Source: Roseobacter litoralis Och 149 (GTDB lineage Bacteria > Pseudomonadota > Alphaproteobacteria > Rhodobacterales > Rhodobacteraceae). Taken from it: a DNA stretch of 63,532 nucleotides. Shown here in pieces: positions 1 to 63,532 of the stretch (positions within the stretch are counted from its first letter, which is position 1; every line of letters begins with the position of its first letter). The stretch is from contig NC_015729.1 of assembly GCF_000154785.2 (NCBI RefSeq), positions 1 through 63,532 on the forward strand. Reading direction: 5' to 3'. A model generated the notes under the pieces. That model made no database searches. It had not been told where the DNA came from and saw only the letters and a program-made list of their open reading frames with translations. Both the position numbers and the translations under genes were made by a program.

Positions 1-100
1 AGAAAAACAGTGTGAAGTAACAACCCTCTTCTCATGTACTCCCTTTTATGGCATCTTGGGGAAAACGCGTTACAAGCGTTAGCCCCGAGGATCAGAGCAG
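1..100 (+). promoter_or_regulatory. parA upstream region
   Basis: Short non-coding stretch in front of parA. It holds a small inverted repeat, AACGC (64-68) and GCGTT (76-80), overlapping ACGCGT. By position this could be a ParA autoregulation site, but that is inference. If the molecule is circular, this region continues into the origin at the right edge. Confidence 0.35.
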
Positions 101-1492
101 ATGACCGATAGCCCCCCCTATTTCAATATATCCCCCGACAAGGCACGTGCGGAACTCCCCCCACCCATGGACACAACCGCCCTGTTGGGCATCGCTCAGG
201 CCTGCAACCAAGGGCGCAACGATCTGGCAGGCCGTGGTCTGGATGAAAGCGGGGCCCGGCATCTGCGCTCTTTTTCCACATGGGAGATCACCAAATACCT
301 GATCCCTGTCGCGCCTGCGCATTTCCGCCGCGTGCTGCGTCAGAACCCCGACCTGCCGCAGGGTATTTCCGAGACCGAGGGCGGCGCCAAGTGGTTCACC
401 CTCGACGAAGTGCTGCGCCTGCGGGCACATTTCGGGCAAGAAGGCTCCAAAGCCAAGGAATACCTGCCCTACCGTCCCAAGGGGTTGCCTGCGAAAATCG
501 TCGCTGTGGCCAATTTCAAGGGCGGGGTCGGCAAAACCTCCACCTGCGCGCATCTGGCGATGTCTGCGGCGCTGGATGGCTACAAGGTGCTGGTGGTCGA
601 TCTGGACAGCCAGGGGTCCATGTCGTCGATCTTTGGGGCGCAGGTTGACGACGAATGGCAAACCGTATTCCCGCTGCTGGCCAAGCACTATGCCACCCAT
701 CTGCGGGCAGAAAACCAGCGCCGACTGGATCGCGGTGAGGCCCCCCTGCCCTTTGATGACATCCTATCTGAGGCGCTCAAGATCACGCCCGGTGATATCA
801 TCCAGAAAACGCACTGGCCCAATATTGATCTGATCGGCGCACAGCTGAATCTCTATTGGTCCGAATTTCAGATCCCCGTCTGGCGCATGGCCGCACGGTC
901 GTGGAAGCTGTGGGACGCTTTGGGCGATGCGCTGGCCGAAAGCGCGGTGCTGGAGGAGTATGATCTCATTTTCCTCGATACCCCCCCTGCCCTCGGCTAC
1001 CTCACCATCAACGGGCTGTCGGCAGCCGATATCCTGCTGGTGCCTGTCGGGGCCTCTTTCGTGGAATTTGACAGCACGGGGCGGTTTTTCGACATGCTGC
1101 ATGCGACGTTTTCCTCGATTGAGGAGGGCGAGAATATGGCCGCCCGTGCCTTGGGCCGCGAGGAACTCGCCTTTGAATGGGACGCGGTGCAAACCGTGAT
1201 CACCCGCTTTGATGCCTCTCAGCAAAGCGAAATGGCCAGCCTGATGCAAAGCTACATGGGGCGCACGCTCTCGCCCTTCCGGCAGGATTTCACAGCGCTG
1301 ATCGGGCAGGCAGGGGAAAGCGTCAACGGTATCTACGAGGCCGATTACCGTGATTTCAACCGCGATACCTATGCGCGGGGGCGGGCGACCTTTGATGAAA
1401 CCTATGCTGCCTTTAAGCGATTGCTTTATGGAATCTGGCGACGGGATGAGTTGGCGCAGGCGGCCGGGGCCACAGAGACGGCCGCGGAATGA
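101..1492 (+). CDS. parA: ParA-type plasmid partition ATPase
   Basis: Cytosolic Walker-type ATPase that segregates the plasmid together with ParB bound to parS. The 463-residue product has an N-terminal DNA-binding-like region of about 130 residues, then the deviant Walker A FKGGVGKTS (residues 139-147), the A' motif VDLDSQG (about 166-172) and a Walker B hydrophobic strand ending LDTPP near residue 290. The long N-terminus and length match type Ia plasmid ParA proteins, which usually also repress their own promoter. The ATG at 101 follows a purine-rich stretch. parB follows after 126 bases with a parS-like palindrome between them. Family assignment is secure; autoregulation is inferred. Confidence 0.95.
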   Translation: MTDSPPYFNISPDKARAELPPPMDTTALLGIAQACNQGRNDLAGRGLDESGARHLRSFSTWEITKYLIPVAPAHFRRVLRQNPDLPQGISETEGGAKWFTLDEVLRLRAHFGQEGSKAKEYLPYRPKGLPAKIVAVANFKGGVGKTSTCAHLAMSAALDGYKVLVVDLDSQGSMSSIFGAQVDDEWQTVFPLLAKHYATHLRAENQRRLDRGEAPLPFDDILSEALKITPGDIIQKTHWPNIDLIGAQLNLYWSEFQIPVWRMAARSWKLWDALGDALAESAVLEEYDLIFLDTPPALGYLTINGLSAADILLVPVGASFVEFDSTGRFFDMLHATFSSIEEGENMAARALGREELAFEWDAVQTVITRFDASQQSEMASLMQSYMGRTLSPFRQDFTALIGQAGESVNGIYEADYRDFNRDTYARGRATFDETYAAFKRLLYGIWRRDELAQAAGATETAAE

Positions 1493-1494
1493 CG

Positions 1495-1508
1495 TTTCGC
1501 ATGCGAAA
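1495..1508. promoter_or_regulatory. parS-like palindrome, copy 1
   Basis: Perfect 14-bp palindrome TTTCGCATGCGAAA, starting three bases after the parA stop codon. The same 14 bases occur again just after parB (2632-2645), and I saw no third copy in the window. Position and symmetry make it the likely ParB-binding centromere site. Confidence 0.75.
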
Positions 1509-1618
1509 GTGCCAAATGCCCCGTGTTAGAGCCTATATCAGTCTCTGCGCACGCCGGATCAACCGGGCAGTAAGCCACCCTGCCCCATCCTGCCTGCTGT
1601 TCTGCGAAAGGAAATCTC

Positions 1619-2593
1619 ATGGCCAAGCGTAAACGTCTCAGCCCCGCCGCCTTGACAGAGGCCCCGCCGGAAACGAAAGCCGCCCTGGGGTGGATGGGGC
1701 ATGGCACCAGACGACCCCCGATTGCCGATGTCACGGGCGATGCCGCCGAGCAATCCGCCTTCGAGGAGGTCGCAGGTGAATTGCGCCGTGCCCGTACCGA
1801 GGGGCGGATGGTGCTGTCCCTGCCGCTTGAGGACATCGACGCCACGCATTTGGTGCGCGACCGCGTGGTTCTCGATGCGGAAGAGATGGCGGTGCTCAAG
1901 GACAGCCTGCGCGCCCGCGGCCAGCAAACGCCGATCGAGGTGCTTGATCTGGGGCAGGGGCGCTATGGGTTGATCTCAGGCTGGCGGCGCCTCACGGCAT
2001 TGCAGGCCCTTTTGCAGGAGACCGAAGAGGATCGTTTCAGAACGATCAATGCTCTGTTGCGCACACCACAGGATGTTGGCGCCTCTTATCTGGCGATGGT
2101 GGAGGAAAATGAAATCCGCGCGGATCTGAGCTTTTATGAACGTGCCCGTATCGCGGTGCAAGCGGCCCGCGCAGGTGTCTTTTCAGACATACATACCGCT
2201 GTACAGAGCCTGTTTTCCGCCGCGCGCGCACCGAAACGATCCAAGATCATGGCGTTCACGCATCTGGTGGAAAAGCTGGACGCAGACCTGCGGTTTCCCG
2301 CGGCTATCCCCGAAAAGGTTGGCCTCGCGCTGGTGTCCGCGTTGCAGACAGACAAGCGCTTTGGTGCTCGCCTGACAAAAGCGCTGCGCGCAGCCGACCC
2401 GCAGCACGCCACAGCCGAGCGTAAGGTGCTGGATGCAGCCCTGAAGACGCGCACAGCGACACCGCCAAAACCGGCCGAGCAAATCCTGCCAGGCGTGACG
2501 TTGGAAGCGGGCAGGGGGCGGATTACCCTGTCCGGGGTGAATGTAGATGCAACGCTTGAAGCAGATCTGCGCCGCTGGTTGGCCGCGCGGTGA
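1619..2593 (+). CDS. parB: ParB-type partition protein
   Basis: DNA-binding adaptor that loads onto parS and is moved by ParA. The 324-residue protein has the ParB/Srx-like N-terminal domain: an RARGQQTPIEV segment, then the GWRRLTALQAL box near residues 120-130 (canonical GERRxxA, here with Trp in place of Glu). A central helix-turn-helix region and a short C-terminal domain follow. The ATG at 1619 is preceded by GAAAGGAAAT. It lies downstream of parA in the same direction, and identical parS-like palindromes flank it. Confidence 0.93.
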   Translation: MAKRKRLSPAALTEAPPETKAALGWMGHGTRRPPIADVTGDAAEQSAFEEVAGELRRARTEGRMVLSLPLEDIDATHLVRDRVVLDAEEMAVLKDSLRARGQQTPIEVLDLGQGRYGLISGWRRLTALQALLQETEEDRFRTINALLRTPQDVGASYLAMVEENEIRADLSFYERARIAVQAARAGVFSDIHTAVQSLFSAARAPKRSKIMAFTHLVEKLDADLRFPAAIPEKVGLALVSALQTDKRFGARLTKALRAADPQHATAERKVLDAALKTRTATPPKPAEQILPGVTLEAGRGRITLSGVNVDATLEADLRRWLAAR

Positions 2594-2631
2594 GGTGCGG
2601 TTCTACTCCAGCAGTGGCAGCGGTGAGATAG

Positions 2632-2645
2632 TTTCGCATGCGAAA
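2632..2645. promoter_or_regulatory. parS-like palindrome, copy 2
   Basis: Second perfect copy of TTTCGCATGCGAAA, 38 bases after the parB stop. Together with 1495-1508 it brackets parB. The remaining bases up to 2825 are AT-rich and hold no recognisable gene. Confidence 0.75.
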
Positions 2646-2826
2646 ATTGCCATGGCAGAGATAATGTGATGAAACTGTTTATGCTGACTCTTTTGGTGGT
2701 GGGCCTACGATAATGTAGCCTGTTCATGAAATCACTTAAGCCATTTCTTACATTTATTTTTCTGCTATAAGTGTCGGCATACCGGGAGAGTTATATTTTG
2801 TGGATGATTAGGCTTCGCCATCAACT

Positions 2827-2853
2827 AAAAAGGGCACCCGATCAAGGTGCCCT
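2827..2853 (-). terminator. Rho-independent terminator after VPLPA-CTERM gene
   Basis: Read on the minus strand, an 8-bp stem AGGGCACC/GGTGCCCT with a 7-nt loop is followed by a run of five T. It sits about 27 bases beyond the stop codon of the gene ending at 2881. Confidence 0.8.
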
Positions 2854-2880
2854 GTTCGAATTCAGCTAAATGTCGGTACT

Positions 2881-3579
2881 TCAGGACTTGCGACCAAAGC
2901 CGCGCATCGCGCTCAGACCACCAAGACCGCCCATCAGCAGGAGCGCGGAGGCAGGCAGTGGCACGGGAGCGATTTCTATCAGCTGCAGATCCCATGTGCC
3001 GACTTCATGGGTGCTTCGGTCGGCTGTTGTCACGAACTGACCTAAAATCGGATCGACGGAGAAAAACAGGCCGTCTCCGGTCAACTCTCCAAGGTCAATT
3101 GAGCCAGAGGTTCTGACGGGGTTGTCTTTTGGTCCGGTGGTGAAATCGTAACTGCTCCCGCCGACGATGGTGTTCCCCGAAAGCGTATCGCCCACGACGA
3201 TCTGACCATCAAAGTTCGGGTTTGTCCGGGCATATTTGACCTGCCAGTTAAACGTGACCTTGAACGCTTTGCTGCCCAGATTCATGGTCCAGTTATCAAC
3301 AAATCGCAGTGCGCTCGAGCTGCTGTTGTCGCGGTGGGCAACACCGCCCCAGATGGTGGCATCACCGTCGAGACTGATCTTTACCTTGTTGAAATTCGTT
3401 CCGAAGTCACCAAGATTGTGATCGGCAGGGCAAGTACCGTCGATCGGGGGCACACCCCCTTCACAGATATTTCCTGATATTGCATTCGTCGCGCCCGATG
3501 TCATGGTCGCTGCACTAGCTGCAGTGAAACTTCCACCGACAGCGAATGTCGCTGCCATCAGAATTGCCGTCAGCTTCAT
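2881..3579 (-). CDS. VPLPA-CTERM secreted protein 1 (exosortase substrate)
   Basis: Predicted exported surface protein of 232 residues. It has a Sec signal peptide (about residues 1-23, ending AASA) and a C-terminal sorting tail at 206-232: VPLPA, a hydrophobic stretch, then RGFGRKS. This is the VPLPA-CTERM signal that exosortase D-type enzymes are thought to cleave. The body resembles its neighbour at 3977-4567: both have CEGGV-x-P, a second Cys, NLGDF and IWGGVAHR, so they are paralogs. A GGAG ribosome site precedes the ATG. It carries its own upstream motif and terminator, so it is probably transcribed alone. Function of the mature domain is unknown. Confidence 0.88.
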   Translation of the reverse strand: MKLTAILMAATFAVGGSFTAASAATMTSGATNAISGNICEGGVPPIDGTCPADHNLGDFGTNFNKVKISLDGDATIWGGVAHRDNSSSSALRFVDNWTMNLGSKAFKVTFNWQVKYARTNPNFDGQIVVGDTLSGNTIVGGSSYDFTTGPKDNPVRTSGSIDLGELTGDGLFFSVDPILGQFVTTADRSTHEVGTWDLQLIEIAPVPLPASALLLMGGLGGLSAMRGFGRKS

Positions 3580-3780
3580 ATTCGTACTCCTTGAGATGTC
3601 GGGCAGCTTTTCGCCGCGACAAAAACTGGTAATCAGGCGCGCGAATAACGCGAATGCCTGAGTGTATTTATACGGATAAGTTTGAGGAATGACAAAGTCT
3701 CAGCGGCGCGTTAACCAAAAAATAAGACCACCTACGGCGATTTAGTTTCCCGTTTGGTCCGTTCCGGTTCGGCAAATACT

Positions 3781-3845
3781 CGCCATGCGAGCACCGCTGC
3801 GATTTTTCACTTTTATCGTTTTCTTTGGCGCAAGGTGATTCGTTT
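3781..3845 (-). promoter_or_regulatory. Conserved two-part upstream motif, copy A
   Basis: CGCCATGCGAG (3781-3791) and AGGTGATTCGTTT (3833-3845) start exactly 52 bases apart. The same pair with the same spacing occurs at 4788-4852. This copy lies about 200 bases upstream of the first VPLPA-CTERM gene. The rest of the 397-base gap (3580-3976) has no convincing gene. A shared regulator site is inferred. Confidence 0.4.
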
Positions 3846-3923
3846 GAGCGATATCCGCAAAAAGGGCGCGTATGCAGAAGCATGATACAAGGCCGCGAGG
3901 CGCCCTCTTAATTATGCCACCAG

Positions 3924-3950
3924 AAAGAAAAAAGGCGCCCAAGAGGCGCC
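3924..3950 (-). terminator. Rho-independent terminator after second VPLPA-CTERM gene
   Basis: On the minus strand, a GGCGCC/GGCGCC stem (3945-3950 with 3934-3939) and a 5-nt loop are followed by a T-rich run, complementary to GAAAGAAAAAA on the plus strand. It lies about 27 bases past the stop of the gene ending at 3977. Confidence 0.8.
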
Positions 3951-3976
3951 CTTTCAAAGTCAGATAACGGAGTGAT

Positions 3977-4567
3977 TCACGACTTGCGGCCAAAGCCGCG
4001 CATCGCGCCCAAGCCACCGATACCGGCGATCAGCAAAAGCGCGGATGCGGGCAACGGAACCTGAGACAACTCCAGGTCCCAAGTGGCAACTTCGTCAGGA
4101 TTAGGGCCGAAGCTACCTGCAATCGGGTTAAGTACGAATGTGACAACGCCCGTCAGTGTACCAATATCGATTGATCCGTTTGCAGGGGGTGTTGTGAAAG
4201 TGAATGGTGCTCCGCCGACTGTCAGGACTGCATCAAAATTTGCCGATGTCGCCTGATAGTTGAACGTACCGGAATAAAACGTTGACCCAAAGTCCATGGT
4301 CCAGCTGTCAAAGAAGGTCGTATTTGTACGGTGCGCAACGCCGCCCCAAATCCTGGTGTCGCCTACGACTTCAAGTGTGGGGTCGTCTACGGTTGAGTTG
4401 AAGTCGCCCAGATTGAAGGCGGAAGGGCACGGTGCACCAACCGCAGGAGCAACGCCGCCTTCGCAGACGTTGCCGGACACGTTGGATACGATCGTCGCAG
4501 CACTTGCGCCAGTCAGCATAGCGCCAAGCGCAAAGGTCGCCGTCAAAAGCATTTTCGTGAAATTCAT
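3977..4567 (-). CDS. VPLPA-CTERM secreted protein 2 (exosortase substrate)
   Basis: A 196-residue exported protein with a signal peptide (about 1-23, ending GASA) and a C-terminal VPLPA-CTERM tail at 170-196 (VPLPA, hydrophobic segment, RGFGRKS). The tail is almost identical to that of the gene at 2881-3579, and the bodies share the CEGGV, NLGDF and IWGGVAHR motifs. It is therefore a shorter paralog and a likely second substrate of the exosortase at 6574-8178. AGGAG lies 6 bases before the ATG. It has its own terminator. The role of the exported domain is unknown. Confidence 0.88.
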   Translation of the reverse strand: MNFTKMLLTATFALGAMLTGASAATIVSNVSGNVCEGGVAPAVGAPCPSAFNLGDFNSTVDDPTLEVVGDTRIWGGVAHRTNTTFFDSWTMDFGSTFYSGTFNYQATSANFDAVLTVGGAPFTFTTPPANGSIDIGTLTGVVTFVLNPIAGSFGPNPDEVATWDLELSQVPLPASALLLIAGIGGLGAMRGFGRKS

Positions 4568-4787
4568 TTTACTCTCCTCATATTGCCATACTGCTCACGG
4601 GCAGCGGCCAAACTCATAGAACGACCTAGTCACAATCGACCTAGCCATCAATAAACACCTATTTTTTATATTAGTTTTAACACGATTGCAAAGTATTCTG
4701 GCGGATAACGTCTTGGAAAACGCGAAATATGCCCAGAGCAAGGGCACGTTGTTAGGGAGAGCGTGCAAGAAGTGGTCGGCGAATTCC

Positions 4788-4852
4788 CGCCATACGAGAA
4801 ACGATAAAAAATATCTCTTTTTGTGGGTTCGAGACTCGGAGGTGATTCGTTT
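4788..4852 (-). promoter_or_regulatory. Conserved two-part upstream motif, copy B
   Basis: CGCCATACGAG (4788-4798) and AGGTGATTCGTTT (4840-4852), again 52 bases apart, about 220 bases upstream of the second VPLPA-CTERM gene. Sequence between and around the two boxes is not well conserved with copy A, which argues for a retained binding site over a simple duplication. The gap 4568-4907 holds nothing else recognisable. Confidence 0.4.
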
Positions 4853-4907
4853 ATGACTCTCGCGGTTCAAAACTTTTGCAGGGCTCTGGTGGTCATACGC
4901 GCGGACC

Positions 4908-6329
4908 TCAGTCGCGCGCGTAGACGTCCTCGTAGCGGATGATGTCGTCTTCACCCAGATAGCTGCCGGTCTGCACTTCGATCAAGACCATGGGCACTTT
5001 GCCGGGGTTTTCCATGCGGTGCGTGGCCCCCAGCGGGATGTAGACGGATTGGTTCTCACTGACGAGTTTCACCGTCTCGTCCACTGTGACGCGTGCCGTG
5101 CCCTCCACCACGATCCAATGTTCAGACCGGTGGTGATGGCTTTGCAGCGACAGGGCGGCGCCGGGATGCACATGGATGCGCTTGACCTGAAAGCGCTGGC
5201 CGATCACGAGGCTTTCGAACCAGCCCCAGGGGCGGTGATCTTTGGGGAAGGATTCAGCCTGCAGGGCGGATTTTTCCTTCAGCGCGGCCACGGCCAGTTT
5301 CACGTCCTGCGCGCGGGATTTATCCGCCACCAGCACCGCGTCGGGCATGGCCACGACGATGGTGTTTTCCAGCCCGATGCCTACAACCTCGAGCGCAGCA
5401 CTTTCCGAGCGCAGCAGCGTGTCGTGGCAGTCGATGGCGGTGGCATTCTCTGAGGTGGCAACGCCTTCGGCATCCGGTCCGGTTTCGGCCCAGACCGCGT
5501 CCCAGCCGCCCAGATCAGACCAGCCTGCTGAAAACGGCACGACGCTGAGGTTGTCGGCCTTTTCCATGACCGCATAATCGATGGAGATATCTTCGGCGCG
5601 GGCCCAGTTGTCCGGGTCCAGCCGCAGGAACCCCAGATCTGCCTTGGCTTGCGCATAGGCACTGGAAACAGGCTCTAACAAAGCGGTTGCGTGGGCTTTG
5701 AAGGCGGCAATGATATCGCTGGCGCGGAACAGGAAGATGCCGGCATTCCACATGAAATGCGCATCTTTCAACATCGCCTCGGCCCGGGTCTGGTCGGGTT
5801 TTTCGACAAAGCGTTTCAGCGGCGCGGGGGTCGTACCCTTAGGGGGGTCCACCAGTTCCAGATAGCCATAGCCCGTTTCGGCCTGCGTCGGCGTGATGCC
5901 AAAGGTCACCAGTTGCCCGGCCTGCGCGGCTGTAACCCCGGCGTTGACCGCTGCACTGAACGCCTGCGCATCGGGGATCACATGGTCAGACGGGGCCACT
6001 AGCATCAGCCCGTCGGGATCGCTTGCGGCGATATGACAGGCGGCGGCCAGTACGGCGGGGGCAGTGTTGCGCCCCGCAGGTTCGATCAGGATCGCGCCGG
6101 GGTCGACGCCGATGCCCTGCAATTGCTCAGTCACGATAAAGCGGAAATCAGAGGCCGTGACCACCACGGGGGGCGCATAGGCTGCACCCGAAAGTCGGCG
6201 GGCAGAGGCCTGAAACAGGGTCTCATCCCCCAGCAGGTTTGCGAATTGCTTGGGGTAGGATTTGCGCGACAAAGGCCATAGCCGCGTACCGGAGCCGCCG
6301 CATAACAAAACAGGGGTGATCATGTTCAT
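4908..6329 (-). CDS. manC: Mannose-1-phosphate guanylyltransferase / mannose-6-phosphate isomerase
   Basis: Bifunctional cytosolic enzyme of GDP-mannose synthesis: it isomerises fructose-6-P and mannose-6-P and couples mannose-1-P to GTP. The N-terminal nucleotidyltransferase domain has LLCGGSGTRLWPLSR and a following YPKQF. The C-terminal type II PMI cupin has HVHPGAALSLQSH and an EHWIVVEGTARV strand. The open frame extends to 6419, but the start chosen here (MNMITP, 6329) is preceded by AAGGAG and matches family N-termini, giving 473 residues, the usual length. The phosphomannomutase at 12954-14348 would supply mannose-1-P. It is transcribed divergently from the exosortase gene. Confidence 0.93.
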   Translation of the reverse strand: MNMITPVLLCGGSGTRLWPLSRKSYPKQFANLLGDETLFQASARRLSGAAYAPPVVVTASDFRFIVTEQLQGIGVDPGAILIEPAGRNTAPAVLAAACHIAASDPDGLMLVAPSDHVIPDAQAFSAAVNAGVTAAQAGQLVTFGITPTQAETGYGYLELVDPPKGTTPAPLKRFVEKPDQTRAEAMLKDAHFMWNAGIFLFRASDIIAAFKAHATALLEPVSSAYAQAKADLGFLRLDPDNWARAEDISIDYAVMEKADNLSVVPFSAGWSDLGGWDAVWAETGPDAEGVATSENATAIDCHDTLLRSESAALEVVGIGLENTIVVAMPDAVLVADKSRAQDVKLAVAALKEKSALQAESFPKDHRPWGWFESLVIGQRFQVKRIHVHPGAALSLQSHHHRSEHWIVVEGTARVTVDETVKLVSENQSVYIPLGATHRMENPGKVPMVLIEVQTGSYLGEDDIIRYEDVYARD

Positions 6330-6573
6330 GGGGGCGCTCCTTACTGCAACTGCTGACTGCTTTTCAGGTTTCAAAGCCCGGTTCAAGACGTTAGCCGGAC
6401 GGCCGTCCGGGATCTCCAAAGCAATTAACCCGGTTTTAGAGGGTCATTCGTTAAAGAGTTCCCATCAACATCATATTTTCGTCAGGCGGGGTATGATACT
6501 ATGGAAATGAGCGCAAAAACCTGCCATTGCGGTGCCATTAAGTGCCAGTAGTTGGGTGTGTGGGAGTATTTTT

Positions 6574-8178
6574 ATGTCGGCCTCTGATTTTCAGACCTCG
6601 GTGCGGGGTGGTTTTGCTGCATTCCTGAGTTGGGGTGTTTTCTGGCTGCTGGTGGCCGTGATTGGGGCAGGGGTGTTCTTTGCCGACGGGATCAGCGCCC
6701 TGCTGGAGGCCTGGCAACTGCCAGAATACAGCCACGGCCCGCTCATTCCGGTGCTGTCTGCATTCCTGTTTCTCAAGCAGTTGAAAAACTACCCGATCAA
6801 CCCGGATATTTACCGCAACCGCTGGCCCGGTGTGGCGCTGGTGACGCTGTCGCTGGTGATGGCAGGCTTTGGTATTCTGGCGGGCATAGGGGATATTGTC
6901 GCCTATGGGCTTATTCTGTGGATCGGAGGCGTCTTGCTGGTGAGCTGGGGCTGGGACACAGGTAAACATTTCTGGCCCGGGGTCGTGCATCTGGTCTATA
7001 TGCTGCCGCTTCCCGCTTTGGTTTACTATAAAACAACGACCTATCTGCAGTTTGTCTCGTCTGAACTGGGCGTGTGGTTCCTGCGCCTGTTTGACGTGCC
7101 GGTATTTCTGGACGGCAACATCATCGATCTGGGCATCCTCAAGCTGCATGTGGCAGAGGCTTGTTCGGGTCTGCGCTATATGTTCCCGATCATGAGTTTT
7201 TCGTATATTTTTGCCACGCTCTACAAGGGACCCAACTGGCACAAGGTCGTCCTGCTGCTGGCGGCTGTTCCGATTGCGATCTTCATGAATTCGGTGCGTA
7301 TCGCGGTAGCGGGCGTGATCGTACAGTATTACGGGGTGGAGTGGCTGGATGGTTTTACGCATTTCTTCGAAGGCTGGGTAATCTTTCTGGCCTGTATCCT
7401 TATTCTCTTTGGTCTAGCTTGGCTGATGCTGTTTTTACATCCTCAGCGGCCGACCCTGGTAGACGCGCTTGATCTGGACACCGCCGGTTTGGGTGCTCAG
7501 CTCTCCCGTCTTCAGTACATCCAGCCGTCCAAGGCGCTGATTACCGTGAGTGTACTGATGCTCGGGGCAGTCATGGCGCTGCAGGCTATTCCGGACCGTG
7601 AGAACGTCACCCCGGACCGCGACAGCTTTGCGCTTTTCCCCCGAGCGCTGGGGGAATGGCGACAGCAGGGTCCGCGCCAGTTTCTCACCCCGGATATTCA
7701 GGCAACGCTGGCAGCGGATGATTATCATCAGGTGACCCTCACCAAGGCAGGTGACACACACAGTGTCGGCTTGTTCATGGCCTGGTACGAAGACCAGATC
7801 AAAGGCGGTGTACACAGCCCCGAAATCTGTCTGCCTGGCGCGGGATGGGAAATCGCCTGGCTGGAGCGTAGTGACCTCTCCGAAGTGATGCAGTCTGACG
7901 TGCCGTTTCGGATTAATCGCGCCATCATCCAAAAAGGTGAGACGCGTATGATGGTCTATTATTGGTTCCAGCAGCAGGACCGCCGTATCGCATGGGATTT
8001 CGCGGCGAAATACTGGCTGATGATCGATGGGATCACCACGGGCCGGACCGATGGGGCGCTGGTCCGATTGACCACTCTTATGGACCCGCGGGAAGAGGAT
8101 GACATCGCCGAAGCGCGGTTGCTTGAGGTGCTGAAAGAGATACAGGATCCGCTCAAGCGGTTTATTCCCGCGAGGTGA
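6574..8178 (+). CDS. xrtD: Exosortase with C-terminal EpsI domain (XrtD type)
   Basis: Multipass inner-membrane transpeptidase-like enzyme expected to cleave VPLPA-CTERM tails. The N-terminal half (about residues 1-310) is mostly hydrophobic and carries the three exosortase catalytic residues: Cys197 in AEACSGLRY, Arg242 in NSVRIA and His263 in FTHFFEGW. The C-terminal half (about 330-534) is a soluble EpsI domain, the arrangement of exosortase D. A GTG at 6532 would add 14 residues, but the ATG at 6574 has GGGAG in front and is preferred. Two VPLPA-CTERM proteins lie 2-5 kb away on the other strand. The subtype is assigned from the fusion and neighbouring substrates. Confidence 0.9.
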   Translation: MSASDFQTSVRGGFAAFLSWGVFWLLVAVIGAGVFFADGISALLEAWQLPEYSHGPLIPVLSAFLFLKQLKNYPINPDIYRNRWPGVALVTLSLVMAGFGILAGIGDIVAYGLILWIGGVLLVSWGWDTGKHFWPGVVHLVYMLPLPALVYYKTTTYLQFVSSELGVWFLRLFDVPVFLDGNIIDLGILKLHVAEACSGLRYMFPIMSFSYIFATLYKGPNWHKVVLLLAAVPIAIFMNSVRIAVAGVIVQYYGVEWLDGFTHFFEGWVIFLACILILFGLAWLMLFLHPQRPTLVDALDLDTAGLGAQLSRLQYIQPSKALITVSVLMLGAVMALQAIPDRENVTPDRDSFALFPRALGEWRQQGPRQFLTPDIQATLAADDYHQVTLTKAGDTHSVGLFMAWYEDQIKGGVHSPEICLPGAGWEIAWLERSDLSEVMQSDVPFRINRAIIQKGETRMMVYYWFQQQDRRIAWDFAAKYWLMIDGITTGRTDGALVRLTTLMDPREEDDIAEARLLEVLKEIQDPLKRFIPAR

Positions 8179-8541
8179 GCTGCGTCAGCGTGACGCCGGT
8201 ACCATGAGCGCAAAGTGCATTGCAGCTGCGCACGGATGATGGTTCGCCGGAACAGGTGTTGTCGCCCTCAATGCTCCGTGTGTGGACGCCCCTATGAATG
8301 CAAGCGCTTTTTGGACCGTTTGGGCATGTGATCAGGTGTGGTCGTGTGTCCGGCCTCGAAGTTGCGGCCTTTCATGCGCTGCGGGCCTGTATGGAGATAT
8401 GCAGATCGGGTTCAGTTCGTTTACCCGCGGTCGATGGCGCATCGTCCGGAATAATGGTTTTCCCGATCTGGCCTCTTGATCGTTTGCCCTTACGTTTTTC
8501 CGTCCTGCTCACATTCGCGGCGACATCCCGGCGATCTTAAC
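8179..8541. other. Intergenic region between exosortase and IS110 relic
   Basis: 363 bases without a recognisable gene. Short open frames on the plus strand (8282-8540) have no family features or ribosome site. I see no terminator with a T-run after the exosortase gene. Confidence 0.5.
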
Positions 8542-9467
8542 CTATGCGATCGCCATCGCCGGATCTCTGTAGTCTTCACCGTTGCGCATTAGCGCCCATG
8601 TCGTGTGAGCCATGCGGTTGGCCAGCGCTATCGCAACCAGCATCTTCGGCTTGCGCTCCAGCATCCGCGCAAGCCAAGACTCTTCAGGGGCACCTTTGCG
8701 TGAAGCCCACCTAACCACTGCAACAGCGCCGACGATCAGCAACCTTCGGATATCACGCTGGCCCATCTTTGATGTCCGGCCAAGGCGCTCTTTGCCGCCC
8801 CTCGAATGCTGTCTCGGCGTAAGACCAACCTAGGCTGCGAAGTCGCGCACCTTCGAGAAGGTCTCCATCGTCGGTGCTTTCACGTCTGCGCAGTTCAGCA
8901 TCCAAATCCGCAGCCTTTTCGCTCAAACCTGCGATTTGATCCAGAAGCGATCGCGCGAGATACCGCACCGCCGAAGGCAACGCGCCATCGTCGCCATCGA
9001 CAAATGCAGCGAGGCGGCCGACATGGGCAGGACCGACGGGCGCGACAATGCCCTGTTCGGCCAAATGCGCCCGCAAGGCGTTAATCGTCTGGGTGCGCTG
9101 CCGAACAAGGAGATCGCGGGTGCGCTTCGCTCTTCACTGCAACAAACAGCATGGTCGGACGGAACGCTGCTTCTGCGATCGCCTCCGCATCGGCCATGTC
9201 ATTATTTTGACGCTTCACAAAAGGTTTGACGTAAGCAGGCGGGATCAACCTAGCTTCATGACTGAGATCGCCGATCGCCCATCCCCAGTAATAGGCACTC
9301 GCACAGGCCTCCATTGCCACCACGCATGGCGGCTGCTCGCTCAGAAATTTTAACAGCTGGGCACGTGACAATTTGCGCCGGAACACAACCGATCCATCGG
9401 CGCTGGAAGCATGCGCTTAAAATATGTTCTTGGCCAAATCCAGGCCGATAAAGCTAACCTTGTTCAT
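8542..9467 (-). pseudogene. IS110-family transposase relic
   Basis: Reading the minus strand from ATG 9467 (after GAGGAGAAAG) gives MNKVSFIGLDLAKNIF and then an in-frame TAA where the family continues with Gln and AHA. Downstream pieces are typical IS110 (DEDD) transposase: VVAMEACASAYYWG, PPAYVKPFVKRQ, NALRAHLAEQGIV, MGQRDIRRLLIVGA. They lie in different frames because of a small deletion near 9140 and further damage near 8840, including a TAG after VRDFAA. The element cannot make a full transposase. Confidence 0.85.
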
Positions 9468-9629
9468 GAACTTTCTCCTCGTAGAAGGTTTCAACACCCA
9501 TTACATTGGCATATTAGATGTCGCCCCGGGGGCGTTCATCCCATCGCTTACTTATGAGTTGAAAACCGCGCCAAATTTCCTCACCCTGACCGCGCAGAAA
9601 TCTATCCGACGGTACCGACTGGGCAGCGG

Positions 9630-10303
9630 ACTCATAAAACTCGATCCACAGCCTGACCGAGGCGAGTTTGATCATCGACAGGAAGTTTCGTGATGTCTTC
9701 TCATATCGGGTTGCGATGCGGCGGAACGAGGATTTGAGCTTCTTCCAAAGAAGCGCTCGGTCTTGTTGCGCTCGCGGTAGATTTCAGCGTCGAATTCGGC
9801 GGGTAATTTGCAGTTGGATTTTGGCGGAATCACGTCGATCGCACCCTGTTCCCAGATCAATCCCCTGATCCAGTCTGCGTCATATGCTTTGTCTGCCAGC
9901 ACATGTTGGTCAGGTTGTAGGTTGTTCAGTAGCGTTTCGCACGGTGGCGCGTCATGGGCCTCGCCGGGTGTCAATTCATACCGGATCGGCAACCCGTCCT
10001 GATTGGTAAGCGCATGAATTTTTGTCCCTAACCCGCCTCGAGAGCGACCTAAGCACCGGCGCGGGTCTTTTTTGGAGCGTGGTCGCAGAATAATGGGCAC
10101 GCACCGTCGTTCCATCCACCATGACCATATCCACGTTATCAGCGCCGGCGCCGGCTTCCATGATGCGGTCCCAGTGGCCTGCATAGCTCCAACGGTTGAA
10201 ACGGTTATAGATGGTCATCGACCTGCTTTTTGCCGCGTGTCTCATTGGGTAGGACCGCCTTGATGAATTCCCACTCAAGATTGCTCATGTCTGACCGTGC
10301 CAT
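9630..10303 (-). pseudogene. IS5-family transposase relic
   Basis: From ATG 10303 the minus strand reads MARSDMSNLEWEFIKAVLPN. It then loses a middle segment: after RGKKQVDDH it jumps to YNRFNRWSYAGHWDRI in another frame. DMVMVDGTTVRAH, SRGGLGTKIHALT, LADKAYDADW and ERFF follow, again in shifted frames, and the tail RRIATRYEK and LWIEFYES is visible near 9640-9740. At least one internal deletion and two frameshifts make it inactive. Ends are approximate. Confidence 0.8.
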
Positions 10304-10961
10304 TTTTCCGCTCCCGCTTATTGCCATGCGGGAATTGAATCACAAGCCTTTGCCAAAAAGAAGAAATCAATGGGTGTGCTGCCTAGTTCGCGTCGGTCAG
10401 CTCGATTGAAATGGGGAAATTCTTCAGGTAGGTAACCCTCGACGCGCTTCGTCAAAGCCGAGGCACGAAAGCGGACGTTCGTGCGAACTACAGCACCCAT
10501 CAATAAGGGCTATTTTGTTGAAAGACTCCAATTTTTTCGAAAGCCGGTTAAAAAACAGCCATAGAAAGATAGTCGGAAATTTTAACCAGAGGGTCGGCTA
10601 AATCCTCGCTTTGGCGACGTGAAGCGCTCTCATGGTCTCTTCTGCGCAAACCGGCTCAACTATTCAGATGCACCGGTTTCTGGCGAAAAATTGAGGCAGC
10701 AGGCTTTTCGAGTTTTTAACAAAATCGGCTCAGAGCCAGCATACGCCGCGCTTTCGACGAACGGCGGCTTTAACCTTTACGTAGGATTCTCCCCCCTTCG
10801 GTATTCGACGCCCTAAAGGTGGCAGCAATTGTAATGGCTAACAAGATGGCGCCAGATTTGGGCAAGCGGGCATTTGGAGCTGCATATGGCGGCTTTCACG
10901 CGCGGACAGGGTTCGATGGCACGTCGAATTTCAACATATAGAAAACGTGAAATTGTGAGAG
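10304..10961. other. Unassigned stretch between IS relics
   Basis: About 650 bases with no gene I can support. Open frames at 10318-10503 (minus) and 10619-10816 (plus) are short and lack family motifs. The stretch ends at the left inverted repeat of the IS3 element, preceded by GAG, a possible target duplication. Confidence 0.45.
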
Positions 10962-11014
10962 TGAACCGCGCCGGGTTTGCCGGAGGCTCCAACTCATGAG
11001 TAGGATGGAGCATC

Positions 11015-11341
11015 ATGAACAACACATCGAACAAATATTCCCCAGAAGTGCGCGAACGAGCCGTACGGATGGTTTTGGACAATCAAGGTCAGCATGACAG
11101 TCGCTGGTCTGCGATCCTGTCAATTTCTGCGAAGATCGGCTGTGCGCCTCAAACGCTGAACGAATGGGTCAAGAAGGGTGAGGTTGATACCGGCCAGCGC
11201 GGGGGTATCACGATCCAGATGGCCGAGAAGATGAAGGCCCTTGAACGCGAGAACCGCGAGTTGAAACAAGCCAATGAGATCCTTCGCAAAGCCTCTGCGT
11301 ATTTTGCCCAGGCGGAGCTCGACCGCCCGTTCAAGAAATGA
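11015..11341 (+). CDS. IS3-family transposase OrfA
   Basis: 108-residue helix-turn-helix protein of the IS3 element. N-terminal [13 protein letters not shown] and a middle [13 protein letters not shown] are the usual OrfA recognition domain. A leucine-zipper-like C-terminus ([20 protein letters not shown]) follows. The stop overlaps the orfB start in the -1 frame, as expected for the programmed frameshift that makes OrfAB. OrfA itself appears intact. Confidence 0.9.
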
Positions 11342-12240
11342 TCCGCTTCATCAACGATCACCGTGCGGACCATGGGGTCGAGCCGATTTGCAGGGTTCTG
11401 CCGATTGCCCCAGCCACTTTCTATGATCATTTGGCCAAGCAGGCTGATCCGTCGCGTCTGTCGGATCGTGCCAAACGTGATGAGCAACTCAAGCCCGAGA
11501 TTGAGCGGGTCTTTGAGGAAAACCTCAAGGTCTATGGTGTGCGCAAAATATGGCACCAGATGCGCAGAGAAGGCTTTGACATTGCACGCTGCACGGTGGC
11601 CCGCCTGATGAAAAACATTGGTATCGAAGGCGTCATTCGTGGCAAGAAGCCACGAACAACCGTACCTGACAAGGCGCTGCCCTGCCCATTGGACCGCGTG
11701 AACCGTCAGTTCCATGCGCCTGCGCCAAACGTACTCTGGGTGAGTGATTTCACCTACGTCGCAACTTGGTAAGGGTTCGTATATGTGGCCTTTGTCATCG
11801 ATATCTTTGCACAGCGCATCGTCGGTTGGCGCGCGAGCCGCACAGCAAACGCTGGCTTTGTTCTCGACGCACTTGAACAGGCCATTCATCAACGCAGGCC
11901 AGCACAGGACCAACTTATGCATCACTCGGACCGTGGCTCGCAATATCTGTCGATCAAGTACACCGAACGGCTGGCCGAAGCCAAAATAGCGCCTTCTGTT
12001 GGCAGTGTTGGAGATTCCTATGACAACGCCCTGGCGGAGACGATCAATGGCCTGTTCAAAGCCGAGGTCATTCACAGGCGCGGACCATGGCGCAGCTTTG
12101 AAGCCGTCGAATATGCCACCCTCGAATGGGTCGACTGGTTCAACAATCGCCGCCTGCTGGAGCCTATCGGGAACATCCCACCAGCCGAAGCAGAGGCAAA
12201 CTTTTATGCAGCTCTGGAAAGATCAGACATGGCCGCGTAA
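11338..12240 (+). pseudogene. IS3-family transposase OrfB, interrupted by TAA
   Basis: DDE integrase domain. The first 144 residues end VLWVSDFTYVATW with an in-frame TAA (11770-11772), and the same frame continues GFVYVAFVIDIFAQRIVGW, HHSDRGSQYLS, GDSYDNALAETI and LEWVDWFNN to 12240. First Asp (WVSDFTYV), second Asp (HSDRGSQ) and Glu (ALAETI) are all present. A single base change, such as AAG to TAA, would explain the break. Without readthrough the enzyme is inactive. Confidence 0.88.
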
Positions 12241-12292
12241 CTAAGACAAATCAGCCTCCGGCAAACCCGGCGCGATTCAGAGGAAGGAAAAG

Positions 12293-12764
12293 ACCTATCA
12301 AAAGAAAGTATAGCTGCGATCAGGCGTTCTTCGTCAGAACGCCCACATGGTAAGCGTCGCTGTGTTGATCGATGCTGGCCCAGCACGCGGCACACACGAC
12401 GCTCGGAAACCTTCATTTTGCAGCGCACATGATCAATGCAGGCCCGCCTACGCGAAAGGCTCAGAAGTTTCCCAATGAGGCCTCCTTCAAGATCAACTTG
12501 TCCAATTTCAGGTCAGAAACCGCACGCCTAAGGTGCTCGTTTTCTTTCTGTAGCCGCTTCAGTTCCTTGAGTTGTTCCGTGCCCATTCCGCCATACTTCT
12601 TCTTCTAGCGGTAATAGGTTTGTTCAGTCACGCTGATGACGGATCGCATCGATTCTTGGTATGCCTTGCACCATCAGAACTTCAACCTGCCGTAACTTCA
12701 CGACAGTCTCTTCCGGCTTGGGTCTCTTAATGACCACTTCAAAGGGGGAAGCTCGGTGTCCCAT
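12293..12764 (-). pseudogene. IS3-family (IS407-like) transposase relic
   Basis: On the minus strand the pieces KRPKPEETVVKLRQVEVLM, ISVTEQTYYR, KKKYGGMGTEQLKELKRLQ, RRAVSDLKLDKLILKEA and KMKVSERRVCRVLGQHRSTQ are recognisable OrfA and OrfB N-terminal segments, separated by stops and a frameshift. The OrfB part ends after LIAAILSFDR, close to the right end of the intact-ended IS3 element. Its catalytic domain is absent. Confidence 0.75.
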
Positions 12765-12953
12765 ACGCCTATTTAACTACAACGAAGTTCTTGATGGCAT
12801 TCAGCTTGCATTCACTCCATGACCTACCTGATATTGAGCAACCTCAAGATGTAGGCTTGAGTCCCATGTCGACTTGAACCAATCGCGAATGGAAACATCA
12901 TGAGCCCCGAAGGCCAAGGTATGCCCGTGCCTTGTGTTGAGTGTGAATGTACC

Positions 12954-14348
12954 TTAGCAAGGCCGATCACGGTATTTACAGTGCTTTTTAAGAAGCTTGA
13001 GCGCTTCGCTACACAAAGCGTAAGCGCTTGCGTGGCTCTTTGTCTCCAGATATAGGCGAAGCTCTGGTGCATTTTTCGAAGAGCGGATATGGATCACATC
13101 CCCGTCTGTAAGAATCATGCGTACTCCATCCATCAGGTCCAGCCTGAGTTCCTCTTTGCCCAATGAGTTTAGAAACGCGGCACGCGCAGCGGGGTATTTT
13201 TGCCATTGCTCGATCAGTCTCTTGCTTTTGTCTGGGTCCAGGCCTTGAAGGCGGTCTGCTATCGTAACGACAGGCGGCTCCTGGCTGACGCGAGCGGCAA
13301 TGCTTTTGCGTCCCGCATAAAGCGTCATGACGATGGGCAGTGTGCAGTCGCGTGTTAACAGTGCGGGGATCGGGCCTGTCGGCCCCATGGCGTCAAACCC
13401 CAGCAGGAAACCTCCATTTGCTTCATAGCCCACAATGCGGCCCTGCGCATTTTCCATGGCAGCGATGACGAAAGGCGATCCGATACGTGTCAGGTGTACT
13501 GCATCAAAGCCCTTCTGCGTCACTCCGCTGTTGGAGGAGATCGGGGTGGCGATAACCTCGGCCCCCAGCGCCTCTGCGGTGATCTGGCCCAGGATGTCGC
13601 CAGGTACGATGCGTCCGGTCTCATCTGCTAGTAGGGGGCGGTCAGAATCCCCGTCGGTAGAAATCAGCGCATTAAGACCATGACCTTTGACCCACATTTT
13701 TATCTGCGCACGCACTTCTGGATCCACGGCTTCGGTATCGACCGGAATAAAATCATCAGAGCGGCCAAGCTCGATGACCTCGGCCCCGAGTTCCGTTATG
13801 ATCTGTATCAGCGCGTCGCGCCCCACGGCACTGTGGGTATAGACGCCGATGCGTTGACCGCTCAACGCCTTTGGTCCGAAGGCATCAATGTAGCGCGAGA
13901 CATAGGCCTGCAAGGCGCTGCTGTCTGTACTGAGTGGGCCGCCGGGAGTACCCTGTGGCGAGGGTACATCCGGCAGATGCTGCATGATTGTCTCCTCATC
14001 CGCTTTGGTGATTTCGCCTGTGACAGTATAGAATTTTAGCCCGTTTCGGTCTGCCGGGATATGGCTGCCGGTGACCATCACCGCCCCGCCGCCGGCTGTT
14101 TGTGCGGCTAAGGCAAGGGCGGGTGTGGGCAGCGTACCACAATCAATGACACGAACGCCACTCGCGCGGGCCGCTTCGATCACATTATTCGCAATCCGTG
14201 GCGACGATGGCCGCAGGTCGCGCCCGACGCAAAGAACACTTCTTGTGTCACAGGCCATCAGAAAGGCCTGCACATAAGATGCGATCAGCGTGGGTGTCAT
14301 GCCCGTGACCAGCCCGCGCAGCCCGCTTGTTCCGAACTTCACTGTCAT
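12954..14348 (-). CDS. Phosphomannomutase / phosphohexomutase
   Basis: Cytosolic alpha-D-phosphohexomutase of 464 residues, expected to convert mannose-6-P to mannose-1-P for ManC. The N-terminus FGTSGLRG is the family start. The phosphoserine loop [11 protein letters not shown] puts the catalytic serine at residue 95, and the metal-binding loop DGDSDR is at 232-237. Its ATG overlaps the rmlA stop by 4 bases (ATGA), so it is the last gene of the rmlC-B-D-A operon and translationally coupled. Phosphoglucosamine or phosphoglucomutase activity cannot be excluded from sequence. The gap downstream to 12764 shows nothing. Confidence 0.88.
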
Positions 14349-15235
14349 AACGTGCTTAGGTAAGTACCGTAGGTGTTCTTGGCATATTTGGCTGCCTCGC
14401 GGTCAAGGTCCGCTCGAGTGATCCAGCCCAGATCAAAGGCGATCTCCTCGAGGCAACCGATCTGCTGGCCCTGACGCTGTTCGATGGTTCGCACGAAGTT
14501 TCCCGCATCAAGAAGGCTGTGGTGGGTTCCAGTGTCAAGCCAGGCATAGCCGCGCCCCATACGCTTAACTGTCAGAGTCTGTTCGTTCAGGTAGAACTCC
14601 AGTAGGGTGGTAATTTCGAACTCGCCGCGGGCTGAGGGTTTGACCATGTGCGCCTTTTCTGGCGCTGTCCCATCAACAAAATAGAGTCCCGTGACCGCAA
14701 AATTTGAGGGTGGAACCGGGGGTTTTTCGATGATTCCCCTGACGACGCCGTTATCGTCGAAATCCACAACACCGTAGCGTTCGGGATCCGTAACCTGATA
14801 GCCAAAGACTGTGGCACCAACGGATTGTGTATCTGCTGCCGCTATTAGTTCGGGGAGCCCGTGCCCAAAGAAGATATTGTCTCCCAATACCAGCGCAGAT
14901 GGGCTGCCGGCCAGAAACTCTTCGGCGAGAATAAAGGCTTGCGCCAGCCCATCGGGTGAGGGCTGCACAATGTAGGTGAGTGTGATTCCCCATTGAGATC
15001 CATCTCCCAGCATACGTTGAAACTGCGCTTGGTCCTGGGGTGTTGTAATCATCGCGATCTCTCGGATTCCCGCCAGCATCAGCACGGACAAGGGATAATA
15101 GATCATTGGCTTGTCATAGATCGGCAATAGCTGTTTAGAGACCCCCAGCGTGATAGGGTAGAGCCGCGTACCGGAGCCGCCTGCCAGAATGATGCCTTTG
15201 CGCTTCGTCTGGGTGTGATCATTTGGGGGATGCAT
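14345..15235 (-). CDS. rmlA: Glucose-1-phosphate thymidylyltransferase
   Basis: First enzyme of dTDP-L-rhamnose synthesis: glucose-1-P plus dTTP gives dTDP-glucose. The 296-residue protein has the nucleotidyltransferase signature GGSGTRLYP at 19-27, then [18 protein letters not shown], and LGDNIFFG in the middle, all standard for RmlA. The gene lies 13 bases after rmlD in the same direction and overlaps the phosphomannomutase start by 4 bases. Length and motifs are complete. Confidence 0.96.
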
Positions 15236-15248
15236 CGGATGGTTCCTC

Positions 15249-16094
15249 TCAGGTGTTCAGATCGGCAACGACCTGCGCCAAACCACGGCGCCAGTCGGGG
15301 CGCGCTATGCCAAAGGTGGCAGTGGTCATGCGACAATCGAGTCGCGAGTTTGCCGGGCGTTTTGCGCTGGTTGAATAGGCAGTGGTGGGAATGTCGGTCA
15401 CATCGACTGACAGCCCGCTTTGCGCAAAGATTTCGCGCGCGAAATTGGCCCAACTGACATCCGGAGCCCCGCTGAAATGGTAGGTGCCTGATTTTGTGGG
15501 GTCCTCGGTGAGCGCCCGCGCAATGCGCATGCAGGCCGCTGCAATATCGCGTGCGGGTGTAGGCCCACCAATCTGATCCGCTACGATATTCAGCGCGTCC
15601 CGCTCTGCCCCGAGACGAAGCATTGTTTTCACAAAGTTGGTTCCATGGGCCGAAAATACCCAGGCCGTCCGCAGGATAGCATGTGTCCCGCCAGTGGCAG
15701 TTATACCCTTTTCTCCACCCAACTTGCTGGACCCGTAGACCCCTAGAGGACCGGTGGCATCATCAGGTTTCCAAGGTGTGGTGCCGGAGCCGTCAAATAC
15801 GTAATCGGTGGAAATATGTACCAAAGGGATACCTCGCGTCGCTGCTGCTGCGGCCATCGCTGTGGGGGCCATGGCGTTGACGATCATTGCGGTGTCTCGA
15901 TCCTCTTCGGAGCGGTCCACGGCCGTGTAGGCGGCGGCATTGATCACAACATCCATGTCCGCTTGCGCAATCACCGCCTCGCAGGCTCTAGGATTGGTCA
16001 GATCCGCATCTCTGCGCCCAAGACAGGTCACTCCATCAAATTGCGCCAGTTCCGTAGCTAGCTGGCCTGTCTGGCCAAAGACCAGAACCTTCAT
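15249..16094 (-). CDS. rmlD: dTDP-4-dehydrorhamnose reductase
   Basis: Last step of dTDP-L-rhamnose formation, an NADPH-dependent reduction. The Rossmann motif GQTGQLA is at residues 7-13, STDYVFDG is in the middle, and [10 protein letters not shown] holds the catalytic Tyr and Lys. The open frame runs to 16172, but MKVLVFGQ at 16094 is the family start, giving 281 residues. That ATG overlaps the rmlB stop (ATGA), which points to translational coupling. Confidence 0.95.
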
Positions 16095-17182
16095 GCACGC
16101 GCTCCTAAGCGCTGGCCCACGCCGTCGCGGTTCTGCAGTGCAGACCACCAGTCCTCGTTGTCGAGATACCACTGCACGGTCCGCTCCAGCCCTTCCGACA
16201 GCGTTACCGAAGGCCGCCAGCCCAGTTCCGTGGCGATGCGCGTGGGGTCGATCGCATAGCGTAGGTCATGGCCTGGACGGTCTGTAACAAAAGTAATCTG
16301 ATCCGCATAGGAGAGCCTATTTTGCTCTGCCGCTTTGTCACCTGAGGGCGTGGTTTTGGGTCGTTTAGTGTCTAGTATGGCGCAGATCATGCGAACTATA
16401 TCGATATTCTTCGCCTCGTTCTTGCCACCAATGTTATAGCTGCGCCCCACTGTGCCGTTTTGCAGCACAGTCAGCAACGCATCTGCGTGATCCTCCACAT
16501 AGAGCCAGTCGCGCACGTTCTCGCCTTTGCCGTAGACGGGGATTGGTGCGCCGCGAAGGGCGTTCAGGATCACTACGGGAATTAGTTTTTCCGGAAAATG
16601 GTAAGGCCCGTAGTTGTTGGAGCAATTGGTCATGAGGATGGGTAACCCGTAGGTCTCGCCCCAGGCGCACACCAGATGATCGCTCGCGGCCTTTGATGCC
16701 GAATAGGGTGAGCGCGGGTCGTAGGGCGTGAGTTCCGTGAACTGTCCGGTCTCGCCCAGCGAACCGAATACCTCATCTGTAGAGATATGATGGAAGCGGA
16801 ACCCTTGCGGTTTACCCTGCGCTGTCCAATAGGCCCGCGCGGCTTCCAGCAGATGATAGGTGCCGGTGATGTTCGTTTCGATAAAATCGCCTGGCCCGTC
16901 GATGGACCTGTCCACATGGCTTTCCGCGGCCAGATGCATCACGGCGTCGGGCTTATGCGTCGTAAATACCCGGTCTAGCGCTGCGCGATCGCGAATATCG
17001 GCCTGTTCAAAGACATAGCAGGGGTCATCCGCCACGTGCGCCACATTATCGAGACAGGCCGCATAGGTCAGCGCATCGAAGTTCACGACATGGTGCCCCT
17101 GTGCGATGGCCTGTCGTACCACTGCGGAGCCAATGAACCCCGCCCCACCTGTCACCAAGAGTTTTATGGATTCATTCTTCAT
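16091..17182 (-). CDS. rmlB: dTDP-glucose 4,6-dehydratase
   Basis: Second enzyme of the rhamnose pathway: NAD-dependent conversion of dTDP-glucose to the 4-keto-6-deoxy sugar. TGGAGFIGS near the N-terminus binds [12 protein letters not shown] follows, STDEVFG carries the catalytic Thr-Asp-Glu, and YSASKAASD holds the Tyr-Lys pair. Start M at 17182 (MKNESIKLL) fits; the open frame itself extends 45 bases further up, inside rmlC. It overlaps the rmlC end by 11 bases and rmlD by 4. About 363 residues, normal length. Confidence 0.96.
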
Positions 17183-17735
17183 AGACGAAAGGGCTGTGAA
17201 AGTCGGCCAGACTGGGGGCCGTGGCATCTTTTTTCGATAGAATAGGCTCTAAATTGCCCAGACCCCAGTCGATCCCGATTTGGAGGCAATCAAAGCGTAT
17301 CCCTCGGTCTAAGTCAGGTGCATAGTAATCGGAGCATTTATAAATGATCTCGGTATTGGGCGCCTGTGTCGCGAAGCCATGCAGAAACCCTGCGGGAATC
17401 AGAAGCTGTTTGCCATTCTCGAAACTCAACTGTTCGCCTACCCATTGCCCGTATGTCGGCGAGCCGCGCCGGATATCGACGGCGACGTCAAAAAGCACCC
17501 CACGCCCGCAGCGCACCAGCTTGGCTTGCGCATGGGGGGGGGACTGAAAATGCAGCCCTCGCACTGTACCTGGCTGCCGTGACATGGAATGATTATCCTG
17601 CACCCATTTGAAATCAAAGCCTTGTTCAGCCGCCGCGCGTTGGCTCCAGCTTTCACTGAAAAAACCGCGTGCATCGCTAAATCTATGCGGTGTCAGAACA
17701 AAAATACCAGGTAGTTTGGTTTCTTTAATCTTCAA
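17172..17735 (-). CDS. rmlC: dTDP-4-dehydrorhamnose 3,5-epimerase (TTG start)
   Basis: Cupin-fold epimerase acting after RmlB. The 187-residue protein has the family N-terminus [16 protein letters not shown] and [10 protein letters not shown], then [19 protein letters not shown] with the catalytic His, and [14 protein letters not shown]. No ATG or GTG is in frame near the expected start; the first usable codon is TTG at 17735, preceded by GAGGATGAAGAG, so translation probably begins at TTG and may limit operon output. First gene of rmlC-B-D-A-phosphomannomutase. A tract of eight G lies at codons for FQSPP (17525-17533). Confidence 0.93.
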
Positions 17736-17952
17736 CTCTTCATCCTCATTTAACCCAATGCTTGATATATCGTATGCCGTTTTTATTAAAGGTATAATTG
17801 GATTAGAATTCTTTCCAGATTCTGTCAGATGATCTTTGTGGCAAACACTCTCTGCAAACGTCCGGTTTCCAGGGTGCAGAAAAAACAGACCTCTGAATTG
17901 AGTCTCTCAATGATAATACTGGTCAGCTCCAGATCTTTGCATGCTGAAAGTA
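17736..17952 (-). promoter_or_regulatory. Likely promoter region of the rml operon
   Basis: 217 AT-rich bases between galE, which is read in the same direction, and rmlC. The gap makes an rml operon promoter here likely. I cannot pick a firm -35/-10 pair. Confidence 0.35.
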
Positions 17953-18936
17953 TCAGCCATGATACCCGTTCGGACGCGCCTTATGCCAGGCCCAGGCCGT
18001 GGCGATGTTCGCGTCGATATCGGTGTATTGCGGCTCCCAGCCCAGTTTTGTCTTGATTTTGGTCGGATCGGCCACCAACTTGGGTGGATCACCCGGGCGG
18101 CGCGCGACGACCTCGCGGGCAATGGACTGGCCCGCGACCCGTTCGCAGGCCTCGATGATCTGCATGACCGACTGCCCGATGCCGGTGCCGATGTTGAACA
18201 CCTCATCGGTGCCGACCTCGGTTGCCTCAATTGCCAGCAAGTGGGCCGATGCCAGATCGTGTGTATGCACATAGTCGCGGATGCATGTGCCATCCGGGGT
18301 CGGGTAGTCTTCGCCAAAGACCATGATCTTGTTGCGTTGGCTGAGCGGCACCTGCAGCACTAGGGGGATCAGGTGGCTTTCCGGAGTGTGATCCTCACCA
18401 TGGCGGCCATTTGCATCTGCGCCCGAAGCATTGAAATACCGCAGCAGTGTGAACCCCATGTCATAGGCATGGGCGAAATCGCGGATCATCCATTCAGCGG
18501 CCAGTTTGGTGCGGGCATAGGGTGAAAAAGGATCAAGCGGCGTGGCTTCGGACATGGTATCGGAATCGGCCATGCCATATGCGGCACAGGTCGAAGAGAA
18601 GAGCATCCGCGGCACGTCTGCTGCGCGCATCGCATTGAGAAGGCTCAGCGTGCCGCCCACATTGTTGCGGTAATAAAGTTCGGGGTTCTGAACGCTTTCA
18701 CCTACATATGTGGCGGCAGCAAAATGCATGACGGCATCGGCACCAAAATCGCGCAGCGTGTTGGTCAGTAGCTCTGTATCGGCGATGTCACCCTGCACGA
18801 TAGGGTGGCCTTCCACGGCTTGCGCATGACCCATGGTCAGATTGTCATAGGCCATCACCTCGTGGCCTTGTTCTGCAACGTAACGCAAACAGGCGCTGCC
18901 CACGTAGCCAGCACCGCCGGTAATCAGAATTTTCAT
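17953..18936 (-). CDS. galE: UDP-glucose 4-epimerase
   Basis: Interconverts UDP-glucose and UDP-galactose. TGGAGYVGS at the N-terminus binds NAD, FAAATYVGES follows, SSTCAAYG carries the catalytic Ser-Thr region, and YARTKLAAE holds Tyr and Lys. The open frame begins at 19029, but MKILITGG at 18936, preceded by GAGGAACAGGC, is the proper start and gives 327 residues, as usual. It lies upstream of the rml operon, separated by about 217 bases. Divergent from the epimerase gene at 19170. Confidence 0.94.
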   Translation of the reverse strand: MKILITGGAGYVGSACLRYVAEQGHEVMAYDNLTMGHAQAVEGHPIVQGDIADTELLTNTLRDFGADAVMHFAAATYVGESVQNPELYYRNNVGGTLSLLNAMRAADVPRMLFSSTCAAYGMADSDTMSEATPLDPFSPYARTKLAAEWMIRDFAHAYDMGFTLLRYFNASGADANGRHGEDHTPESHLIPLVLQVPLSQRNKIMVFGEDYPTPDGTCIRDYVHTHDLASAHLLAIEATEVGTDEVFNIGTGIGQSVMQIIEACERVAGQSIAREVVARRPGDPPKLVADPTKIKTKLGWEPQYTDIDANIATAWAWHKARPNGYHG

Positions 18937-19169
18937 GCCTGTTCCTCGCTCAAATACAGTTTGCAGCCCGTACGTTATGCCCCACGTTGCCTTTGTTGCA
19001 GCTCTTAGCATGTGAAATAGCGTTGCCAAAGCCCGTCTTCACAAGAATTCTATGATAGTTTGCGCGGTTTCCCGCCAATCTGTCCCAGGATTCTACTGCC
19101 CCGAAAAATTCAATGTGGCGTACTTTTCGGCTTTCTATCAATCCGGTTTTGCGCCATCACTCCGGCATC

Positions 19170-20172
19170 ATGAAAACTGCGCTCATCACAGGTACTGCCG
19201 GATTTATCGGGTATTTCACAGCCCGGGCCTTGCTGGCAGAGGGCTGGCGGGTGATTGGTCTGGATGCGATGACCAATTACTATGACGTGATCCTCAAACA
19301 GCGCCGCCATGAGATGCTCGCGCAGTCTCCGCATTTCACCCCCGTCATCGGTCGCCTTGAGACACCGGGGCTGTTGCAACAACTCTTTGCAGCGCATGAA
19401 CCCCAGCTTGTCATCCATCTCGCGGCCCAAGCCGGCGTGCGCCACTCCATCGACAATCCCGCATCCTATGTGCAGTCAAACCTTGTGGGCACGGCGGAAT
19501 TGCTGGAGGCGGTGCGCGCGCATCCCCCCGCCCATACGCTGCTGGCTTCGACCTCCTCGGTCTACGGCGCCAATACCGAAATGCCCTATCTGGAGACACA
19601 TAAAGTCGACACGCAGATGTCGTTCTATGCCGCCACCAAAAAGGCGACCGAGGCGATGACACACTCCTATGCGCATCTTTACGGGCTGCCGATCACCATG
19701 TTCCGGTTCTTTACCGTCTACGGCCCCTGGGGGCGTCCCGATATGGCGCATTTCAAATTCACCAAGGCAATTCTGAACGGAGACCCCATCGAGGTTTACA
19801 ACCACGGCAACCAGCAGCGGGACTTTACCTATATCGACGATCTGGTCGCAGGGATCGTAGCACTGGCCGATGCCATCCCGGACCCGAAGGCCCCGGTGCC
19901 GGGTGACAGCCTCTCGCCGGTCGCCCCCTTTCGCGTGGTCAACATCGGCAACGGCACGCCCGTCAAGCTGATGGATTACATCGCCGCGATCGAAGCCGCC
20001 TGCGGGCGCAAGGCCGAAAAGGTGTTTCGGGACGCCCAACCCGGCGACGTACCCGCCACCTGGGCGGACACCTCCCTGCTGGAGGCCCTCACCGGCCCCC
20101 CGCCCCACCACAAATGTCCGCACAGGGCTGCAACATTTCGTCGACTGGTACCGCAGCTATTACGAGGTGTGA
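19170..20172 (+). CDS. UDP-glucuronate 4-epimerase-like NAD-dependent epimerase (frameshift near the end)
   Basis: SDR-type sugar nucleotide epimerase, most like the enzymes that turn UDP-glucuronate into UDP-galacturonate. TGTAGFIG, HLAAQAGVRHSI, STSSVYG and YAATKKATE are present, with RFFTVYGPWGRPDMA afterwards. MKTALITG at 19170 is the start. After LEALTG a run of six C (20096-20101) shifts the frame. Removing one C restores TTNVRTG, HFVDWYRSYYEV and a TGA at 20170-20172; as written, the frame instead runs on to 20402. It may be a sequencing error, a slippage variant, or a real lesion removing only about 25 C-terminal residues. ugd at 30 kb would supply its substrate. Confidence 0.82.
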
Positions 20173-20727
20173 GGGATCACACGCCAAAAACCCAAAAGCC
20201 ACGTCATGAACGAGGGGGCCTCGAGAGCAGCTCAGCGGGCTTTTCAATCTGGCTAAGGCTGGCCGCAGCTACCGCCAATTTCCACCGAAGACAACTTGTC
20301 GACACGGATCTGTTTACAGGGCACCCAATTGCTTTTGCCATCAGTCAGTCCCGCCTGAACGGCTCATCGTTTTCTGCAGGTGACATCGACGCGCCGCCTT
20401 AGTTGATGGGCCCGTCAAAAAAACACAAAATCATAAAAGTTCTACTTTTGTATATATCCTGCTGCTGCGTTTGAAACAATTGTTCAGATGTTTTCGACCA
20501 ATATGGATCATCGCGTCATCCAGTCTGTTTCCAAAGTTCATCTCAGGCATGACTTTGACGTAGCTGTGGGCTTTGTTCGCAATGATCGGCAAGATCACGC
20601 AGCCAGACCTTTCACATTCACTCTTTCACACGAAAACACTTGAATTGCGCGGGCTGGAGTCCTTAAAGACGCCCAGACCCCATAATTATGCATGTGCAGC
20701 AAAAACCGAGTACCGTAGGAATATTTT
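20173..20727. other. Intergenic region before the PAPS synthesis gene
   Basis: No gene recognised. The 3' part from about 20400 is AT-rich and should hold the promoter of the downstream gene. A 10-bp palindrome AACAATTGTT lies at 20475-20484. Confidence 0.4.
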
Positions 20728-22440
20728 ATGAACGCTTTGAACCTTGCCCCGATCCCCGAACTTTATGTGTCATACGAGTCAGCGCAAAAGCTCAAGACTG
20801 AGGCTGGCAACCTGATCAGCTGGGATCTCACGCCGCGCCAGATCTGTGATCTGGAGCTGTTGATGAACGGGGGGTTCAATCCGCTCAAGGGGTTCCTCAG
20901 CGAAGCGGATTACAATTCCGTCGTCGACACCATGCGCACCACCGATGGCGCGCTTTGGCCGATGCCGATCAATCTGGATGTGGATGAGAAATTCGCCGAA
21001 GGGCTGGAGATCGGGCAGGACATCGCCCTGCGCGATCAGGAAGGTGTGATCCTCGCCACCATGACCGTCACCGACCGTTGGGAGCCCAACAAGGCCCATG
21101 AGGCGGAAAAAGTCTTTGGTGCGGACGATTCTGCGCATCCGGCGGTGAACTACCTGCATAACCACGTAGGCAAGATCTATCTGGGCGGCCCCGTGACCGG
21201 CATCCAGCAGCCTGTGCACTATGATTTCCGTGCGCGTCGTGACACGCCAAATGAACTGCGCGCTTATTTCCGCAAAGTGGGCTGGCGCAAGGTCGTGGCG
21301 TTTCAGACCCGCAACCCGCTGCACCGCGCGCATCAGGAACTGACGTTCCGTGCCGCCCGCGAAGCACAAGCCAACCTGCTGATCCATCCCGTCGTGGGCA
21401 TGACCAAACCCGGGGACGTCGATCACTTCACCCGCGTGCGCTGCTATGAGGCGGTGCTGGACAAATACCCCGCCGCCACCACGTCGATGAGCCTGCTGAA
21501 CCTTGCCATGCGCATGGCCGGCCCGCGTGAGGCGGTCTGGCACGGTCTGATCCGCAAGAACCACGGCTGCACCCATTTCATCGTGGGCCGCGATCACGCA
21601 GGCCCCGGCAAGAACTCCGCCGGTGATGATTTCTATGGCCCCTATGACGCGCAGGACATGTTCCGCGCGCATCAGGAAGAAATGGGCATCGAAATGGTTG
21701 ATTTCAAACATATGGTCTGGGTGCAGGAACGCGCCCAATACGAACCGATGGACGAGATCAAGGACAAGGATGACGTGACCATCCTGAACATTTCGGGCAC
21801 CGAGTTGCGCCGCCGCTTGCAGGAAGGTCTTGAGATCCCCGAATGGTTCTCTTTCCCCGAGGTAGTGACCGAGCTGCGCCGCACGCGGCCCCCCCGCAAC
21901 CAGCAGGGCTTTACCGTGTTCTTCACCGGGTTTTCCGGCTCGGGTAAATCCACCATCGCCAATGCCTTGATGGTCAAGCTGATGGAGATGGGCGGGCGCC
22001 CTGTGACGCTGCTGGATGGCGATATCGTGCGTAAAAACCTCAGCTCAGAACTGGGGTTCTCCAAAGAGCACCGCGACCTGAACATCCGGCGCATCGGCTA
22101 TGTGGCCAGCGAGATCACCAAGAACGGCGGTATCGCGATCTGTGCGCCCATCGCACCCTATGCCTCTACCCGCCGTGCGGTGCGCGAGGACGTGGAAGCC
22201 TTTGGTGCCTTTATCGAAGTGCACGTGGCCACGTCGATCGAGGAATGCGAACGTCGCGACCGCAAGGGGCTGTACAAGCTGGCGCGCGAAGGCAAGATCA
22301 AGGAATTCACTGGCATCTCCGATCCCTATGACGTGCCAGAAAATCCTGAGTTGCGTGTTGAGACCGAAAATGTAGATGTGGATAACTGTGCTCATCAGGT
22401 GCTCCTGAAGCTTGAATCCATGGGGTTGATTGCTGGATAG
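20728..22440 (+). CDS. Bifunctional ATP sulfurylase / APS kinase
   Basis: Makes the sulfate donor PAPS from sulfate and ATP. The N-terminal 380 residues are a Sat-type ATP sulfurylase with a PUA-like start (LMNGGFNPLKGFL) and the catalytic QTRNPLHRAH at 193-202. The C-terminal part is APS kinase with P-loop GFSGSGKST near 400-408, LLDGDIVRKNL and the lid segment KGLYKLAREGKIKEFTG. The 570-residue fusion is complete. No sulfite-forming reductase lies nearby. Two sulfotransferase genes on the same plasmid (40696 and 41635) suggest the PAPS is for sulfating a polysaccharide; that link is inference. Confidence 0.95.
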   Translation: MNALNLAPIPELYVSYESAQKLKTEAGNLISWDLTPRQICDLELLMNGGFNPLKGFLSEADYNSVVDTMRTTDGALWPMPINLDVDEKFAEGLEIGQDIALRDQEGVILATMTVTDRWEPNKAHEAEKVFGADDSAHPAVNYLHNHVGKIYLGGPVTGIQQPVHYDFRARRDTPNELRAYFRKVGWRKVVAFQTRNPLHRAHQELTFRAAREAQANLLIHPVVGMTKPGDVDHFTRVRCYEAVLDKYPAATTSMSLLNLAMRMAGPREAVWHGLIRKNHGCTHFIVGRDHAGPGKNSAGDDFYGPYDAQDMFRAHQEEMGIEMVDFKHMVWVQERAQYEPMDEIKDKDDVTILNISGTELRRRLQEGLEIPEWFSFPEVVTELRRTRPPRNQQGFTVFFTGFSGSGKSTIANALMVKLMEMGGRPVTLLDGDIVRKNLSSELGFSKEHRDLNIRRIGYVASEITKNGGIAICAPIAPYASTRRAVREDVEAFGAFIEVHVATSIEECERRDRKGLYKLAREGKIKEFTGISDPYDVPENPELRVETENVDVDNCAHQVLLKLESMGLIAG

Positions 22441-22640
22441 GGCAGCCTTTCCAGCCGGTTCGATAATATCGCCGGTCAGCTAGTCTTCATTTTCGAACGC
22501 CCACTTCAAGTATGCTTTGGTATCTTGGTCCGGATTCTGAGATGGGCGGACCAGGGTTTGGTTCTGGCGCCTGCGATGTGGCAGATCGCCCCTGCTGCGG
22601 TACCGCCATGTGAGGTTCACGCAACCCTAACATCTGATTG
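22441..22640. other. Gap between PAPS gene and IS5 relic
   Basis: 200 bases with no gene or clear terminator. Confidence 0.4.
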
Positions 22641-22871
22641 CTAGGGTTTGTTGACGTTCACCTGATTTGAATGAGCGCAGCGGCCAATGATATGAACGCA
22701 GCAAAGCTCTGGCCCGTTTTGCATGATCGTATTGCAATACCTCTGTTTTCCTTGAGTTTGCCAAAGTAATTCTCGATCAAGTGCCGCCACTTGTATGTCT
22801 CTTTGTCGAAGGTTGAGGGGAGTCGACGAATGGATTTTGGTGGGATGACCGGGGTTATGCCGTTTTCGGCT

Positions 22872-24529
22872 TATTTTGTTGAAGAAGTCTTGTTGCTTTG
22901 AAGCAAGTCCTTTGATTCACTCGCTATTGTGGATTGGGGGAGGATTTTGCGATGATGGGCATTCAGGAAGCTCCGGCGCTGCTGTTTTACGACTTTGACA
23001 TGGAGGCGCATGTCCCGTCGGACCATATGCTGCGGGAGATTGACCGGTTTCTGGACGTTGGCACAATCCGCCAGCAGTTGAAGCAGTATTACAGCCACCT
23101 CGGACGTCCCTCGATTGATCCTGAACTGATCGTACGGATGCTGATAGTTGGATATGCTATGGGCATCCGGTCAGAACGGCGGCTTTGTGACGAAGTTCAT
23201 TTGAACCTGGCCTATCGCTGGTTCTGCCGCCTCGGCTTGAACCAAAAGGTACCCGATCACAGCACGTTCTCTAAATACCGCCCCTCTTGTCTTATGAATT
23301 GGGCAGTTCCTGTGCGAAGCCACCGTTGCACGCTGTATCTCGGAAGGTCTGGTCGGTGGTCATGGATTTGCTGTTGATGCCAGCTTAATCGAAGCAGATG
23401 TCGACAGAATGAACTCAACTGCTCAGGCAGATTGGGACGCATCCGCCATCGATCCGGATGATGCGCCCCAGGCTGTCCGGGAATACCTTGATGTTCTTGA
23501 CGACAAAGCGTTTGGAGCGTCAACATCTGTCAAACCCAAATTCACGTCGCATTCCGACCCGGCCAGCCAATGCCTCTCGGGACATTGCTGTGCAATGCCC
23601 TGCCGGTAATAGACTGCGGCGCGCAAGGGCCCTGCGATCTTCACGTATTCGAACAACTATCTGATCGACACGGACCATTCCGTCATCGTGGATATCGAGG
23701 CGACACGCTCAATCAGGCAGGCCGAAGTGGGCGCGGCGCAAACCATGGTTGGTCGAACAGAAGAGCGCTTTGGTATCAAACCGGACTGGCTCGTTGCGGA
23801 TACTGCCTATGGATCGGCGGAGAACCTCGCGTGGCTGACAAAGAAGCGCAGCATCATTCCGTTTATCCCTCTGGTCCATTGCCCGGCAGTGCATGTTTAC
23901 ATGCATGAGAGGGGACAAGTCGGAGCGTAAGGATTGCTCATTTTCCCGTTCCGACTTCGAATGGGACGAAGACAACGACCGCTATACCTGCCCTGAAGGC
24001 CAGCACCTGTTGCAGTCCCGCCGGAACTATTCTGACCCGCGCAGGAAAGAGCCAAAAACCGGGCGGCGCAGATACCGCGCCACCAAAGCAATATGCGATG
24101 CGTGCCCCTCAAAACCAAAATGCTGCCCAAACACTAACACCCGCTTCATCGGTCGCGAAGAACATGAGGACGCGCGTGACTTTGCCCGACTGGCTGCCAA
24201 GTCTCCCTTCAACCCCAAGGCCCAGGCCAAACGCAAAAAGGTCGAGATGCTCTTCGCCCACCTCAAACGCACTCTCGGCCTGGGGCGGCTCCGGCTTCGA
24301 GGCACCTGCGGTGTACAGGACGAATTTACACTCGCAGCAATCGCCCAGAACCTCCGAAAACTTGCAAAACTAAGGCCCAAGACCGCCGGAACAAGGATCG
24401 CGATATGATCTGAACCACCAAAACGACAGAACAACAAGCCGCCCAGTACAACGGGCGGAACAATAAGCCCGGGACCAACGCCGCGAGGCGGCCAACCCCC
24501 CAAATCACGGCGACTTCTTCAACAAAATA
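22872..24529 (+). mobile_element. IS1182-family element inserted in the IS5 relic
   Basis: 18-bp perfect inverted ends TATTTTGTTGAAGAAGTC at 22872-22889 and, reversed, 24512-24529. The transposase (22934-24408) begins MMGIQEAPALLFYDFDMEAHVP and contains HLGRPSIDPELIVRMLIVGY, WFCRLGLNQKVPDHSTFSK, KAFGASTSVKPKFTSHSDP, LIDTDHSVIVDIEATRS, WLVADTAYGSAENLAWL and KKVEMLFAHLKRTLGLGR. These are in different frames: there are breaks near 23280-23330 and 23570-23640, plus a third at 23877-23913 caused by a small palindromic insertion. The element is dead. Confidence 0.87.
23877..23913 (+). repeat. Small palindromic element, copy A (in IS1182 transposase)
   Basis: About 37 extra bases between the codons for PFIPLV and DKSERKD of the transposase. 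Head TGCCCGGCAG, stem TGCATGT, loop TT, stem ACATGCA, tail TGAGAGGG. It shifts the frame by one. It shares its architecture with copies at 28386, 29120 and 29857. Confidence 0.75.
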
Positions 24530-25246
24530 GGCCAATTCTGCCCGCAACCAATCCGCATCAAATGCGCGGTGAACCAACATGCGATCGGCGGACAGGCCGT
24601 CAATGAGATCGGGCACGGCGCTTCGATCATGTGCCTGACCAGGCATCAGGCAGAAATTGATGAGATTTCCCAAGGCGCCTGTGAGGGCAAGTATCTTGGT
24701 TGTGATCCCACCACGCGAATGTCCTATGGCCTGGCTGAGAGCCTTCCTTTTCGCCCTGACCAGAGCGGTGGACTTTGACGATAGAGCCGTCAATCGTTGC
24801 ATACTCAAAATTGACACCAGAGGATAAGGCTCTGAACATGCGATAAAAAGCATCGGCTTTCACCCACCGGCGGAACCGTTTCAAGATCGAATTCCACTTA
24901 CCGAACTCCTTGGGTAGTTCACGCCCCTTCGCCCCTGTGTGCACGATCCACAGAGCGGCTTCAATACACAAGCGCGAATCGCGGCCAGTTTGGCCCGCAT
25001 GCTTCGAAGTTCTACGGCAAAAGGGTTCAATAATCGCTCAATGGGCATCGGTCAGTACCCGTCGGATCAAGGCTGCTCTCCATTGTTTGCAACCTTGAAT
25101 CAGAAGTCGCGCCAATTGGGAATCCTGAACGTCAACAAGCCCTAGTAGAATACATCTAGCTGATCTATAGGTACTTCTAGTGATTCAGGATATCTTTACA
25201 CTGTGATGAGATACCTTAATTTCACACAATTGTGACAGGGTCTTTC

Positions 25247-26458
25247 ATGGCGTTACATTCTGACCGGCACATTCTGATTGTGGTAGAAAATCTGCCGGTC
25301 CCGCTGGATCGGCGCGTCTGGCTTGAGGCAACCTCGCTGCAACAGGCAGGCTATGAAGTATCTGTGATCTGTCCTATGGGCTGCGGTTGGAACAAAACCT
25401 ACGAGGTGATCGACGGCGTTCACATTTATCGCCATTCGGAGCCGCCTGAAGCTCATTCAGGGGCTGTGGCCTATGCACGCGAATACCTGCATGCCATGTG
25501 GCACTGGTTTTGTCTGGCTCGGACGGTATGGCGGCGCAAACCCTTTCAGGTTATCCAGGGTTGCAATCCGCCAGATTTGATTTTCGTGTTGGCGCTGTGG
25601 TACCGGTTTTGGGGCGTCAGCTATCTGTTTGATCACCACGATGTCTGCCCTGAATTGTACGAGGCGAAATTCGACAAGCAGGGACTGCTTTACAAGATAA
25701 TGCTGATCTGTGAACGACTCACCTTTGCAACAGCGTCCGTGTCTATGGCTACCAACGGTAGTTTCCGTGACATCGCAATTAGGCGTGGCAAGATGGCCTC
25801 GGAGGATGTGTTCGTAGTCCGGTCTGCGCCCAAAATCGATACGTTCCTGCCCGGTCCGGGTGATCCAGTCTACCGCAAGGGTGCCAAAACGGTGATGGGT
25901 TATGTGGGTGTTATTGGCCAGCAGGAAGGGATGGACTTGCTGGTGCAGGCTGCGCGCCATCTGATCAAGGACTTAAACCATACGGACGTACATTTTGTCA
26001 TTGCAGGTTTTGGCCCAACTCTGGATGAGGTTGTTGCCGATGCCGAAGCGCAGGGTGTCGGCGATTATTTCACCTTTACAGGCCCGCTTTACGGGCCGGA
26101 TCTATTGGATGCTCTCAACGTGATTGACATCGGTGTGTCGCCTGACCCCAAGAACCCGATGAACGATATCTCGACGATGAACAAGACAATGGAGTACATG
26201 ACTCTAGAGAAACCCAGCGTACAGTTCGACCTGACTGAGGGGCGTGTGTCGGCCGGCGAGGCTTCGCTTTATGCTTTGCCCAACGATCCCGTCGATTTTG
26301 CCAACAAACTCGCCGAGTTGATTGCCGATTCCGCCCGTGGAGTTGAGATGGGTAAAAAGGGCAGAGCCCGTGTCTTGGATAACCTGTCCTGGACGCACAC
26401 GACCCCACAGCTTTTGAAGGCCTATGACCGAATTTACGCCAAGCGGAGCAAGGCGTGA
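25247..26458 (+). CDS. Glycosyltransferase family 4
   Basis: Cytosolic GT-B enzyme expected to add one sugar to the lipid-linked repeat unit. The N-terminal domain begins HILIVVENLPVPLDRRVWLEA, a WbuB-like start, and contains VYRHSEP-like and DHHDVCPELYEAKF segments. The C-terminal domain has GYVGVIGQQEGMDLL, VHFVIAGFGP and the family EGRVSAGEASL region near the donor site. A GTG at 25232 would add five residues; the ATG at 25247 is preceded by CAGGG and is preferred (403 residues). It stands alone between two IS relics. Donor and acceptor are unknown. Confidence 0.85.
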   Translation: MALHSDRHILIVVENLPVPLDRRVWLEATSLQQAGYEVSVICPMGCGWNKTYEVIDGVHIYRHSEPPEAHSGAVAYAREYLHAMWHWFCLARTVWRRKPFQVIQGCNPPDLIFVLALWYRFWGVSYLFDHHDVCPELYEAKFDKQGLLYKIMLICERLTFATASVSMATNGSFRDIAIRRGKMASEDVFVVRSAPKIDTFLPGPGDPVYRKGAKTVMGYVGVIGQQEGMDLLVQAARHLIKDLNHTDVHFVIAGFGPTLDEVVADAEAQGVGDYFTFTGPLYGPDLLDALNVIDIGVSPDPKNPMNDISTMNKTMEYMTLEKPSVQFDLTEGRVSAGEASLYALPNDPVDFANKLAELIADSARGVEMGKKGRARVLDNLSWTHTTPQLLKAYDRIYAKRSKA

Positions 26459-26512
26459 TGCTGGACGCGCGTTAAAGTTCGTGGGCCAAAACTATACAAC
26501 TGAACGCTGATT

Positions 26513-27231
26513 TTAGGCAGCCTCCTGAAAGAGCTGATGCATGAATGCAATCTCGCCTTTAACGCGTGGCTGCTTGTTGTGAATGTGGTCTCTCTTGAGT
26601 GTCCTTTTCGTCTCGATCCCCGCTAACGTCGCCTGCGCAGATCGCAATGATCGGAAAATCTGGCGGTAACCGAGCAACCTCTTCAATGCCGCATGTTCAC
26701 TCTCAATGCGGTTGTTGAGATACTTGCGGCCGATGTGAGTAACGGAGTTGAAGTGCGGGTCATAATCGTGATTGATCTCGCGGATCACCTTACGATATGT
26801 CGGTGCCTTGTCCGTGCAAATAGATACGGGTCGATGCAAGCGCACCCGTTCAATAGCTCTATTTAGAAAGGCTTTAGCAGCTTTGACGTCTCGTCTTGCT
26901 GTGAGGCGAAACTCCACCAGCTAGCCGTTCGCATCAATTGCGCGCCACAGGTACCGCCATTTTCCACCGGCCCATATGTAGGTTTCGTCAACATGCCAAT
27001 CGAGGCTGCTGCGTTTAAGGTGCTTCTCTGTTCGCTTGGCCAATTCAGGGCCAAACTTTTGAACCCAGCGGTAGACAGTAGATCGATCTACGTCCAGGCC
27101 CCGTTCTGCCTGCAGATCAACGAGGTCTTGGTAGGACAACTGATATCGCAGATACATCCGCACGGCACGCAGAATAACTGCAGCCGGAAATCAATGTCGC
27201 CCGAACGGCTGTTTACGCGGCACGATATGGT
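26513..27231 (-). pseudogene. IS6-family transposase relic
   Basis: The minus strand gives RKQPFGRH, an in-frame TGA, then FPAAVILRAVRMYLRYQLSY, DVDRSTVYRWVQKFGPEL, LDWHVDETYIWAGGKWRYL, AIDANG and an amber TAG (26918-26920). LVEFRLTARRDVKAAKAFL, ICTDKAPTYRKVIRE and RIESEHAALKRLLGYRQIF follow. All three DDE residues survive, but two nonsense codons stop translation. Only the open frames 26921-27163 and 26513-26917 remain. Confidence 0.87.
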
Positions 27232-27430
27232 CCTTTCGCTACGCTCACTCTAACAAAACTAGGTTAATGCAACATGTATAACCGCCCTCAACGCAAGAGG
27301 TGATTTTGAGAAGTTTCTGACGCGCCACCGGGTGCTAACATGTATCCGGCTTCTGATGCTGCTGTCTACTTGCTGCGGGCCCGTAGGTGTTCGAAGTTCA
27401 AGGTCTGATCAGTCGTAAGCGGTGCGCCGT

Positions 27431-28946
27431 TCACACGGGTTTGGCGTAGTTCCACGGCAGCAACTCTTTTATGTCTGTTTGTTTGTGCCCGCCTGCGATA
27501 GCTCTCAGGACACCGGACAGATAGCCATGGGTTCGATCCCGCTGAGTTTGCAGGTCTCGATCAGGGATGCGATGACGGCCCAGTTTTGCGGTTGAGGGCG
27601 ATGGGACGGATGGTGCGCTCGACGGCGTTGGAATCCAGTTCGATGCGACCGTCGTCGATGAACCGGCATAACCCTTCCCAGTATTTAGCGATGTATTTCA
27701 GGGCCTCTCCGGTCGGCGATTTTGCCGAGACGCGGGCGCGGTTCTGGGCGAGCCAGAGCTCGAAGGCGTCGATGATGGGTTCTGAGCGGTCCTGTCGTGC
27801 AGCGTGCCGTTGATCGGCAGGCAGGCCGCGCAGGTCTTTTTCGATATGGTAGAGTGCCTGGATTTGAGCCAGGCCTTCCTGCGCGATTGGAGCAGCGCCA
27901 GATTGGGTGACGTCATGCAATTTTCGCCGCGCGTGTGCCCAGCAATAGGCCAGCACCACATCCTGTGTAGGGCGTTTGAGCAAGCGGTTATAGCCTGCGT
28001 ATCCATCAACCTGCAGGGCGCCGCTGAAGCCGCTCAAGATGTTATCCGCATGCTGCCCTGACCGACCGGGCGCATAGGTAAACGCCACTCCGGGCGGATC
28101 ATCCCCGCCCCATGGCCTGTCATCACGGGCAAGGGCCCAGAAGTATCCGGTTTTGGTGCGTTTGCGCCCTGGGGCCAGAACCGGTGCGGGTGTTTCGTCC
28201 ATGAAGAGTTTGGTGGAGCGCTTCAGATCGGCCGTCAGCGCATCATAAACCGGGGTCAGTTCAAACGCCGACTTGCCGACCCATGCGGCCAAGGTCGAGC
28301 GGTCCAAATCGATCCCCTGACGGCTATAGATTTGCGCCTGCCGATAAAGTGGCTAGTGGTCCGCGTATTTTGAGACGAGCACATGCACTGCCCGACAGGC
28401 GATTTGCTATGCAAATCTGCCGAAAGGGGCGAGCGTTGCTTCGGTTGGCATACCGCCCGCGATGATGTGGGCGGGTGCAGGAGCCTGAGCAATCCTGCCC
28501 TCGCAGGACCGGCAAGCGTATTCAGGGCGGCGGGTGACAATTACCCGGAACTGGACCGGAATGATGTCCAGCCGTTCGCTGACATCCTCGCCAATGACGT
28601 GACGCTCAGTTCCGCAGGCGCAGGATCGCTCGGGTTCAATGACCACCTCAACCCGTTCCAGATGTTTGGGTAGTGATCCGCGATTGGTCTGGCGCGGCTT
28701 TGGGGGCCGCACGGGCGCGTTCCGCTCTTCTGCGTCGATCTCGGCTTCCACCTGCGCGATGGTGGTCTCGATATCCTCGAATTCCAGTTCATACTGGGCC
28801 GGGTCAATCTTCTCGGATTTGGACCCGAAGAGCGCCTTCTTGAACGAGGCAACCAAGGCCTCAAGTCGCGCATTCTGATCCTGTTGCGCACGAATGGTCG
28901 CCTTCAGATCGGCGATATTATCAGGTAATTTATCAGGCACGCTCAT
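27431..28946 (-). pseudogene. IS66-family transposase TnpC, broken
   Basis: Minus strand from about 28946: MSVPDKLPDNIADLKATIR, FKKALFGSKSEKIDP, the zinc-finger-like YACRSCEG, and IIAGGMPTEATLA. Then come 42 foreign bases with a TAG, and the frame resumes with HVLVSKYADH, another TAG, PLYRQAQIYSRQGIDLDRS, KLFMDETPAPVLAPG, VDGYAGYNRLL, YCWAHARRKL and SNAVERTIRPIALNRK. A deletion with frameshift follows, and the proper end ELLPWNYAKPV with TGA at 27431-27433 is visible in another frame. At least four lesions, so inactive. Confidence 0.88.
28386..28427 (+). repeat. Small palindromic element, copy B (in IS66 tnpC)
   Basis: Exactly 42 extra bases between the codons for TEATLA and HVLVSKYADH of TnpC, so in frame, but the insert contains TAG. 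Head CACTGCCCGACAG, then GC, stem GATTTGC, loop TAT, stem GCAAATC, and a diverged tail TGCCGAAAGG. It is the most diverged of the four copies. Confidence 0.75.
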
Positions 28947-29001
28947 GCCCAATCTCATGACAAAACAAAGGCAGCATGGCCCGTGCAAACGGCTCCGTGA
29001 G

Positions 29002-29394
29002 TCACTCCGCCGCAGCAGGTGCCGCCACCTCTAAAGGCTGAACCCGCCGCCAATCAAGACCAGCAAAGAGCGCTTCAAACTGAGCCGGTTCCAGACGCAT
29101 CACCCCGTTCTTGATCGCCCCCTCTCATCGCTGCTTTGCAGCGACTGCCGGGCAGTGGGACCATGTGAAGCTGTTATCTTCGAGCCGTTTGTAGGCCATC
29201 ACCAACCCGCTACCGTCCCAGTAGATCAGCTTCAGCCGATCCGCGCGCTTGGCCCGGAACACATAGACCGACCCATCAAACGGCTTCTGGCGCAGGTGGC
29301 TCTGCACCAAAGCGGCCAGCCCGTCATGACCCTTGCGGAAGTCCACCGGATCGCTGGCTACAAAGATCCGAACCTTGTGGGAGAGGGCAATCAC
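29002..29394 (-). pseudogene. IS66-family accessory protein TnpB, interrupted
   Basis: Starts VRIFVASDPVDFRKGHDGLA and continues VYVFRAKRADRLKLIYWDGS and YKRLEDNSFTW, the standard IS66 Orf2 protein. After that Trp come 39 extra bases ending the frame at TGA. Beyond the insert the proper C-terminus (AIKNGVMRLEPAQFEALF, GLDWRRVQPLEVAAPAAAE) is intact, ending at 29002. tnpA is not seen, so the left part of the element is lost where the IS110 fragment begins. Confidence 0.87.
29120..29158 (-). repeat. Small palindromic element, copy C (in IS66 tnpB)
   Basis: 39 extra bases (13 codons) inside tnpB. On the minus strand: head CCACTGCCCGGCAG, stem TCGCTGC, loop AAA, stem GCAGCGA, tail TGAGAGGG. In frame by length, but the TGA in the tail stops translation. 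The exact edges can slide by a base or two. Confidence 0.78.
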
Positions 29395-29398
29395 GTGG

Positions 29399-29644
29399 TT
29401 ATGGCCCGTGCGATCTCAGCAAGACCCGGTGATAATTACCGGTCGCCTCAAAGGCTACACGAACTGGACGTCCGTATTCCTTCAACGCGGTGACGAGGCG
29501 GTTAGAGTCGGCAAGGCTGTTCAAGACGGTTAAACGGCGTCGGCGTTTCTTATCTGGAACAGCAATCAAAACTTCATGCCGCGCTTTGGCAATGTCGATG
29601 GCAACCAAAACAGGTGTATCTTGTGCAATAGTCATCTCGGTCAT
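29399..29644 (-). pseudogene. IS110-family transposase N-terminal fragment
   Basis: From ATG 29644, after AAAGGAGACC, the minus strand reads MTEMTIAQDTPVLVAIDIAK, VLIAVPDKKRRRR and VRVAFEATGNYHR. This is the DEDD-domain start of a second, different IS110 transposase. It is cut after GNYHR where IS66 sequence begins, and the rest is absent. Confidence 0.82.
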
Positions 29645-29781
29645 AGTCGGTCTCCTTTGCGGTGTGGTTTGTGCAAAACCACTGTAGGGACCTGAGACCC
29701 GGCTATGACCACCTGCTGCGCTATTTGACGGCTGCGCAGGCAATCATAGCCTCTCAATCAGCGTTATTCCGAAGGTGTTAT

Positions 29782-30093
29782 GGCACCGAATATGTCAGCG
29801 GCAAGCTGATGCAATGGGCTGAGAAACGCAATGTTCGGCTGGAATACATCCAGCCCCACTCTCACACATGCTTTGCATGTGTTGCCGTGCAACGGGGCAA
29901 GCCGCAGCAGAACGCTTATATCGAACGCTACAACCGCACCGTTCGTGGCGAATGGCTGGGGCAATATATCTTTGAAACCATCGAGGAGGCACAAGAGCAA
30001 GCGACTGAATGGCTCTGGACTTACAACAATGAGCGACCCAACATGGGCATAGGTGGCATCACACCCGCCATGAAACTGAAAACAGCCGCCTGA
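29782..30093 (+). pseudogene. IS3-family OrfB C-terminal fragment with in-frame insert
   Basis: Plus-strand frame carrying GTEYVSGKLMQWAEKRNVRL, EYIQP, 13 inserted residues, GKPQQNAYIERYNRTVRGEW, TIEEAQEQATEWLWTYNNER and GGITPAMKLKTAA. It is the last third of an IS3-family integrase, holding the catalytic Glu region. The N-terminal two thirds are missing. The inserted 13 residues come from palindromic element copy D. A 7-bp CCCCATT/AATGGGG hairpin follows at 30108-30124. Confidence 0.85.
29857..29895 (-). repeat. Small palindromic element, copy D (in IS3 orfB, read through)
   Basis: 39 extra bases between the codons for EYIQP and GKPQQNAY, a motif normally contiguous in IS3 integrases. On the minus strand: TTGCACGGCAA, stem CACATGC, loop AAA, stem GCATGTG, tail TGAGAGTG. 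On the coding strand it is open and encodes HSHTCFACVAVQR. Confidence 0.8.
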
Positions 30094-30325
30094 ATTCTAT
30101 GGCTGAACCCCATTAAAAATGGGGGGATTGCCAGAAAACTGCCCAGCTGTGAAACCCCTTTGATTCAATCAAAACTGTAACCGCTTTAAAGAGCGACTGG
30201 ATATTATGTGTAAAAAAACATCTGCATAGAATTTGCGCGCAGAGCCATTGAGTTTCTGTTCTATTTACAGTTCGATAGCCCGTGTCTGCGCCTGTGGTAT
30301 ACCGGTGTGGAATGTGCTTGCTGCT

Positions 30326-31492
30326 TTAATCGGAGTGAAACAGGTCACGGGTAAAGATTTTATCCGACACATCTGCTAGGACAGGGGCATGCCGGTTGGC
30401 GATGATGATGTCGCTTTGCGCCTTAAATGTAGCGAGATCGGTGATGACTTTGGAGCCATAAAACGTGGGCTCGCGCAGTTCGGGTTCGTAGAGGATAACC
30501 TCGATTCCTTTGGCCTTAATTCGCTTCATGATCCCCTGGATCGAGCTTTGGCGGAAATTGTCTGACCCTTCTTTCATCGCTAGGCGGTACACGCCGACCA
30601 AGGCGGGTTTCCGAGCAAGAATCTGTTCGGACAGGAAGTCTTTTCGGGTACGATTGGCGTCTACAATAGCCTGCATCAGATTTTGCGGTACGGCAGCGTA
30701 ATTGGCCAGCAGCTGCTTGGTGTCCTTGGGTAAGCAATAGCCGCCATAGCCAAAAGATGGATTGTTGTAATGCTGTCCGATGCGCGGGTCGAGGCAGATG
30801 CCTTCGATGATTTGGCGGCTGTCTATGCCACCGGCCATTGCATAGCTATCAAGTTCGTTGAAATAGGCCACGCGCATTGCAAGGTAAGTGTTGGCAAAAA
30901 GTTTGATAGCTTCGGCCTCTGACGGGTCGGTTAACAGTACTGGGATGTCTGATGTTGCGGCACCCTCCAACAAGAGGTCGGCGAACTGACGTCCACGTGG
31001 GCCGGTATCACCCACCACGATGCGGCTGGGGTGCAGGTTGTCGTAAAGCGCACGACCCTCACGTAGGAATTCGGGTGAAAAGATCAGCCGATCACTGTCG
31101 AAATGGGCTCGCGCATTTGCTATGTAGCCAACGGGAATCGTGGATTTGACCACCACAGTACTGGTTTCGCTCATCTTGAGGGCGCGTTCTGCCACAGTAT
31201 CGACGCTGGATGTGTTGAAATAGTTTGTCTTGGGGTCGTAGTCGGTAGGGGTGGCTATGATCACCACATCTGCTTCACGCAGGGCAGTGTCAGAATCTGT
31301 AGAGGTTGTAAGTCGCAGGTCCTTGTCGGCGAGAAATGCGGCCAGTTCGGTGTCTTGGATCGGGCTTTGTCCTGCATTGACCGCAGCCAAGCGCTCCACA
31401 TTGAGATCGATGCCGATGACATCATGGTTTTGCGCAAGCAAAGCTGCATTTGACAGGCCGACATAGCCCAGACCTAAAACTGCAATTTTCAT
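30326..31492 (-). CDS. ugd: UDP-glucose 6-dehydrogenase
   Basis: NAD-dependent four-electron oxidation of UDP-glucose to UDP-glucuronate. The 388-residue protein has the Rossmann start [46 protein letters not shown] and the catalytic cysteine at residue 253 in [14 protein letters not shown]. The length suits the short bacterial Ugd class. It stands alone between an IS3 fragment and a family 2 glycosyltransferase on the same strand 254 bases away. Its product could feed the epimerase at 19170 or be used directly. Confidence 0.94.
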
Positions 31493-31746
31493 TTTGATGG
31501 TTCTTTTATTTTAGCACCCAGCCAAGGTATACTTTTTTTATGCTTCACACGTCCTGTCAAGCAGATCACCTGTCGGTCGTATAGTGTCTTTTCAGCGTCT
31601 CTTGGCATATTTCGCCATCTTGGGGTGCCAGTTCTCAAGAATCCATATGGTAACCTGTATTGCCAAGGTAAGATAGTATGTAAAGATTAATGACGTGTGA
31701 GTAATCACGCAGATAAAGAAAACTCCTCAGAATGAAATCTTGCAGC
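31493..31746. other. Gap between ugd and glycosyltransferase
   Basis: 254 AT-rich bases upstream of ugd and downstream of the glycosyltransferase. Probable ugd promoter; no further feature seen. Confidence 0.35.
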
Positions 31747-32610
31747 TCAGGCGCGTCCTGTCAGAGCCTGACGTAGCATCCAACCGCAGCGTTGGATGCG
31801 CAATCTTGCTAGGGTAGCAAAGGCAGCGGCTCTTTCTCGCATGCCATGCAGTCGAGACGTCGTCAGGATTCGCATACTGTGCACCACGATACTGACCGGC
31901 ATCGCAAGACCGCGTAGGCTCCATGTGATGCGTGCAACAACCCCCGTTCCAATCAGCCCAAAACTTTCGGCATTTATGCGCTGCCACTTGCGATGGAGTG
32001 CTGCCCAGTCCGAGCGGGTGGGATGACTGACATGTAGCGTGTCGTCATAGACTAGGCTATAGCCTTTGCCAGTGGCGCGTCGGCACCAGTCGAAATCTTC
32101 TGAGAGGCCAGGTACGAATTCCCCCACATCTTCAAAGACATCACGTCGTGTCAACAAGTTGGCAGTCACAGAAAAGCCCTTGTTTTCTACATAGCCTCGG
32201 TTGTCGAAGGCAAACACCGTCTCGAACGCCTCGGCACCGCTGCGCGGAGCGGGGGTTTCGTCGAAAACGCTGACACGCCCCCCTACCACATCGGCAGTTG
32301 ATCGTATGTTGAGTGCGGTTTCGAGCCAGTCCGGATGCGGCACACAATCGGCATCCAGAAAGAACAGATAGGCCGCTGTGGTATCACGGGCACCGCGATT
32401 GCGCGCGGCTGCTGCCCCCTTGAGGGGTTCGGTAACGATGCGCAGGCCTGGATAGGATACACGCAGCGGCTCGAGGCTTTGGCTTGAGCTATTGTCAACC
32501 ACAATGACTTCCGCCCGGTAGGCTTCTGCTTGTGGTATCAATGCGGCGAGGCAACGCAGCAACCGTGTAACGTCATTATAGTGCGGGATGACGATCGCCA
32601 CGTCAGACAT
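31747..32610 (-). CDS. Glycosyltransferase family 2
   Basis: GT-A enzyme of 287 residues. The start VAIVIPHYNDVTRLLRCL and VIVVDNSSS are the nucleotide-sugar binding strand; AAARNRGARDT and FLDADCVPHPDWLE carry the DxD-like Asp-Ala-Asp metal site; GLSEDFDWCRRATGKG is the acceptor-side ED region. The C-terminal 80 residues are basic and hydrophobic and may lie on the membrane. It is likely to add one sugar to the repeat unit. The specific sugar cannot be told. Confidence 0.87.
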   Translation of the reverse strand: MSDVAIVIPHYNDVTRLLRCLAALIPQAEAYRAEVIVVDNSSSQSLEPLRVSYPGLRIVTEPLKGAAAARNRGARDTTAAYLFFLDADCVPHPDWLETALNIRSTADVVGGRVSVFDETPAPRSGAEAFETVFAFDNRGYVENKGFSVTANLLTRRDVFEDVGEFVPGLSEDFDWCRRATGKGYSLVYDDTLHVSHPTRSDWAALHRKWQRINAESFGLIGTGVVARITWSLRGLAMPVSIVVHSMRILTTSRLHGMRERAAAFATLARLRIQRCGWMLRQALTGRA

Positions 32611-32825
32611 TCATATCGATCCAGCTTATAGAAAACTGTCTTACATTCTAGCGGATTGCAGCGTGGACGACAATGGGGTCTGATGCCGGACAGGTGGTTC
32701 ACTTCAGGCCAAAAACCGCTTGTCGTGTAGAATACAGGATAAATAACTATATACTAACCATGATTTAATTATTATCTGGCAAAGACTGAAATTCCTGATC
32801 TTAGACTGTAGACTGTGAGTAGACC

Positions 32826-33606
32826 GTGGTTGATCACTCTTATAGACGTGATACAGACCGGCTGCGAGCATTGGCGGTGGTCCCTGTTCTGGGGCGCTTC
32901 TCATGTTGATGCATTGTTACCGGGCATGCACCAGTAGATGATCGATCACCAGATATTGGACCTTGTCGCGATGACGGCAGGTTGCCCACCTCTGCTGGGT
33001 ATGATCCGTGCGGACCGCGGCGAGGGAAGATCGGTATGCAATCAGCAGAATAGCGCAGTAATAGCCTTTCTGGATGAAGCATCACATATCAAAACGGTCG
33101 TATTGCACGCCCGCTGGGCGATAGCGGTCGAAGGTTTGCGAGCACCAAGCGAACCGGGAAGGCCGGCGCTGTTCGTACCCGAAATTGGCCTGATAGAGAC
33201 TGCGCATTTTGAGAAAAACCATGCATATGTGGCTCAGGCGATACAGGAAGCAATCAAGCAACTTCGCCAGAGAGACCTTGAGGTGATCATTATTGATACT
33301 GTGCCAGAAATCGACCGGTTCGTTCCTCAAGCGCTTTTTAGCGCTCATTACACCGGAAGCGCCATGCCTCGCGCACCCGACTTGAAGACGACAAAAATCC
33401 GCAACCAGCGTTTTAGGGCGAGTATAGAACCTCTGCTTGAAGATCGCAATGTGCGCTCGGTCAGTCCTGCTGATTATCTGTGTGCACCTATATACCTAGT
33501 CGAAAAAGACGGTAAGGCCGTCTACCGCGACGATGACCGCCTGAGCATTTGGGGCGCAAGATTTCTGGCACCTGATCTCATGGATCAGGCATTTATGTTT
33601 CCATGA
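32826..33606 (+). pseudogene. OafA-type acyltransferase relic with its core deleted
   Basis: A frame from GTG 32826 reads SYRRDTDRLRALAVVPVL, the family N-terminus (usually YRRDIDGLRALAVVPVL), then a stop. The open frame from 32938 encodes the C-terminal SGNH domain of the same family: TAGCPPLLGMIRAD, VCNQQNSAVIAFLDEA, VVLHARWAIAVEG, VIIIDTVPEIDRFVP and a diverged end. The ten or so membrane helices between them are missing. So it is a large internal deletion, not a free-standing small gene, although the SGNH part could still be translated as 222 residues. Compare the intact acyltransferase at 45596-47485. Confidence 0.72.
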
Positions 33607-33841
33607 AGCCTAGCGCGCTCGGTCTGGAATGCTCCTCAGCCTTCTTAGATTAACACACGCTCATGATCTCCTGCCGGAGCCTGTTCATGTCGGCGTTCCA
33701 ATTCGGACAAAAAGTTAAAAATGCAACGCACCAATCGTAGTTCAAACAACCTTCGGCCAAAGTTACGCGGTCTTTACAACGCATCTCTGCCTCAAAGCCG
33801 GACACTCCCGGTATAGCGCAAACTATATAGAGGTATATATT

Positions 33842-35635
33842 ATGACCATTAGTACCGTTTCGTCTGTAAATCAGCTGTACACTGCCCTGTCCCAGGCACA
33901 GGGCGGAGATATAATCCAACTGGCCCCAGGTACCTACGACAAGATCGGAATCTGGAAAGGGTTGGGCTTTGATATCACATTTGACAGCCCCGTGACGATC
34001 CGGTCTATGGATCCGGACAATCCCGCCGTAATCGGTGAACTGGCGGTGCGCGATGCGGGCAATATCGTGTTTGACGGTCTCAAGTTTGATTATGATGCAC
34101 CGGTTGGAAAATCGGTCTTAGACCGTCCTTTCGAGGTCACTAATTCTGACAGCATCACGATCAAGAACTCCGTATTCGAGGGAGATATTGCCGAGGGCGT
34201 AGACATACGTGCTGATGGTTTCGGTACCGGCGTTGGCCTGTCGGTCCGTGAGAGTTCGAACATGACCGTTGAGAACAATACGTTCTTTGACTTTTATAAA
34301 GCCGTAGGCATCGGTGAGACGACCGGCGTTGCTTTTACGGGTAACGACATCCACTCGGTTCGCGCGGACGGGTTGACGATGGTCAAGGTGGTCGATGCTC
34401 TGATCGAAGGCAATCACATCCATGATTTCAAGCGTAACCTGGATGCTGGCGATCATGCGGACATGATCCAGTTCTGGACCAACGGCACCGATTTTCCCAG
34501 CAGCAACATCACCATTCGTCACAACCTACTGGATATAGGGAGTGGCAATCATACCCAAGGCATCTTTATGCGCAACGAGGCGGTAGACAGTCAGGACGGT
34601 GGATTAGACATGTTCTATCGCAATATCACGATCGAGGATAACCTACTGATTAATGCGCATATTAACAGCATCGTCGTGGGTGAAACAGATGGCTTAACCA
34701 TCAATGGCAATATCCTGCTGCATTCAGATGGTGAAGTGCCTCGGGATGTAGGTCACCTAGAAAACCCAAGGATCCGCCTGTCTGAGGACTCGACCAATGT
34801 GGTACTGACCAACAACGTTATGTCTTCTATGCCAGGAGTTGTCGCAAGAAATTCTGAGTGGATCGTGGCAGATAATACGATTGCTCAGTCATTCAACCAC
34901 GAGGCCAACGGGTACTATGTCAGCGCCGAAGACTTTCTTGCAGAGTATGCGCCGGACAGAATGGACTGGTTGGAAGTTATGTCTTCAAAGGCGTATCCCG
35001 AGCCTGTCGTTGGAAATGCCGATGTGCCCGTACCGGGTTTTGCCTATGATTTCAGCACCCAATATTCCGCTGACTTTGCATCCGTACTGACCATGGATAA
35101 CGCGGTGCGCGGCGATGTAACATATGAAGGGGACATCACAGATGGCGACGCTTTTGTCTTTGATAGTGAGACAGGTGTTGTCGTCCTAGGCAAGCTGGGA
35201 GACTACCGTGACACGGATGAGATCGTGGTAGATATGAAATTCACCTTGAACAATTCTGCAGATACAGGGCATTTGTTCAACAATCACATGCGCCTCTCAG
35301 CGGCCGCCGCGGAGGATGAATTGATCTTGCGGGTCGCTACACAAAACGAAGGCCTCAAGACTTATAAAGTCGACGATATCGACCTCGGCGAGAACACCGA
35401 GCACCACTTGACAGTGCTCCTTGACCGAGAAGACGACCATCTTCAGGTTATTCTGAACGGTCAGGTTGTTTTAGAAGACATGACGACCGATTTCGTCGCG
35501 CGTGACGGTATGCACAACTGGGGGTGGACCCTTGGCCATAAGTGGAGCGACAGCGTGGATGGATCGGTCAGCGACTTTAATCTTTCAGACGAGGCGCACT
35601 TCACATGGGACGCAGACGCTCTTGTGTTCGTATAA
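33842..35635 (+). CDS. Right-handed beta-helix protein with C-terminal lectin-like domain
   Basis: 597-residue protein. Residues 1-370 are parallel beta-helix repeats (NITIRHN, NITIEDNLLIN, GLTINGNILL, SITIKNSVFEG), the fold of many polysaccharide lyases and epimerases. A conserved core HADMIQFWTNG, FMRNEAVDSQ and VGETDGL is shared with 47573-48892. Residues about 400-597 look like a LamG/concanavalin-type domain (DTGHLFNNHMRLSA, LTVLLDREDDHLQVILNGQ). No signal peptide is visible, unlike its paralog. The local context suggests action on the polymer, but no catalytic residues can be named. Confidence 0.75.
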   Translation: MTISTVSSVNQLYTALSQAQGGDIIQLAPGTYDKIGIWKGLGFDITFDSPVTIRSMDPDNPAVIGELAVRDAGNIVFDGLKFDYDAPVGKSVLDRPFEVTNSDSITIKNSVFEGDIAEGVDIRADGFGTGVGLSVRESSNMTVENNTFFDFYKAVGIGETTGVAFTGNDIHSVRADGLTMVKVVDALIEGNHIHDFKRNLDAGDHADMIQFWTNGTDFPSSNITIRHNLLDIGSGNHTQGIFMRNEAVDSQDGGLDMFYRNITIEDNLLINAHINSIVVGETDGLTINGNILLHSDGEVPRDVGHLENPRIRLSEDSTNVVLTNNVMSSMPGVVARNSEWIVADNTIAQSFNHEANGYYVSAEDFLAEYAPDRMDWLEVMSSKAYPEPVVGNADVPVPGFAYDFSTQYSADFASVLTMDNAVRGDVTYEGDITDGDAFVFDSETGVVVLGKLGDYRDTDEIVVDMKFTLNNSADTGHLFNNHMRLSAAAAEDELILRVATQNEGLKTYKVDDIDLGENTEHHLTVLLDREDDHLQVILNGQVVLEDMTTDFVARDGMHNWGWTLGHKWSDSVDGSVSDFNLSDEAHFTWDADALVFV

Positions 35636-35655
35636 GACGCAGTCTGCAGTATATC

Positions 35656-35681
35656 TGATCAGCGTCGCTTGACGCTGATCA
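35656..35681. terminator. Hairpin between convergent genes
   Basis: 11-bp perfect stem TGATCAGCGTC/GACGCTGATCA with a 4-nt loop. It lies just past the beta-helix gene and covers the last codons of the convergent acyltransferase gene. No T-run on either side, so a bidirectional terminator is only likely. Confidence 0.5.
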
Positions 35682-37122
35682 CCTCGCCCATGCGCTTGCC
35701 GTCACCCTTGCGCGATAACGAGGCGGTGTGACGTATTGTTTCCTTGTCTTCTTCCCGGCTGTGCACCCGAAAGATCAGCGTTTCCGTTGGTTCAGAATTG
35801 GTATAGTAATACAAATCCTTGCTAACAGTGCTGTAGTCGATGAGAAAACCCTTACCCTCGAATTTTTCAAAGCACAGATCAAAAATAGTCGGATAGGCCG
35901 CAAAATAGAGTAGTCCAACCCCGTTGATATCATGCGAGGGCAGGATTTCGTATTCACATTCAAATATCGCTTCGGCAGGCTCTGTGCCGCGGCGATCTCT
36001 GTATTGAATGCCAAAGGCGGGGAACTCGGCCACTGAAGGCACACTGTCGGGATCCACAAGCGTCGGTGTACCTTTGATCAGCGAGGTATTCTTGCCCCGT
36101 TCGCCGTATTTGGCGAAAGTCGACATTGTTTGCGCCCGGCACCCGGCACCTTGAGCGCGCAGATCATGCATGCCGAAAAAGAAGCTGGCCCCATAGCGCT
36201 GTAGCGTGGAGGACAACTCGAGCATATCGTTTTCCTGAAAGTCGCGTAGCTTGGGTGTCACCTCAAGATAAAGCCGTGTGAATGTGGCGTAAAGCCTATC
36301 ACCTGTCTCATTGGCAAGCGCGCTTGATGGGCTTTGCAAAAATTCGGTGATCATTTGCCAATGGATATCCCCCAATTCCTTGAACAGCCAGGCCTCGCTC
36401 AGGCCGGACAGGGCCATCTGCGGCATGTCGATCGAGTAGTGCCGTTTCGCTTGACCAGGAACCACTGATGCTGCGGCAGGGGGATCGGCGGTGGTCAGAG
36501 CAGTGATCTGCACATTGCCGGGCCCAGTGACGGTGGCAAGGGTATCTTCGGCTGCGCGGATGAGCCTGGACCCCACGACTTTGGCGGGATTTCCCGCTAA
36601 CACTGCGTTTGCCGACACCTCACCACGGACGACAGCCCCTGCGCCGATCACGGCACCATCACCGATTTTAGCACCAGGCAGGATGGTTGCGCCGTGACCG
36701 ATCCATACATCATCCCCAATGATGGTATCACTTTCGTCCATTGCTTGCGACGTGACAGGACTGCCATCATTGAAGCGGTAGTTGGCGGCTGTGACCATCA
36801 CATTGGGGCCAATCATCGTATCCTCACCGATCACAATGCGCCCACGCCCCGGCCCCGCCCATAGGCTGACATTCGCCCCAATACGCGCGCGGTTCTTGAT
36901 GATCAGGTTCTGTGCATTGGCAAAACTAGCCATAGGACTGATGCGTACATCGCGGCCAAGTGTGGCCTTGCGCCGTTCGCTCACATGGGTGTGGCCATAG
37001 TAATTCAATACCTTGATACCGTGCAACCACACCCTTGGATCAAATGTCGAAGAGATCAGTCGCCAAATCCGCTGAGAGCGGGACTTGTCGATCTTGTGCG
37101 GTTTTTCAGAACCCATGATCAA
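35659..37122 (-). CDS. Hexapeptide acyltransferase fused to an LnmK/Pnap_2097-like domain
   Basis: Two-part protein of 487 residues. Residues about 50-185 are a left-handed beta-helix acyltransferase (VISGEDTMIGPNVMV-type repeats, DDVWIGHGATILPGAKIGDG, NPAKVVGSR), related to O-acetyltransferases. Residues about 225-487 resemble the hot-dog-fold LnmK family: MPQMALSGLSEAWLFKELGD, GDRLYATFTRLYLEV and LQRYGASFFFG. LnmK is a bifunctional acyltransferase/decarboxylase of polyketide synthesis. In this setting the protein could attach an acyl group to the polysaccharide. The fusion assignment rests on motif memory. It is followed upstream by the pyruvyl transferase on the same strand, 42 bases away. 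Confidence 0.65.
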   Translation of the reverse strand: MIMGSEKPHKIDKSRSQRIWRLISSTFDPRVWLHGIKVLNYYGHTHVSERRKATLGRDVRISPMASFANAQNLIIKNRARIGANVSLWAGPGRGRIVIGEDTMIGPNVMVTAANYRFNDGSPVTSQAMDESDTIIGDDVWIGHGATILPGAKIGDGAVIGAGAVVRGEVSANAVLAGNPAKVVGSRLIRAAEDTLATVTGPGNVQITALTTADPPAAASVVPGQAKRHYSIDMPQMALSGLSEAWLFKELGDIHWQMITEFLQSPSSALANETGDRLYATFTRLYLEVTPKLRDFQENDMLELSSTLQRYGASFFFGMHDLRAQGAGCRAQTMSTFAKYGERGKNTSLIKGTPTLVDPDSVPSVAEFPAFGIQYRDRRGTEPAEAIFECEYEILPSHDINGVGLLYFAAYPTIFDLCFEKFEGKGFLIDYSTVSKDLYYYTNSEPTETLIFRVHSREEDKETIRHTASLSRKGDGKRMGEVISVKRR

Positions 37123-37164
37123 TATCTTTCAGAAGCGGCGGGGCCGCAGGAACTGTCTGTCTGC

Positions 37165-38205
37165 TCATATCAGCCCTTTTTCGAAGTCGCGCTGCATCTT
37201 TTCAAGCGCAATATTGAGCCCCTCAATCTTGGCGCTGCGTACGTCATCCGCACTCAAATAAGGGGACTGGTGTTGCAATTTGGTAAAATAAGCAGCCATT
37301 CGGTCCGTGTGCTGCCTGTTCCAACTGCTAAACAGTTTGCCGTTACGCATATCGGCCAGCCGGTCGATACCATAGTTGCGCACCGTGCGCAGTCGCGACT
37401 TAAGCCGGCGTTTAGCGAAATAAGTCGCACCAGCTTTACGGGGGGGGGGGGCTGTCTGCACTACATCGTAGGTATCGGCAGGTACCTCGATCTGGTGTAT
37501 ATTGGTGTTCACGCTATTGGGAGAGGTACGCTGTATCAAGCAGTCCACGTAGTCTGAAGGCGGCAGTTCATACGGCGCATAGTCCAATCCGAGCGAACCG
37601 CACCAGTCCAGCCATTTGAACTTTAGGATACGGCTGGGAGATACCACTGGAATCCAAGGTGTGCGATAATAGTCGGCGATAATAGCGCCGTGCAAAGATT
37701 CTACTAAGGCAAGTTCGGCATTGGCTATGTCGGAAAATACCCGCGCACAGTCCCAAAGCGGATCAACAAGATGCACGCCCGCAGCCGTACAAACAGGGTC
37801 CCAATTGCCAAACTTAGCACTGGTCCAGTGTGGCACGAACACAGTGCCGTGCCGATCAGTCGGCAGGCTTGCATATTGCGGGATCTGGTTGATCAACCAC
37901 GCCCCGTCTGTCACCGCTAAGCTTGGGTCTAGCCCCATCAGGCCCGCCGTCAGCGGCCCACGTACGCAGTAGACTTTCCAGGCCTTTGCCTGTTCAGGGC
38001 TGGGTGGGCTGGAGTAACCCGACCCCGTCCCAAAAATGATTTTGCGCCCTAGCACCAGGTCCAGATTGCGCGACAATAGCGAACCAACGCCAACAAGGCG
38101 CACATCGTCCTCCCGCTCAAGCATCTGCGGGATCAGCGTTGGCCACAGCCAGCTGTTCATGTGGTCTCCGAAATTGGTAGAGACAGTGTAATAAAAAGGC
38201 TGCAT
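37165..38205 (-). CDS. Polysaccharide pyruvyl transferase family protein with 12-bp C tract
   Basis: 346-residue enzyme expected to ketal-link pyruvate from PEP onto sugar residues. FGDHMNSWLWPTL at the start, YCVRGPLTAGLMG, LAVTDGAWLI, TVFVPHWTS and LVESLHGAIIADYYRTPWIP are the family landmarks. Codons near residue 252-256 (TAPPPRK) form an uninterrupted run of 12 C on the coding strand (12 G at 37440-37451). Gain or loss of one base would cut the last 90 residues, so the gene may switch on and off by slippage. As written it is in frame. It precedes the acyltransferase at 35659 in a likely two-gene operon. Confidence 0.85.
   Translation of the reverse strand: MQPFYYTVSTNFGDHMNSWLWPTLIPQMLEREDDVRLVGVGSLLSRNLDLVLGRKIIFGTGSGYSSPPSPEQAKAWKVYCVRGPLTAGLMGLDPSLAVTDGAWLINQIPQYASLPTDRHGTVFVPHWTSAKFGNWDPVCTAAGVHLVDPLWDCARVFSDIANAELALVESLHGAIIADYYRTPWIPVVSPSRILKFKWLDWCGSLGLDYAPYELPPSDYVDCLIQRTSPNSVNTNIHQIEVPADTYDVVQTAPPPRKAGATYFAKRRLKSRLRTVRNYGIDRLADMRNGKLFSSWNRQHTDRMAAYFTKLQHQSPYLSADDVRSAKIEGLNIALEKMQRDFEKGLI
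37440..37451. repeat. Homopolymer tract G12 inside the pyruvyl transferase gene
   Basis: Twelve consecutive G on the plus strand, the longest G/C homopolymer noticed in the window. It is read as GCC CCC CCC CCC CGT on the coding strand. Tracts of this length are known slippage sites in other bacteria. Confidence 0.9.
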
Positions 38206-38512
38206 GCGAATACCAGCTTAGGGTCCGGGCGTCCCGGACGATGTCATACCCCGGTTGCCGGACGGCAACGAGGATGGTGAGAGTCTGGGCGGTTGTCGGC
38301 TGGTGTCAACGCCGCGTGAGTATCTTGGTTTCTATTTTCCTGCACTGCGGCATGCAAGTCGCTGTCGTGTAAAGATATCAGTCATGTTTCCTTGTTATTG
38401 ATACACACAGGCGATATTAGTCCGCATGACACCGCCGACGTTTTTAACATCTTGCTGAAATCAGCAAAGTCTGCACAGATTCAGCAGACAAGGGAATTTT
38501 TTGAGGACCAAA
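38206..38512. promoter_or_regulatory. Divergent promoter region between two polysaccharide operons
   Basis: 307 bases between the pyruvyl transferase (minus) and the glycosyltransferase operon (plus). Near the minus-strand gene lie two hairpins: GTCCGGG/CCCGGAC (38223-38239) and GTTGCCG/CGGCAAC (38254-38269). The rest is AT-rich. It should hold promoters for both directions. Confidence 0.45.
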
Positions 38513-39751
38513 ATGCCCGACACTCTGCGTATCGTTATTATCGCCCCCTCGCTTGATGGCAATGATTTGAGCGAACCGGAGTGGGCTTATCGCTGGGTCG
38601 AGGCGCTATCGCGCATGGCGGATGTGACATGTCTGGCTTCATCGCGTATCGGCGCCGTGCCCCTAGCCGAACAGTTGCCACGGGCTCGTGTCGTAACTTG
38701 GCCTGAGATTCCATTTCTTTATCGCAAGCTCGAACGCTTTAACGCACAGGTGAAACCGGCCCTGCCGCTGTTTCACGCCCAAGCGCGACGCTGGATCAAA
38801 CATGCGCAGCGGAACGGAGAGACATTTCATATTGGTCACCAGATCTTGCCCCAAGGCATGCGACATACTACGCCACTACGTAACCTTGGCTTCCCTTATG
38901 TGGTGGGTCCTCTGGGCGGCGGGCTAAAGACGCCCGCGGGATTCGAAAAAGAGGTGCAGGCGACCAGTTCGATCAGCGCACGTCTGCGCCAGATCGATGA
39001 TGTGCGCCTGAGCTATGATCCGTTCCTGCGCGCAGGCTATGCGGGTGCTGATCTGGTGTTGGGGGTCGCCCCTTATGTGGTCGCCCGGCTGGCCCCGGTC
39101 GGAATCAGGCGGTTTCACGCGCTACCCGAGCGGGGCTACGGCAATTTTGCTCCTGAGCGTACGCGGCAATCCGAGGTCGGTACACTCACGCTGTTCCATG
39201 CCGGGCGTACTATCCGTACCAAAGGTTTGCGTGACACAGTGCGCGCCATGGCGCGGTTGCGTGATCTGCCAAATGTTCGTCTGGTAAGTGCCGGTGATGG
39301 AGAGGATTTGACCAACTGCCGGGCTGAAGCTGATCGACTTGGTGTGGCCGACAGGATTACCTTTTTGGGCAAGATACCCCGCGAAAAAGTTGAAGAGTAT
39401 TACGCCGCTTCGGACGTATTCTGTTTTCCCAGTTTCCGCGAGCCGATGGGCGGCGTATTCTTTGAGGCCATGGCTCATGGTCTCCCCATCGTGACGGCGG
39501 CCAACGGAGGCCCCGATTTCCTGATTGACGACACATCGGGCATCCGCGTGCCGGTAACCACGCCTGACGACTTTGCTAACGGTATCGCCGAAGCCGTGCG
39601 TGCACTGGCTATGGACCCTGCGCTGCGCCTAAAGCTGGGGCAAGGGTCGCGTGAACGGCTGCATTCATTTGGTAGTTGGGACGATAAAGCGGAGCTAATG
39701 TTGAGCTTTTACCGCGATATCATCGCCCGCCGAGCGGAGGGCATGACATGA
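38513..39751 (+). CDS. Glycosyltransferase family 4 (GT-B)
   Basis: 412-residue retaining glycosyltransferase. The C-terminal Rossmann domain has LTLFHAGRTIRTKGLRDTV, VRLVSAGDGED, ITFLGKIPREKVEEYYAASD and the donor-site FPSFREPMGGVFFEAMAHG with the E-x7-E pattern. A TTG at 38501 could extend it by four residues, but the ATG at 38513 after TTGAGGACC is preferred. Its stop overlaps the next start (ATGA at 39748), so it is coupled to the family 2 enzyme. Sugar specificity unknown. Confidence 0.87.
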   Translation: MPDTLRIVIIAPSLDGNDLSEPEWAYRWVEALSRMADVTCLASSRIGAVPLAEQLPRARVVTWPEIPFLYRKLERFNAQVKPALPLFHAQARRWIKHAQRNGETFHIGHQILPQGMRHTTPLRNLGFPYVVGPLGGGLKTPAGFEKEVQATSSISARLRQIDDVRLSYDPFLRAGYAGADLVLGVAPYVVARLAPVGIRRFHALPERGYGNFAPERTRQSEVGTLTLFHAGRTIRTKGLRDTVRAMARLRDLPNVRLVSAGDGEDLTNCRAEADRLGVADRITFLGKIPREKVEEYYAASDVFCFPSFREPMGGVFFEAMAHGLPIVTAANGGPDFLIDDTSGIRVPVTTPDDFANGIAEAVRALAMDPALRLKLGQGSRERLHSFGSWDDKAELMLSFYRDIIARRAEGMT

Positions 39752-40677
39752 GCGATCCCCGCCCCGACCTGTCGATCGTGATTGTGGAGTGGAACACGAT
39801 CGACATGCTGCGCGATTGTCTGGCCTCAGTCTTTGATAAAGCCGGGGGGTTAGACATACAGGTAATCGTGGTCGACAACGCCTCAAGTGATGGCTCGCCT
39901 GAGATGGTTGAAGCAGAGTTCCCTCAGGTCACCCAAATCCGTAACGCCGACAATCGCGGTTTTGCCGCCGCCAACAATCAGGGTTTCGAAATCTGCACAG
40001 GCCGCTACATTCTGCTGCTGAACTCTGACACCTATTTGTTGGACGATGTGATGGGGGCGAGCCTGCGCTATCTGGACAATCATTCAACCGTCGGTGCCAT
40101 GGGTTGCCTCGTGCTGAACCCTGACCGCACTATGCAGCGAACCTGTTCGATGTGGCCTCGGCTGCTGGATCTTATGTTCATGTCTTCAGGGCTTTGGAAG
40201 TTGAAACGGCCAAAGGTCTTTGGTCGCTACCAAATGACTCATTGGCAGCGCAATGATGAACGTGCGGTCGAGGTGATCTCGGGTTGTTACATGATGTTGC
40301 GCCGCGAGGTTTTGGAGCAGGTAGGACAACTGGATGAGGATTTCTTCTTCTTTGGCGAGGAAACAGACTGGTGCAGGCGGATGCGCGACGCGGGCTGGCT
40401 GCTGATGTTTGCGCCGGTGGGCAAGATCGTACATTACGGCTCGGCCTCGGCGCGTAAGTTGAACCACAAGCGCGATTTGATGCTAACGGACGCCACAGTA
40501 CGCCTGCACCGCAAGCATAGCGGTAGGCTGGCAGGGAGCGCCGCCTGGGTCACTCTGTTCGGATTTAACGTTTCTCGCGCTACATTCTGGAGCCTGCGCA
40601 GCGTGGTGCAGCACGACCGCGCCGCTCTGAGGGCCAAGCATTTTCGCAATGTGGTTATCGGGATGATACGCCCTTAG
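39748..40677 (+). CDS. Glycosyltransferase family 2 (rhamnosyltransferase-like)
   Basis: 309-residue GT-A protein. LSIVIVEWNTIDMLRDCL and IQVIVVDNASSDGSPEMV begin it. NADNRGFAAANNQGFE and ILLLNSDTYL (the DxD-like site) are typical of the WcaE/RfbF-like subfamily that often transfers rhamnose, and EDFFFFGEETDWCRRM is the acceptor-side motif. With dTDP-rhamnose made on this plasmid, a rhamnosyltransferase role is reasonable but unproven. It is coupled to the upstream gene by a 4-base overlap and followed by a sulfotransferase 18 bases on. Confidence 0.86.
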   Translation: MSDPRPDLSIVIVEWNTIDMLRDCLASVFDKAGGLDIQVIVVDNASSDGSPEMVEAEFPQVTQIRNADNRGFAAANNQGFEICTGRYILLLNSDTYLLDDVMGASLRYLDNHSTVGAMGCLVLNPDRTMQRTCSMWPRLLDLMFMSSGLWKLKRPKVFGRYQMTHWQRNDERAVEVISGCYMMLRREVLEQVGQLDEDFFFFGEETDWCRRMRDAGWLLMFAPVGKIVHYGSASARKLNHKRDLMLTDATVRLHRKHSGRLAGSAAWVTLFGFNVSRATFWSLRSVVQHDRAALRAKHFRNVVIGMIRP

Positions 40678-40695
40678 GCGATCAAAGGAAAAACC

Positions 40696-41511
40696 ATGCC
40701 CAGACCCAAACGCATCCATGTTGTCGGATCTTCGCCGCGGTCTGGCACGACGCTGGCCTTCGAACTGCTAACCTCCTGCTTTGACATCGACAAGTTTGGT
40801 AAGCACGAAATCAGCCTGTTCGAGTACCCCAAAGAGGCAAGTGCAAATTATGCCTCCAAGAAACCGACAGACCTTATTCACGTCAAACGGCTGCTGGCAT
40901 GGGATAAGAAGATGCACTGCCTGTATATGGATCGCGATCCGCGCGACATCGTCGTGTCCCAGCATGGCAGTCGTATCGGTGAGTACTGGTGTGATTTTCC
41001 TCAGTGGCGGCGCAACGAGAGGTTGATTGCTCATTTGCGCGATCATCCGCGCATACATATCTGTCGTTATGAGGATTTGGTGATGAATCCGGACCACGAA
41101 CAGGATCTCATCCTGGCTCGCTTCCCTTTCCTGGCGAAAGTGCACAGCTTTTCAAACTTCGAGAAGGTTAGTCAAAGTTCCGAGGCGGCCCAGAAGGCTC
41201 TCAAAGGGGTGCGGAAGATTTCAGCCAAGAGCGTAGGCACATGGCGCAGTGACCTGCCTCGTGTGGCCGCTCAGCTGCGTGCTCATCCTGATATGGCTGA
41301 GGCTGTGGTCGCCGCAGGATATGCCAAGGATACCAGCTGGACCACAGCCTGCGATGGCGTCGACCCCGACGAGGCACAAAGCATACGCGCGCAATATGCC
41401 GCCCTACGCAACAAACGCGGTGGAGCATTGGTTTGGGGTCGGGTGCAGCGCCGGCTGCGCAGTTTCGCGCAAGAGGCTCGATATGCCTTGCGCAACAGTC
41501 TGTACCGCTGA
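40696..41511 (+). CDS. Sulfotransferase family protein 1
   Basis: 271-residue P-loop-like protein with the PAPS 5'-phosphate loop SSPRSGTT at 12-19 and the 3'-phosphate-binding region CLYMDRDPRDIVVSQHGS, in which Arg and Ser are the usual contacts. GTWRSDLPRVAAQL near the end is the typical sulfotransferase C-terminal segment. Third gene of the 38.5-41.5 kb operon, after two glycosyltransferases, with AAAGGAAA before its ATG. It likely moves sulfate from PAPS to a polysaccharide sugar in the cytoplasm. PAPS would come from the fused enzyme at 20728. Confidence 0.87.
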   Translation: MPRPKRIHVVGSSPRSGTTLAFELLTSCFDIDKFGKHEISLFEYPKEASANYASKKPTDLIHVKRLLAWDKKMHCLYMDRDPRDIVVSQHGSRIGEYWCDFPQWRRNERLIAHLRDHPRIHICRYEDLVMNPDHEQDLILARFPFLAKVHSFSNFEKVSQSSEAAQKALKGVRKISAKSVGTWRSDLPRVAAQLRAHPDMAEAVVAAGYAKDTSWTTACDGVDPDEAQSIRAQYAALRNKRGGALVWGRVQRRLRSFAQEARYALRNSLYR

Positions 41512-41634
41512 GTGTCTGCACGAACGGGCAGATAGATCAGTGCATGTATAGCAGCCCCGTTATCCAGGGCTTGATACCTTTGATGCATAAGTGGAGTGGA
41601 ACCGGCAGATCGGGGCGATACTTGGTGGTCGGTT

Positions 41635-42237
41635 TCAGACAGAAAACAGGGTACGTATCTTGCGCCGGAGTTTTGTACGGAGACTCACACTACGATCTGT
41701 TCCTGCTGGGTTTGTATGCGGAAAGGGGGTATCTGGCACGGGTTTGCCCAGAAATGCACAAAGCGGTGCCCAATCCACAGGATTTTCGAAATCCAGTTCC
41801 AGAAGTTTGTCGGGGCGGCCCTCAAAATAAGTACGCACATTTGAATTGTGGCGTTTGTAGGTGGCAATGTAATGTGCTTCGTTGCCTGAGGGATGGCCCT
41901 TGTCGGCTCCATAAATGAACTTGCGCATTGGGGTTGTATCGCGCGAGAAGTGTCTTGTTTGCGAGGCTATCCATTTTTGCGGATCGCGCAGCGTCAGAAC
42001 GAATTTTGCCTTTGGCCACATCGCATCCATCTCGCGGTATACCAACGGCCATGGGTTGTCCTGAAAGGCATTAAAATCATGCGATAGTGCACGGCAGCGG
42101 GGCAGATACGTACGCGCTATATTGCCGTGATAAATCCAGTTAGGTCCAGTGACGTTATAGCCCAGTTCCTTAAGCGCCTCGCCGAAGCTGGTTGTTCCAG
42201 TCTTGTGAAACCCGATTCCAAAAATCTTCTGTGACAT
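41635..42237 (-). CDS. Sulfotransferase family protein 2
   Basis: 200-residue protein starting MSQKIFGIGFHKTGTTSFGE, the short bacterial sulfotransferase type in which GFHKTGTTS binds PAPS. WPKAKFVLTLRDPQKWIAS is the 3'-phosphate site and LLELDFENP follows. The open frame reaches 42255, but the ATG at 42237 has AAGGA in front and fits the family. It lies directly downstream of the ABC exporter gene on the same strand with 18 bases between, so they share an operon. A second sulfation step is inferred. Confidence 0.87.
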   Translation of the reverse strand: MSQKIFGIGFHKTGTTSFGEALKELGYNVTGPNWIYHGNIARTYLPRCRALSHDFNAFQDNPWPLVYREMDAMWPKAKFVLTLRDPQKWIASQTRHFSRDTTPMRKFIYGADKGHPSGNEAHYIATYKRHNSNVRTYFEGRPDKLLELDFENPVDWAPLCAFLGKPVPDTPFPHTNPAGTDRSVSLRTKLRRKIRTLFSV

Positions 42238-42255
42238 ACCAAAGCATCCTTGCAT

Positions 42256-44055
42256 TTATGTGTTGGCCATCCGGCGAAACTCTTCGTTCTGCATCAAGGC
42301 TTTATAGTGGCCTTCGGCGACGATCTTGCCATGCGACAATAGCAAGATGGTATCACAGTTTTGTACCGTGCTGAGGCGATGGGCAATCATGATGATTGTC
42401 TTTGCACCAGCCAAATTATCAACCGCTTCCATCACGGTCTTTTCGGTGAGGTTATCGAGCGCGCTCGTTGCCTCATCCAGCACTAGTACATCGGGATCGA
42501 AATACAGCGCGCGCGCGATGCCAATGCGCTGGCGCTGGCCACCTGACAAGCGCACTCCGCGTTCGCCCACCCGGGTATTGTAGCCCTCAGGCAGGTTATT
42601 CAGAACAAATTCGTGTAGGTTGGCGGTACGGGCCGCAGCTTCGATGGCTGCCATGTCCACCTTTTCGGGGGGCACCCCAAAAGCAATATTGGCCGCAACC
42701 GTGTCATCAATTAAAAAAATTGTTTGGGGAACATAGCCCAGTGTTTTCTGCCAGTCGCGCCTCCGCTCGGGAGTGATCGGGGTACCATCGACGCGGATTT
42801 CACCCTCTGTCGGGGCGAGTAGGCCCAGGATCAGATCCACCACCGTGGTTTTGCCCGCACCAGTGCCACCGACAATACCGACTGTGCTCCGCGCGGCAAT
42901 TGTGGTTGAGATACCGTGCAGAGTGGATCGGTCAGATTCAGGATATCTGAAGTGCAAATCCGAAATTTCCAGCACTTTGTTCAAGCGGATCGGCGCACCT
43001 TCGGGCGTGACCGGTGGGATTGACAGGGTAGTGACATCGCAATGCAGTCGGGTCAGTGCGGGAGCGGTAAAGCGGATCAGGCTAAGTTGGGCGTAAATCG
43101 TCTGCAGAGCAGGAAACAATTTGATGCTGGACAGGCCTAGCAGGCCGAATAATGGCAATAGCTCCTCAATCTGACGCTCTTTCACGATGAGCATGAACAA
43201 CACCATTAAGATGAAGCCGCCATAAATCACCGCTTCAAGAGCAAAGCGCGGGATCTTTCCCATCACATTTGCCGCACTTTGGGTGCGCGCCATACCAAAG
43301 GCGGGCCCGTGGAATCGACTCAGGGCTATGTCTTCAAGACCCATGACCTTGATTTCCTTGATGCCACCGCCGATTTCCTGCACCGTCCGGAAACGTTCCT
43401 TGTTAAAGTCGATCCGTTCTTTGCCCACGAGATCAAGGCGTTTACGCAGGGCGAAATAGATCAGAACATAGACCCCACCCAGTAGCCCAAATGCTCCAAG
43501 CGCTACGGCTGGTTCAGTAATGAACAGCACCGCTACGATCAGTATGGTGATCGTAATGTTGGAGACGAGCAGAACTGCGGGCAAAATGGACTGGCGCACA
43601 ACCATGTCGATTTCCGACAGTAATGATTGGCCGAATTCGGATGTGTTCTGGGTAAGGAACCAGACATAAGGTTGGCGCAGGTATACCCGTAGCAGCCTGG
43701 TAGCGATGGTAAAAGCACGCATCATGCTGAACCTTACTTGGCCATATGTCCCCAAGGCACGCACTGCCATGCCCAGCACCAGCATCGCCAGAACAGTGAA
43801 CCCGAAGGCGACCGTAATCTGTTTAACATCAGTCGACCCAATCACTCGCGCAAACAGGGCAATGGCCACGTTCGTCTCAATGATCGAGGGGTCGCCGATC
43901 ATCGCTAGAAACGGTAGGATTGCGGCAACGCCTACAACCTCGAACAAAGCCATTAGGATCGACATTACAATCAAGAGGATGAACTGTCCCCGTTCTCGGC
44001 GACTTAAAATACCCCAGACGAGTCGATAATTTTGCAGCATTTCCAGACGCTCCAT
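42256..44055 (-). CDS. ABC exporter (fused membrane and ATPase domains), possible flippase
   Basis: 599-residue half-transporter of the MsbA/PglK type. Six membrane helices fill residues 20-320 (for example FILLIVMSILMALFEVVGVA). The ATPase domain has Walker A GGTGAGKTT near 395, signature LSGGQRQRIG near 503 and Walker B VLVLDEATSAL. An alternative ATG at 44040 has GGAG at a better distance, so the start may be five residues later. No Wzx flippase was found on this plasmid, so this exporter may flip the lipid-linked repeat. Lipid or peptide export cannot be excluded. Confidence 0.85.
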   Translation of the reverse strand: MERLEMLQNYRLVWGILSRRERGQFILLIVMSILMALFEVVGVAAILPFLAMIGDPSIIETNVAIALFARVIGSTDVKQITVAFGFTVLAMLVLGMAVRALGTYGQVRFSMMRAFTIATRLLRVYLRQPYVWFLTQNTSEFGQSLLSEIDMVVRQSILPAVLLVSNITITILIVAVLFITEPAVALGAFGLLGGVYVLIYFALRKRLDLVGKERIDFNKERFRTVQEIGGGIKEIKVMGLEDIALSRFHGPAFGMARTQSAANVMGKIPRFALEAVIYGGFILMVLFMLIVKERQIEELLPLFGLLGLSSIKLFPALQTIYAQLSLIRFTAPALTRLHCDVTTLSIPPVTPEGAPIRLNKVLEISDLHFRYPESDRSTLHGISTTIAARSTVGIVGGTGAGKTTVVDLILGLLAPTEGEIRVDGTPITPERRRDWQKTLGYVPQTIFLIDDTVAANIAFGVPPEKVDMAAIEAAARTANLHEFVLNNLPEGYNTRVGERGVRLSGGQRQRIGIARALYFDPDVLVLDEATSALDNLTEKTVMEAVDNLAGAKTIIMIAHRLSTVQNCDTILLLSHGKIVAEGHYKALMQNEEFRRMANT

Positions 44056-44122
44056 TTCGTTTAGCGCAGCCTAACCTTGCCGCGATGCAGCGTCTATGCA
44101 ATTGTTGACGCAATAAATCTTT

Positions 44123-45082
44123 ATGAGGGACGCAGTGAAATACGGTGACCTAATCAGTGTTGTGGTGCCTGTGTACAACCGCGCCCACGAAGTTGTCCGC
44201 TCGGTGGGCAGTATCTGCGCGCAAAGTTACCAGAACCTTGAAATCCTGATTGTGGACGATTGTTCCACCGATGATATCGAAGGAGCGGTAACCGATTTGA
44301 AAGACTCGCGCGTACGGCTGGTCAGGCGTGAAAAGAATGGTGGAGCAGCGGCGGCTCGCAACAGCGGGCTAGCGGCAGCGACAGGTGATCTCGTAGCCTT
44401 CATGGACAGCGACGATATTAGCCTGTTCGACCGGTTCGCGCAGGAAATGGCACTGTTTTGCTCTCTGCCTGAGGATTACATCGGCGTCTATGCCGCAGCC
44501 ATCGCCCACACCGACACCACCGAAGATGCCCGTGCCCAAGCCGCCGCCCGCGTGTTGCCCCCCATCCACCGTAGACCTCTCAGCGGGAATCTATTCGACG
44601 CCACGCTAGAAGGCAACTTCATCGATATGCCCACGATGTTGCTGAAGAAATCTGCAGTACTTGCAGCCGGGCCATTTGACGAACGCCTGCGTAATAATGT
44701 CGACTGGGATTTTACGTTGCGCCTGACACGTCAGGGTAAGTTCGGGTTCGTGCCACAGCCGCTTTACGTGTTCAGCTATGTGCCTCGGGTAGCGTCAGGC
44801 AACGACCATATTTCTCATAACCCACGCTATTCGGTCCTGAGCTATGCCTACATCACGGGAAAGTTGCGCCGTGCGGGCCATGTGGGCCCTGCGCTTGCTC
44901 GGCATTATGCCGCCGCTGGCAGCTACCTTATGCGTGCTGAGCGGCCTAAATTCGCCCGGCGCTATTTTGCCGCTGCCCGTAAAATTACGCCGAACGATCC
45001 GCGCCTTTTGGCGCATCTAGTCCTGAGCCATATGCCCCGTATCCACCGCTGGGCCCGTGGTCGGTCTACCCGATTTCACTGA
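44123..45082 (+). CDS. Glycosyltransferase family 2
   Basis: 319-residue GT-A enzyme. ISVVVPVYNRAHEVVRSVGS and LEILIVDDCSTDD form the nucleotide-sugar site, NGGAAAARNSGLAAATGD and VAFMDSDD the metal-binding DxD. NNVDWDFTLRLTRQGKFGFV is the acceptor region. The C-terminal 90 residues are Arg- and Ala-rich. A GTG at 44135 preceded by GAGGGA is an alternative start. Divergent from the ABC exporter. Specific sugar unknown. Confidence 0.86.
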   Translation: MRDAVKYGDLISVVVPVYNRAHEVVRSVGSICAQSYQNLEILIVDDCSTDDIEGAVTDLKDSRVRLVRREKNGGAAAARNSGLAAATGDLVAFMDSDDISLFDRFAQEMALFCSLPEDYIGVYAAAIAHTDTTEDARAQAAARVLPPIHRRPLSGNLFDATLEGNFIDMPTMLLKKSAVLAAGPFDERLRNNVDWDFTLRLTRQGKFGFVPQPLYVFSYVPRVASGNDHISHNPRYSVLSYAYITGKLRRAGHVGPALARHYAAAGSYLMRAERPKFARRYFAAARKITPNDPRLLAHLVLSHMPRIHRWARGRSTRFH

Positions 45083-45195
45083 ACACCGCGAAGCTTGCGC
45101 GCATCCGCACGATATACGTACCACGGGGTGTTATAGGAAAATGTCAATCTTTATAAGTGATGAATACTGCTCTGTTTCACATCAGGAGCCCCTCT

Positions 45196-45455
45196 ATGGA
45201 TACGTTCGCCTCCCATAGTCAAAGCCTCAATGCGCCGATCCGGTCAGGCATACCCGTTTCCCCCGACAATAACACCGATCTGCCGGGCCTGCCCCGCGCG
45301 TTATATGTCGGCAATGGTGGAGACATCACTGCAAGGTTGGTCGATGAAGGCACCATAACCTTGACTGTAGTGCCACAGGCACGTTGTTGCCTCTGCACAC
45401 CCTGCGTGTGCACAAAACAGGCACGACCGCCTCCAACCTCGTGGCTCTGTGGTGA
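45196..45455 (+). pseudogene. Spike-base protein of the RCAP_Rcc01079 (GTA head spike) type, frameshifted
   Basis: From ATG 45196 the product begins MDTFASHSQSLNAPI and has NTDLPGLPRALYVGNGGDI, a pattern I associate with the small spike-base proteins named after Rhodobacter capsulatus rcc01079. After TLTVVPQ one base is missing near 45378 (CAGGCACG where CAGGGCACG is expected). In the +1 frame the proper end GTLLPLHTLRVHKTGTTASN, then LVALW and a TGA at 45453-45455, follows. As written, the frame runs on to 45495 with a Cys-rich nonsense tail. About 86 residues if repaired. In R. capsulatus such spikes help gene transfer agent particles bind the capsule. Confidence 0.7.
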
Positions 45456-45595
45456 TTACATCTGCATGATGGGGGCATCGGCAACGTTGTGTTAACTATA
45501 TCATGCTTGCCTATCTCAAGCGCGGCGTGTTTAACACGACCATATTACAGCGTAGTATTTAAAATACGTTCTGCTGGACCTACACATGCCCCTTT

Positions 45596-47485
45596 ATGCT
45601 GCAGGAGAGAGAGGTGAAATACCGGCCCGAAATTGATGGCCTCAGGTCCATCGCGGTTCTTGCTGTCCTGTTTTTTCATCTCGGTGTTCCCGGCATTACC
45701 GGGGGGTTCACTGGGGTGGACATTTTCTTTGTAATTTCGGGTTATCTGATCACATCTATTCTAATGCGTGACCTCGAGGCGGAGCGTGTTGACCTTGTGC
45801 AGTTCTACCGCCGTCGCGCGTTACGTATCCTGCCAGGGTTGTTTGCGGTGTTGATCGCGACGATCGCTCTCTCCGTCTTTATTTTGCTACCGTCCGAAAT
45901 GGCAGTGCTGGGGCGCTCAATTATCGCAGCACTTCTGTTTGTATCTAACATCTTTTTCTGGTCCGAACTGGATTACTTCACTCCCGACGCCAAGGAAAAC
46001 CCGCTGCTGCACACTTGGTCGCTAGGAGTGGAGGAGCAGTTCTATATTCTCGTGCCAGTCGCAATGTGGCTGGTTTATCGTTACGCTCGGCGGTTTCTGT
46101 TACCGCTATTCACACTGAGCGTGCTGGTTTCATTCGTACTGTCAGTCTATGCGGTCGAACCGATGCCACGCGCGAGCTTTTATCTGCTGCCCACACGCTA
46201 TTGGGAGTTGGGGGCGGGATCGCTTCTGGCAATTAGTGGCGCGCGCAACGCATCGCACAGACTGGTCGCGAATGGCTTGGCTGCCTTTGGGCTGGCCTGC
46301 ATCGCGGCAGGATTGTTTTGGCTGACTCCCAACAGTGTATTCCCCGGGCCTGCAGCCCTATTACCGGTGACTGGTGCGGTGGCGCTGATTGCCGCAGGAA
46401 GAAATAATTTTGCGGGACGCCTTTTGTCGACATCGGGGCCGGTCTGGATCGGCAAGATTTCATACTCTTTGTATTTGTGGCACTGGCCGTTGATCGTGCT
46501 GTGGAAGCTGCGTACAGACCCTTATCTGTCGGCGGTCGAGATGCTGACCCTGGGGCTGGTATCGATCATAGTGGCTGCACTTAGTACTCGCTATGTCGAG
46601 CAGCCTTTTCGTAAGCTGCCATCGCAACTGTCCAACAGGCGGGTGCTGTGGCCAGCAAGTGCAGCATTAGTTCTCGGAGCGGCGGCGGGCTGGGGTCTGA
46701 TTCAAAACCCCCAAGCGCTGCGCAACTATCCGGCACGGGTGGTCGCGCTGGACGCTTATGCGGACTATTTTGATCGGCCTGAATTTCGCGCACGCTGGCA
46801 ATACCACAAATGCCACCTCGATCCAAGGAGCGGTGGTTTCAAAGCCTATGATAGTGCGAACTGTCTGGCAGCAGACACTCGTCCTCTTGTATTGGTATTT
46901 GGCGACAGTCATGCAGCCCATATCTGGGGCGGGATCGCCGCTGCGCGCCCTGATCTGAATGTGGTGCAGGCCAGTTCAACCAATTGCAGGCCCTTACCAA
47001 ATCATGCTCCGACGACCTTTTGTCACAAGTTAAGCGCCTTCATCTACGATGAGTGGGTGCCGCAGACTCAGCCCAGAACGGTTGTGCTTAGCGGTGTGTG
47101 GCGCGACAGCGAACTGCCAGAGCTGGCAGCGGGTATCGTCAAAATGCGCGATAGCGGTGTGGCACGAGTGGTGGTACTGGGCGATACGGTCACCTACGCG
47201 GCCACCCTGCCTCGGATTCTGGCACGCGCAGCCCTTCAGGGCCGGGAGGAGACAGTGCAATTGCAGAACCATCTGCGGCCCGGACAATGGCAGCGAGATG
47301 AGGTACTGCGTGCCATCGTCACACAGGCTGGTGGCGAACATATCGACCTGCTGAGCCAAGTCTGCCCAACTGGTCCGGACAGTTGTCAGGCTTGGGTGGA
47401 GGGCGTGCCACTATTGTTTGACAGCAACCATTATACAACCGAAGGTGCCGCGCTGATGGGCCGTGCCATCAGCGCAGGGTTGTGA
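45596..47485 (+). CDS. OafA-type membrane O-acyltransferase with SGNH domain
   Basis: 629-residue protein. Residues 1-350 form the ten-helix acyltransferase_3 domain, with YRPEIDGLRSIAVLAVLFFH carrying the conserved Arg and His, then GGFTGVDIFFVISGYLIT and LGVEEQFYILVPV. The C-terminal periplasmic SGNH domain has FGDSHAAHIWGG near 435 (nucleophile Ser) and DSNHYTTEGA near 610 (His of the triad). It adds acetyl or similar groups to exported polysaccharide. A GTG at 45614 with GGAGAGAGAG in front is an alternative start. A decayed relative sits at 32826-33606. Confidence 0.9.
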   Translation: MLQEREVKYRPEIDGLRSIAVLAVLFFHLGVPGITGGFTGVDIFFVISGYLITSILMRDLEAERVDLVQFYRRRALRILPGLFAVLIATIALSVFILLPSEMAVLGRSIIAALLFVSNIFFWSELDYFTPDAKENPLLHTWSLGVEEQFYILVPVAMWLVYRYARRFLLPLFTLSVLVSFVLSVYAVEPMPRASFYLLPTRYWELGAGSLLAISGARNASHRLVANGLAAFGLACIAAGLFWLTPNSVFPGPAALLPVTGAVALIAAGRNNFAGRLLSTSGPVWIGKISYSLYLWHWPLIVLWKLRTDPYLSAVEMLTLGLVSIIVAALSTRYVEQPFRKLPSQLSNRRVLWPASAALVLGAAAGWGLIQNPQALRNYPARVVALDAYADYFDRPEFRARWQYHKCHLDPRSGGFKAYDSANCLAADTRPLVLVFGDSHAAHIWGGIAAARPDLNVVQASSTNCRPLPNHAPTTFCHKLSAFIYDEWVPQTQPRTVVLSGVWRDSELPELAAGIVKMRDSGVARVVVLGDTVTYAATLPRILARAALQGREETVQLQNHLRPGQWQRDEVLRAIVTQAGGEHIDLLSQVCPTGPDSCQAWVEGVPLLFDSNHYTTEGAALMGRAISAGL

Positions 47486-47572
47486 TCCCTCAAAGGCTTG
47501 CGCGCCGATCTATTGCCCGCGTATCCCTTTGGATATTAAAGCAACCGCATCGACAGACAGAGTGGTATTCCA

Positions 47573-48892
47573 ATGCTTCATACAACGACCTACCGATCCG
47601 CTCCAAAGGCAGCTGTCCTGCGCCCGGGCCTCCGTGTAGCACGTACGATCGGATGTATTGTAATTTGGATGCTCTGTGCCGTTATAACGCAGGCTCGAGA
47701 GATCGCTGTACGGGACGATGACGGGCTTCTAGGCGCACTCAGGGTGGCACAAGCAGGTGATGTACTTGTCCTGCAGGGCGGCGAATACGGCATTCTGGCT
47801 TTGTGGCCTAAAGGTAAGGTCGACCCTCGTTTCCCAGGCCCCGTCACACTGCGTTCGAAGGATTCGCAACAGCCAGCGATCTTTACCGGGCTGCGTCTGA
47901 ACGATGCACAAAACATGGTCTTTCAGCAGATTTTATTCGACTATCGTGCAACATCCGGGAGCTTCAAGGAGCGGCCATTTGAAATAAAGAATGCGCGCAA
48001 CATCGTTATCACAGATTCAGTGTTCGACGGGGACAATGCCCACGGTACGGGCATCAGAGGCGACGGGTACGGTGCTGGGCTGGGCCTGAGTATCCGCAAC
48101 AGCAATGACATCAGGATCGAAAACAATATGTTCAAAAATTTCTATCGAGGCCTGACCATGGGTTCAGGTAATGGAAACATTGTACGTGGTAATGATCTGT
48201 CAGGCATGCGGTCGGATGGTATGAACTTTGTCAAGGTGACGAACCTGTTGATTGAAAATAACTACGTACATGACTTTCGCCGGAATATGGAGGCCCGCGA
48301 TCACGCAGACATGATCCAGTTCTGGACCAATGGCGCAGAAACGCCAACGACCGACATTATAATCCGGGGCAATGTACTCAACATTGGGGCGGGCGATCAC
48401 ACCCAGTCTTTGTTCATGCGCAATGAAGCGGTTGACAGCCAAGGGAAAGGTCGCGCGATGTTTTACCGTAATATCCTGATAGAAGATAATGTGATCATCA
48501 ATGGCCACCTGCATGGCATTTCCATAGGGGAAACCGACGGGCTGACGATCCGCAACAACACGCTGATCCGCGCACCGCGACGCGGACAAATCCCCCCACC
48601 CTCAGGCCGCGGGCCCAAACACTGGATGCCTCGGATCAAGGTGGCAGATAAATCGGTGAATGTGACACTGCAGAACAATGTCGCGCCCGCAATCCGCGTC
48701 ACTGGGCAAAGATGGCGTGTGGTAGGCAACCTCGCTATTCAGGACATGTCCTTGATGCAACCTGGCCATTACACGCGCGTCTTTGAAAATGGCCTGGCAG
48801 CAGCCCCTTATGCGCTGGATAATTTCCGTACCAGAGCTGGCGGAGAAGCAGATCAAGCGGGTCTGGGCGCCACCCGGCTGCAGGAAAACTGA
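47573..48892 (+). CDS. Secreted right-handed beta-helix protein, paralog of 33842-35635
   Basis: 439 residues with a hydrophobic N-terminal signal (TIGCIVIWMLCAVITQA, about 26-42). The rest is parallel beta-helix: NIVITDSVFDGD, DIRIENNMFKNF, NLLIENNYVHDF, DIIIRGNVLNIG, ILIEDNVIING and GLTIRNNTLIR. It shares DHADMIQFWTNG, FMRNEAVDSQ, MFYRNI and GETDGL with the larger protein at 33842 but lacks that protein's C-terminal lectin-like domain. It lies 10 bases before the polymerase gene in the same direction. A periplasmic lyase, hydrolase or epimerase acting on the polymer is plausible; catalytic residues cannot be named. Confidence 0.78.
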   Translation: MLHTTTYRSAPKAAVLRPGLRVARTIGCIVIWMLCAVITQAREIAVRDDDGLLGALRVAQAGDVLVLQGGEYGILALWPKGKVDPRFPGPVTLRSKDSQQPAIFTGLRLNDAQNMVFQQILFDYRATSGSFKERPFEIKNARNIVITDSVFDGDNAHGTGIRGDGYGAGLGLSIRNSNDIRIENNMFKNFYRGLTMGSGNGNIVRGNDLSGMRSDGMNFVKVTNLLIENNYVHDFRRNMEARDHADMIQFWTNGAETPTTDIIIRGNVLNIGAGDHTQSLFMRNEAVDSQGKGRAMFYRNILIEDNVIINGHLHGISIGETDGLTIRNNTLIRAPRRGQIPPPSGRGPKHWMPRIKVADKSVNVTLQNNVAPAIRVTGQRWRVVGNLAIQDMSLMQPGHYTRVFENGLAAAPYALDNFRTRAGGEADQAGLGATRLQEN

Positions 48893-48901
48893 GGCGCAGG
48901 G

Positions 48902-50344
48902 ATGATTTCCAACGCTCCTCCCCTCAAAAGTGCAACAGCGCTTAGCGGCACGCCTGCCGCAGCACTAACCACATCGCGGGTGCCGCGGCTAGTGCTGTTA
49001 TATATCATCTTTCTGTTCCTGCCATGGGGGTTTGACTTGGGGCCGTTGGCGATGTCGCCGTTGCGGCTTTATCTGCTAATCCTGACCCCCTTTCTGTTCG
49101 TGAACATGCTCAGGGGTGAATATGGTCGGATCTGCCTGACAGACATCCTGTTCATCTTGTATCTGGTCTGGGTCAGCGTCGCATTGGCGGTCAATAATCC
49201 CGAAATGGTCATTGAAAACTCGGGCTCCACCTCGATGGAGTTTCTGGGTGGCTATATGGTGGCCCGCGCTTGTATCCGCGACAAGGAGAGTTTTCTTGGG
49301 TTCTGTAAGGCATGGAGCCTTCTGGTTGCGCTGACCATCATTCCGGTGTTGATTGAACAGGTCACCGGAAACGCCATCCTGATGACAATCGCCGATGCCA
49401 TTCCTGGCGTCCGCAGTCCTAGCGACAACAACAATACGCGCTGGGGGCTGGAACGGGTTCAGGTCGTTTTCGCTCACCCGATCTTATATGGTCTCGTCTG
49501 TTCCACCGCGGTTCCGCTCACTTATGTAGCACTACAGGGGCAATTGGCCGGACCACAGAGGGTATTCCGTACGGGTATCATCGCGCTTTGCACGTTTTTT
49601 GCGCTCTCCAGCGGCGCGCTGCTCGCGATGTTGCTGCAGTTCTTTATGATCGGCTGGTCTTGGGCCTTTGCACGGATGCAGGCGCGCTGGACGCTTCTGC
49701 TGATCATGGTCATTCTGGCATATATCACTGTAGATTTGATCTCCACCCGGACGCCGATGCGGGTATTTTTAACTTATGCAACCTTCTCTGCACAAACCGC
49801 TTACACAAGGCTTTACATCTTTGAGTGGGGGATGGTGAACGTCTGGGCCAATCCGATCTTTGGGCTAGGTTTCCAAGACTGGGTCCGCCCACGTTTCATG
49901 GGATCGAGTGTAGATAATTTCTGGCTTTTGACAGCAATGCGCTACGGCATTCCAGGATTTACGTTTCTGGCATCAGGCTACTTCATCCTGATTTGGAAGG
50001 TGGGGCGCAAGGTTTTTGATAAAGACACGACGCTGTTGCTGCTGCGCCGCGGGTGGGTGTTTACGTTGGTCGGAGTCTGTTTCACGTTGGCGACGGTGCA
50101 TATCTGGTCAGCACCCTTTTCGCTATTTGCTTTTCTTTTAGGGTCCGGCGTCTGGTTTTTAGAGCAAAACCCCGAAAGTGAGGCAGTTCTGGACGTTAGC
50201 AATGCGACCGAGTCACTCCGGCGACACCCTGTCTATGCGCGTGTCTTACCGCTGCAAAAACAGATGCACTTGAAACCGCAGGAGACCACTACACGACTCA
50301 AGGATAGACGGTACATGCGCATACCAACCAGCAACCGAAAATAG
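48902..50344 (+). CDS. O-antigen polymerase/ligase-like membrane protein (Wzy-type)
   Basis: 480-residue protein with about ten membrane helices, beginning with VLLYIIFLFLPWGFDLGPL. A longer periplasmic loop near the middle contains SPSDNNNTRWGLERVQVVFA, and a later one NPIFGLGFQDWVRP, the G-x-G-x-Phe pattern of O-antigen ligase/polymerase proteins. The C-terminal 60 residues are soluble and charged. It would join lipid-linked repeats into polymer at the periplasmic face. It follows the beta-helix gene after 9 bases and is probably the last gene of the 45.6-50.3 kb operon. Confidence 0.83.
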   Translation: MISNAPPLKSATALSGTPAAALTTSRVPRLVLLYIIFLFLPWGFDLGPLAMSPLRLYLLILTPFLFVNMLRGEYGRICLTDILFILYLVWVSVALAVNNPEMVIENSGSTSMEFLGGYMVARACIRDKESFLGFCKAWSLLVALTIIPVLIEQVTGNAILMTIADAIPGVRSPSDNNNTRWGLERVQVVFAHPILYGLVCSTAVPLTYVALQGQLAGPQRVFRTGIIALCTFFALSSGALLAMLLQFFMIGWSWAFARMQARWTLLLIMVILAYITVDLISTRTPMRVFLTYATFSAQTAYTRLYIFEWGMVNVWANPIFGLGFQDWVRPRFMGSSVDNFWLLTAMRYGIPGFTFLASGYFILIWKVGRKVFDKDTTLLLLRRGWVFTLVGVCFTLATVHIWSAPFSLFAFLLGSGVWFLEQNPESEAVLDVSNATESLRRHPVYARVLPLQKQMHLKPQETTTRLKDRRYMRIPTSNRK

Positions 50345-50699
50345 AAACTGGATTAGAGCCGGTCTGTTTCAATCGGTTTCATATCCTGCAGTTTTTAAGA
50401 AGTGATCACACGTATCCGACCTGCGTATGTTGTCTTAGGCGATAATACGCATACGTAACCCAACGAGATGTGGTTGCCATCTCCATATCGGCCCAGAGAC
50501 ATGGCCAAGCAGAACAGACATACTGGATCAGATCAAAGAGGACGTGCTCGAATGAATGCTAGGTTGATCCGCGCCAAGTTTGTCGAAGGTTGACTTGGCC
50601 TAAACGAGCACTTGGGGCGGCACGAAAGCGCGACAGGTCCAAAACCAAACGAACATAAATGTTCGTCCACAGTTTTTGCTTAGAGTAATCCTACGCACA
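50345..50699. other. Unassigned region after the polymerase gene
   Basis: 355 bases with no gene or clear terminator. An ACGAACATAAATGTTCGT inverted repeat (arms ACGAACAT/ATGTTCGT, about 50650-50667) is the only structure seen. It ends at the IS630 fragment. Confidence 0.4.
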
Positions 50700-50912
50700 A
50701 ACCTTCCGATGGGGCCTGGTTCCTCTACCTGCCGCCATACTCGCCGGACTTGAATCCCATCGAACAAGCCTTCTCAAAGCTGAAAGCCCATCTTCGAAAG
50801 ATCGGGGCCAGAACTTTCACAGAGGTCTTCGAGGCCATCGGAGCAATTTGCGATCTCTACGACCCGACCGAGTGCTGGAACTACTTCAAGGCTGCAGGAT
50901 ATGTCTCAGGTT
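50700..50912 (+). pseudogene. IS630-family transposase C-terminal fragment
   Basis: Plus-strand frame reading [56 protein letters not shown] and KAAGYVSG then [15 protein letters not shown] carries the third catalytic acid of IS630 transposases. The N-terminal two thirds are absent. Its 3' end abuts an IS200 relic. Confidence 0.85.
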
Positions 50913-51134
50913 AATGTCGAAACGCTTTAGGTCGCTAATCGCCAGTTTCGGCGGGACTGACACGAACGTGTGGACGTGGTCGCTTGAGAGCACGCCGCGG
51001 ATGATCTCGACGCCACTCTGCTCACAGACTTGACGGCAGATATCGCGGACCCGCAGTTTGATGTCGCCCTGCAGCACCTTATGGCTATACTTGGTCGACC
51101 AAACGAGGTGGTAGTAGACGCAATGCCTCCCCAT
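50913..51134 (-). pseudogene. IS200/IS605-family TnpA relic
   Basis: The minus strand from ATG 51134 gives MGRHCVYYHLVWSTKYSHK, ICRQVCEQSGVEIIRGVLS and SSDHVHTFVSVPPKLAISDL. HVH is the HUH metal site of Y1 transposases. The frame then runs into foreign sequence, so the segment with the catalytic tyrosine is gone. Just upstream, at about 51173-51195, CCCGTCTGAAAGACAGGGGG is the imperfect hairpin expected at an IS200 end. Confidence 0.83.
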
Positions 51135-51221
51135 GGAATACGAACATAGGACCATTTTTCGTGCTAAAGCGCACCCGTCTGAAAGACAGGGGGTTTAGAC
51201 CAAAGAGTAGATATTAAACGC

Positions 51222-51917
51222 CTAATACCCGGTTCCCCGTAGTACGACCAGTACGGTACGCAGCAAAAGCAGGATATCGGTTTTGAACGAAACGTCCTGA
51301 TAATATGCATCATCATAGCGGGCGCGGTCTGAAAAGCTGACCTTATTACGGTCGGACACCTGCCATGGGCCGGTGATGCCGGGACGCAAACGGTAATAGC
51401 CTTTGCCGGGATAGGCCGCCTTTTGGCACACCATCATTGGGCGGGGGCCTACAAGAGACATCGTACCGTTCAGCACATTCAGCAACTGGGGCAGCTCATC
51501 GATCGAGGTTTTGCGCAGCACACGCCCGACAAAAGTAATCCGCGGATCATGCTTGAGCTTTTGAGTCCTGTCCCATTCGGCGCGGGCTTCGGGGTTTTCG
51601 GCCAGATGCGCCTCAAGCAAATCATCTGCATCATAGATCATGGTCCGCAGTTTCCAGATTCGAAAGGTCCGAGCGTTCTTGCCAACACGCAGTTGTGAAT
51701 ACAACGGGCTATGTCCGTCAAACGCGATGATCAAAGCCATGAGTGCAATAACAGGTGATATAATAGGTATTATGATTAAAGTCGCTACGACATCAGAGAA
51801 ACGCTTGATCTTGTCCCGGTAAACACCGGTCACAGGTCCGGACGCCACCTCTGGCTTCTGAATCTGCTGAGACTGTTCTTTAATCTCCACAACGTGCGGC
51901 GCAAAATGTAATGTCAT
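51222..51917 (-). CDS. Polyprenyl-phosphate sugar-1-phosphate transferase (priming enzyme)
   Basis: ExoY/WcaJ-C-type initiating transferase of 231 residues that places the first sugar phosphate on undecaprenyl phosphate. One hydrophobic hairpin segment ([20 protein letters not shown]) anchors it. Then come [36 protein letters not shown] and [11 protein letters not shown], the three signature blocks, and [14 protein letters not shown]. The frame opens at 51965, but the ATG at 51917 is preceded by GGAAG and fits the family better. It is divergent from the export operon starting at 52399. Glucose or galactose is the likely first sugar; which one is not visible. Confidence 0.92.
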
Positions 51918-52398
51918 ATACACTTCCGGACTAAATGATCCGGCTCCAAATACTGTTACACACAACGCGCATCGTTTTTACTTACACAACATTAATTACA
52001 GAACACATGCGCAAAAATGCCTAATAAAGTCTTCCAGATGCGACTTAGAAAATTATTAGCATTTTGTCTGGTACCAAGCATAGCCCAGAGAGCATTGTTT
52101 GGTAAATTTTTAGGGGAATTGATAGAAATTTTTGCTTAAATCAATATTTTACCCGCAGAGGTAGAAAAAATTGATCATGTAAGGTGACTAATTGTCAGGC
52201 GAGAAGAATTAACGCGTTAACAGTCGGCCTGCTCCGCCGGTATTTTCGAATCAAATTTTGGAGCAATATCGCTACACTCGGAGAGATGCGCGCCTTGAAA
52301 TATACTTATTTTGGCAATAAAGCCCCTTCTGGTAACTATTAAGCAAGATGATTACGTCTTTGCTGTCGGTATCAGGATAAGGATAAAGTTTCAGAGCT
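51918..52398. promoter_or_regulatory. Long AT-rich divergent control region
   Basis: 481 bases between the priming transferase and the export operon. It is strikingly AT-rich compared with its flanks, consistent with promoters in both directions. It holds a perfect 12-bp palindrome TTAACGCGTTAA at 52209-52220, a candidate operator. I cannot place -35/-10 boxes with confidence. Confidence 0.5.
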
Positions 52399-53280
52399 AT
52401 GGCCGCTGAACTTTACAATACACATTTCGGTTTCAGCGAGCGACCTTTCTCCTTGTCGCCCGATCCTGATTTCTTGTTCCTGTCAAAATCTCACACACGC
52501 GCGTTTTCCGTTTTAGAATATGGGCTTATGACGCATGCCCCCTTGACGATGCTGACCGGTGAGGTCGGGATGGGTAAGACGATGCTGCTGCAGGCTTTGC
52601 TGCGGAAAGTGGATGACGACATCACGCTGGGTCTGGTGTCCAACGCACAGGGAGACCGGGGCGATCTGTTGCGTTGGGTGCTGAATGCGCTGGATGTCGC
52701 CTTGCCGTCTGAGACAGATTACGTGTCGCTGTTCCAGCATTTCCAGAACTTTGTCGTGAGTGAATATGCCGCAGGGCGCCATGTGGTGCTGATCATCGAT
52801 GAGGCGCAGAACCTGGGCGCTGAGATGCTCGAAGAGCTGCGCATGCTGACCAACATCAATTCGGGCAAGGACGAGTTGTTGCAGATCATCCTGGCCGGCC
52901 AGCCGGAGCTGCGCGATCTGATCTCGCGCCCTGAATTGCGCCAGTTTGCCCAACGTGTGACCGCGACCTATCATCTGGCCCCTTTTTCGCGCGCCGACAG
53001 CGTGGCCTATATCAAACACCGTCTGCAACGGGTCGGTGGCACGGGGGATGAAATCACCGCCCCTGCCCTGAGCCATATCCACCTTGAGGCAGAAGGCATT
53101 CCGCGGTCGATCAACAAGCTGTGCGATCTCGCGCTGGTTTATGCGGCAAGTGCGGGCAATACGGTTGTCGGCAAGCCGATCCTCAACGAGCTGATCCGTG
53201 ACGGGCTGATTCTGAAACCGGCCCCCCCGCTGCTGGTCCTGACCGACCGGGTGGATCTTCCTGAAAAGGCTGCAGAATGA
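52399..53280 (+). CDS. PEP-CTERM-locus type secretion ATPase (ExeA/GspA-like AAA)
   Basis: 293-residue AAA ATPase of the ExeA-like family found in exosortase/EPS loci (TIGR03015-like). The start YNTHFGFSERPFSLSPDPDF is characteristic. Walker A GEVGMGKT is at 54-61, Walker B HVVLIIDEAQNLG near 128-140, and LRMLTNINSGKDELLQIILA follows with sensor motifs. First gene of the export operon; its stop overlaps the start of the chain-length gene (ATGA at 53277). It probably energises or regulates assembly at the inner membrane. The exact role in these loci is not known. Confidence 0.87.
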   Translation: MAAELYNTHFGFSERPFSLSPDPDFLFLSKSHTRAFSVLEYGLMTHAPLTMLTGEVGMGKTMLLQALLRKVDDDITLGLVSNAQGDRGDLLRWVLNALDVALPSETDYVSLFQHFQNFVVSEYAAGRHVVLIIDEAQNLGAEMLEELRMLTNINSGKDELLQIILAGQPELRDLISRPELRQFAQRVTATYHLAPFSRADSVAYIKHRLQRVGGTGDEITAPALSHIHLEAEGIPRSINKLCDLALVYAASAGNTVVGKPILNELIRDGLILKPAPPLLVLTDRVDLPEKAAE

Positions 53281-54824
53281 ATCTGGATATCGCATTCTAC
53301 TGGAAACTTCTTGTGCGCCGCATGCCGGTGATGATGCTGTTCGTGCTGCTGGGCTCAGGCCTTGGAGTGATCACTGCGCTAAAGCTGCCCGAGACGTGGT
53401 CGACAGAGGCCCGCCTGCTGGTCGAAGCGCCCCAGATCCCGGATGAGATGGTCCGCTCGACCATTCAGACCGATGCGCTGGAACAGCTTGACATTATTCA
53501 GGAAAGGCTTTTGACGCGCGCTAACTTGATTGATATCGCCAATCGCCTAAATGTCTTTGAACACATTGGTGAAATGGACCCTGATCAGGTTGAGCTGGCG
53601 ATGCGGCAAGCAACACAGATCCGGCGCAGTGAAGGCCGTAATCAGGCAACGATTTTGCGCATCGTGTTCGAGGCACGTTCGGGCCGTATCGCCGCGGCGG
53701 TGGTGAATGAATATGTTACCATCGTTCTGGACGAAAACGCCAGCTTCCGCATTTCGCGGGCGGCAAACACGCTGCAATTTTTCCAGCAGGAAGTTCAACG
53801 CATGGAAGAGGAACTTGCCATGCAAAGTGCCAGAATTTCCCAGTTCAAATCTGACAACGTGGCAGCCCTTCCCGAGAACCAGAGCTACCGACTGGGGAGA
53901 CAGACACTGCTGCAGGAACGGCTGGAAAGACTAGAAAGCGAACGCAGCATCTATGAGGCACAGCGCGAAGATATTCTCAAGGTTTATGAGGCAACAGGAG
54001 AAGTGCGGCAGCGGGAAAACCAAAGGACCCTAACCGCCGATGAACAGCGCCTGAGAAATGTCGAGGCAGAGCTTAATCAGGAGCTGTTACGCTATTCTGA
54101 AACCCACCCCAACATCATCCGCCTGCGCGCTCTAGTGGAGAGAATTGAGACCAGCATCGCAGCGGATCAAGCGGCAACTTTGACACCCGAGGAAGATATC
54201 TCTGTCGAGGATCCAGTCCTAACGGCGACCCTCGCTGAGATCGATACAAGACTAGATTTCATTGAACGGGACATCGCGACCACGACAACAGAGCTTGAAC
54301 AGTTGCAACAAGCCATCACCCGGAGTTCCAGCAATGGCATCATTCTGAACGGTTTGGAGCGTGAATATGGGATCATCGAAAGCCGCTATAACGCCGCCGT
54401 GCTGAACCTGAACGCCTCTCAGATGAGTGAACGGATCGAAACCACGGCGCAAGGCCAGCGCATCACCATCATCGAAAGCGCGACGATTCCCAATGTGCCA
54501 ACCGGCCCAAACCGGCCCTTGATCGCAATTGCCGGTGCCGCTGCAGGGATCGGACTCGCCAGCGTGTATTTTGTTTTGCTCGAGCTTCTTAACCGCACCA
54601 TCCGTCGCCCTGCAGAGCTGATGAGTCGCTTCGACATCACCCTGATAGCAACGATCCCCTATATGGAAAGCCCCAGGCGACGTTTTATACGCCGCGCCAG
54701 CATCATCGGTGCCACTATGTTTGTATTGATAAGTGTTCCTTTAGCCCTTTGGTATATAGACACTAATTATCTTTCTCTAGAGCTTATCGTACAGAAGGGC
54801 TTGTCCCGTCTGGGGCTTGGTTAG
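53277..54824 (+). CDS. Polysaccharide chain-length determinant (Wzz/GumC-like)
   Basis: 515-residue inner-membrane co-polymerase. Helix 1 lies at about 15-35 (MPVMMLFVLLGSGLGVITAL), the Wzz domain follows with WSTEARLLVEAPQIPDEMV, a long coiled coil spans about 160-360 (rich in E, Q, R), and a second helix lies near 420-440 (IAIAGAAAGIGLASVYFVLL), with a further hydrophobic segment near 470-490. It matches the PEP-CTERM-type chain-length proteins. It overlaps the ATPase gene by 4 bases and is followed 18 bases later by the BY-kinase-like ATPase, its usual partner. Confidence 0.9.
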   Translation: MNLDIAFYWKLLVRRMPVMMLFVLLGSGLGVITALKLPETWSTEARLLVEAPQIPDEMVRSTIQTDALEQLDIIQERLLTRANLIDIANRLNVFEHIGEMDPDQVELAMRQATQIRRSEGRNQATILRIVFEARSGRIAAAVVNEYVTIVLDENASFRISRAANTLQFFQQEVQRMEEELAMQSARISQFKSDNVAALPENQSYRLGRQTLLQERLERLESERSIYEAQREDILKVYEATGEVRQRENQRTLTADEQRLRNVEAELNQELLRYSETHPNIIRLRALVERIETSIAADQAATLTPEEDISVEDPVLTATLAEIDTRLDFIERDIATTTTELEQLQQAITRSSSNGIILNGLEREYGIIESRYNAAVLNLNASQMSERIETTAQGQRITIIESATIPNVPTGPNRPLIAIAGAAAGIGLASVYFVLLELLNRTIRRPAELMSRFDITLIATIPYMESPRRRFIRRASIIGATMFVLISVPLALWYIDTNYLSLELIVQKGLSRLGLG

Positions 54825-54842
54825 AATAAAAGGCTAAAGAGT

Positions 54843-55664
54843 ATGGAAAAATTACAAGCTGCTTTGGAAAAAGCCCGCGAGGCCCGTAATCCTACGTCTC
54901 CTATGGCCCACCAAACGCATTATGATGGTACCTCACGAACAAAGAAAAATAAGGGACTCCAAACCGACTTATGGGAGGCGTTGACTCCCATTGACGTCTC
55001 TGATCAGCATTTGAGCAAGCACCGCGTCGTTACCCGACAGGCAGGACCAAGTGCGGCACCCTTCGACATACTGCGCACCAAGGTCCTGTTGCAGATGCGC
55101 CAGAACGGCTGGAAACGGCTGGCGATTACCTCGCCAATGCCGAATTCTGGGAAAACTACCACGGCGTGCAATCTGGCATTGGGTCTTGGCAGGCAAAAAG
55201 ATCTGCGCGCTATCTTGATGGATCTGGATCTGCGTGATCCTTCGGTTCACTCGTTTTTCCGAGCAACACCCTCTCATGGTATCGGCGACCTGCTTGCCGG
55301 GCGCGTAGAATTTAATGATCAAGCGTTACGAATCGGCGATAACGTAGCGGTCTCAATGTCACTTGCGGCAGAAGGTGATCCCACGCGGCTACTGTTAGCT
55401 GAAGAAACCGCGGATATTATCAACCACATCGAGAGGGAATACAAACCTGATATTATGGTCTTTGACCTACCATCAGTACTGGTCAACGATGACACACGTG
55501 CCTTCCTGAAAAACGTTGATTGCGCCCTCATCGTCGCGCGCACTAATTCGACACGCTACAGCCAATTCGACACCTGCGAACGTGAAATTGCCGAACAAAC
55601 CAATGTTTTGGGAACTATTCTGAATGCGTATTTAAACGTGGGCACGGTCTCGGAACAAAGATAA
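54843..55664 (+). CDS. BY-kinase-like tyrosine autokinase ATPase of EPS export
   Basis: 273-residue cytosolic P-loop ATPase of the CpsD/PEP-CTERM tyrosine autokinase type. PFDILRTKVLLQM is the typical pre-domain. The Walker A equivalent SPMPNSGKTT is at about 97-106, A' LMDLDLRDPS near 126-135 and Walker B IMVFDLPS near 205. The C-terminus (ILNAYLNVGTVSEQR) has only one Tyr and no Tyr cluster, so autophosphorylation may be absent or occur elsewhere. It pairs with the chain-length protein to control polymer length. Last gene before an IS-rich gap. Confidence 0.87.
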   Translation: MEKLQAALEKAREARNPTSPMAHQTHYDGTSRTKKNKGLQTDLWEALTPIDVSDQHLSKHRVVTRQAGPSAAPFDILRTKVLLQMRQNGWKRLAITSPMPNSGKTTTACNLALGLGRQKDLRAILMDLDLRDPSVHSFFRATPSHGIGDLLAGRVEFNDQALRIGDNVAVSMSLAAEGDPTRLLLAEETADIINHIEREYKPDIMVFDLPSVLVNDDTRAFLKNVDCALIVARTNSTRYSQFDTCEREIAEQTNVLGTILNAYLNVGTVSEQR

Positions 55665-55935
55665 CGGACAGGTTGCCACGCAAACAGGTTGTGGCCGATT
55701 TTGGGATCTGCTTCTCGACGCCGAGCCGATGGTTCCAGAAGGATCGGCGCACTCATGAGAAGCCTACCTCGAACGCGAAATCACCAAACTGAGTTTTCTG
55801 TGAACTGGCTGCGCAAGATCATGGAAGACAGCGCGGTGGCCATTAGGCCAGGCAGAGCCGGCAGCTCAGCAAGAGCCAGCATAAGAATATAGTCGTGTTG
55901 GCCCATAGAGCCACGTCAAACACAGATTGGACCTG
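55665..55935. other. Gap between BY-kinase gene and IS3 fragment
   Basis: 271 bases, no gene or clear terminator. Open frames here lack family features. Confidence 0.4.
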
Positions 55936-56438
55936 TCACGGTTTGGATGCCGCTCCTTCGATAGCATTTACAGCAACAGCCGCCCTGCCAGCCGCAGACA
56001 AAGGTCTGATCTGGTGACATTGGCACACATCAAAGAACAGTCGCGCCTCATAGTAAAATGACGACCGCGAGATCGACAGCAGCTTGCATTGTTTGCCAAT
56101 AGACAAGTCGGCATTGGTGGGCTCGATCATCTTACGCCTCACTTGCCGGTCCAAGGTTTGAGCTTTCTGGACAAAAAATCATTGGCGACGGCCAACTCCC
56201 CAATCTTGGCGTGCAGGTCTTCGGCCCGCCCTTCATCGACTTCCGGTGCCTTCCAGACACCACACTCAAATACACCAGACGCGCCTTCAAGAAGAGCCCG
56301 CTTCCATTGATGGATCATCGTCGGATGAACCCCGGCCCTACTGGCCAGCTCGCTGACCTCTTCTTCGCCTTTCAGCGCTCCCAACGCCACCTTGACCTTA
56401 AACTCTGGGTGATGTTGCTTCCGTTTCGACATCGTCAA
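55936..56438 (-). pseudogene. IS3-family element fragment (orfA complete, orfB truncated)
   Basis: orfA (56139-56438, minus) is a full-looking 97-99 residue protein with HHPEFKVKVALGALKGEEEV and SELASRAGVHPTMIHQWKRA, ending ANDFLSRKLKPWTGK. orfB starts at 56154, overlapping it, with MIEPTNADLSIGKQCKLLSI and SRSSFYYEA, but loses family sequence after about 50 residues. The integrase domain is missing, so this is a remnant. It differs from the IS3 elements at 11 kb, 12.5 kb and 29.9 kb. Confidence 0.82.
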
Positions 56439-56489
56439 TCTCCTTAGTGTTGAAGATCAACAGACAACAGTTTGCAGCTTACGTCAGTG

Positions 56490-56638
56490 TCCGAATTTCG
56501 AGGGGTAGCTCACACCTGCGACGGCTCAAGGCCCACACATTCGACGCGCTCTTTCAATCTGTCGCCCAAACCTGTGACTTCTTCCCACCAAACGAGTGCC
56601 GAAACCTCTTCAAGGCCGCCGGATATGTTGCAGAGTAA
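56490..56638 (+). pseudogene. IS630-family transposase C-terminal fragment, second type
   Basis: Plus-strand frame ending LRRLKAHTFDALFQSVAQTC, DFFPPNECRNLFKAAGYVAE and TAA. It corresponds to the last 45 residues of an IS630 transposase and is related to, but distinct from, the fragment at 50700-50912. Everything before is missing. Confidence 0.75.
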
Positions 56639-56729
56639 ATGGACGATGTTCTAGGTACAATGTTCTGGTGTATGAGATCACTCTGGCATAAACTGTTAGC
56701 ACTTTTATTTTAAAGAGGATGTTGATGTA

Positions 56730-59165
56730 GTGCGGAGAGCTGGATTGTTTAAAAGTGTTCCTATCATATTAGTCATTGCGATGGCGCTGAGCGCATGCAA
56801 ATCATCCGAAGAACGCGCTGAGGAATATTACCAGAGCGGCCTGAAATTGATTGAAAGCGGCGATTACGAGCGCGGCATGGTCGAGCTGCGCAATGTTTTC
56901 GAATTCGACGGCAGCCACCGCGAGGCACGATCTTTGCTCGCCACGACACTTCTGGAGCAGGAGAACAACATACACGGTGCCTATGGCCAGTTCCTGCGCC
57001 TTGCCGAGCAATACCCAGATGATGCGGAAACCCGCATCCTACTGAGCGAGATGGCTTTTAACGGCGCCAACTGGGAAGAACTGGAACGCCACGGCACCAG
57101 AGCGGTTGAGCTTGCACCGGATGACACGCGCGCCAAGGCCATCGCCATTGCACTGGCTTATCGCACGGCTTCTCTGGCCAATGATGATCCCGCACGGCGC
57201 GAACAGGCGCGTGCCGCACAAGACTTGCTGGGCGCGTTGCCCGACAATGTGATGCTGCGCAAGCTGGTGCTGGATGCCCTGCTGCTCAACGGGGACATGA
57301 CACAGGCCCTGATCGAGTTGGACTGGCTGCTGGAACGTGAGCCGGAAAATATGCTCTACTGGCGTCAGCGGCTCAACATCCTGTCACAGAATGATGACAT
57401 GGAAGGCATCGAAACTCAGTTGCTGGGCATGGTGGAACGCTTCCCCGAGGATGTCGAAACCAAGCAGATGCTGCTGCGGTTCTATCTGTCACGCGAAGAA
57501 AACGACAAAGCCGAAGCCTTTCTGCGCCAACTTGCGGACAGGGCGGCTCCTGATGATAACGCCCCTCTGGCGGATCTGGTCAATTACCTGCTCCAGACGC
57601 AAGGTCCGGAGGCGGCTCTGGCAGAACTTGACGCCGCCATTGTCGAAGAAGAAGACCCGGTGCCCTTCCAGACCATCCGGGCCGGCATCATCTTTGCCCA
57701 AGGTGAAACGACTGAGGCCATTATGGAGCTTGAGGGCGTTCTGGAAGGCGCAGAGCCGTCAGAGCAGACCAATGACATCAAGGTTGCCCTCGCCAGCATG
57801 ATGCTGAGCACCGGCAACGAAGTAGGCGCGCGTGCCCAGGTCGAAGAAGTTCTGGTCGCGGACGAAGGGCACCCCGCCGCCTTGAAGATGCAGGCCTCCT
57901 GGCAGATCCGCGCCGATGAGGCAGAGGCTGCGATCAACAACCTGCGGCTGGCGCAGGACCGCGCCCCGGAAGATGCGCAAACCATGAGCCTGATGGCCGA
58001 GGCCTATGCCCGTTCAGGGCGTCCCGAACTGTCACAGGATTTTCTGGCGCTGGCCGTGGAAGCCTCCGGCAATGCGCCTGCGGAAAGCCTGCGCTATGCG
58101 CAATTGCTGATCGAGCAGGAACGCTATCTGCCCGCAGAAGATACGCTGCTCCCTGCCCTGCGGCTGGCCCCCCGGAACGTCGACTTGCTGGCCGCACTGG
58201 GTAACCTATATCTGCGCATGGAGGACATGGGACGGACCGAACAGGTGGTTAACACCCTGCGTGGGATCGAAACTCCTGCCGCGCAACAAGCCTCCACCCG
58301 GCTTGAGGCGCAATTGATCAGTGTGCGCAACGGCGTCGAAGACGCGATCAGCTATATCGAAGGCATCGCCTCTTCTGATGATGCGACCCTGAACAGTCAG
58401 GTTGAACTGCTGCGCGTCCGTCTTGGGACAGGCGATGTTGACGGTGCGTTGCTGCTGGCCGAAGAATTGAACGCGGAAAACCCGGATAATCTGGCCTTGC
58501 GCGCCATTGCAGCCTCCGTCGAGGCGGCGGCAGGCAACCCCGAGGGGGCGGCAGCGATTTACCGCGAGGTCGTGACCGCAGAACCACAAGCCGCAAATGT
58601 CTGGCTTGAACTGGCCCGGGTCACGCAACGCCTTGAGGGTGACACCAGCGCCAGCGCCATCGTCGACGAGGCCCTTGCGGCGGCGCCCGACAACGGCAAT
58701 CTGCTTTGGGCAAGTGCCTCCTACAAGGAACGCGCCGGGGATATCGACGGTGCAATCGAAATATACGAGTCGCTTTATGCGCGCGATTCAAGTTCTGTGA
58801 TCGTGGCCAACAATCTGGCAAGCATGCTGACCACCTATCGCACCGACGAGGCAAGCCTTGATCGTGCCTGGGCCGTGGCACGGCGTTTCCGCGACACTGA
58901 AATCCCTGCCCTGCAAGATACATTCGGCTGGATCCTGCACCGGCGCGGCGAAAGTGAAGAGGCCCTGCCCTATCTTGAAGGCGCAGCGCAGGGCCTGCCC
59001 AACGACCCGCTTGTTCAATATCACCTCGGCAAAGCATATGAGGCACTGGAACGTCCCGAAGATGCCTTAGCGCAGTTCCGCAAGGTCGTGCAGATTGCCG
59101 GCCCTGGTGACCAGCGCGAACAGGTGATCGAAGCCCGCAACCTCATCGCTGCCACGGAAAACTGA
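56730..59165 (+). CDS. prsT: PEP-CTERM-system TPR lipoprotein
   Basis: 811-residue periplasmic lipoprotein made almost wholly of tetratricopeptide repeats. The GTG start at 56730 gives a signal peptide with lipobox ALSAC, so Cys23 is lipidated. YYQSGLKLIESGDYERGMVE is the first repeat and about 20 follow (for example AIEIYESLYARDSSSVIVAN near the end). Length and layout match the PrsT lipoproteins of exosortase-linked EPS loci (TIGR02917-like). Such proteins are thought to help assemble the export machine. IS debris separates it from the upstream export genes, but the direction is the same. Confidence 0.9.
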   Translation: MRRAGLFKSVPIILVIAMALSACKSSEERAEEYYQSGLKLIESGDYERGMVELRNVFEFDGSHREARSLLATTLLEQENNIHGAYGQFLRLAEQYPDDAETRILLSEMAFNGANWEELERHGTRAVELAPDDTRAKAIAIALAYRTASLANDDPARREQARAAQDLLGALPDNVMLRKLVLDALLLNGDMTQALIELDWLLEREPENMLYWRQRLNILSQNDDMEGIETQLLGMVERFPEDVETKQMLLRFYLSREENDKAEAFLRQLADRAAPDDNAPLADLVNYLLQTQGPEAALAELDAAIVEEEDPVPFQTIRAGIIFAQGETTEAIMELEGVLEGAEPSEQTNDIKVALASMMLSTGNEVGARAQVEEVLVADEGHPAALKMQASWQIRADEAEAAINNLRLAQDRAPEDAQTMSLMAEAYARSGRPELSQDFLALAVEASGNAPAESLRYAQLLIEQERYLPAEDTLLPALRLAPRNVDLLAALGNLYLRMEDMGRTEQVVNTLRGIETPAAQQASTRLEAQLISVRNGVEDAISYIEGIASSDDATLNSQVELLRVRLGTGDVDGALLLAEELNAENPDNLALRAIAASVEAAAGNPEGAAAIYREVVTAEPQAANVWLELARVTQRLEGDTSASAIVDEALAAAPDNGNLLWASASYKERAGDIDGAIEIYESLYARDSSSVIVANNLASMLTTYRTDEASLDRAWAVARRFRDTEIPALQDTFGWILHRRGESEEALPYLEGAAQGLPNDPLVQYHLGKAYEALERPEDALAQFRKVVQIAGPGDQREQVIEARNLIAATEN

Positions 59166-59362
59166 CCGGTTGATCCACCTAGGCCAGAGCTTTGCGCCTG
59201 CTCCCCCGTGGGGCAGGTGATCGGGCTGAAATCATGGATCCTGCGAGCCTGTGACGTCATAACTACATTTTTGACTAATTTTTACCTGAGCTTAATCAGT
59301 TCTTTTCATGCAGGGGCTGGCAATAGATGATGGCCCAAAGCTGCAATGGAGCAGAAACGACG
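59166..59362 (+). promoter_or_regulatory. Gap before the export-protein gene
   Basis: 197 bases. A GC-rich imperfect hairpin CTGCTCCCC/GGGGCAG lies at about 59197-59216, followed by AT-rich sequence (59260-59310) that may hold a promoter for the wza-like gene. Confidence 0.35.
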
Positions 59363-59968
59363 ATGCAAAATGTCAAAAATATTCTCATGGGGCTGGTTCT
59401 GGTACTGGTGGCCAGCATGGCGCAGGCGCAATCGGAATACCGGGTGCAACCCGGTGACGGCTTGAACATCGAAGTGCTCGAAGACGCCAGTCTCAACCGG
59501 TCCGTCATAGTTTTGCCCGATGGACGTTTCAACTTTCCCTTTGCGGGCACCGTGCGGGCCAGCGGTCGCACCGCTGTACAGATCCAAAGCGATGTGACGA
59601 CCGCTATCCAGTCCAATTTCGCAAACCCGCCCACGGTTTTCGTCTCGGTCATTCCATCCGCCTCGAATGTGCAGGAGGCCACGGATAGCGACATGATCGA
59701 CGTCTATTTTCTGGGAGAGGTCAACACCCCCGGCCTGCTTGAAGTCAAACCCGGCACAACCCTGTTGCAGGCGATTGCTGTTGGCGGGGGCGTGACGCGC
59801 TTTGCCGCCGTCAAGCGCATCCAACTGCGCCGCACGAACCGGCAAACCGGCGTGCAAAACGTCGTAACACTAAATTATAAGGCCCTGGCAAACGGGACCG
59901 CGAGCAATGTGATCGAGCTGAAGGACGGAGATGTCATTCTGGTACCGGAACGGCGTCTGTTCGAATAA
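59363..59968 (+). CDS. Polysaccharide export protein (Wza/GumB family)
   Basis: 201-residue outer-membrane-associated export protein. Signal peptide MQNVKNILMGLVLVLVASMA, cleaved after AQA near residue 22. The poly_export domain begins YRVQPGDGLNIEVLEDASL and contains LPDGRFNFPFAGTVRASGRT; one SLBB domain follows (VYFLGEVNTPGLLEVKPGTT). No lipobox, as in the short PEP-CTERM-locus type. An ATG at 59327 would add 12 residues, but GGAGCAGAAACG before 59363 and the signal peptide favour the later start. It forms the outer channel for the polymer. Confidence 0.9.
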   Translation: MQNVKNILMGLVLVLVASMAQAQSEYRVQPGDGLNIEVLEDASLNRSVIVLPDGRFNFPFAGTVRASGRTAVQIQSDVTTAIQSNFANPPTVFVSVIPSASNVQEATDSDMIDVYFLGEVNTPGLLEVKPGTTLLQAIAVGGGVTRFAAVKRIQLRRTNRQTGVQNVVTLNYKALANGTASNVIELKDGDVILVPERRLFE

Positions 59969-59990
59969 GACCCATTCGCACAGGCACATC

Positions 59991-61361
59991 ATGAATACAG
60001 GCCGCGCGCGCCACAAGGTTGGCGCGTTTGCAGCCCTGTGCGGCATCGGCATTGCCGCCCATGCCCAGGAGGCCCTGCCCCCCGGCATCACCGCCAGCTT
60101 CGATGTCACCCAGCGGCTTGAATACAGCGACAACCCCGACCTTGAAGTAGAGGATGATCCTGATTTCTTTGGCCGCACGATATTAGCCTTCGATCTGGAA
60201 AGCGCCACACCGCTTGAGAATTTCACCCTCAGCCTCGGCACGGATATCGAAGAAGGGCGCAACGACCGCTCAAGCGTGGATCTGACGAATAGTTTTGTGC
60301 GGTTGGGCTATGACCGGGCCACGCGCAACGCCAATATCGGCACATCCCTCAGATATCGCGAGTCCGACACCAGCTCTTCCTTCTTTGATGATGATTTCGA
60401 CACCGACGGCAGGATCATCAATCAGGACAGTGGCACGCGGCAGAACTATGGCTTTGGACTGACGGGTGCTGTGGGGGTGGAAGCCCCCATTGGCGCAAGC
60501 TTCTCGCTGGATTACAGCGAGCTGCGCTACAGCGGCACCGAGGATCCGGACCTGACGGACCGCAGCACGCTGGATACATCCGCACAGATCAATTTTCGGA
60601 TCGATCCGCGTATCATCGCCCGGTTAACGACGAAATACCGTGACTTTGATGCACAGGGCAACGGCACCAGCCGGGAAACAACAGGCTTTGGCGCGGGCGT
60701 CGAACTGGAATTTTCCCCCACGCTGAGCGGTGATTTTGCGGCAAGCTACGACAGCATCGAACGCAGTGGGGACGAGACCGGCACGGATGACGGTGTCAGC
60801 TTTAGCGCGGGGCTGACGCAGGATCTGACAAACGGCACGATCGGGGCGACGTTCAGCTCGGATGTCAGCTCCAACGACGACGGTCGGCGCTCATTCTTCA
60901 CCATCGACCGGACGATGGATCTGTCGAAACGGGCCGCGCTGTCCTATTCTCTGGGCGGCACCAGCAGCGAAACCAGCAGCTTTGAGCCCTTGGTGAACGT
61001 GGATTATAGCTATGCGCTGCCCACGGGCCAGCTGACATTTGGCATGTCCCAGCGGGTCAACACCGACAGCGACAATCAGGAACAGGTCAACACCACGTTG
61101 AACGCCGGCTACCAGCAGCAGATCAACAGCCTGTCGAGCATTGGGGCGGATTTCTCGCTTTTCGACCGCAATGAATTGGGTGAATTTGCCGATGACGGGC
61201 GCCGGGTCAGCCTGAGCCTGTCCTATCAATACGCCCTGACCCGCGATTGGGGGCTCGTGAGCGGTGTATCGCATACCCTTTCAACATCGGACAACGAAGC
61301 GGACCGCAGTTCCAATACGGTCTTTATCGGATTACAACGAAACTTTAGCTGGAATCCCTGA
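59991..61361 (+). CDS. Outer-membrane beta-barrel protein of the EPS locus
   Basis: 456 residues with a signal peptide (VGAFAALCGIGIAAHAQ, about 10-26). The body is rich in alternating polar/hydrophobic strands with many D, S and T (LRYSGTEDPDLTDRS, LSFGMSQRV-like) and ends with ...GLQRNFSWNP, close to the aromatic C-terminus of outer-membrane barrels. It resembles the PEP-CTERM-associated barrel proteins (TIGR03016-like) found beside wza, wzz and prsT. The frame opens at 59931, but MNTGRARHK at 59991 fits the signal peptide. It probably assists secretion or anchoring of the polymer. Confidence 0.8.
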   Translation: MNTGRARHKVGAFAALCGIGIAAHAQEALPPGITASFDVTQRLEYSDNPDLEVEDDPDFFGRTILAFDLESATPLENFTLSLGTDIEEGRNDRSSVDLTNSFVRLGYDRATRNANIGTSLRYRESDTSSSFFDDDFDTDGRIINQDSGTRQNYGFGLTGAVGVEAPIGASFSLDYSELRYSGTEDPDLTDRSTLDTSAQINFRIDPRIIARLTTKYRDFDAQGNGTSRETTGFGAGVELEFSPTLSGDFAASYDSIERSGDETGTDDGVSFSAGLTQDLTNGTIGATFSSDVSSNDDGRRSFFTIDRTMDLSKRAALSYSLGGTSSETSSFEPLVNVDYSYALPTGQLTFGMSQRVNTDSDNQEQVNTTLNAGYQQQINSLSSIGADFSLFDRNELGEFADDGRRVSLSLSYQYALTRDWGLVSGVSHTLSTSDNEADRSSNTVFIGLQRNFSWNP

Positions 61362-61404
61362 TCTGCCCCTTGCCAAGCTACATCCACGCCGTTCATTGTC
61401 AAAT

Positions 61405-62094
61405 ATGACCAAAGATAACGCCTTCTCACCAGCGACAGCTTTCGCCGCGCAAAAAAATACGCCGGGTCGGAGTCTTTTGCTTGTCCTAATAGTGGTCTGC
61501 TGCGTTCTGGAAGGGATTTTGCAACTCAGCGACCTCGGTCTGGTTCAGCCAGAGCGACTACGGGGGATGGCTTATGAATACGGCGGCTTCTGGCCCGGCC
61601 TGCTTAAGGATTGGAACCCGAACTACACTCTCCAGTCCTATGCGATGTTCGTCACCTACGGGTTTCTGCATGGAGGGCTGATCCACCTGATCGTCAATAT
61701 GATAACGCTGTGGTCGCTGGGGGCGGCGGTCATCTTGCGAGTCGGCTTGCGCGGTTTTTCCATCCTCTACATCGCTTCGATTTTTGGTGGTGGGGCGGGC
61801 TATGCTGTCCTTGCTGCAGGGCTGCAACCAATGGTCGGCGCGTCAGGGGCCCTCTTTGGGCTCGCCGGGGGACTGCTGGCATGGATGTATGTGGATCGTT
61901 TCACGTTTCAGCAGGGCCTGCTGCCCGTCGCACAGGCCGTCGCGCTCCTGATCGCCCTCAACATGACCATGTGGTGGGCGATGAGTGGTCAGTTGGCTTG
62001 GCAAACCCACTTTGGCGGCTTTGTCACAGGCTGGATCACCGCCATGCTGATCGACCCGCGCCCCCTTTATCCAGAAGATAAAGGGGGCGCTTAG
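61405..62094 (+). CDS. Rhomboid-family intramembrane serine protease
   Basis: 229-residue membrane protease with six or seven helices. GLIHLIVNM holds the oxyanion His94 and Asn98, GASGALFGLAG carries nucleophile Ser147, and THFGGFVTGW gives the catalytic His202. So it should be active. The frame opens at 61264 inside the barrel gene; MTKDNAFS at 61405 is the realistic start. It lies 43 bases after the barrel gene and is probably cotranscribed, converging on repA. The substrate is unknown; a membrane-anchored surface protein of this locus is one option. Confidence 0.88.
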   Translation: MTKDNAFSPATAFAAQKNTPGRSLLLVLIVVCCVLEGILQLSDLGLVQPERLRGMAYEYGGFWPGLLKDWNPNYTLQSYAMFVTYGFLHGGLIHLIVNMITLWSLGAAVILRVGLRGFSILYIASIFGGGAGYAVLAAGLQPMVGASGALFGLAGGLLAWMYVDRFTFQQGLLPVAQAVALLIALNMTMWWAMSGQLAWQTHFGGFVTGWITAMLIDPRPLYPEDKGGA

Positions 62095-62135
62095 GTCGCA
62101 CTTTCTCTCATCAGTGGCGCGCATTACGCTTATCC

Positions 62136-63152
62136 TTACCGCCGCGGACTGTTACGCTTTTTCACCCAGCCCAGAAACGCCTTGTCGGGGGATAACAGGC
62201 GCGGGGCGCCGCTGGTGGCCCACATGGTGCGCCAGTCGGCCTCCAGCGCGTAGATATCCGCGCCGGGGGCCAGACGGTGGGCTTCTTCCAGCGCCTCTGG
62301 CGACAACTGCGGCGCGCGGTCGGGCAGATCCACCAGCGTCTGGGGGCGCACGGCGATGATATCGCCCGGCTCCTCAACCAGCGTATATTCCGGCAGCGGG
62401 TCGCGGGTGATGATCTCGCGCAGCATCGCGCGAAACACCCGGCGGGGAGAGGTCGAGCCGGATTTCTTCAGCAAGGTCTCCACCGACACGCGCCACACAG
62501 GCTGGCGGCCGCAGTGTTTGCGCGCCAACTCATAAAGCCGCCGCTCCAGCGGTTTGCGTAAGGAAAAATAGTCGCGGCTGAGTGTGAGCACCGATTTGCT
62601 CAACACCGCCCGATAAAGCCATTCCGACAGGGTCACGCTGACGCTCACCATGCGCCCTGCCCGCGTGCGCCGCACGATCTCCCAGCTCTCGATCAGACCA
62701 AAGCCGCTGGTCGTCTCCAGCGCGCCAGTGGTGATGTTGGTGGTGATGCGCGTGCCTGCCAACCGTTCAAAGGCATCGCGCAGCCGCTTGTAGCCATCGC
62801 CTGAGGTTTCGCGCCCCGTGGCCAGCAGCAAATCATGCGCCGTCAGCGTCAGATGCCGTGAGGTCTTTTTGCCCGCGTTGATCGCGGCCATCAGCTGGCT
62901 GATACAAAAGATCAGAATATCCGCGTCAAAGATCGTCGCCCGCCCCTTCACGCTGGGGGTGATGGTGATTTCAGCATCATTGTGGGTGTAGTTCAGAATG
63001 CGCCTGTCAGGCCGCGTCGAGAGCGAAAACAACGGATGCTCCATCGCCGCCAGGTCGTGTTTGGGAACGGCTGCAAAAAAATCGCACACGAAAAAATCAC
63101 TCTGTCCGATGGGCTGACCCATCGCGCTGCCCGTCGGGTTTGCCCCGCTCAT
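62136..63152 (-). CDS. repA: Plasmid replication initiator RepA (RPA family)
   Basis: 338-residue initiator of the roseobacter RepA replicon type. MEHPLFSLSTRPDRRILNYT opens the conserved domain; FCISQLMAAINAGKKTSRHL, RLRDAFERLAGTRITTNI, FGLIESWEIVRRTRAGRM and RRLYELARKHCGRQPVW are typical of the winged-helix replication initiator A family. The ATG at 63152 (MSGANPTGS) is the first possible start; MGQPIGQSD ten codons later is an alternative. It would bind the iterons at 63317-63382. It is divergent from parA if the window is circular. Confidence 0.93.
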   Translation of the reverse strand: MSGANPTGSAMGQPIGQSDFFVCDFFAAVPKHDLAAMEHPLFSLSTRPDRRILNYTHNDAEITITPSVKGRATIFDADILIFCISQLMAAINAGKKTSRHLTLTAHDLLLATGRETSGDGYKRLRDAFERLAGTRITTNITTGALETTSGFGLIESWEIVRRTRAGRMVSVSVTLSEWLYRAVLSKSVLTLSRDYFSLRKPLERRLYELARKHCGRQPVWRVSVETLLKKSGSTSPRRVFRAMLREIITRDPLPEYTLVEEPGDIIAVRPQTLVDLPDRAPQLSPEALEEAHRLAPGADIYALEADWRTMWATSGAPRLLSPDKAFLGWVKKRNSPRR

Positions 63153-63277
63153 GCCTGCTCACTTTCCGACCGGGTTGATCCCGACCTTTTAGGATTTGCC
63201 TCAAGGAACTGCACGTTGGCAGGCCCATATTTGCCCCGATTGCCTTTCGGGGTTTCATTTACACGGACCCTAAAGCC

Positions 63278-63286
63278 TGTGGATAA
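63278..63286 (-). promoter_or_regulatory. DnaA box
   Basis: TGTGGATAA on the plus strand is the exact complement of the consensus TTATCCACA. It sits between the iterons and repA. Confidence 0.8.
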
Positions 63287-63316
63287 CTGCGTCCAGAAAA
63301 ACCGGAAGAGCTTTGT

Positions 63317-63382
63317 GGTTTCAGAGTCACTCAAACGGGGGATCAGAGTCACCCTATCGGGGTTTCAGAGTCGGCACTCCTT
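63317..63382 (+). repeat. Three 22-bp iterons
   Basis: TCAGAGTC recurs with an exact 22-base period (TCAGAGTC at 63321, 63343 and 63365), each preceded by a G-rich GG(T/G)(T/A)-like start. A weaker GGTTTCA at 63251 is also a multiple of 22 bases away (66). This is the expected pattern for RepA binding. Confidence 0.8.
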
Positions 63383-63532
63383 TAGAAAGAGCACAGAACA
63401 TGTTGAATACACGCCTTTTTCCGACAACACATATCCCTTGTAACTAATAATAACATATCATTAACTAAGACGGCTGAGGGTCGGACCGCCTTTCGAAGAC
63501 CTGCGTAGATACGAATCGTCGCTATTTTTCTG

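Follow-up and report, generated by a model that had tools for sequence, protein, structure and literature searches.

Background

Among the closest described counterparts of the elements reported here are the two REP tag classes. GTAG-class REPs (RAYT/TnpA-REP) are portrayed as mainly extragenic palindromes of 20-40 nt, with a 5' tetranucleotide guide, one active strand and many copies (PMC8266576, PMC3733652), the tetranucleotide 5' of the hairpin being able to serve as the guide (PMC8266576). CGTC-class REPs, with Rickettsia RPE-4 and RPE-6 among them, are mostly alphaproteobacterial small hairpins that occur mainly as dimers; they bear a CGTC tag, have loops of 4-5 nt and start their stems with an AT pair. 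Some of the units are intragenic and, in the account of PMC3733652, no transposase is known for them. Rickettsia palindromic elements, as described in PMC10969869, measure ~150 bp and lie, often in frame, within the coding genes of the host. In the IS200/IS605 family, IS608 has a hairpin end with a guide 5' of it, and inserts 3' of a short target that is kept in the left flank, with a preference at +1 (according to PMC5934647).

We describe a widespread family of ~40-nt hairpin mobile DNA in roseobacter-type marine bacteria, which seems to add a third type to the two REP tag classes already described; a narrow search of the open-licence literature turned up no description of such elements. Like GTAG-class REPs, they are short, multi-copy palindromes preceded by a tetranucleotide, but the tag is RYTG rather than GTAG, the stem sequence is free within a single genome, and most copies lie inside IS coding genes rather than between genes. 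Small hairpins and intragenic units are common to them and to CGTC-class REPs, from which they differ in the RYTG tag (CRTC occurs only as target flank), in loops of mostly 2-3 nt and in a varied first pair; regarding dimers, 15 neighbour pairs lie less than 100 nt apart among 240 elements on loci that are pieces of genomes, the closest at 8 nt. The palindromic build and the location in coding genes recall the Rickettsia elements, whereas the length, the occurrence in any frame and the predominance of IS genes as carriers do not. Unlike IS608, the elements have no coding capacity, a single hairpin and a right end that the guide does not explain.

Element copies in the window

The window, that is the whole analysed stretch of 63,532 nucleotides from Roseobacter litoralis Och 149, holds five copies. 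Four of these had been proposed in an earlier note on this DNA as palindromic insertions in transposase genes; all are present, with ends within 1 nt of those it gave, and they are the top four window matches of a covariance model run with filters off (58.5, 58.1, 47.9 and 28.7 bits). This model was built from 70 sequences including copies A, C and D, copy B not being among them.

An IS1182-type transposase gene (22934..24408, plus strand) is broken into ORFs by elements at 23573 and 23877, with the DDE_Tnp_1_6 domain in the downstream piece. Element A (23877..23913, plus strand, 37 nt, stem TGCATGT, 58.1 bits) lies in it in sense orientation, and a second IS1182 copy on C3 has an identical element at the same site. 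The additional fifth copy (23573..23611, minus strand, 39 nt, 22.1 bits) is antisense in the same IS1182, and a relative (L020) matches both of its flanks while lacking those 39 nt. Element B (28386..28428, plus strand, 43 nt, 28.7 bits) is antisense in an IS66 transposase gene, the adjoining piece of which (27582..28385, minus strand) matches PF03050 at 324 bits and contains one internal stop. The earlier note had ascribed one design to all four insertions; B belongs to a longer-stem subtype that recurs in eight chromosomal copies (L152-L159). Element C (29120..29157, minus strand, 38 nt, stem TCGCTGC, 58.5 bits) lies in sense orientation in a small gene that we take, from its motif, to belong to IS66. 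Element D (29857..29894, minus strand, 38 nt, 47.9 bits), in which the tail GTG pairs with the head CAC, is antisense in a transposase piece (29662..30093, plus strand) presumed from its motif to be of the IS3 type.

Frame preservation, which the earlier note had stated for three insertions, is found for C and D, with net inserts of 39 relative to L022 and to one relative, respectively (L065 was also compared at D), but it is rejected as a rule by the net insert lengths modulo 3, which are 0, 1 and 2 in 19, 17 and 13 of the 49 elements having an empty relative. Similarly, the IS3-type ORF does read through D, as had been noticed, but this is a single case and not a general property.

Fold, consensus and distribution

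The consensus reads CRY-TGCCCGGCAG-stem-loop-stem'-YGAGAGGG, the majority of copies being 37-41 nt long. A pattern scan detected 131 elements across 983 kb of loci and a second scan 111 additional ones, against 0 in reversed sequence each time, at least 6 base pairs being required in both. Hence it is the full design and not the head alone that stands above chance; the head sequence by itself is at chance level in the window (10 one-mismatch matches against 8.0 expected).

The stem sequence is free and covaries. Among 70 aligned of 113 unique elements, all preselected for at least 6 pairs, 10 of 12 pairs show double changes, 96.8% of cells are paired, and the fold covariation score is 0.667 as against 0.160 in shuffled and at most 0.115 in slid alignments; a stem excess of G.T over A.C is not significant (23 versus 14, p 0.19). 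The outer helix also covaries: it is CCC/GGG in 193 of 240 elements, shows 16 double changes that preserve pairing, falling into six kinds, and is unpaired in 31, chiefly as ACC/GGG (13). In a set of 128 unique exact head-tail matches, confined to pattern-found loci and with pairing not required, 93 of the 99 with a 16-19 nt core pair at four or more of seven outer positions, compared with 11 of the 29 with other core lengths. Compensatory evolution in situ at shared sites is not supported, the stems at one site being identical or near-identical, or else wholly different. A stem of free sequence with kept pairing offers a clean system for asking what a structure-reading enzyme needs.

The covariance model recovers at least 28 copies in the genome of origin. 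Of 150 genera sampled from the family, 66 carry one copy or more, and one genome (G007) has at least 41, so that the further copies with covarying stems for which the earlier note had proposed to search do exist. No Rfam family reaches its gathering score within positions 23000-31000.

Insertion sites and carrier genes

Empty sites, in IS relatives without the insert, reveal clean insertion at (R)YC^G with no target duplication. A C precedes the cut in 104/129 and 91/111 insertions of two sets, and a G follows it in 99/129 and 85/111. For 34 of the 49 elements that have an empty relative, net insert and nominal length agree, and no duplication was seen; this, and the 3-bp outer helix as the sole end pairing seen, set the elements apart from MITEs. 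Together with the covarying stems, the empty sites uphold the small, structure-selected mobile element of the earlier note, and a REP-like miniature element of that kind is the best reading.

Of 129 unique insertions, 116 have coding homologues in three or more other loci, and where these can be recognised they are mostly IS genes; carriers are IS genes of many families for most copies, and insertion usually breaks the carrier gene. This gives no support to insertion into host genes in the manner of Rickettsia palindromic elements, to which the earlier note had pointed. The element thus lives inside other mobile elements. It is quite conceivable, if a little short of an even chance, that the elements insert at random, without any targeting of ISs, and that IS genes simply tolerate them, a view that is compatible with single-strand transposition. 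The target comprises only about four bases, and IS genes are both dispensable and numerous. However, by our estimate neutral intergenic DNA should give similar space, and few intergenic copies are seen, L084 being one among the 6/129 insertions without coding relatives.

Guide-target pairing

RYTG comprises the four bases immediately 5' of the hairpin, and its first base covaries with the target base at -2 from the cut (T:A, C:G). In the discovery set the counts are T:A 60, T:G 12, C:A 11 and C:G 21 (OR 9.5, p 2e-6), and in a second set T:A 36, T:G 15, C:A 11 and C:G 20 (OR 4.4, p 0.003), the latter being partly dependent, with at least one genome common to both (L214 and L058) and 5/111 insertions from the genome of origin. 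Mismatches number 23/104 and 26/82 in the two sets, and 24/128 and 29/111 insertions have other letters at these positions. This is the top coupling of 408 target-element pairs in both sets, and when the 238 insertions are thinned to one for each of 173 clusters of similar targets, the median OR is 7.0 and the median p 7e-7. Of contacts of the IS608-like type, only -5/-2 covaries, with no covariation at target -6/element -1 or -7/h1. The guide logic is that of IS200/IS605 and REP single-strand transposition, and genome sequence by itself suffices to reveal the base pairing of guide and target. The 3' end of the element, GGG^, differs from the YC^ that the same guide would select.

Proposed mechanism and candidate movers

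We consider it reasonably probable that these are non-autonomous, REP-like, one-strand elements guided by RYTG, with a Y1/HUH transposase acting in trans as the likeliest mover. The top strand folds into the outer helix CCC/GGG, an internal loop GGCA/GAGA and a 7-9 bp stem of free sequence. The first base of RYTG would pair with the target base at -2, and its final G probably with the C just 5' of the cut; the element, moving as single-stranded DNA, would be joined 3' of (R)YC and ahead of G, with no target duplication. The putative mover would be a single-strand transposase of the IS200/IS605 or RAYT type.

An enzyme supplied in trans, as the earlier note had proposed, fits this scheme, but no such enzyme was found. 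Elements are commoner in genomes with Y1_Tnp (13/17) than in those without (53/133); this association may reflect IS load, as IS91-type Y2 (11/17, OR 2.6, a weak association) and IS66 (37/72, OR 1.8) show for comparison. Y1_Tnp is present in only 17/150 genomes, and missing from the element-rich G012, G062, G069 and G099. At 20 Y1 loci from 14 of these 17 genomes a strong element match occurs only at L233, and no transposase gene flanked by elements was found, which is a further difference from GTAG-class REPs. The ends of IS200 are not favoured as the source of the element, those of 7 IS200 loci differing by eye when lined up.

ISs interrupted by elements have multiplied. In the genome of origin, 8/8 copies of an IS3 carry the element; the seven that are full show 0-2 mismatches, the remainder of both ORFs is open, and no intact copy was found there. 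The element is also present in 4/4 copies of an IS1182, queried with one 301-base flank. In G012 the same four elements recur in 6/6 full IS copies, with no full element-free relative found, and both full IS copies of G069 carry five elements each. Such counts, and the 3-bp target duplications on some IS copies, would fit removal of the inserts at the RNA, translation or DNA level, the ISs staying active and the insert being a micro-intron, bypass or excision element. We regard this as unlikely. Both orientations occur, even within one gene, and the changes among interrupted copies are near neutral, for which reasons micro-intron or bypass was lowered as a main reading: 32 nonsynonymous and 16 synonymous changes (G012, G050 and G069, with one stop in G069) stand against ~37/11 under neutrality (one-sided p 0.07), G111 (11/21) having been excluded for a conversion tract, so that a mild synonymous excess is possible. 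Moreover, efficient removal would permit insertion in host genes, whereas most of the hosts that could be recognised are IS genes. Mobile bypassing elements of yeast mitochondria are likewise tiny hairpin inserts in genes; unlike them, the present elements occur in both orientations, and no matched take-off and landing codons were seen in the examples inspected. If removal did operate, protein would still be made from transposase genes holding as many as five elements, amounting to bacterial mobile micro-introns or a DNA-level equivalent. Under single-strand transposition, the interrupted ISs would spread mainly via the transposase of intact relatives, located elsewhere or since lost, and ISs with a broken transposase at eight copies, in a genome where no intact copy was found, pose a testable puzzle.

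Spread by way of an RNA intermediate that is reverse-transcribed appears improbable: the fold would suit RNA too, head 10 and tail 1 forming mostly a G-U pair (49/70), but no RVT_1 match occurs in the genome of origin, whose estimated completeness is 100%, RVT_1 is not associated with elements (20/40 versus 46/110), and guide-target pairing has no obvious role in such a model. Least credible of all is IS110-type bridge-RNA recombination, rejected as mover although CCCTCT is followed by IS110-type sequence at junctions in the window and in L086 and L058. The covarying ends speak against recognition of fixed end sequences and, in the light of the L228 copy, CCCTCT is better read as the target of IS110, which would then insert into element tails.

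Hairpin elements in Roseobacter litoralis and their design

The genome of Roseobacter litoralis Och 149 comprises 4.75 Mb in four contigs, with the window being all of contig C2. The four hairpin insertions described in the earlier note (A, B, C and D, starting at 23877, 28386, 29120 and 29857) are present in the window and are its best four matches to a covariance model based on an alignment of 70 copies, three of them A, C and D. Their count falls one short, as a fifth copy, also the model's fifth match, lies at 23573-23611 (-); this copy is real because an IS1182 relative in the fetched locus L020 aligns on both sides of it, without exactly those 39 nt. Genome-wide, at least 28 matches were recovered at E 0.1 or better with 150 of 2262 first-look candidates scored, the fifth window copy not being counted within them.

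The element displays the consensus C-R-Y-TGCCCGGCAG, a 7-8 bp stem, a mostly 2-3 nt loop, the complementary stem and the tail YGAGAGGG. In the 70-row alignment 97.5% of the cells of the inner helix are paired, as are 94.8% of those of an outer helix between the head CCC and the tail GGG, which is a newly seen feature. Of 240 elements, 193 have CCC/GGG as their outer helix, 16 have double changes that keep it paired, in six kinds (e.g. CGC/GCG and CAC/GTG, the latter in copy D), and 31 have it unpaired, chiefly as ACC/GGG (13) and CCC/GGA (5). The internal loop GGCA/GAGA is mostly conserved. Rfam returned nothing above gathering score for the element. The accessible text of a paper on REPs describes two tag classes, GTAG and CGTC, and contains no mention of Rhodobacter, Roseobacter or Ruegeria in a word search (PMC3733652). 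We file the hairpin element as a REP-like third type, outside both classes. In locus L257 (565-643) two elements lie in opposite orientation, tails face to face, with 8 nt between them.

Element sets and phyletic distribution

The discovery elements (first set) derive from an exact head-tail pattern search, which gave at least 119 genome-contig stretches and 16 viral-contig stretches, and from four own-genome loci besides. A scan that loosened head and tail and required six or more pairs yielded 131 elements against none in reversed sequence; a slightly wider key gave 133, or 129 once junctions were merged. When only the loci found by pattern are considered, 99 exact matches have a core of 16-19 nt and 93 of these pair. 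Pattern matches in unrelated phyla (e.g. Brevibacillus, Acidobacteria) were without a comparable stem. A second set comprises 111 unique elements from own-genome (five members) and family-search loci, most of them found by the covariance model; this set has at least one genome in common with the first.

Further copies in the family were recovered at E 0.001 or better in 66 of 150 genomes (one per genus), with a maximum of at least 41 in genome G007; 42 candidates were scored per genome, so these counts are lower bounds. Elements with stems also occur outside the order, e.g. in Vreelandella. Loci L014 and L053 (in listed order, the gammaproteobacterium Vreelandella and the alphaproteobacterium Oceaniovalibus) hold similar ISs with the same element, a pattern that suggests the filled IS was transferred.

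Insertion sites and host genes

A screen of the 133 elements, which skipped any flanked by less than 110 nt, recovered a relative with an empty site among the fetched loci for 49. The net insert length equals the nominal one in 34 of these, differs by +1 in eight and by -1 in five, and shows a larger offset in two; insertion is thus clean, without target duplication. In the first set the base before the cut is C in 104 of 129 insertions, that preceding it T (73) or C (38), and the base after the cut G in 99, a preference repeated in the second set.

When a single ORF next to each insertion (n=128) was compared with Pfam, transposase and integrase-core families dominated the hits (25 of 46 families listed); one phage portal family was also matched. 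Coding homologues were detected in at least three other loci for 116 of 129 insertions (duplicate loci counted separately) and in none for six. We take four of these six hosts to be IS630, IS30, IS1595 and IS1182 from their motifs, and one of the six insertions, at locus L084, looks intergenic. For the second set, homologues among first-set loci were detected for 105 of 111 insertions, in at least three loci for 92 and in fewer than two for 11. One of the few non-IS hosts, a gene on viral contig L131 that looks like a DNA methyltransferase, carries two elements, at 5554-5596 (+) and 4547-4587 (-).

Relative to the host gene, 61 elements are antisense and 38 sense (n=99, by the longest joined frame, possibly on the wrong strand); from their motifs we consider loci L118 (sense) and L050 (antisense) clear examples. 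An Asp directly follows the junction in 26 of the 99, every time at codon phase 0, in part because antisense reading of the target favours C^GAY; this Asp is presumably often a catalytic residue.

Guide-target coupling and the candidate mover

The strongest of 408 pairs of target and element positions, in both sets, couples target -5, which lies two bases ahead of the cut, with element -2, the base that opens the tetranucleotide RYTG. In the first set (n=128) the counts were T:A 60, T:G 12, C:A 11 and C:G 21 (other letters 24), and in the second (n=111) they were 36, 15, 11 and 20 (other letters 29); with one insertion per similar-context cluster (173 clusters of 238) the median odds ratio was 7.0. 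Target +1 is likewise coupled with head base 2 (z 6.1, rank 2 in the first set; z 3.9, rank 3 in the second). In IS608, contacts between guide and target include 1:-2 and 4:-1. Its guide lies immediately 5' of the hairpin and base-pairs with the target, with 2:-3 and 3:-4 also among the contacts in our numbering, according to the accessible text of PMC5934647. Only contact 1:-2 covaries in the hairpin element, and 4:-1 corresponds to a conserved G opposite the preferred C.

Elements are associated with the Y1/HUH transposase profile Y1_Tnp, being found in 13 of 17 genomes with it versus 53 of 133 without (p 0.008); it is missing in several element-rich genomes. The figures are 11 of 17 for genomes with IS91-type Y2, 20 of 40 with RVT_1 and 37 of 72 with IS66. 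Sixteen of 20 fetched Y1 loci gave a readable protein, which we take from its motifs to be mostly of the IS200 TnpA type, and L233 was the only one of the 20 with a strong element match. The sole Y1_Tnp match in the own genome is a truncated IS200-type TnpA fragment (Y1, HVH motif) at window 50886-51155 (-).

Multiplication of filled carrier ISs

The own-genome IS3 (1275 bp) is present in eight copies, every one with an element at one site; seven are full and 0-2 bases off their consensus, and that in locus L156 is without one end. All four copies of the own-genome IS1182 are also filled. The frames of both ISs are open apart from the elements, which cause a frameshift in each. In genome G012 six full IS3 copies share the same four elements, and a search there for a full element-free relative found only fragments. 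Genome G069 has five elements in both full copies, with two further copies partial, and G050 has four copies with two elements apiece. Among copies with ends located, flanking 3-bp duplications were seen in 2 of 7, 2 of 5 and 1 of 2. Base changes among IS copies stand at 32 nonsynonymous to 16 synonymous, not clearly different from neutral, and hence we favour movement of the filled ISs by a helper. Gene conversion may also have carried the element between IS copies already in place; removal of the inserts from the carrier genes would be a bold alternative, to which we prefer helper-driven movement.

The G069 IS3 with five hairpin elements also carries, at the end of orfA (loci L204 and L223), a 45-nt palindromic insert of another kind (GGACCAGAAAACAGTCC...GGACTGTTTTC). 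In genome G111, comparison of L202 with L203 shows a stretch around 1047-1146 in which most differences are synonymous, suggestive of gene conversion among IS copies. Finally, an IS110-type sequence, TTGTCTTA, directly follows CCCTCT at window 23281-23306 and in loci L058 (~88-110), L086 (5051-5076) and L228 (~2953), where it is annotated as IS110 family. This IS seems to use CCCTCT^ as its target and hence to insert into hairpin-element tails, with window 23281-23306 seemingly a remnant of it.
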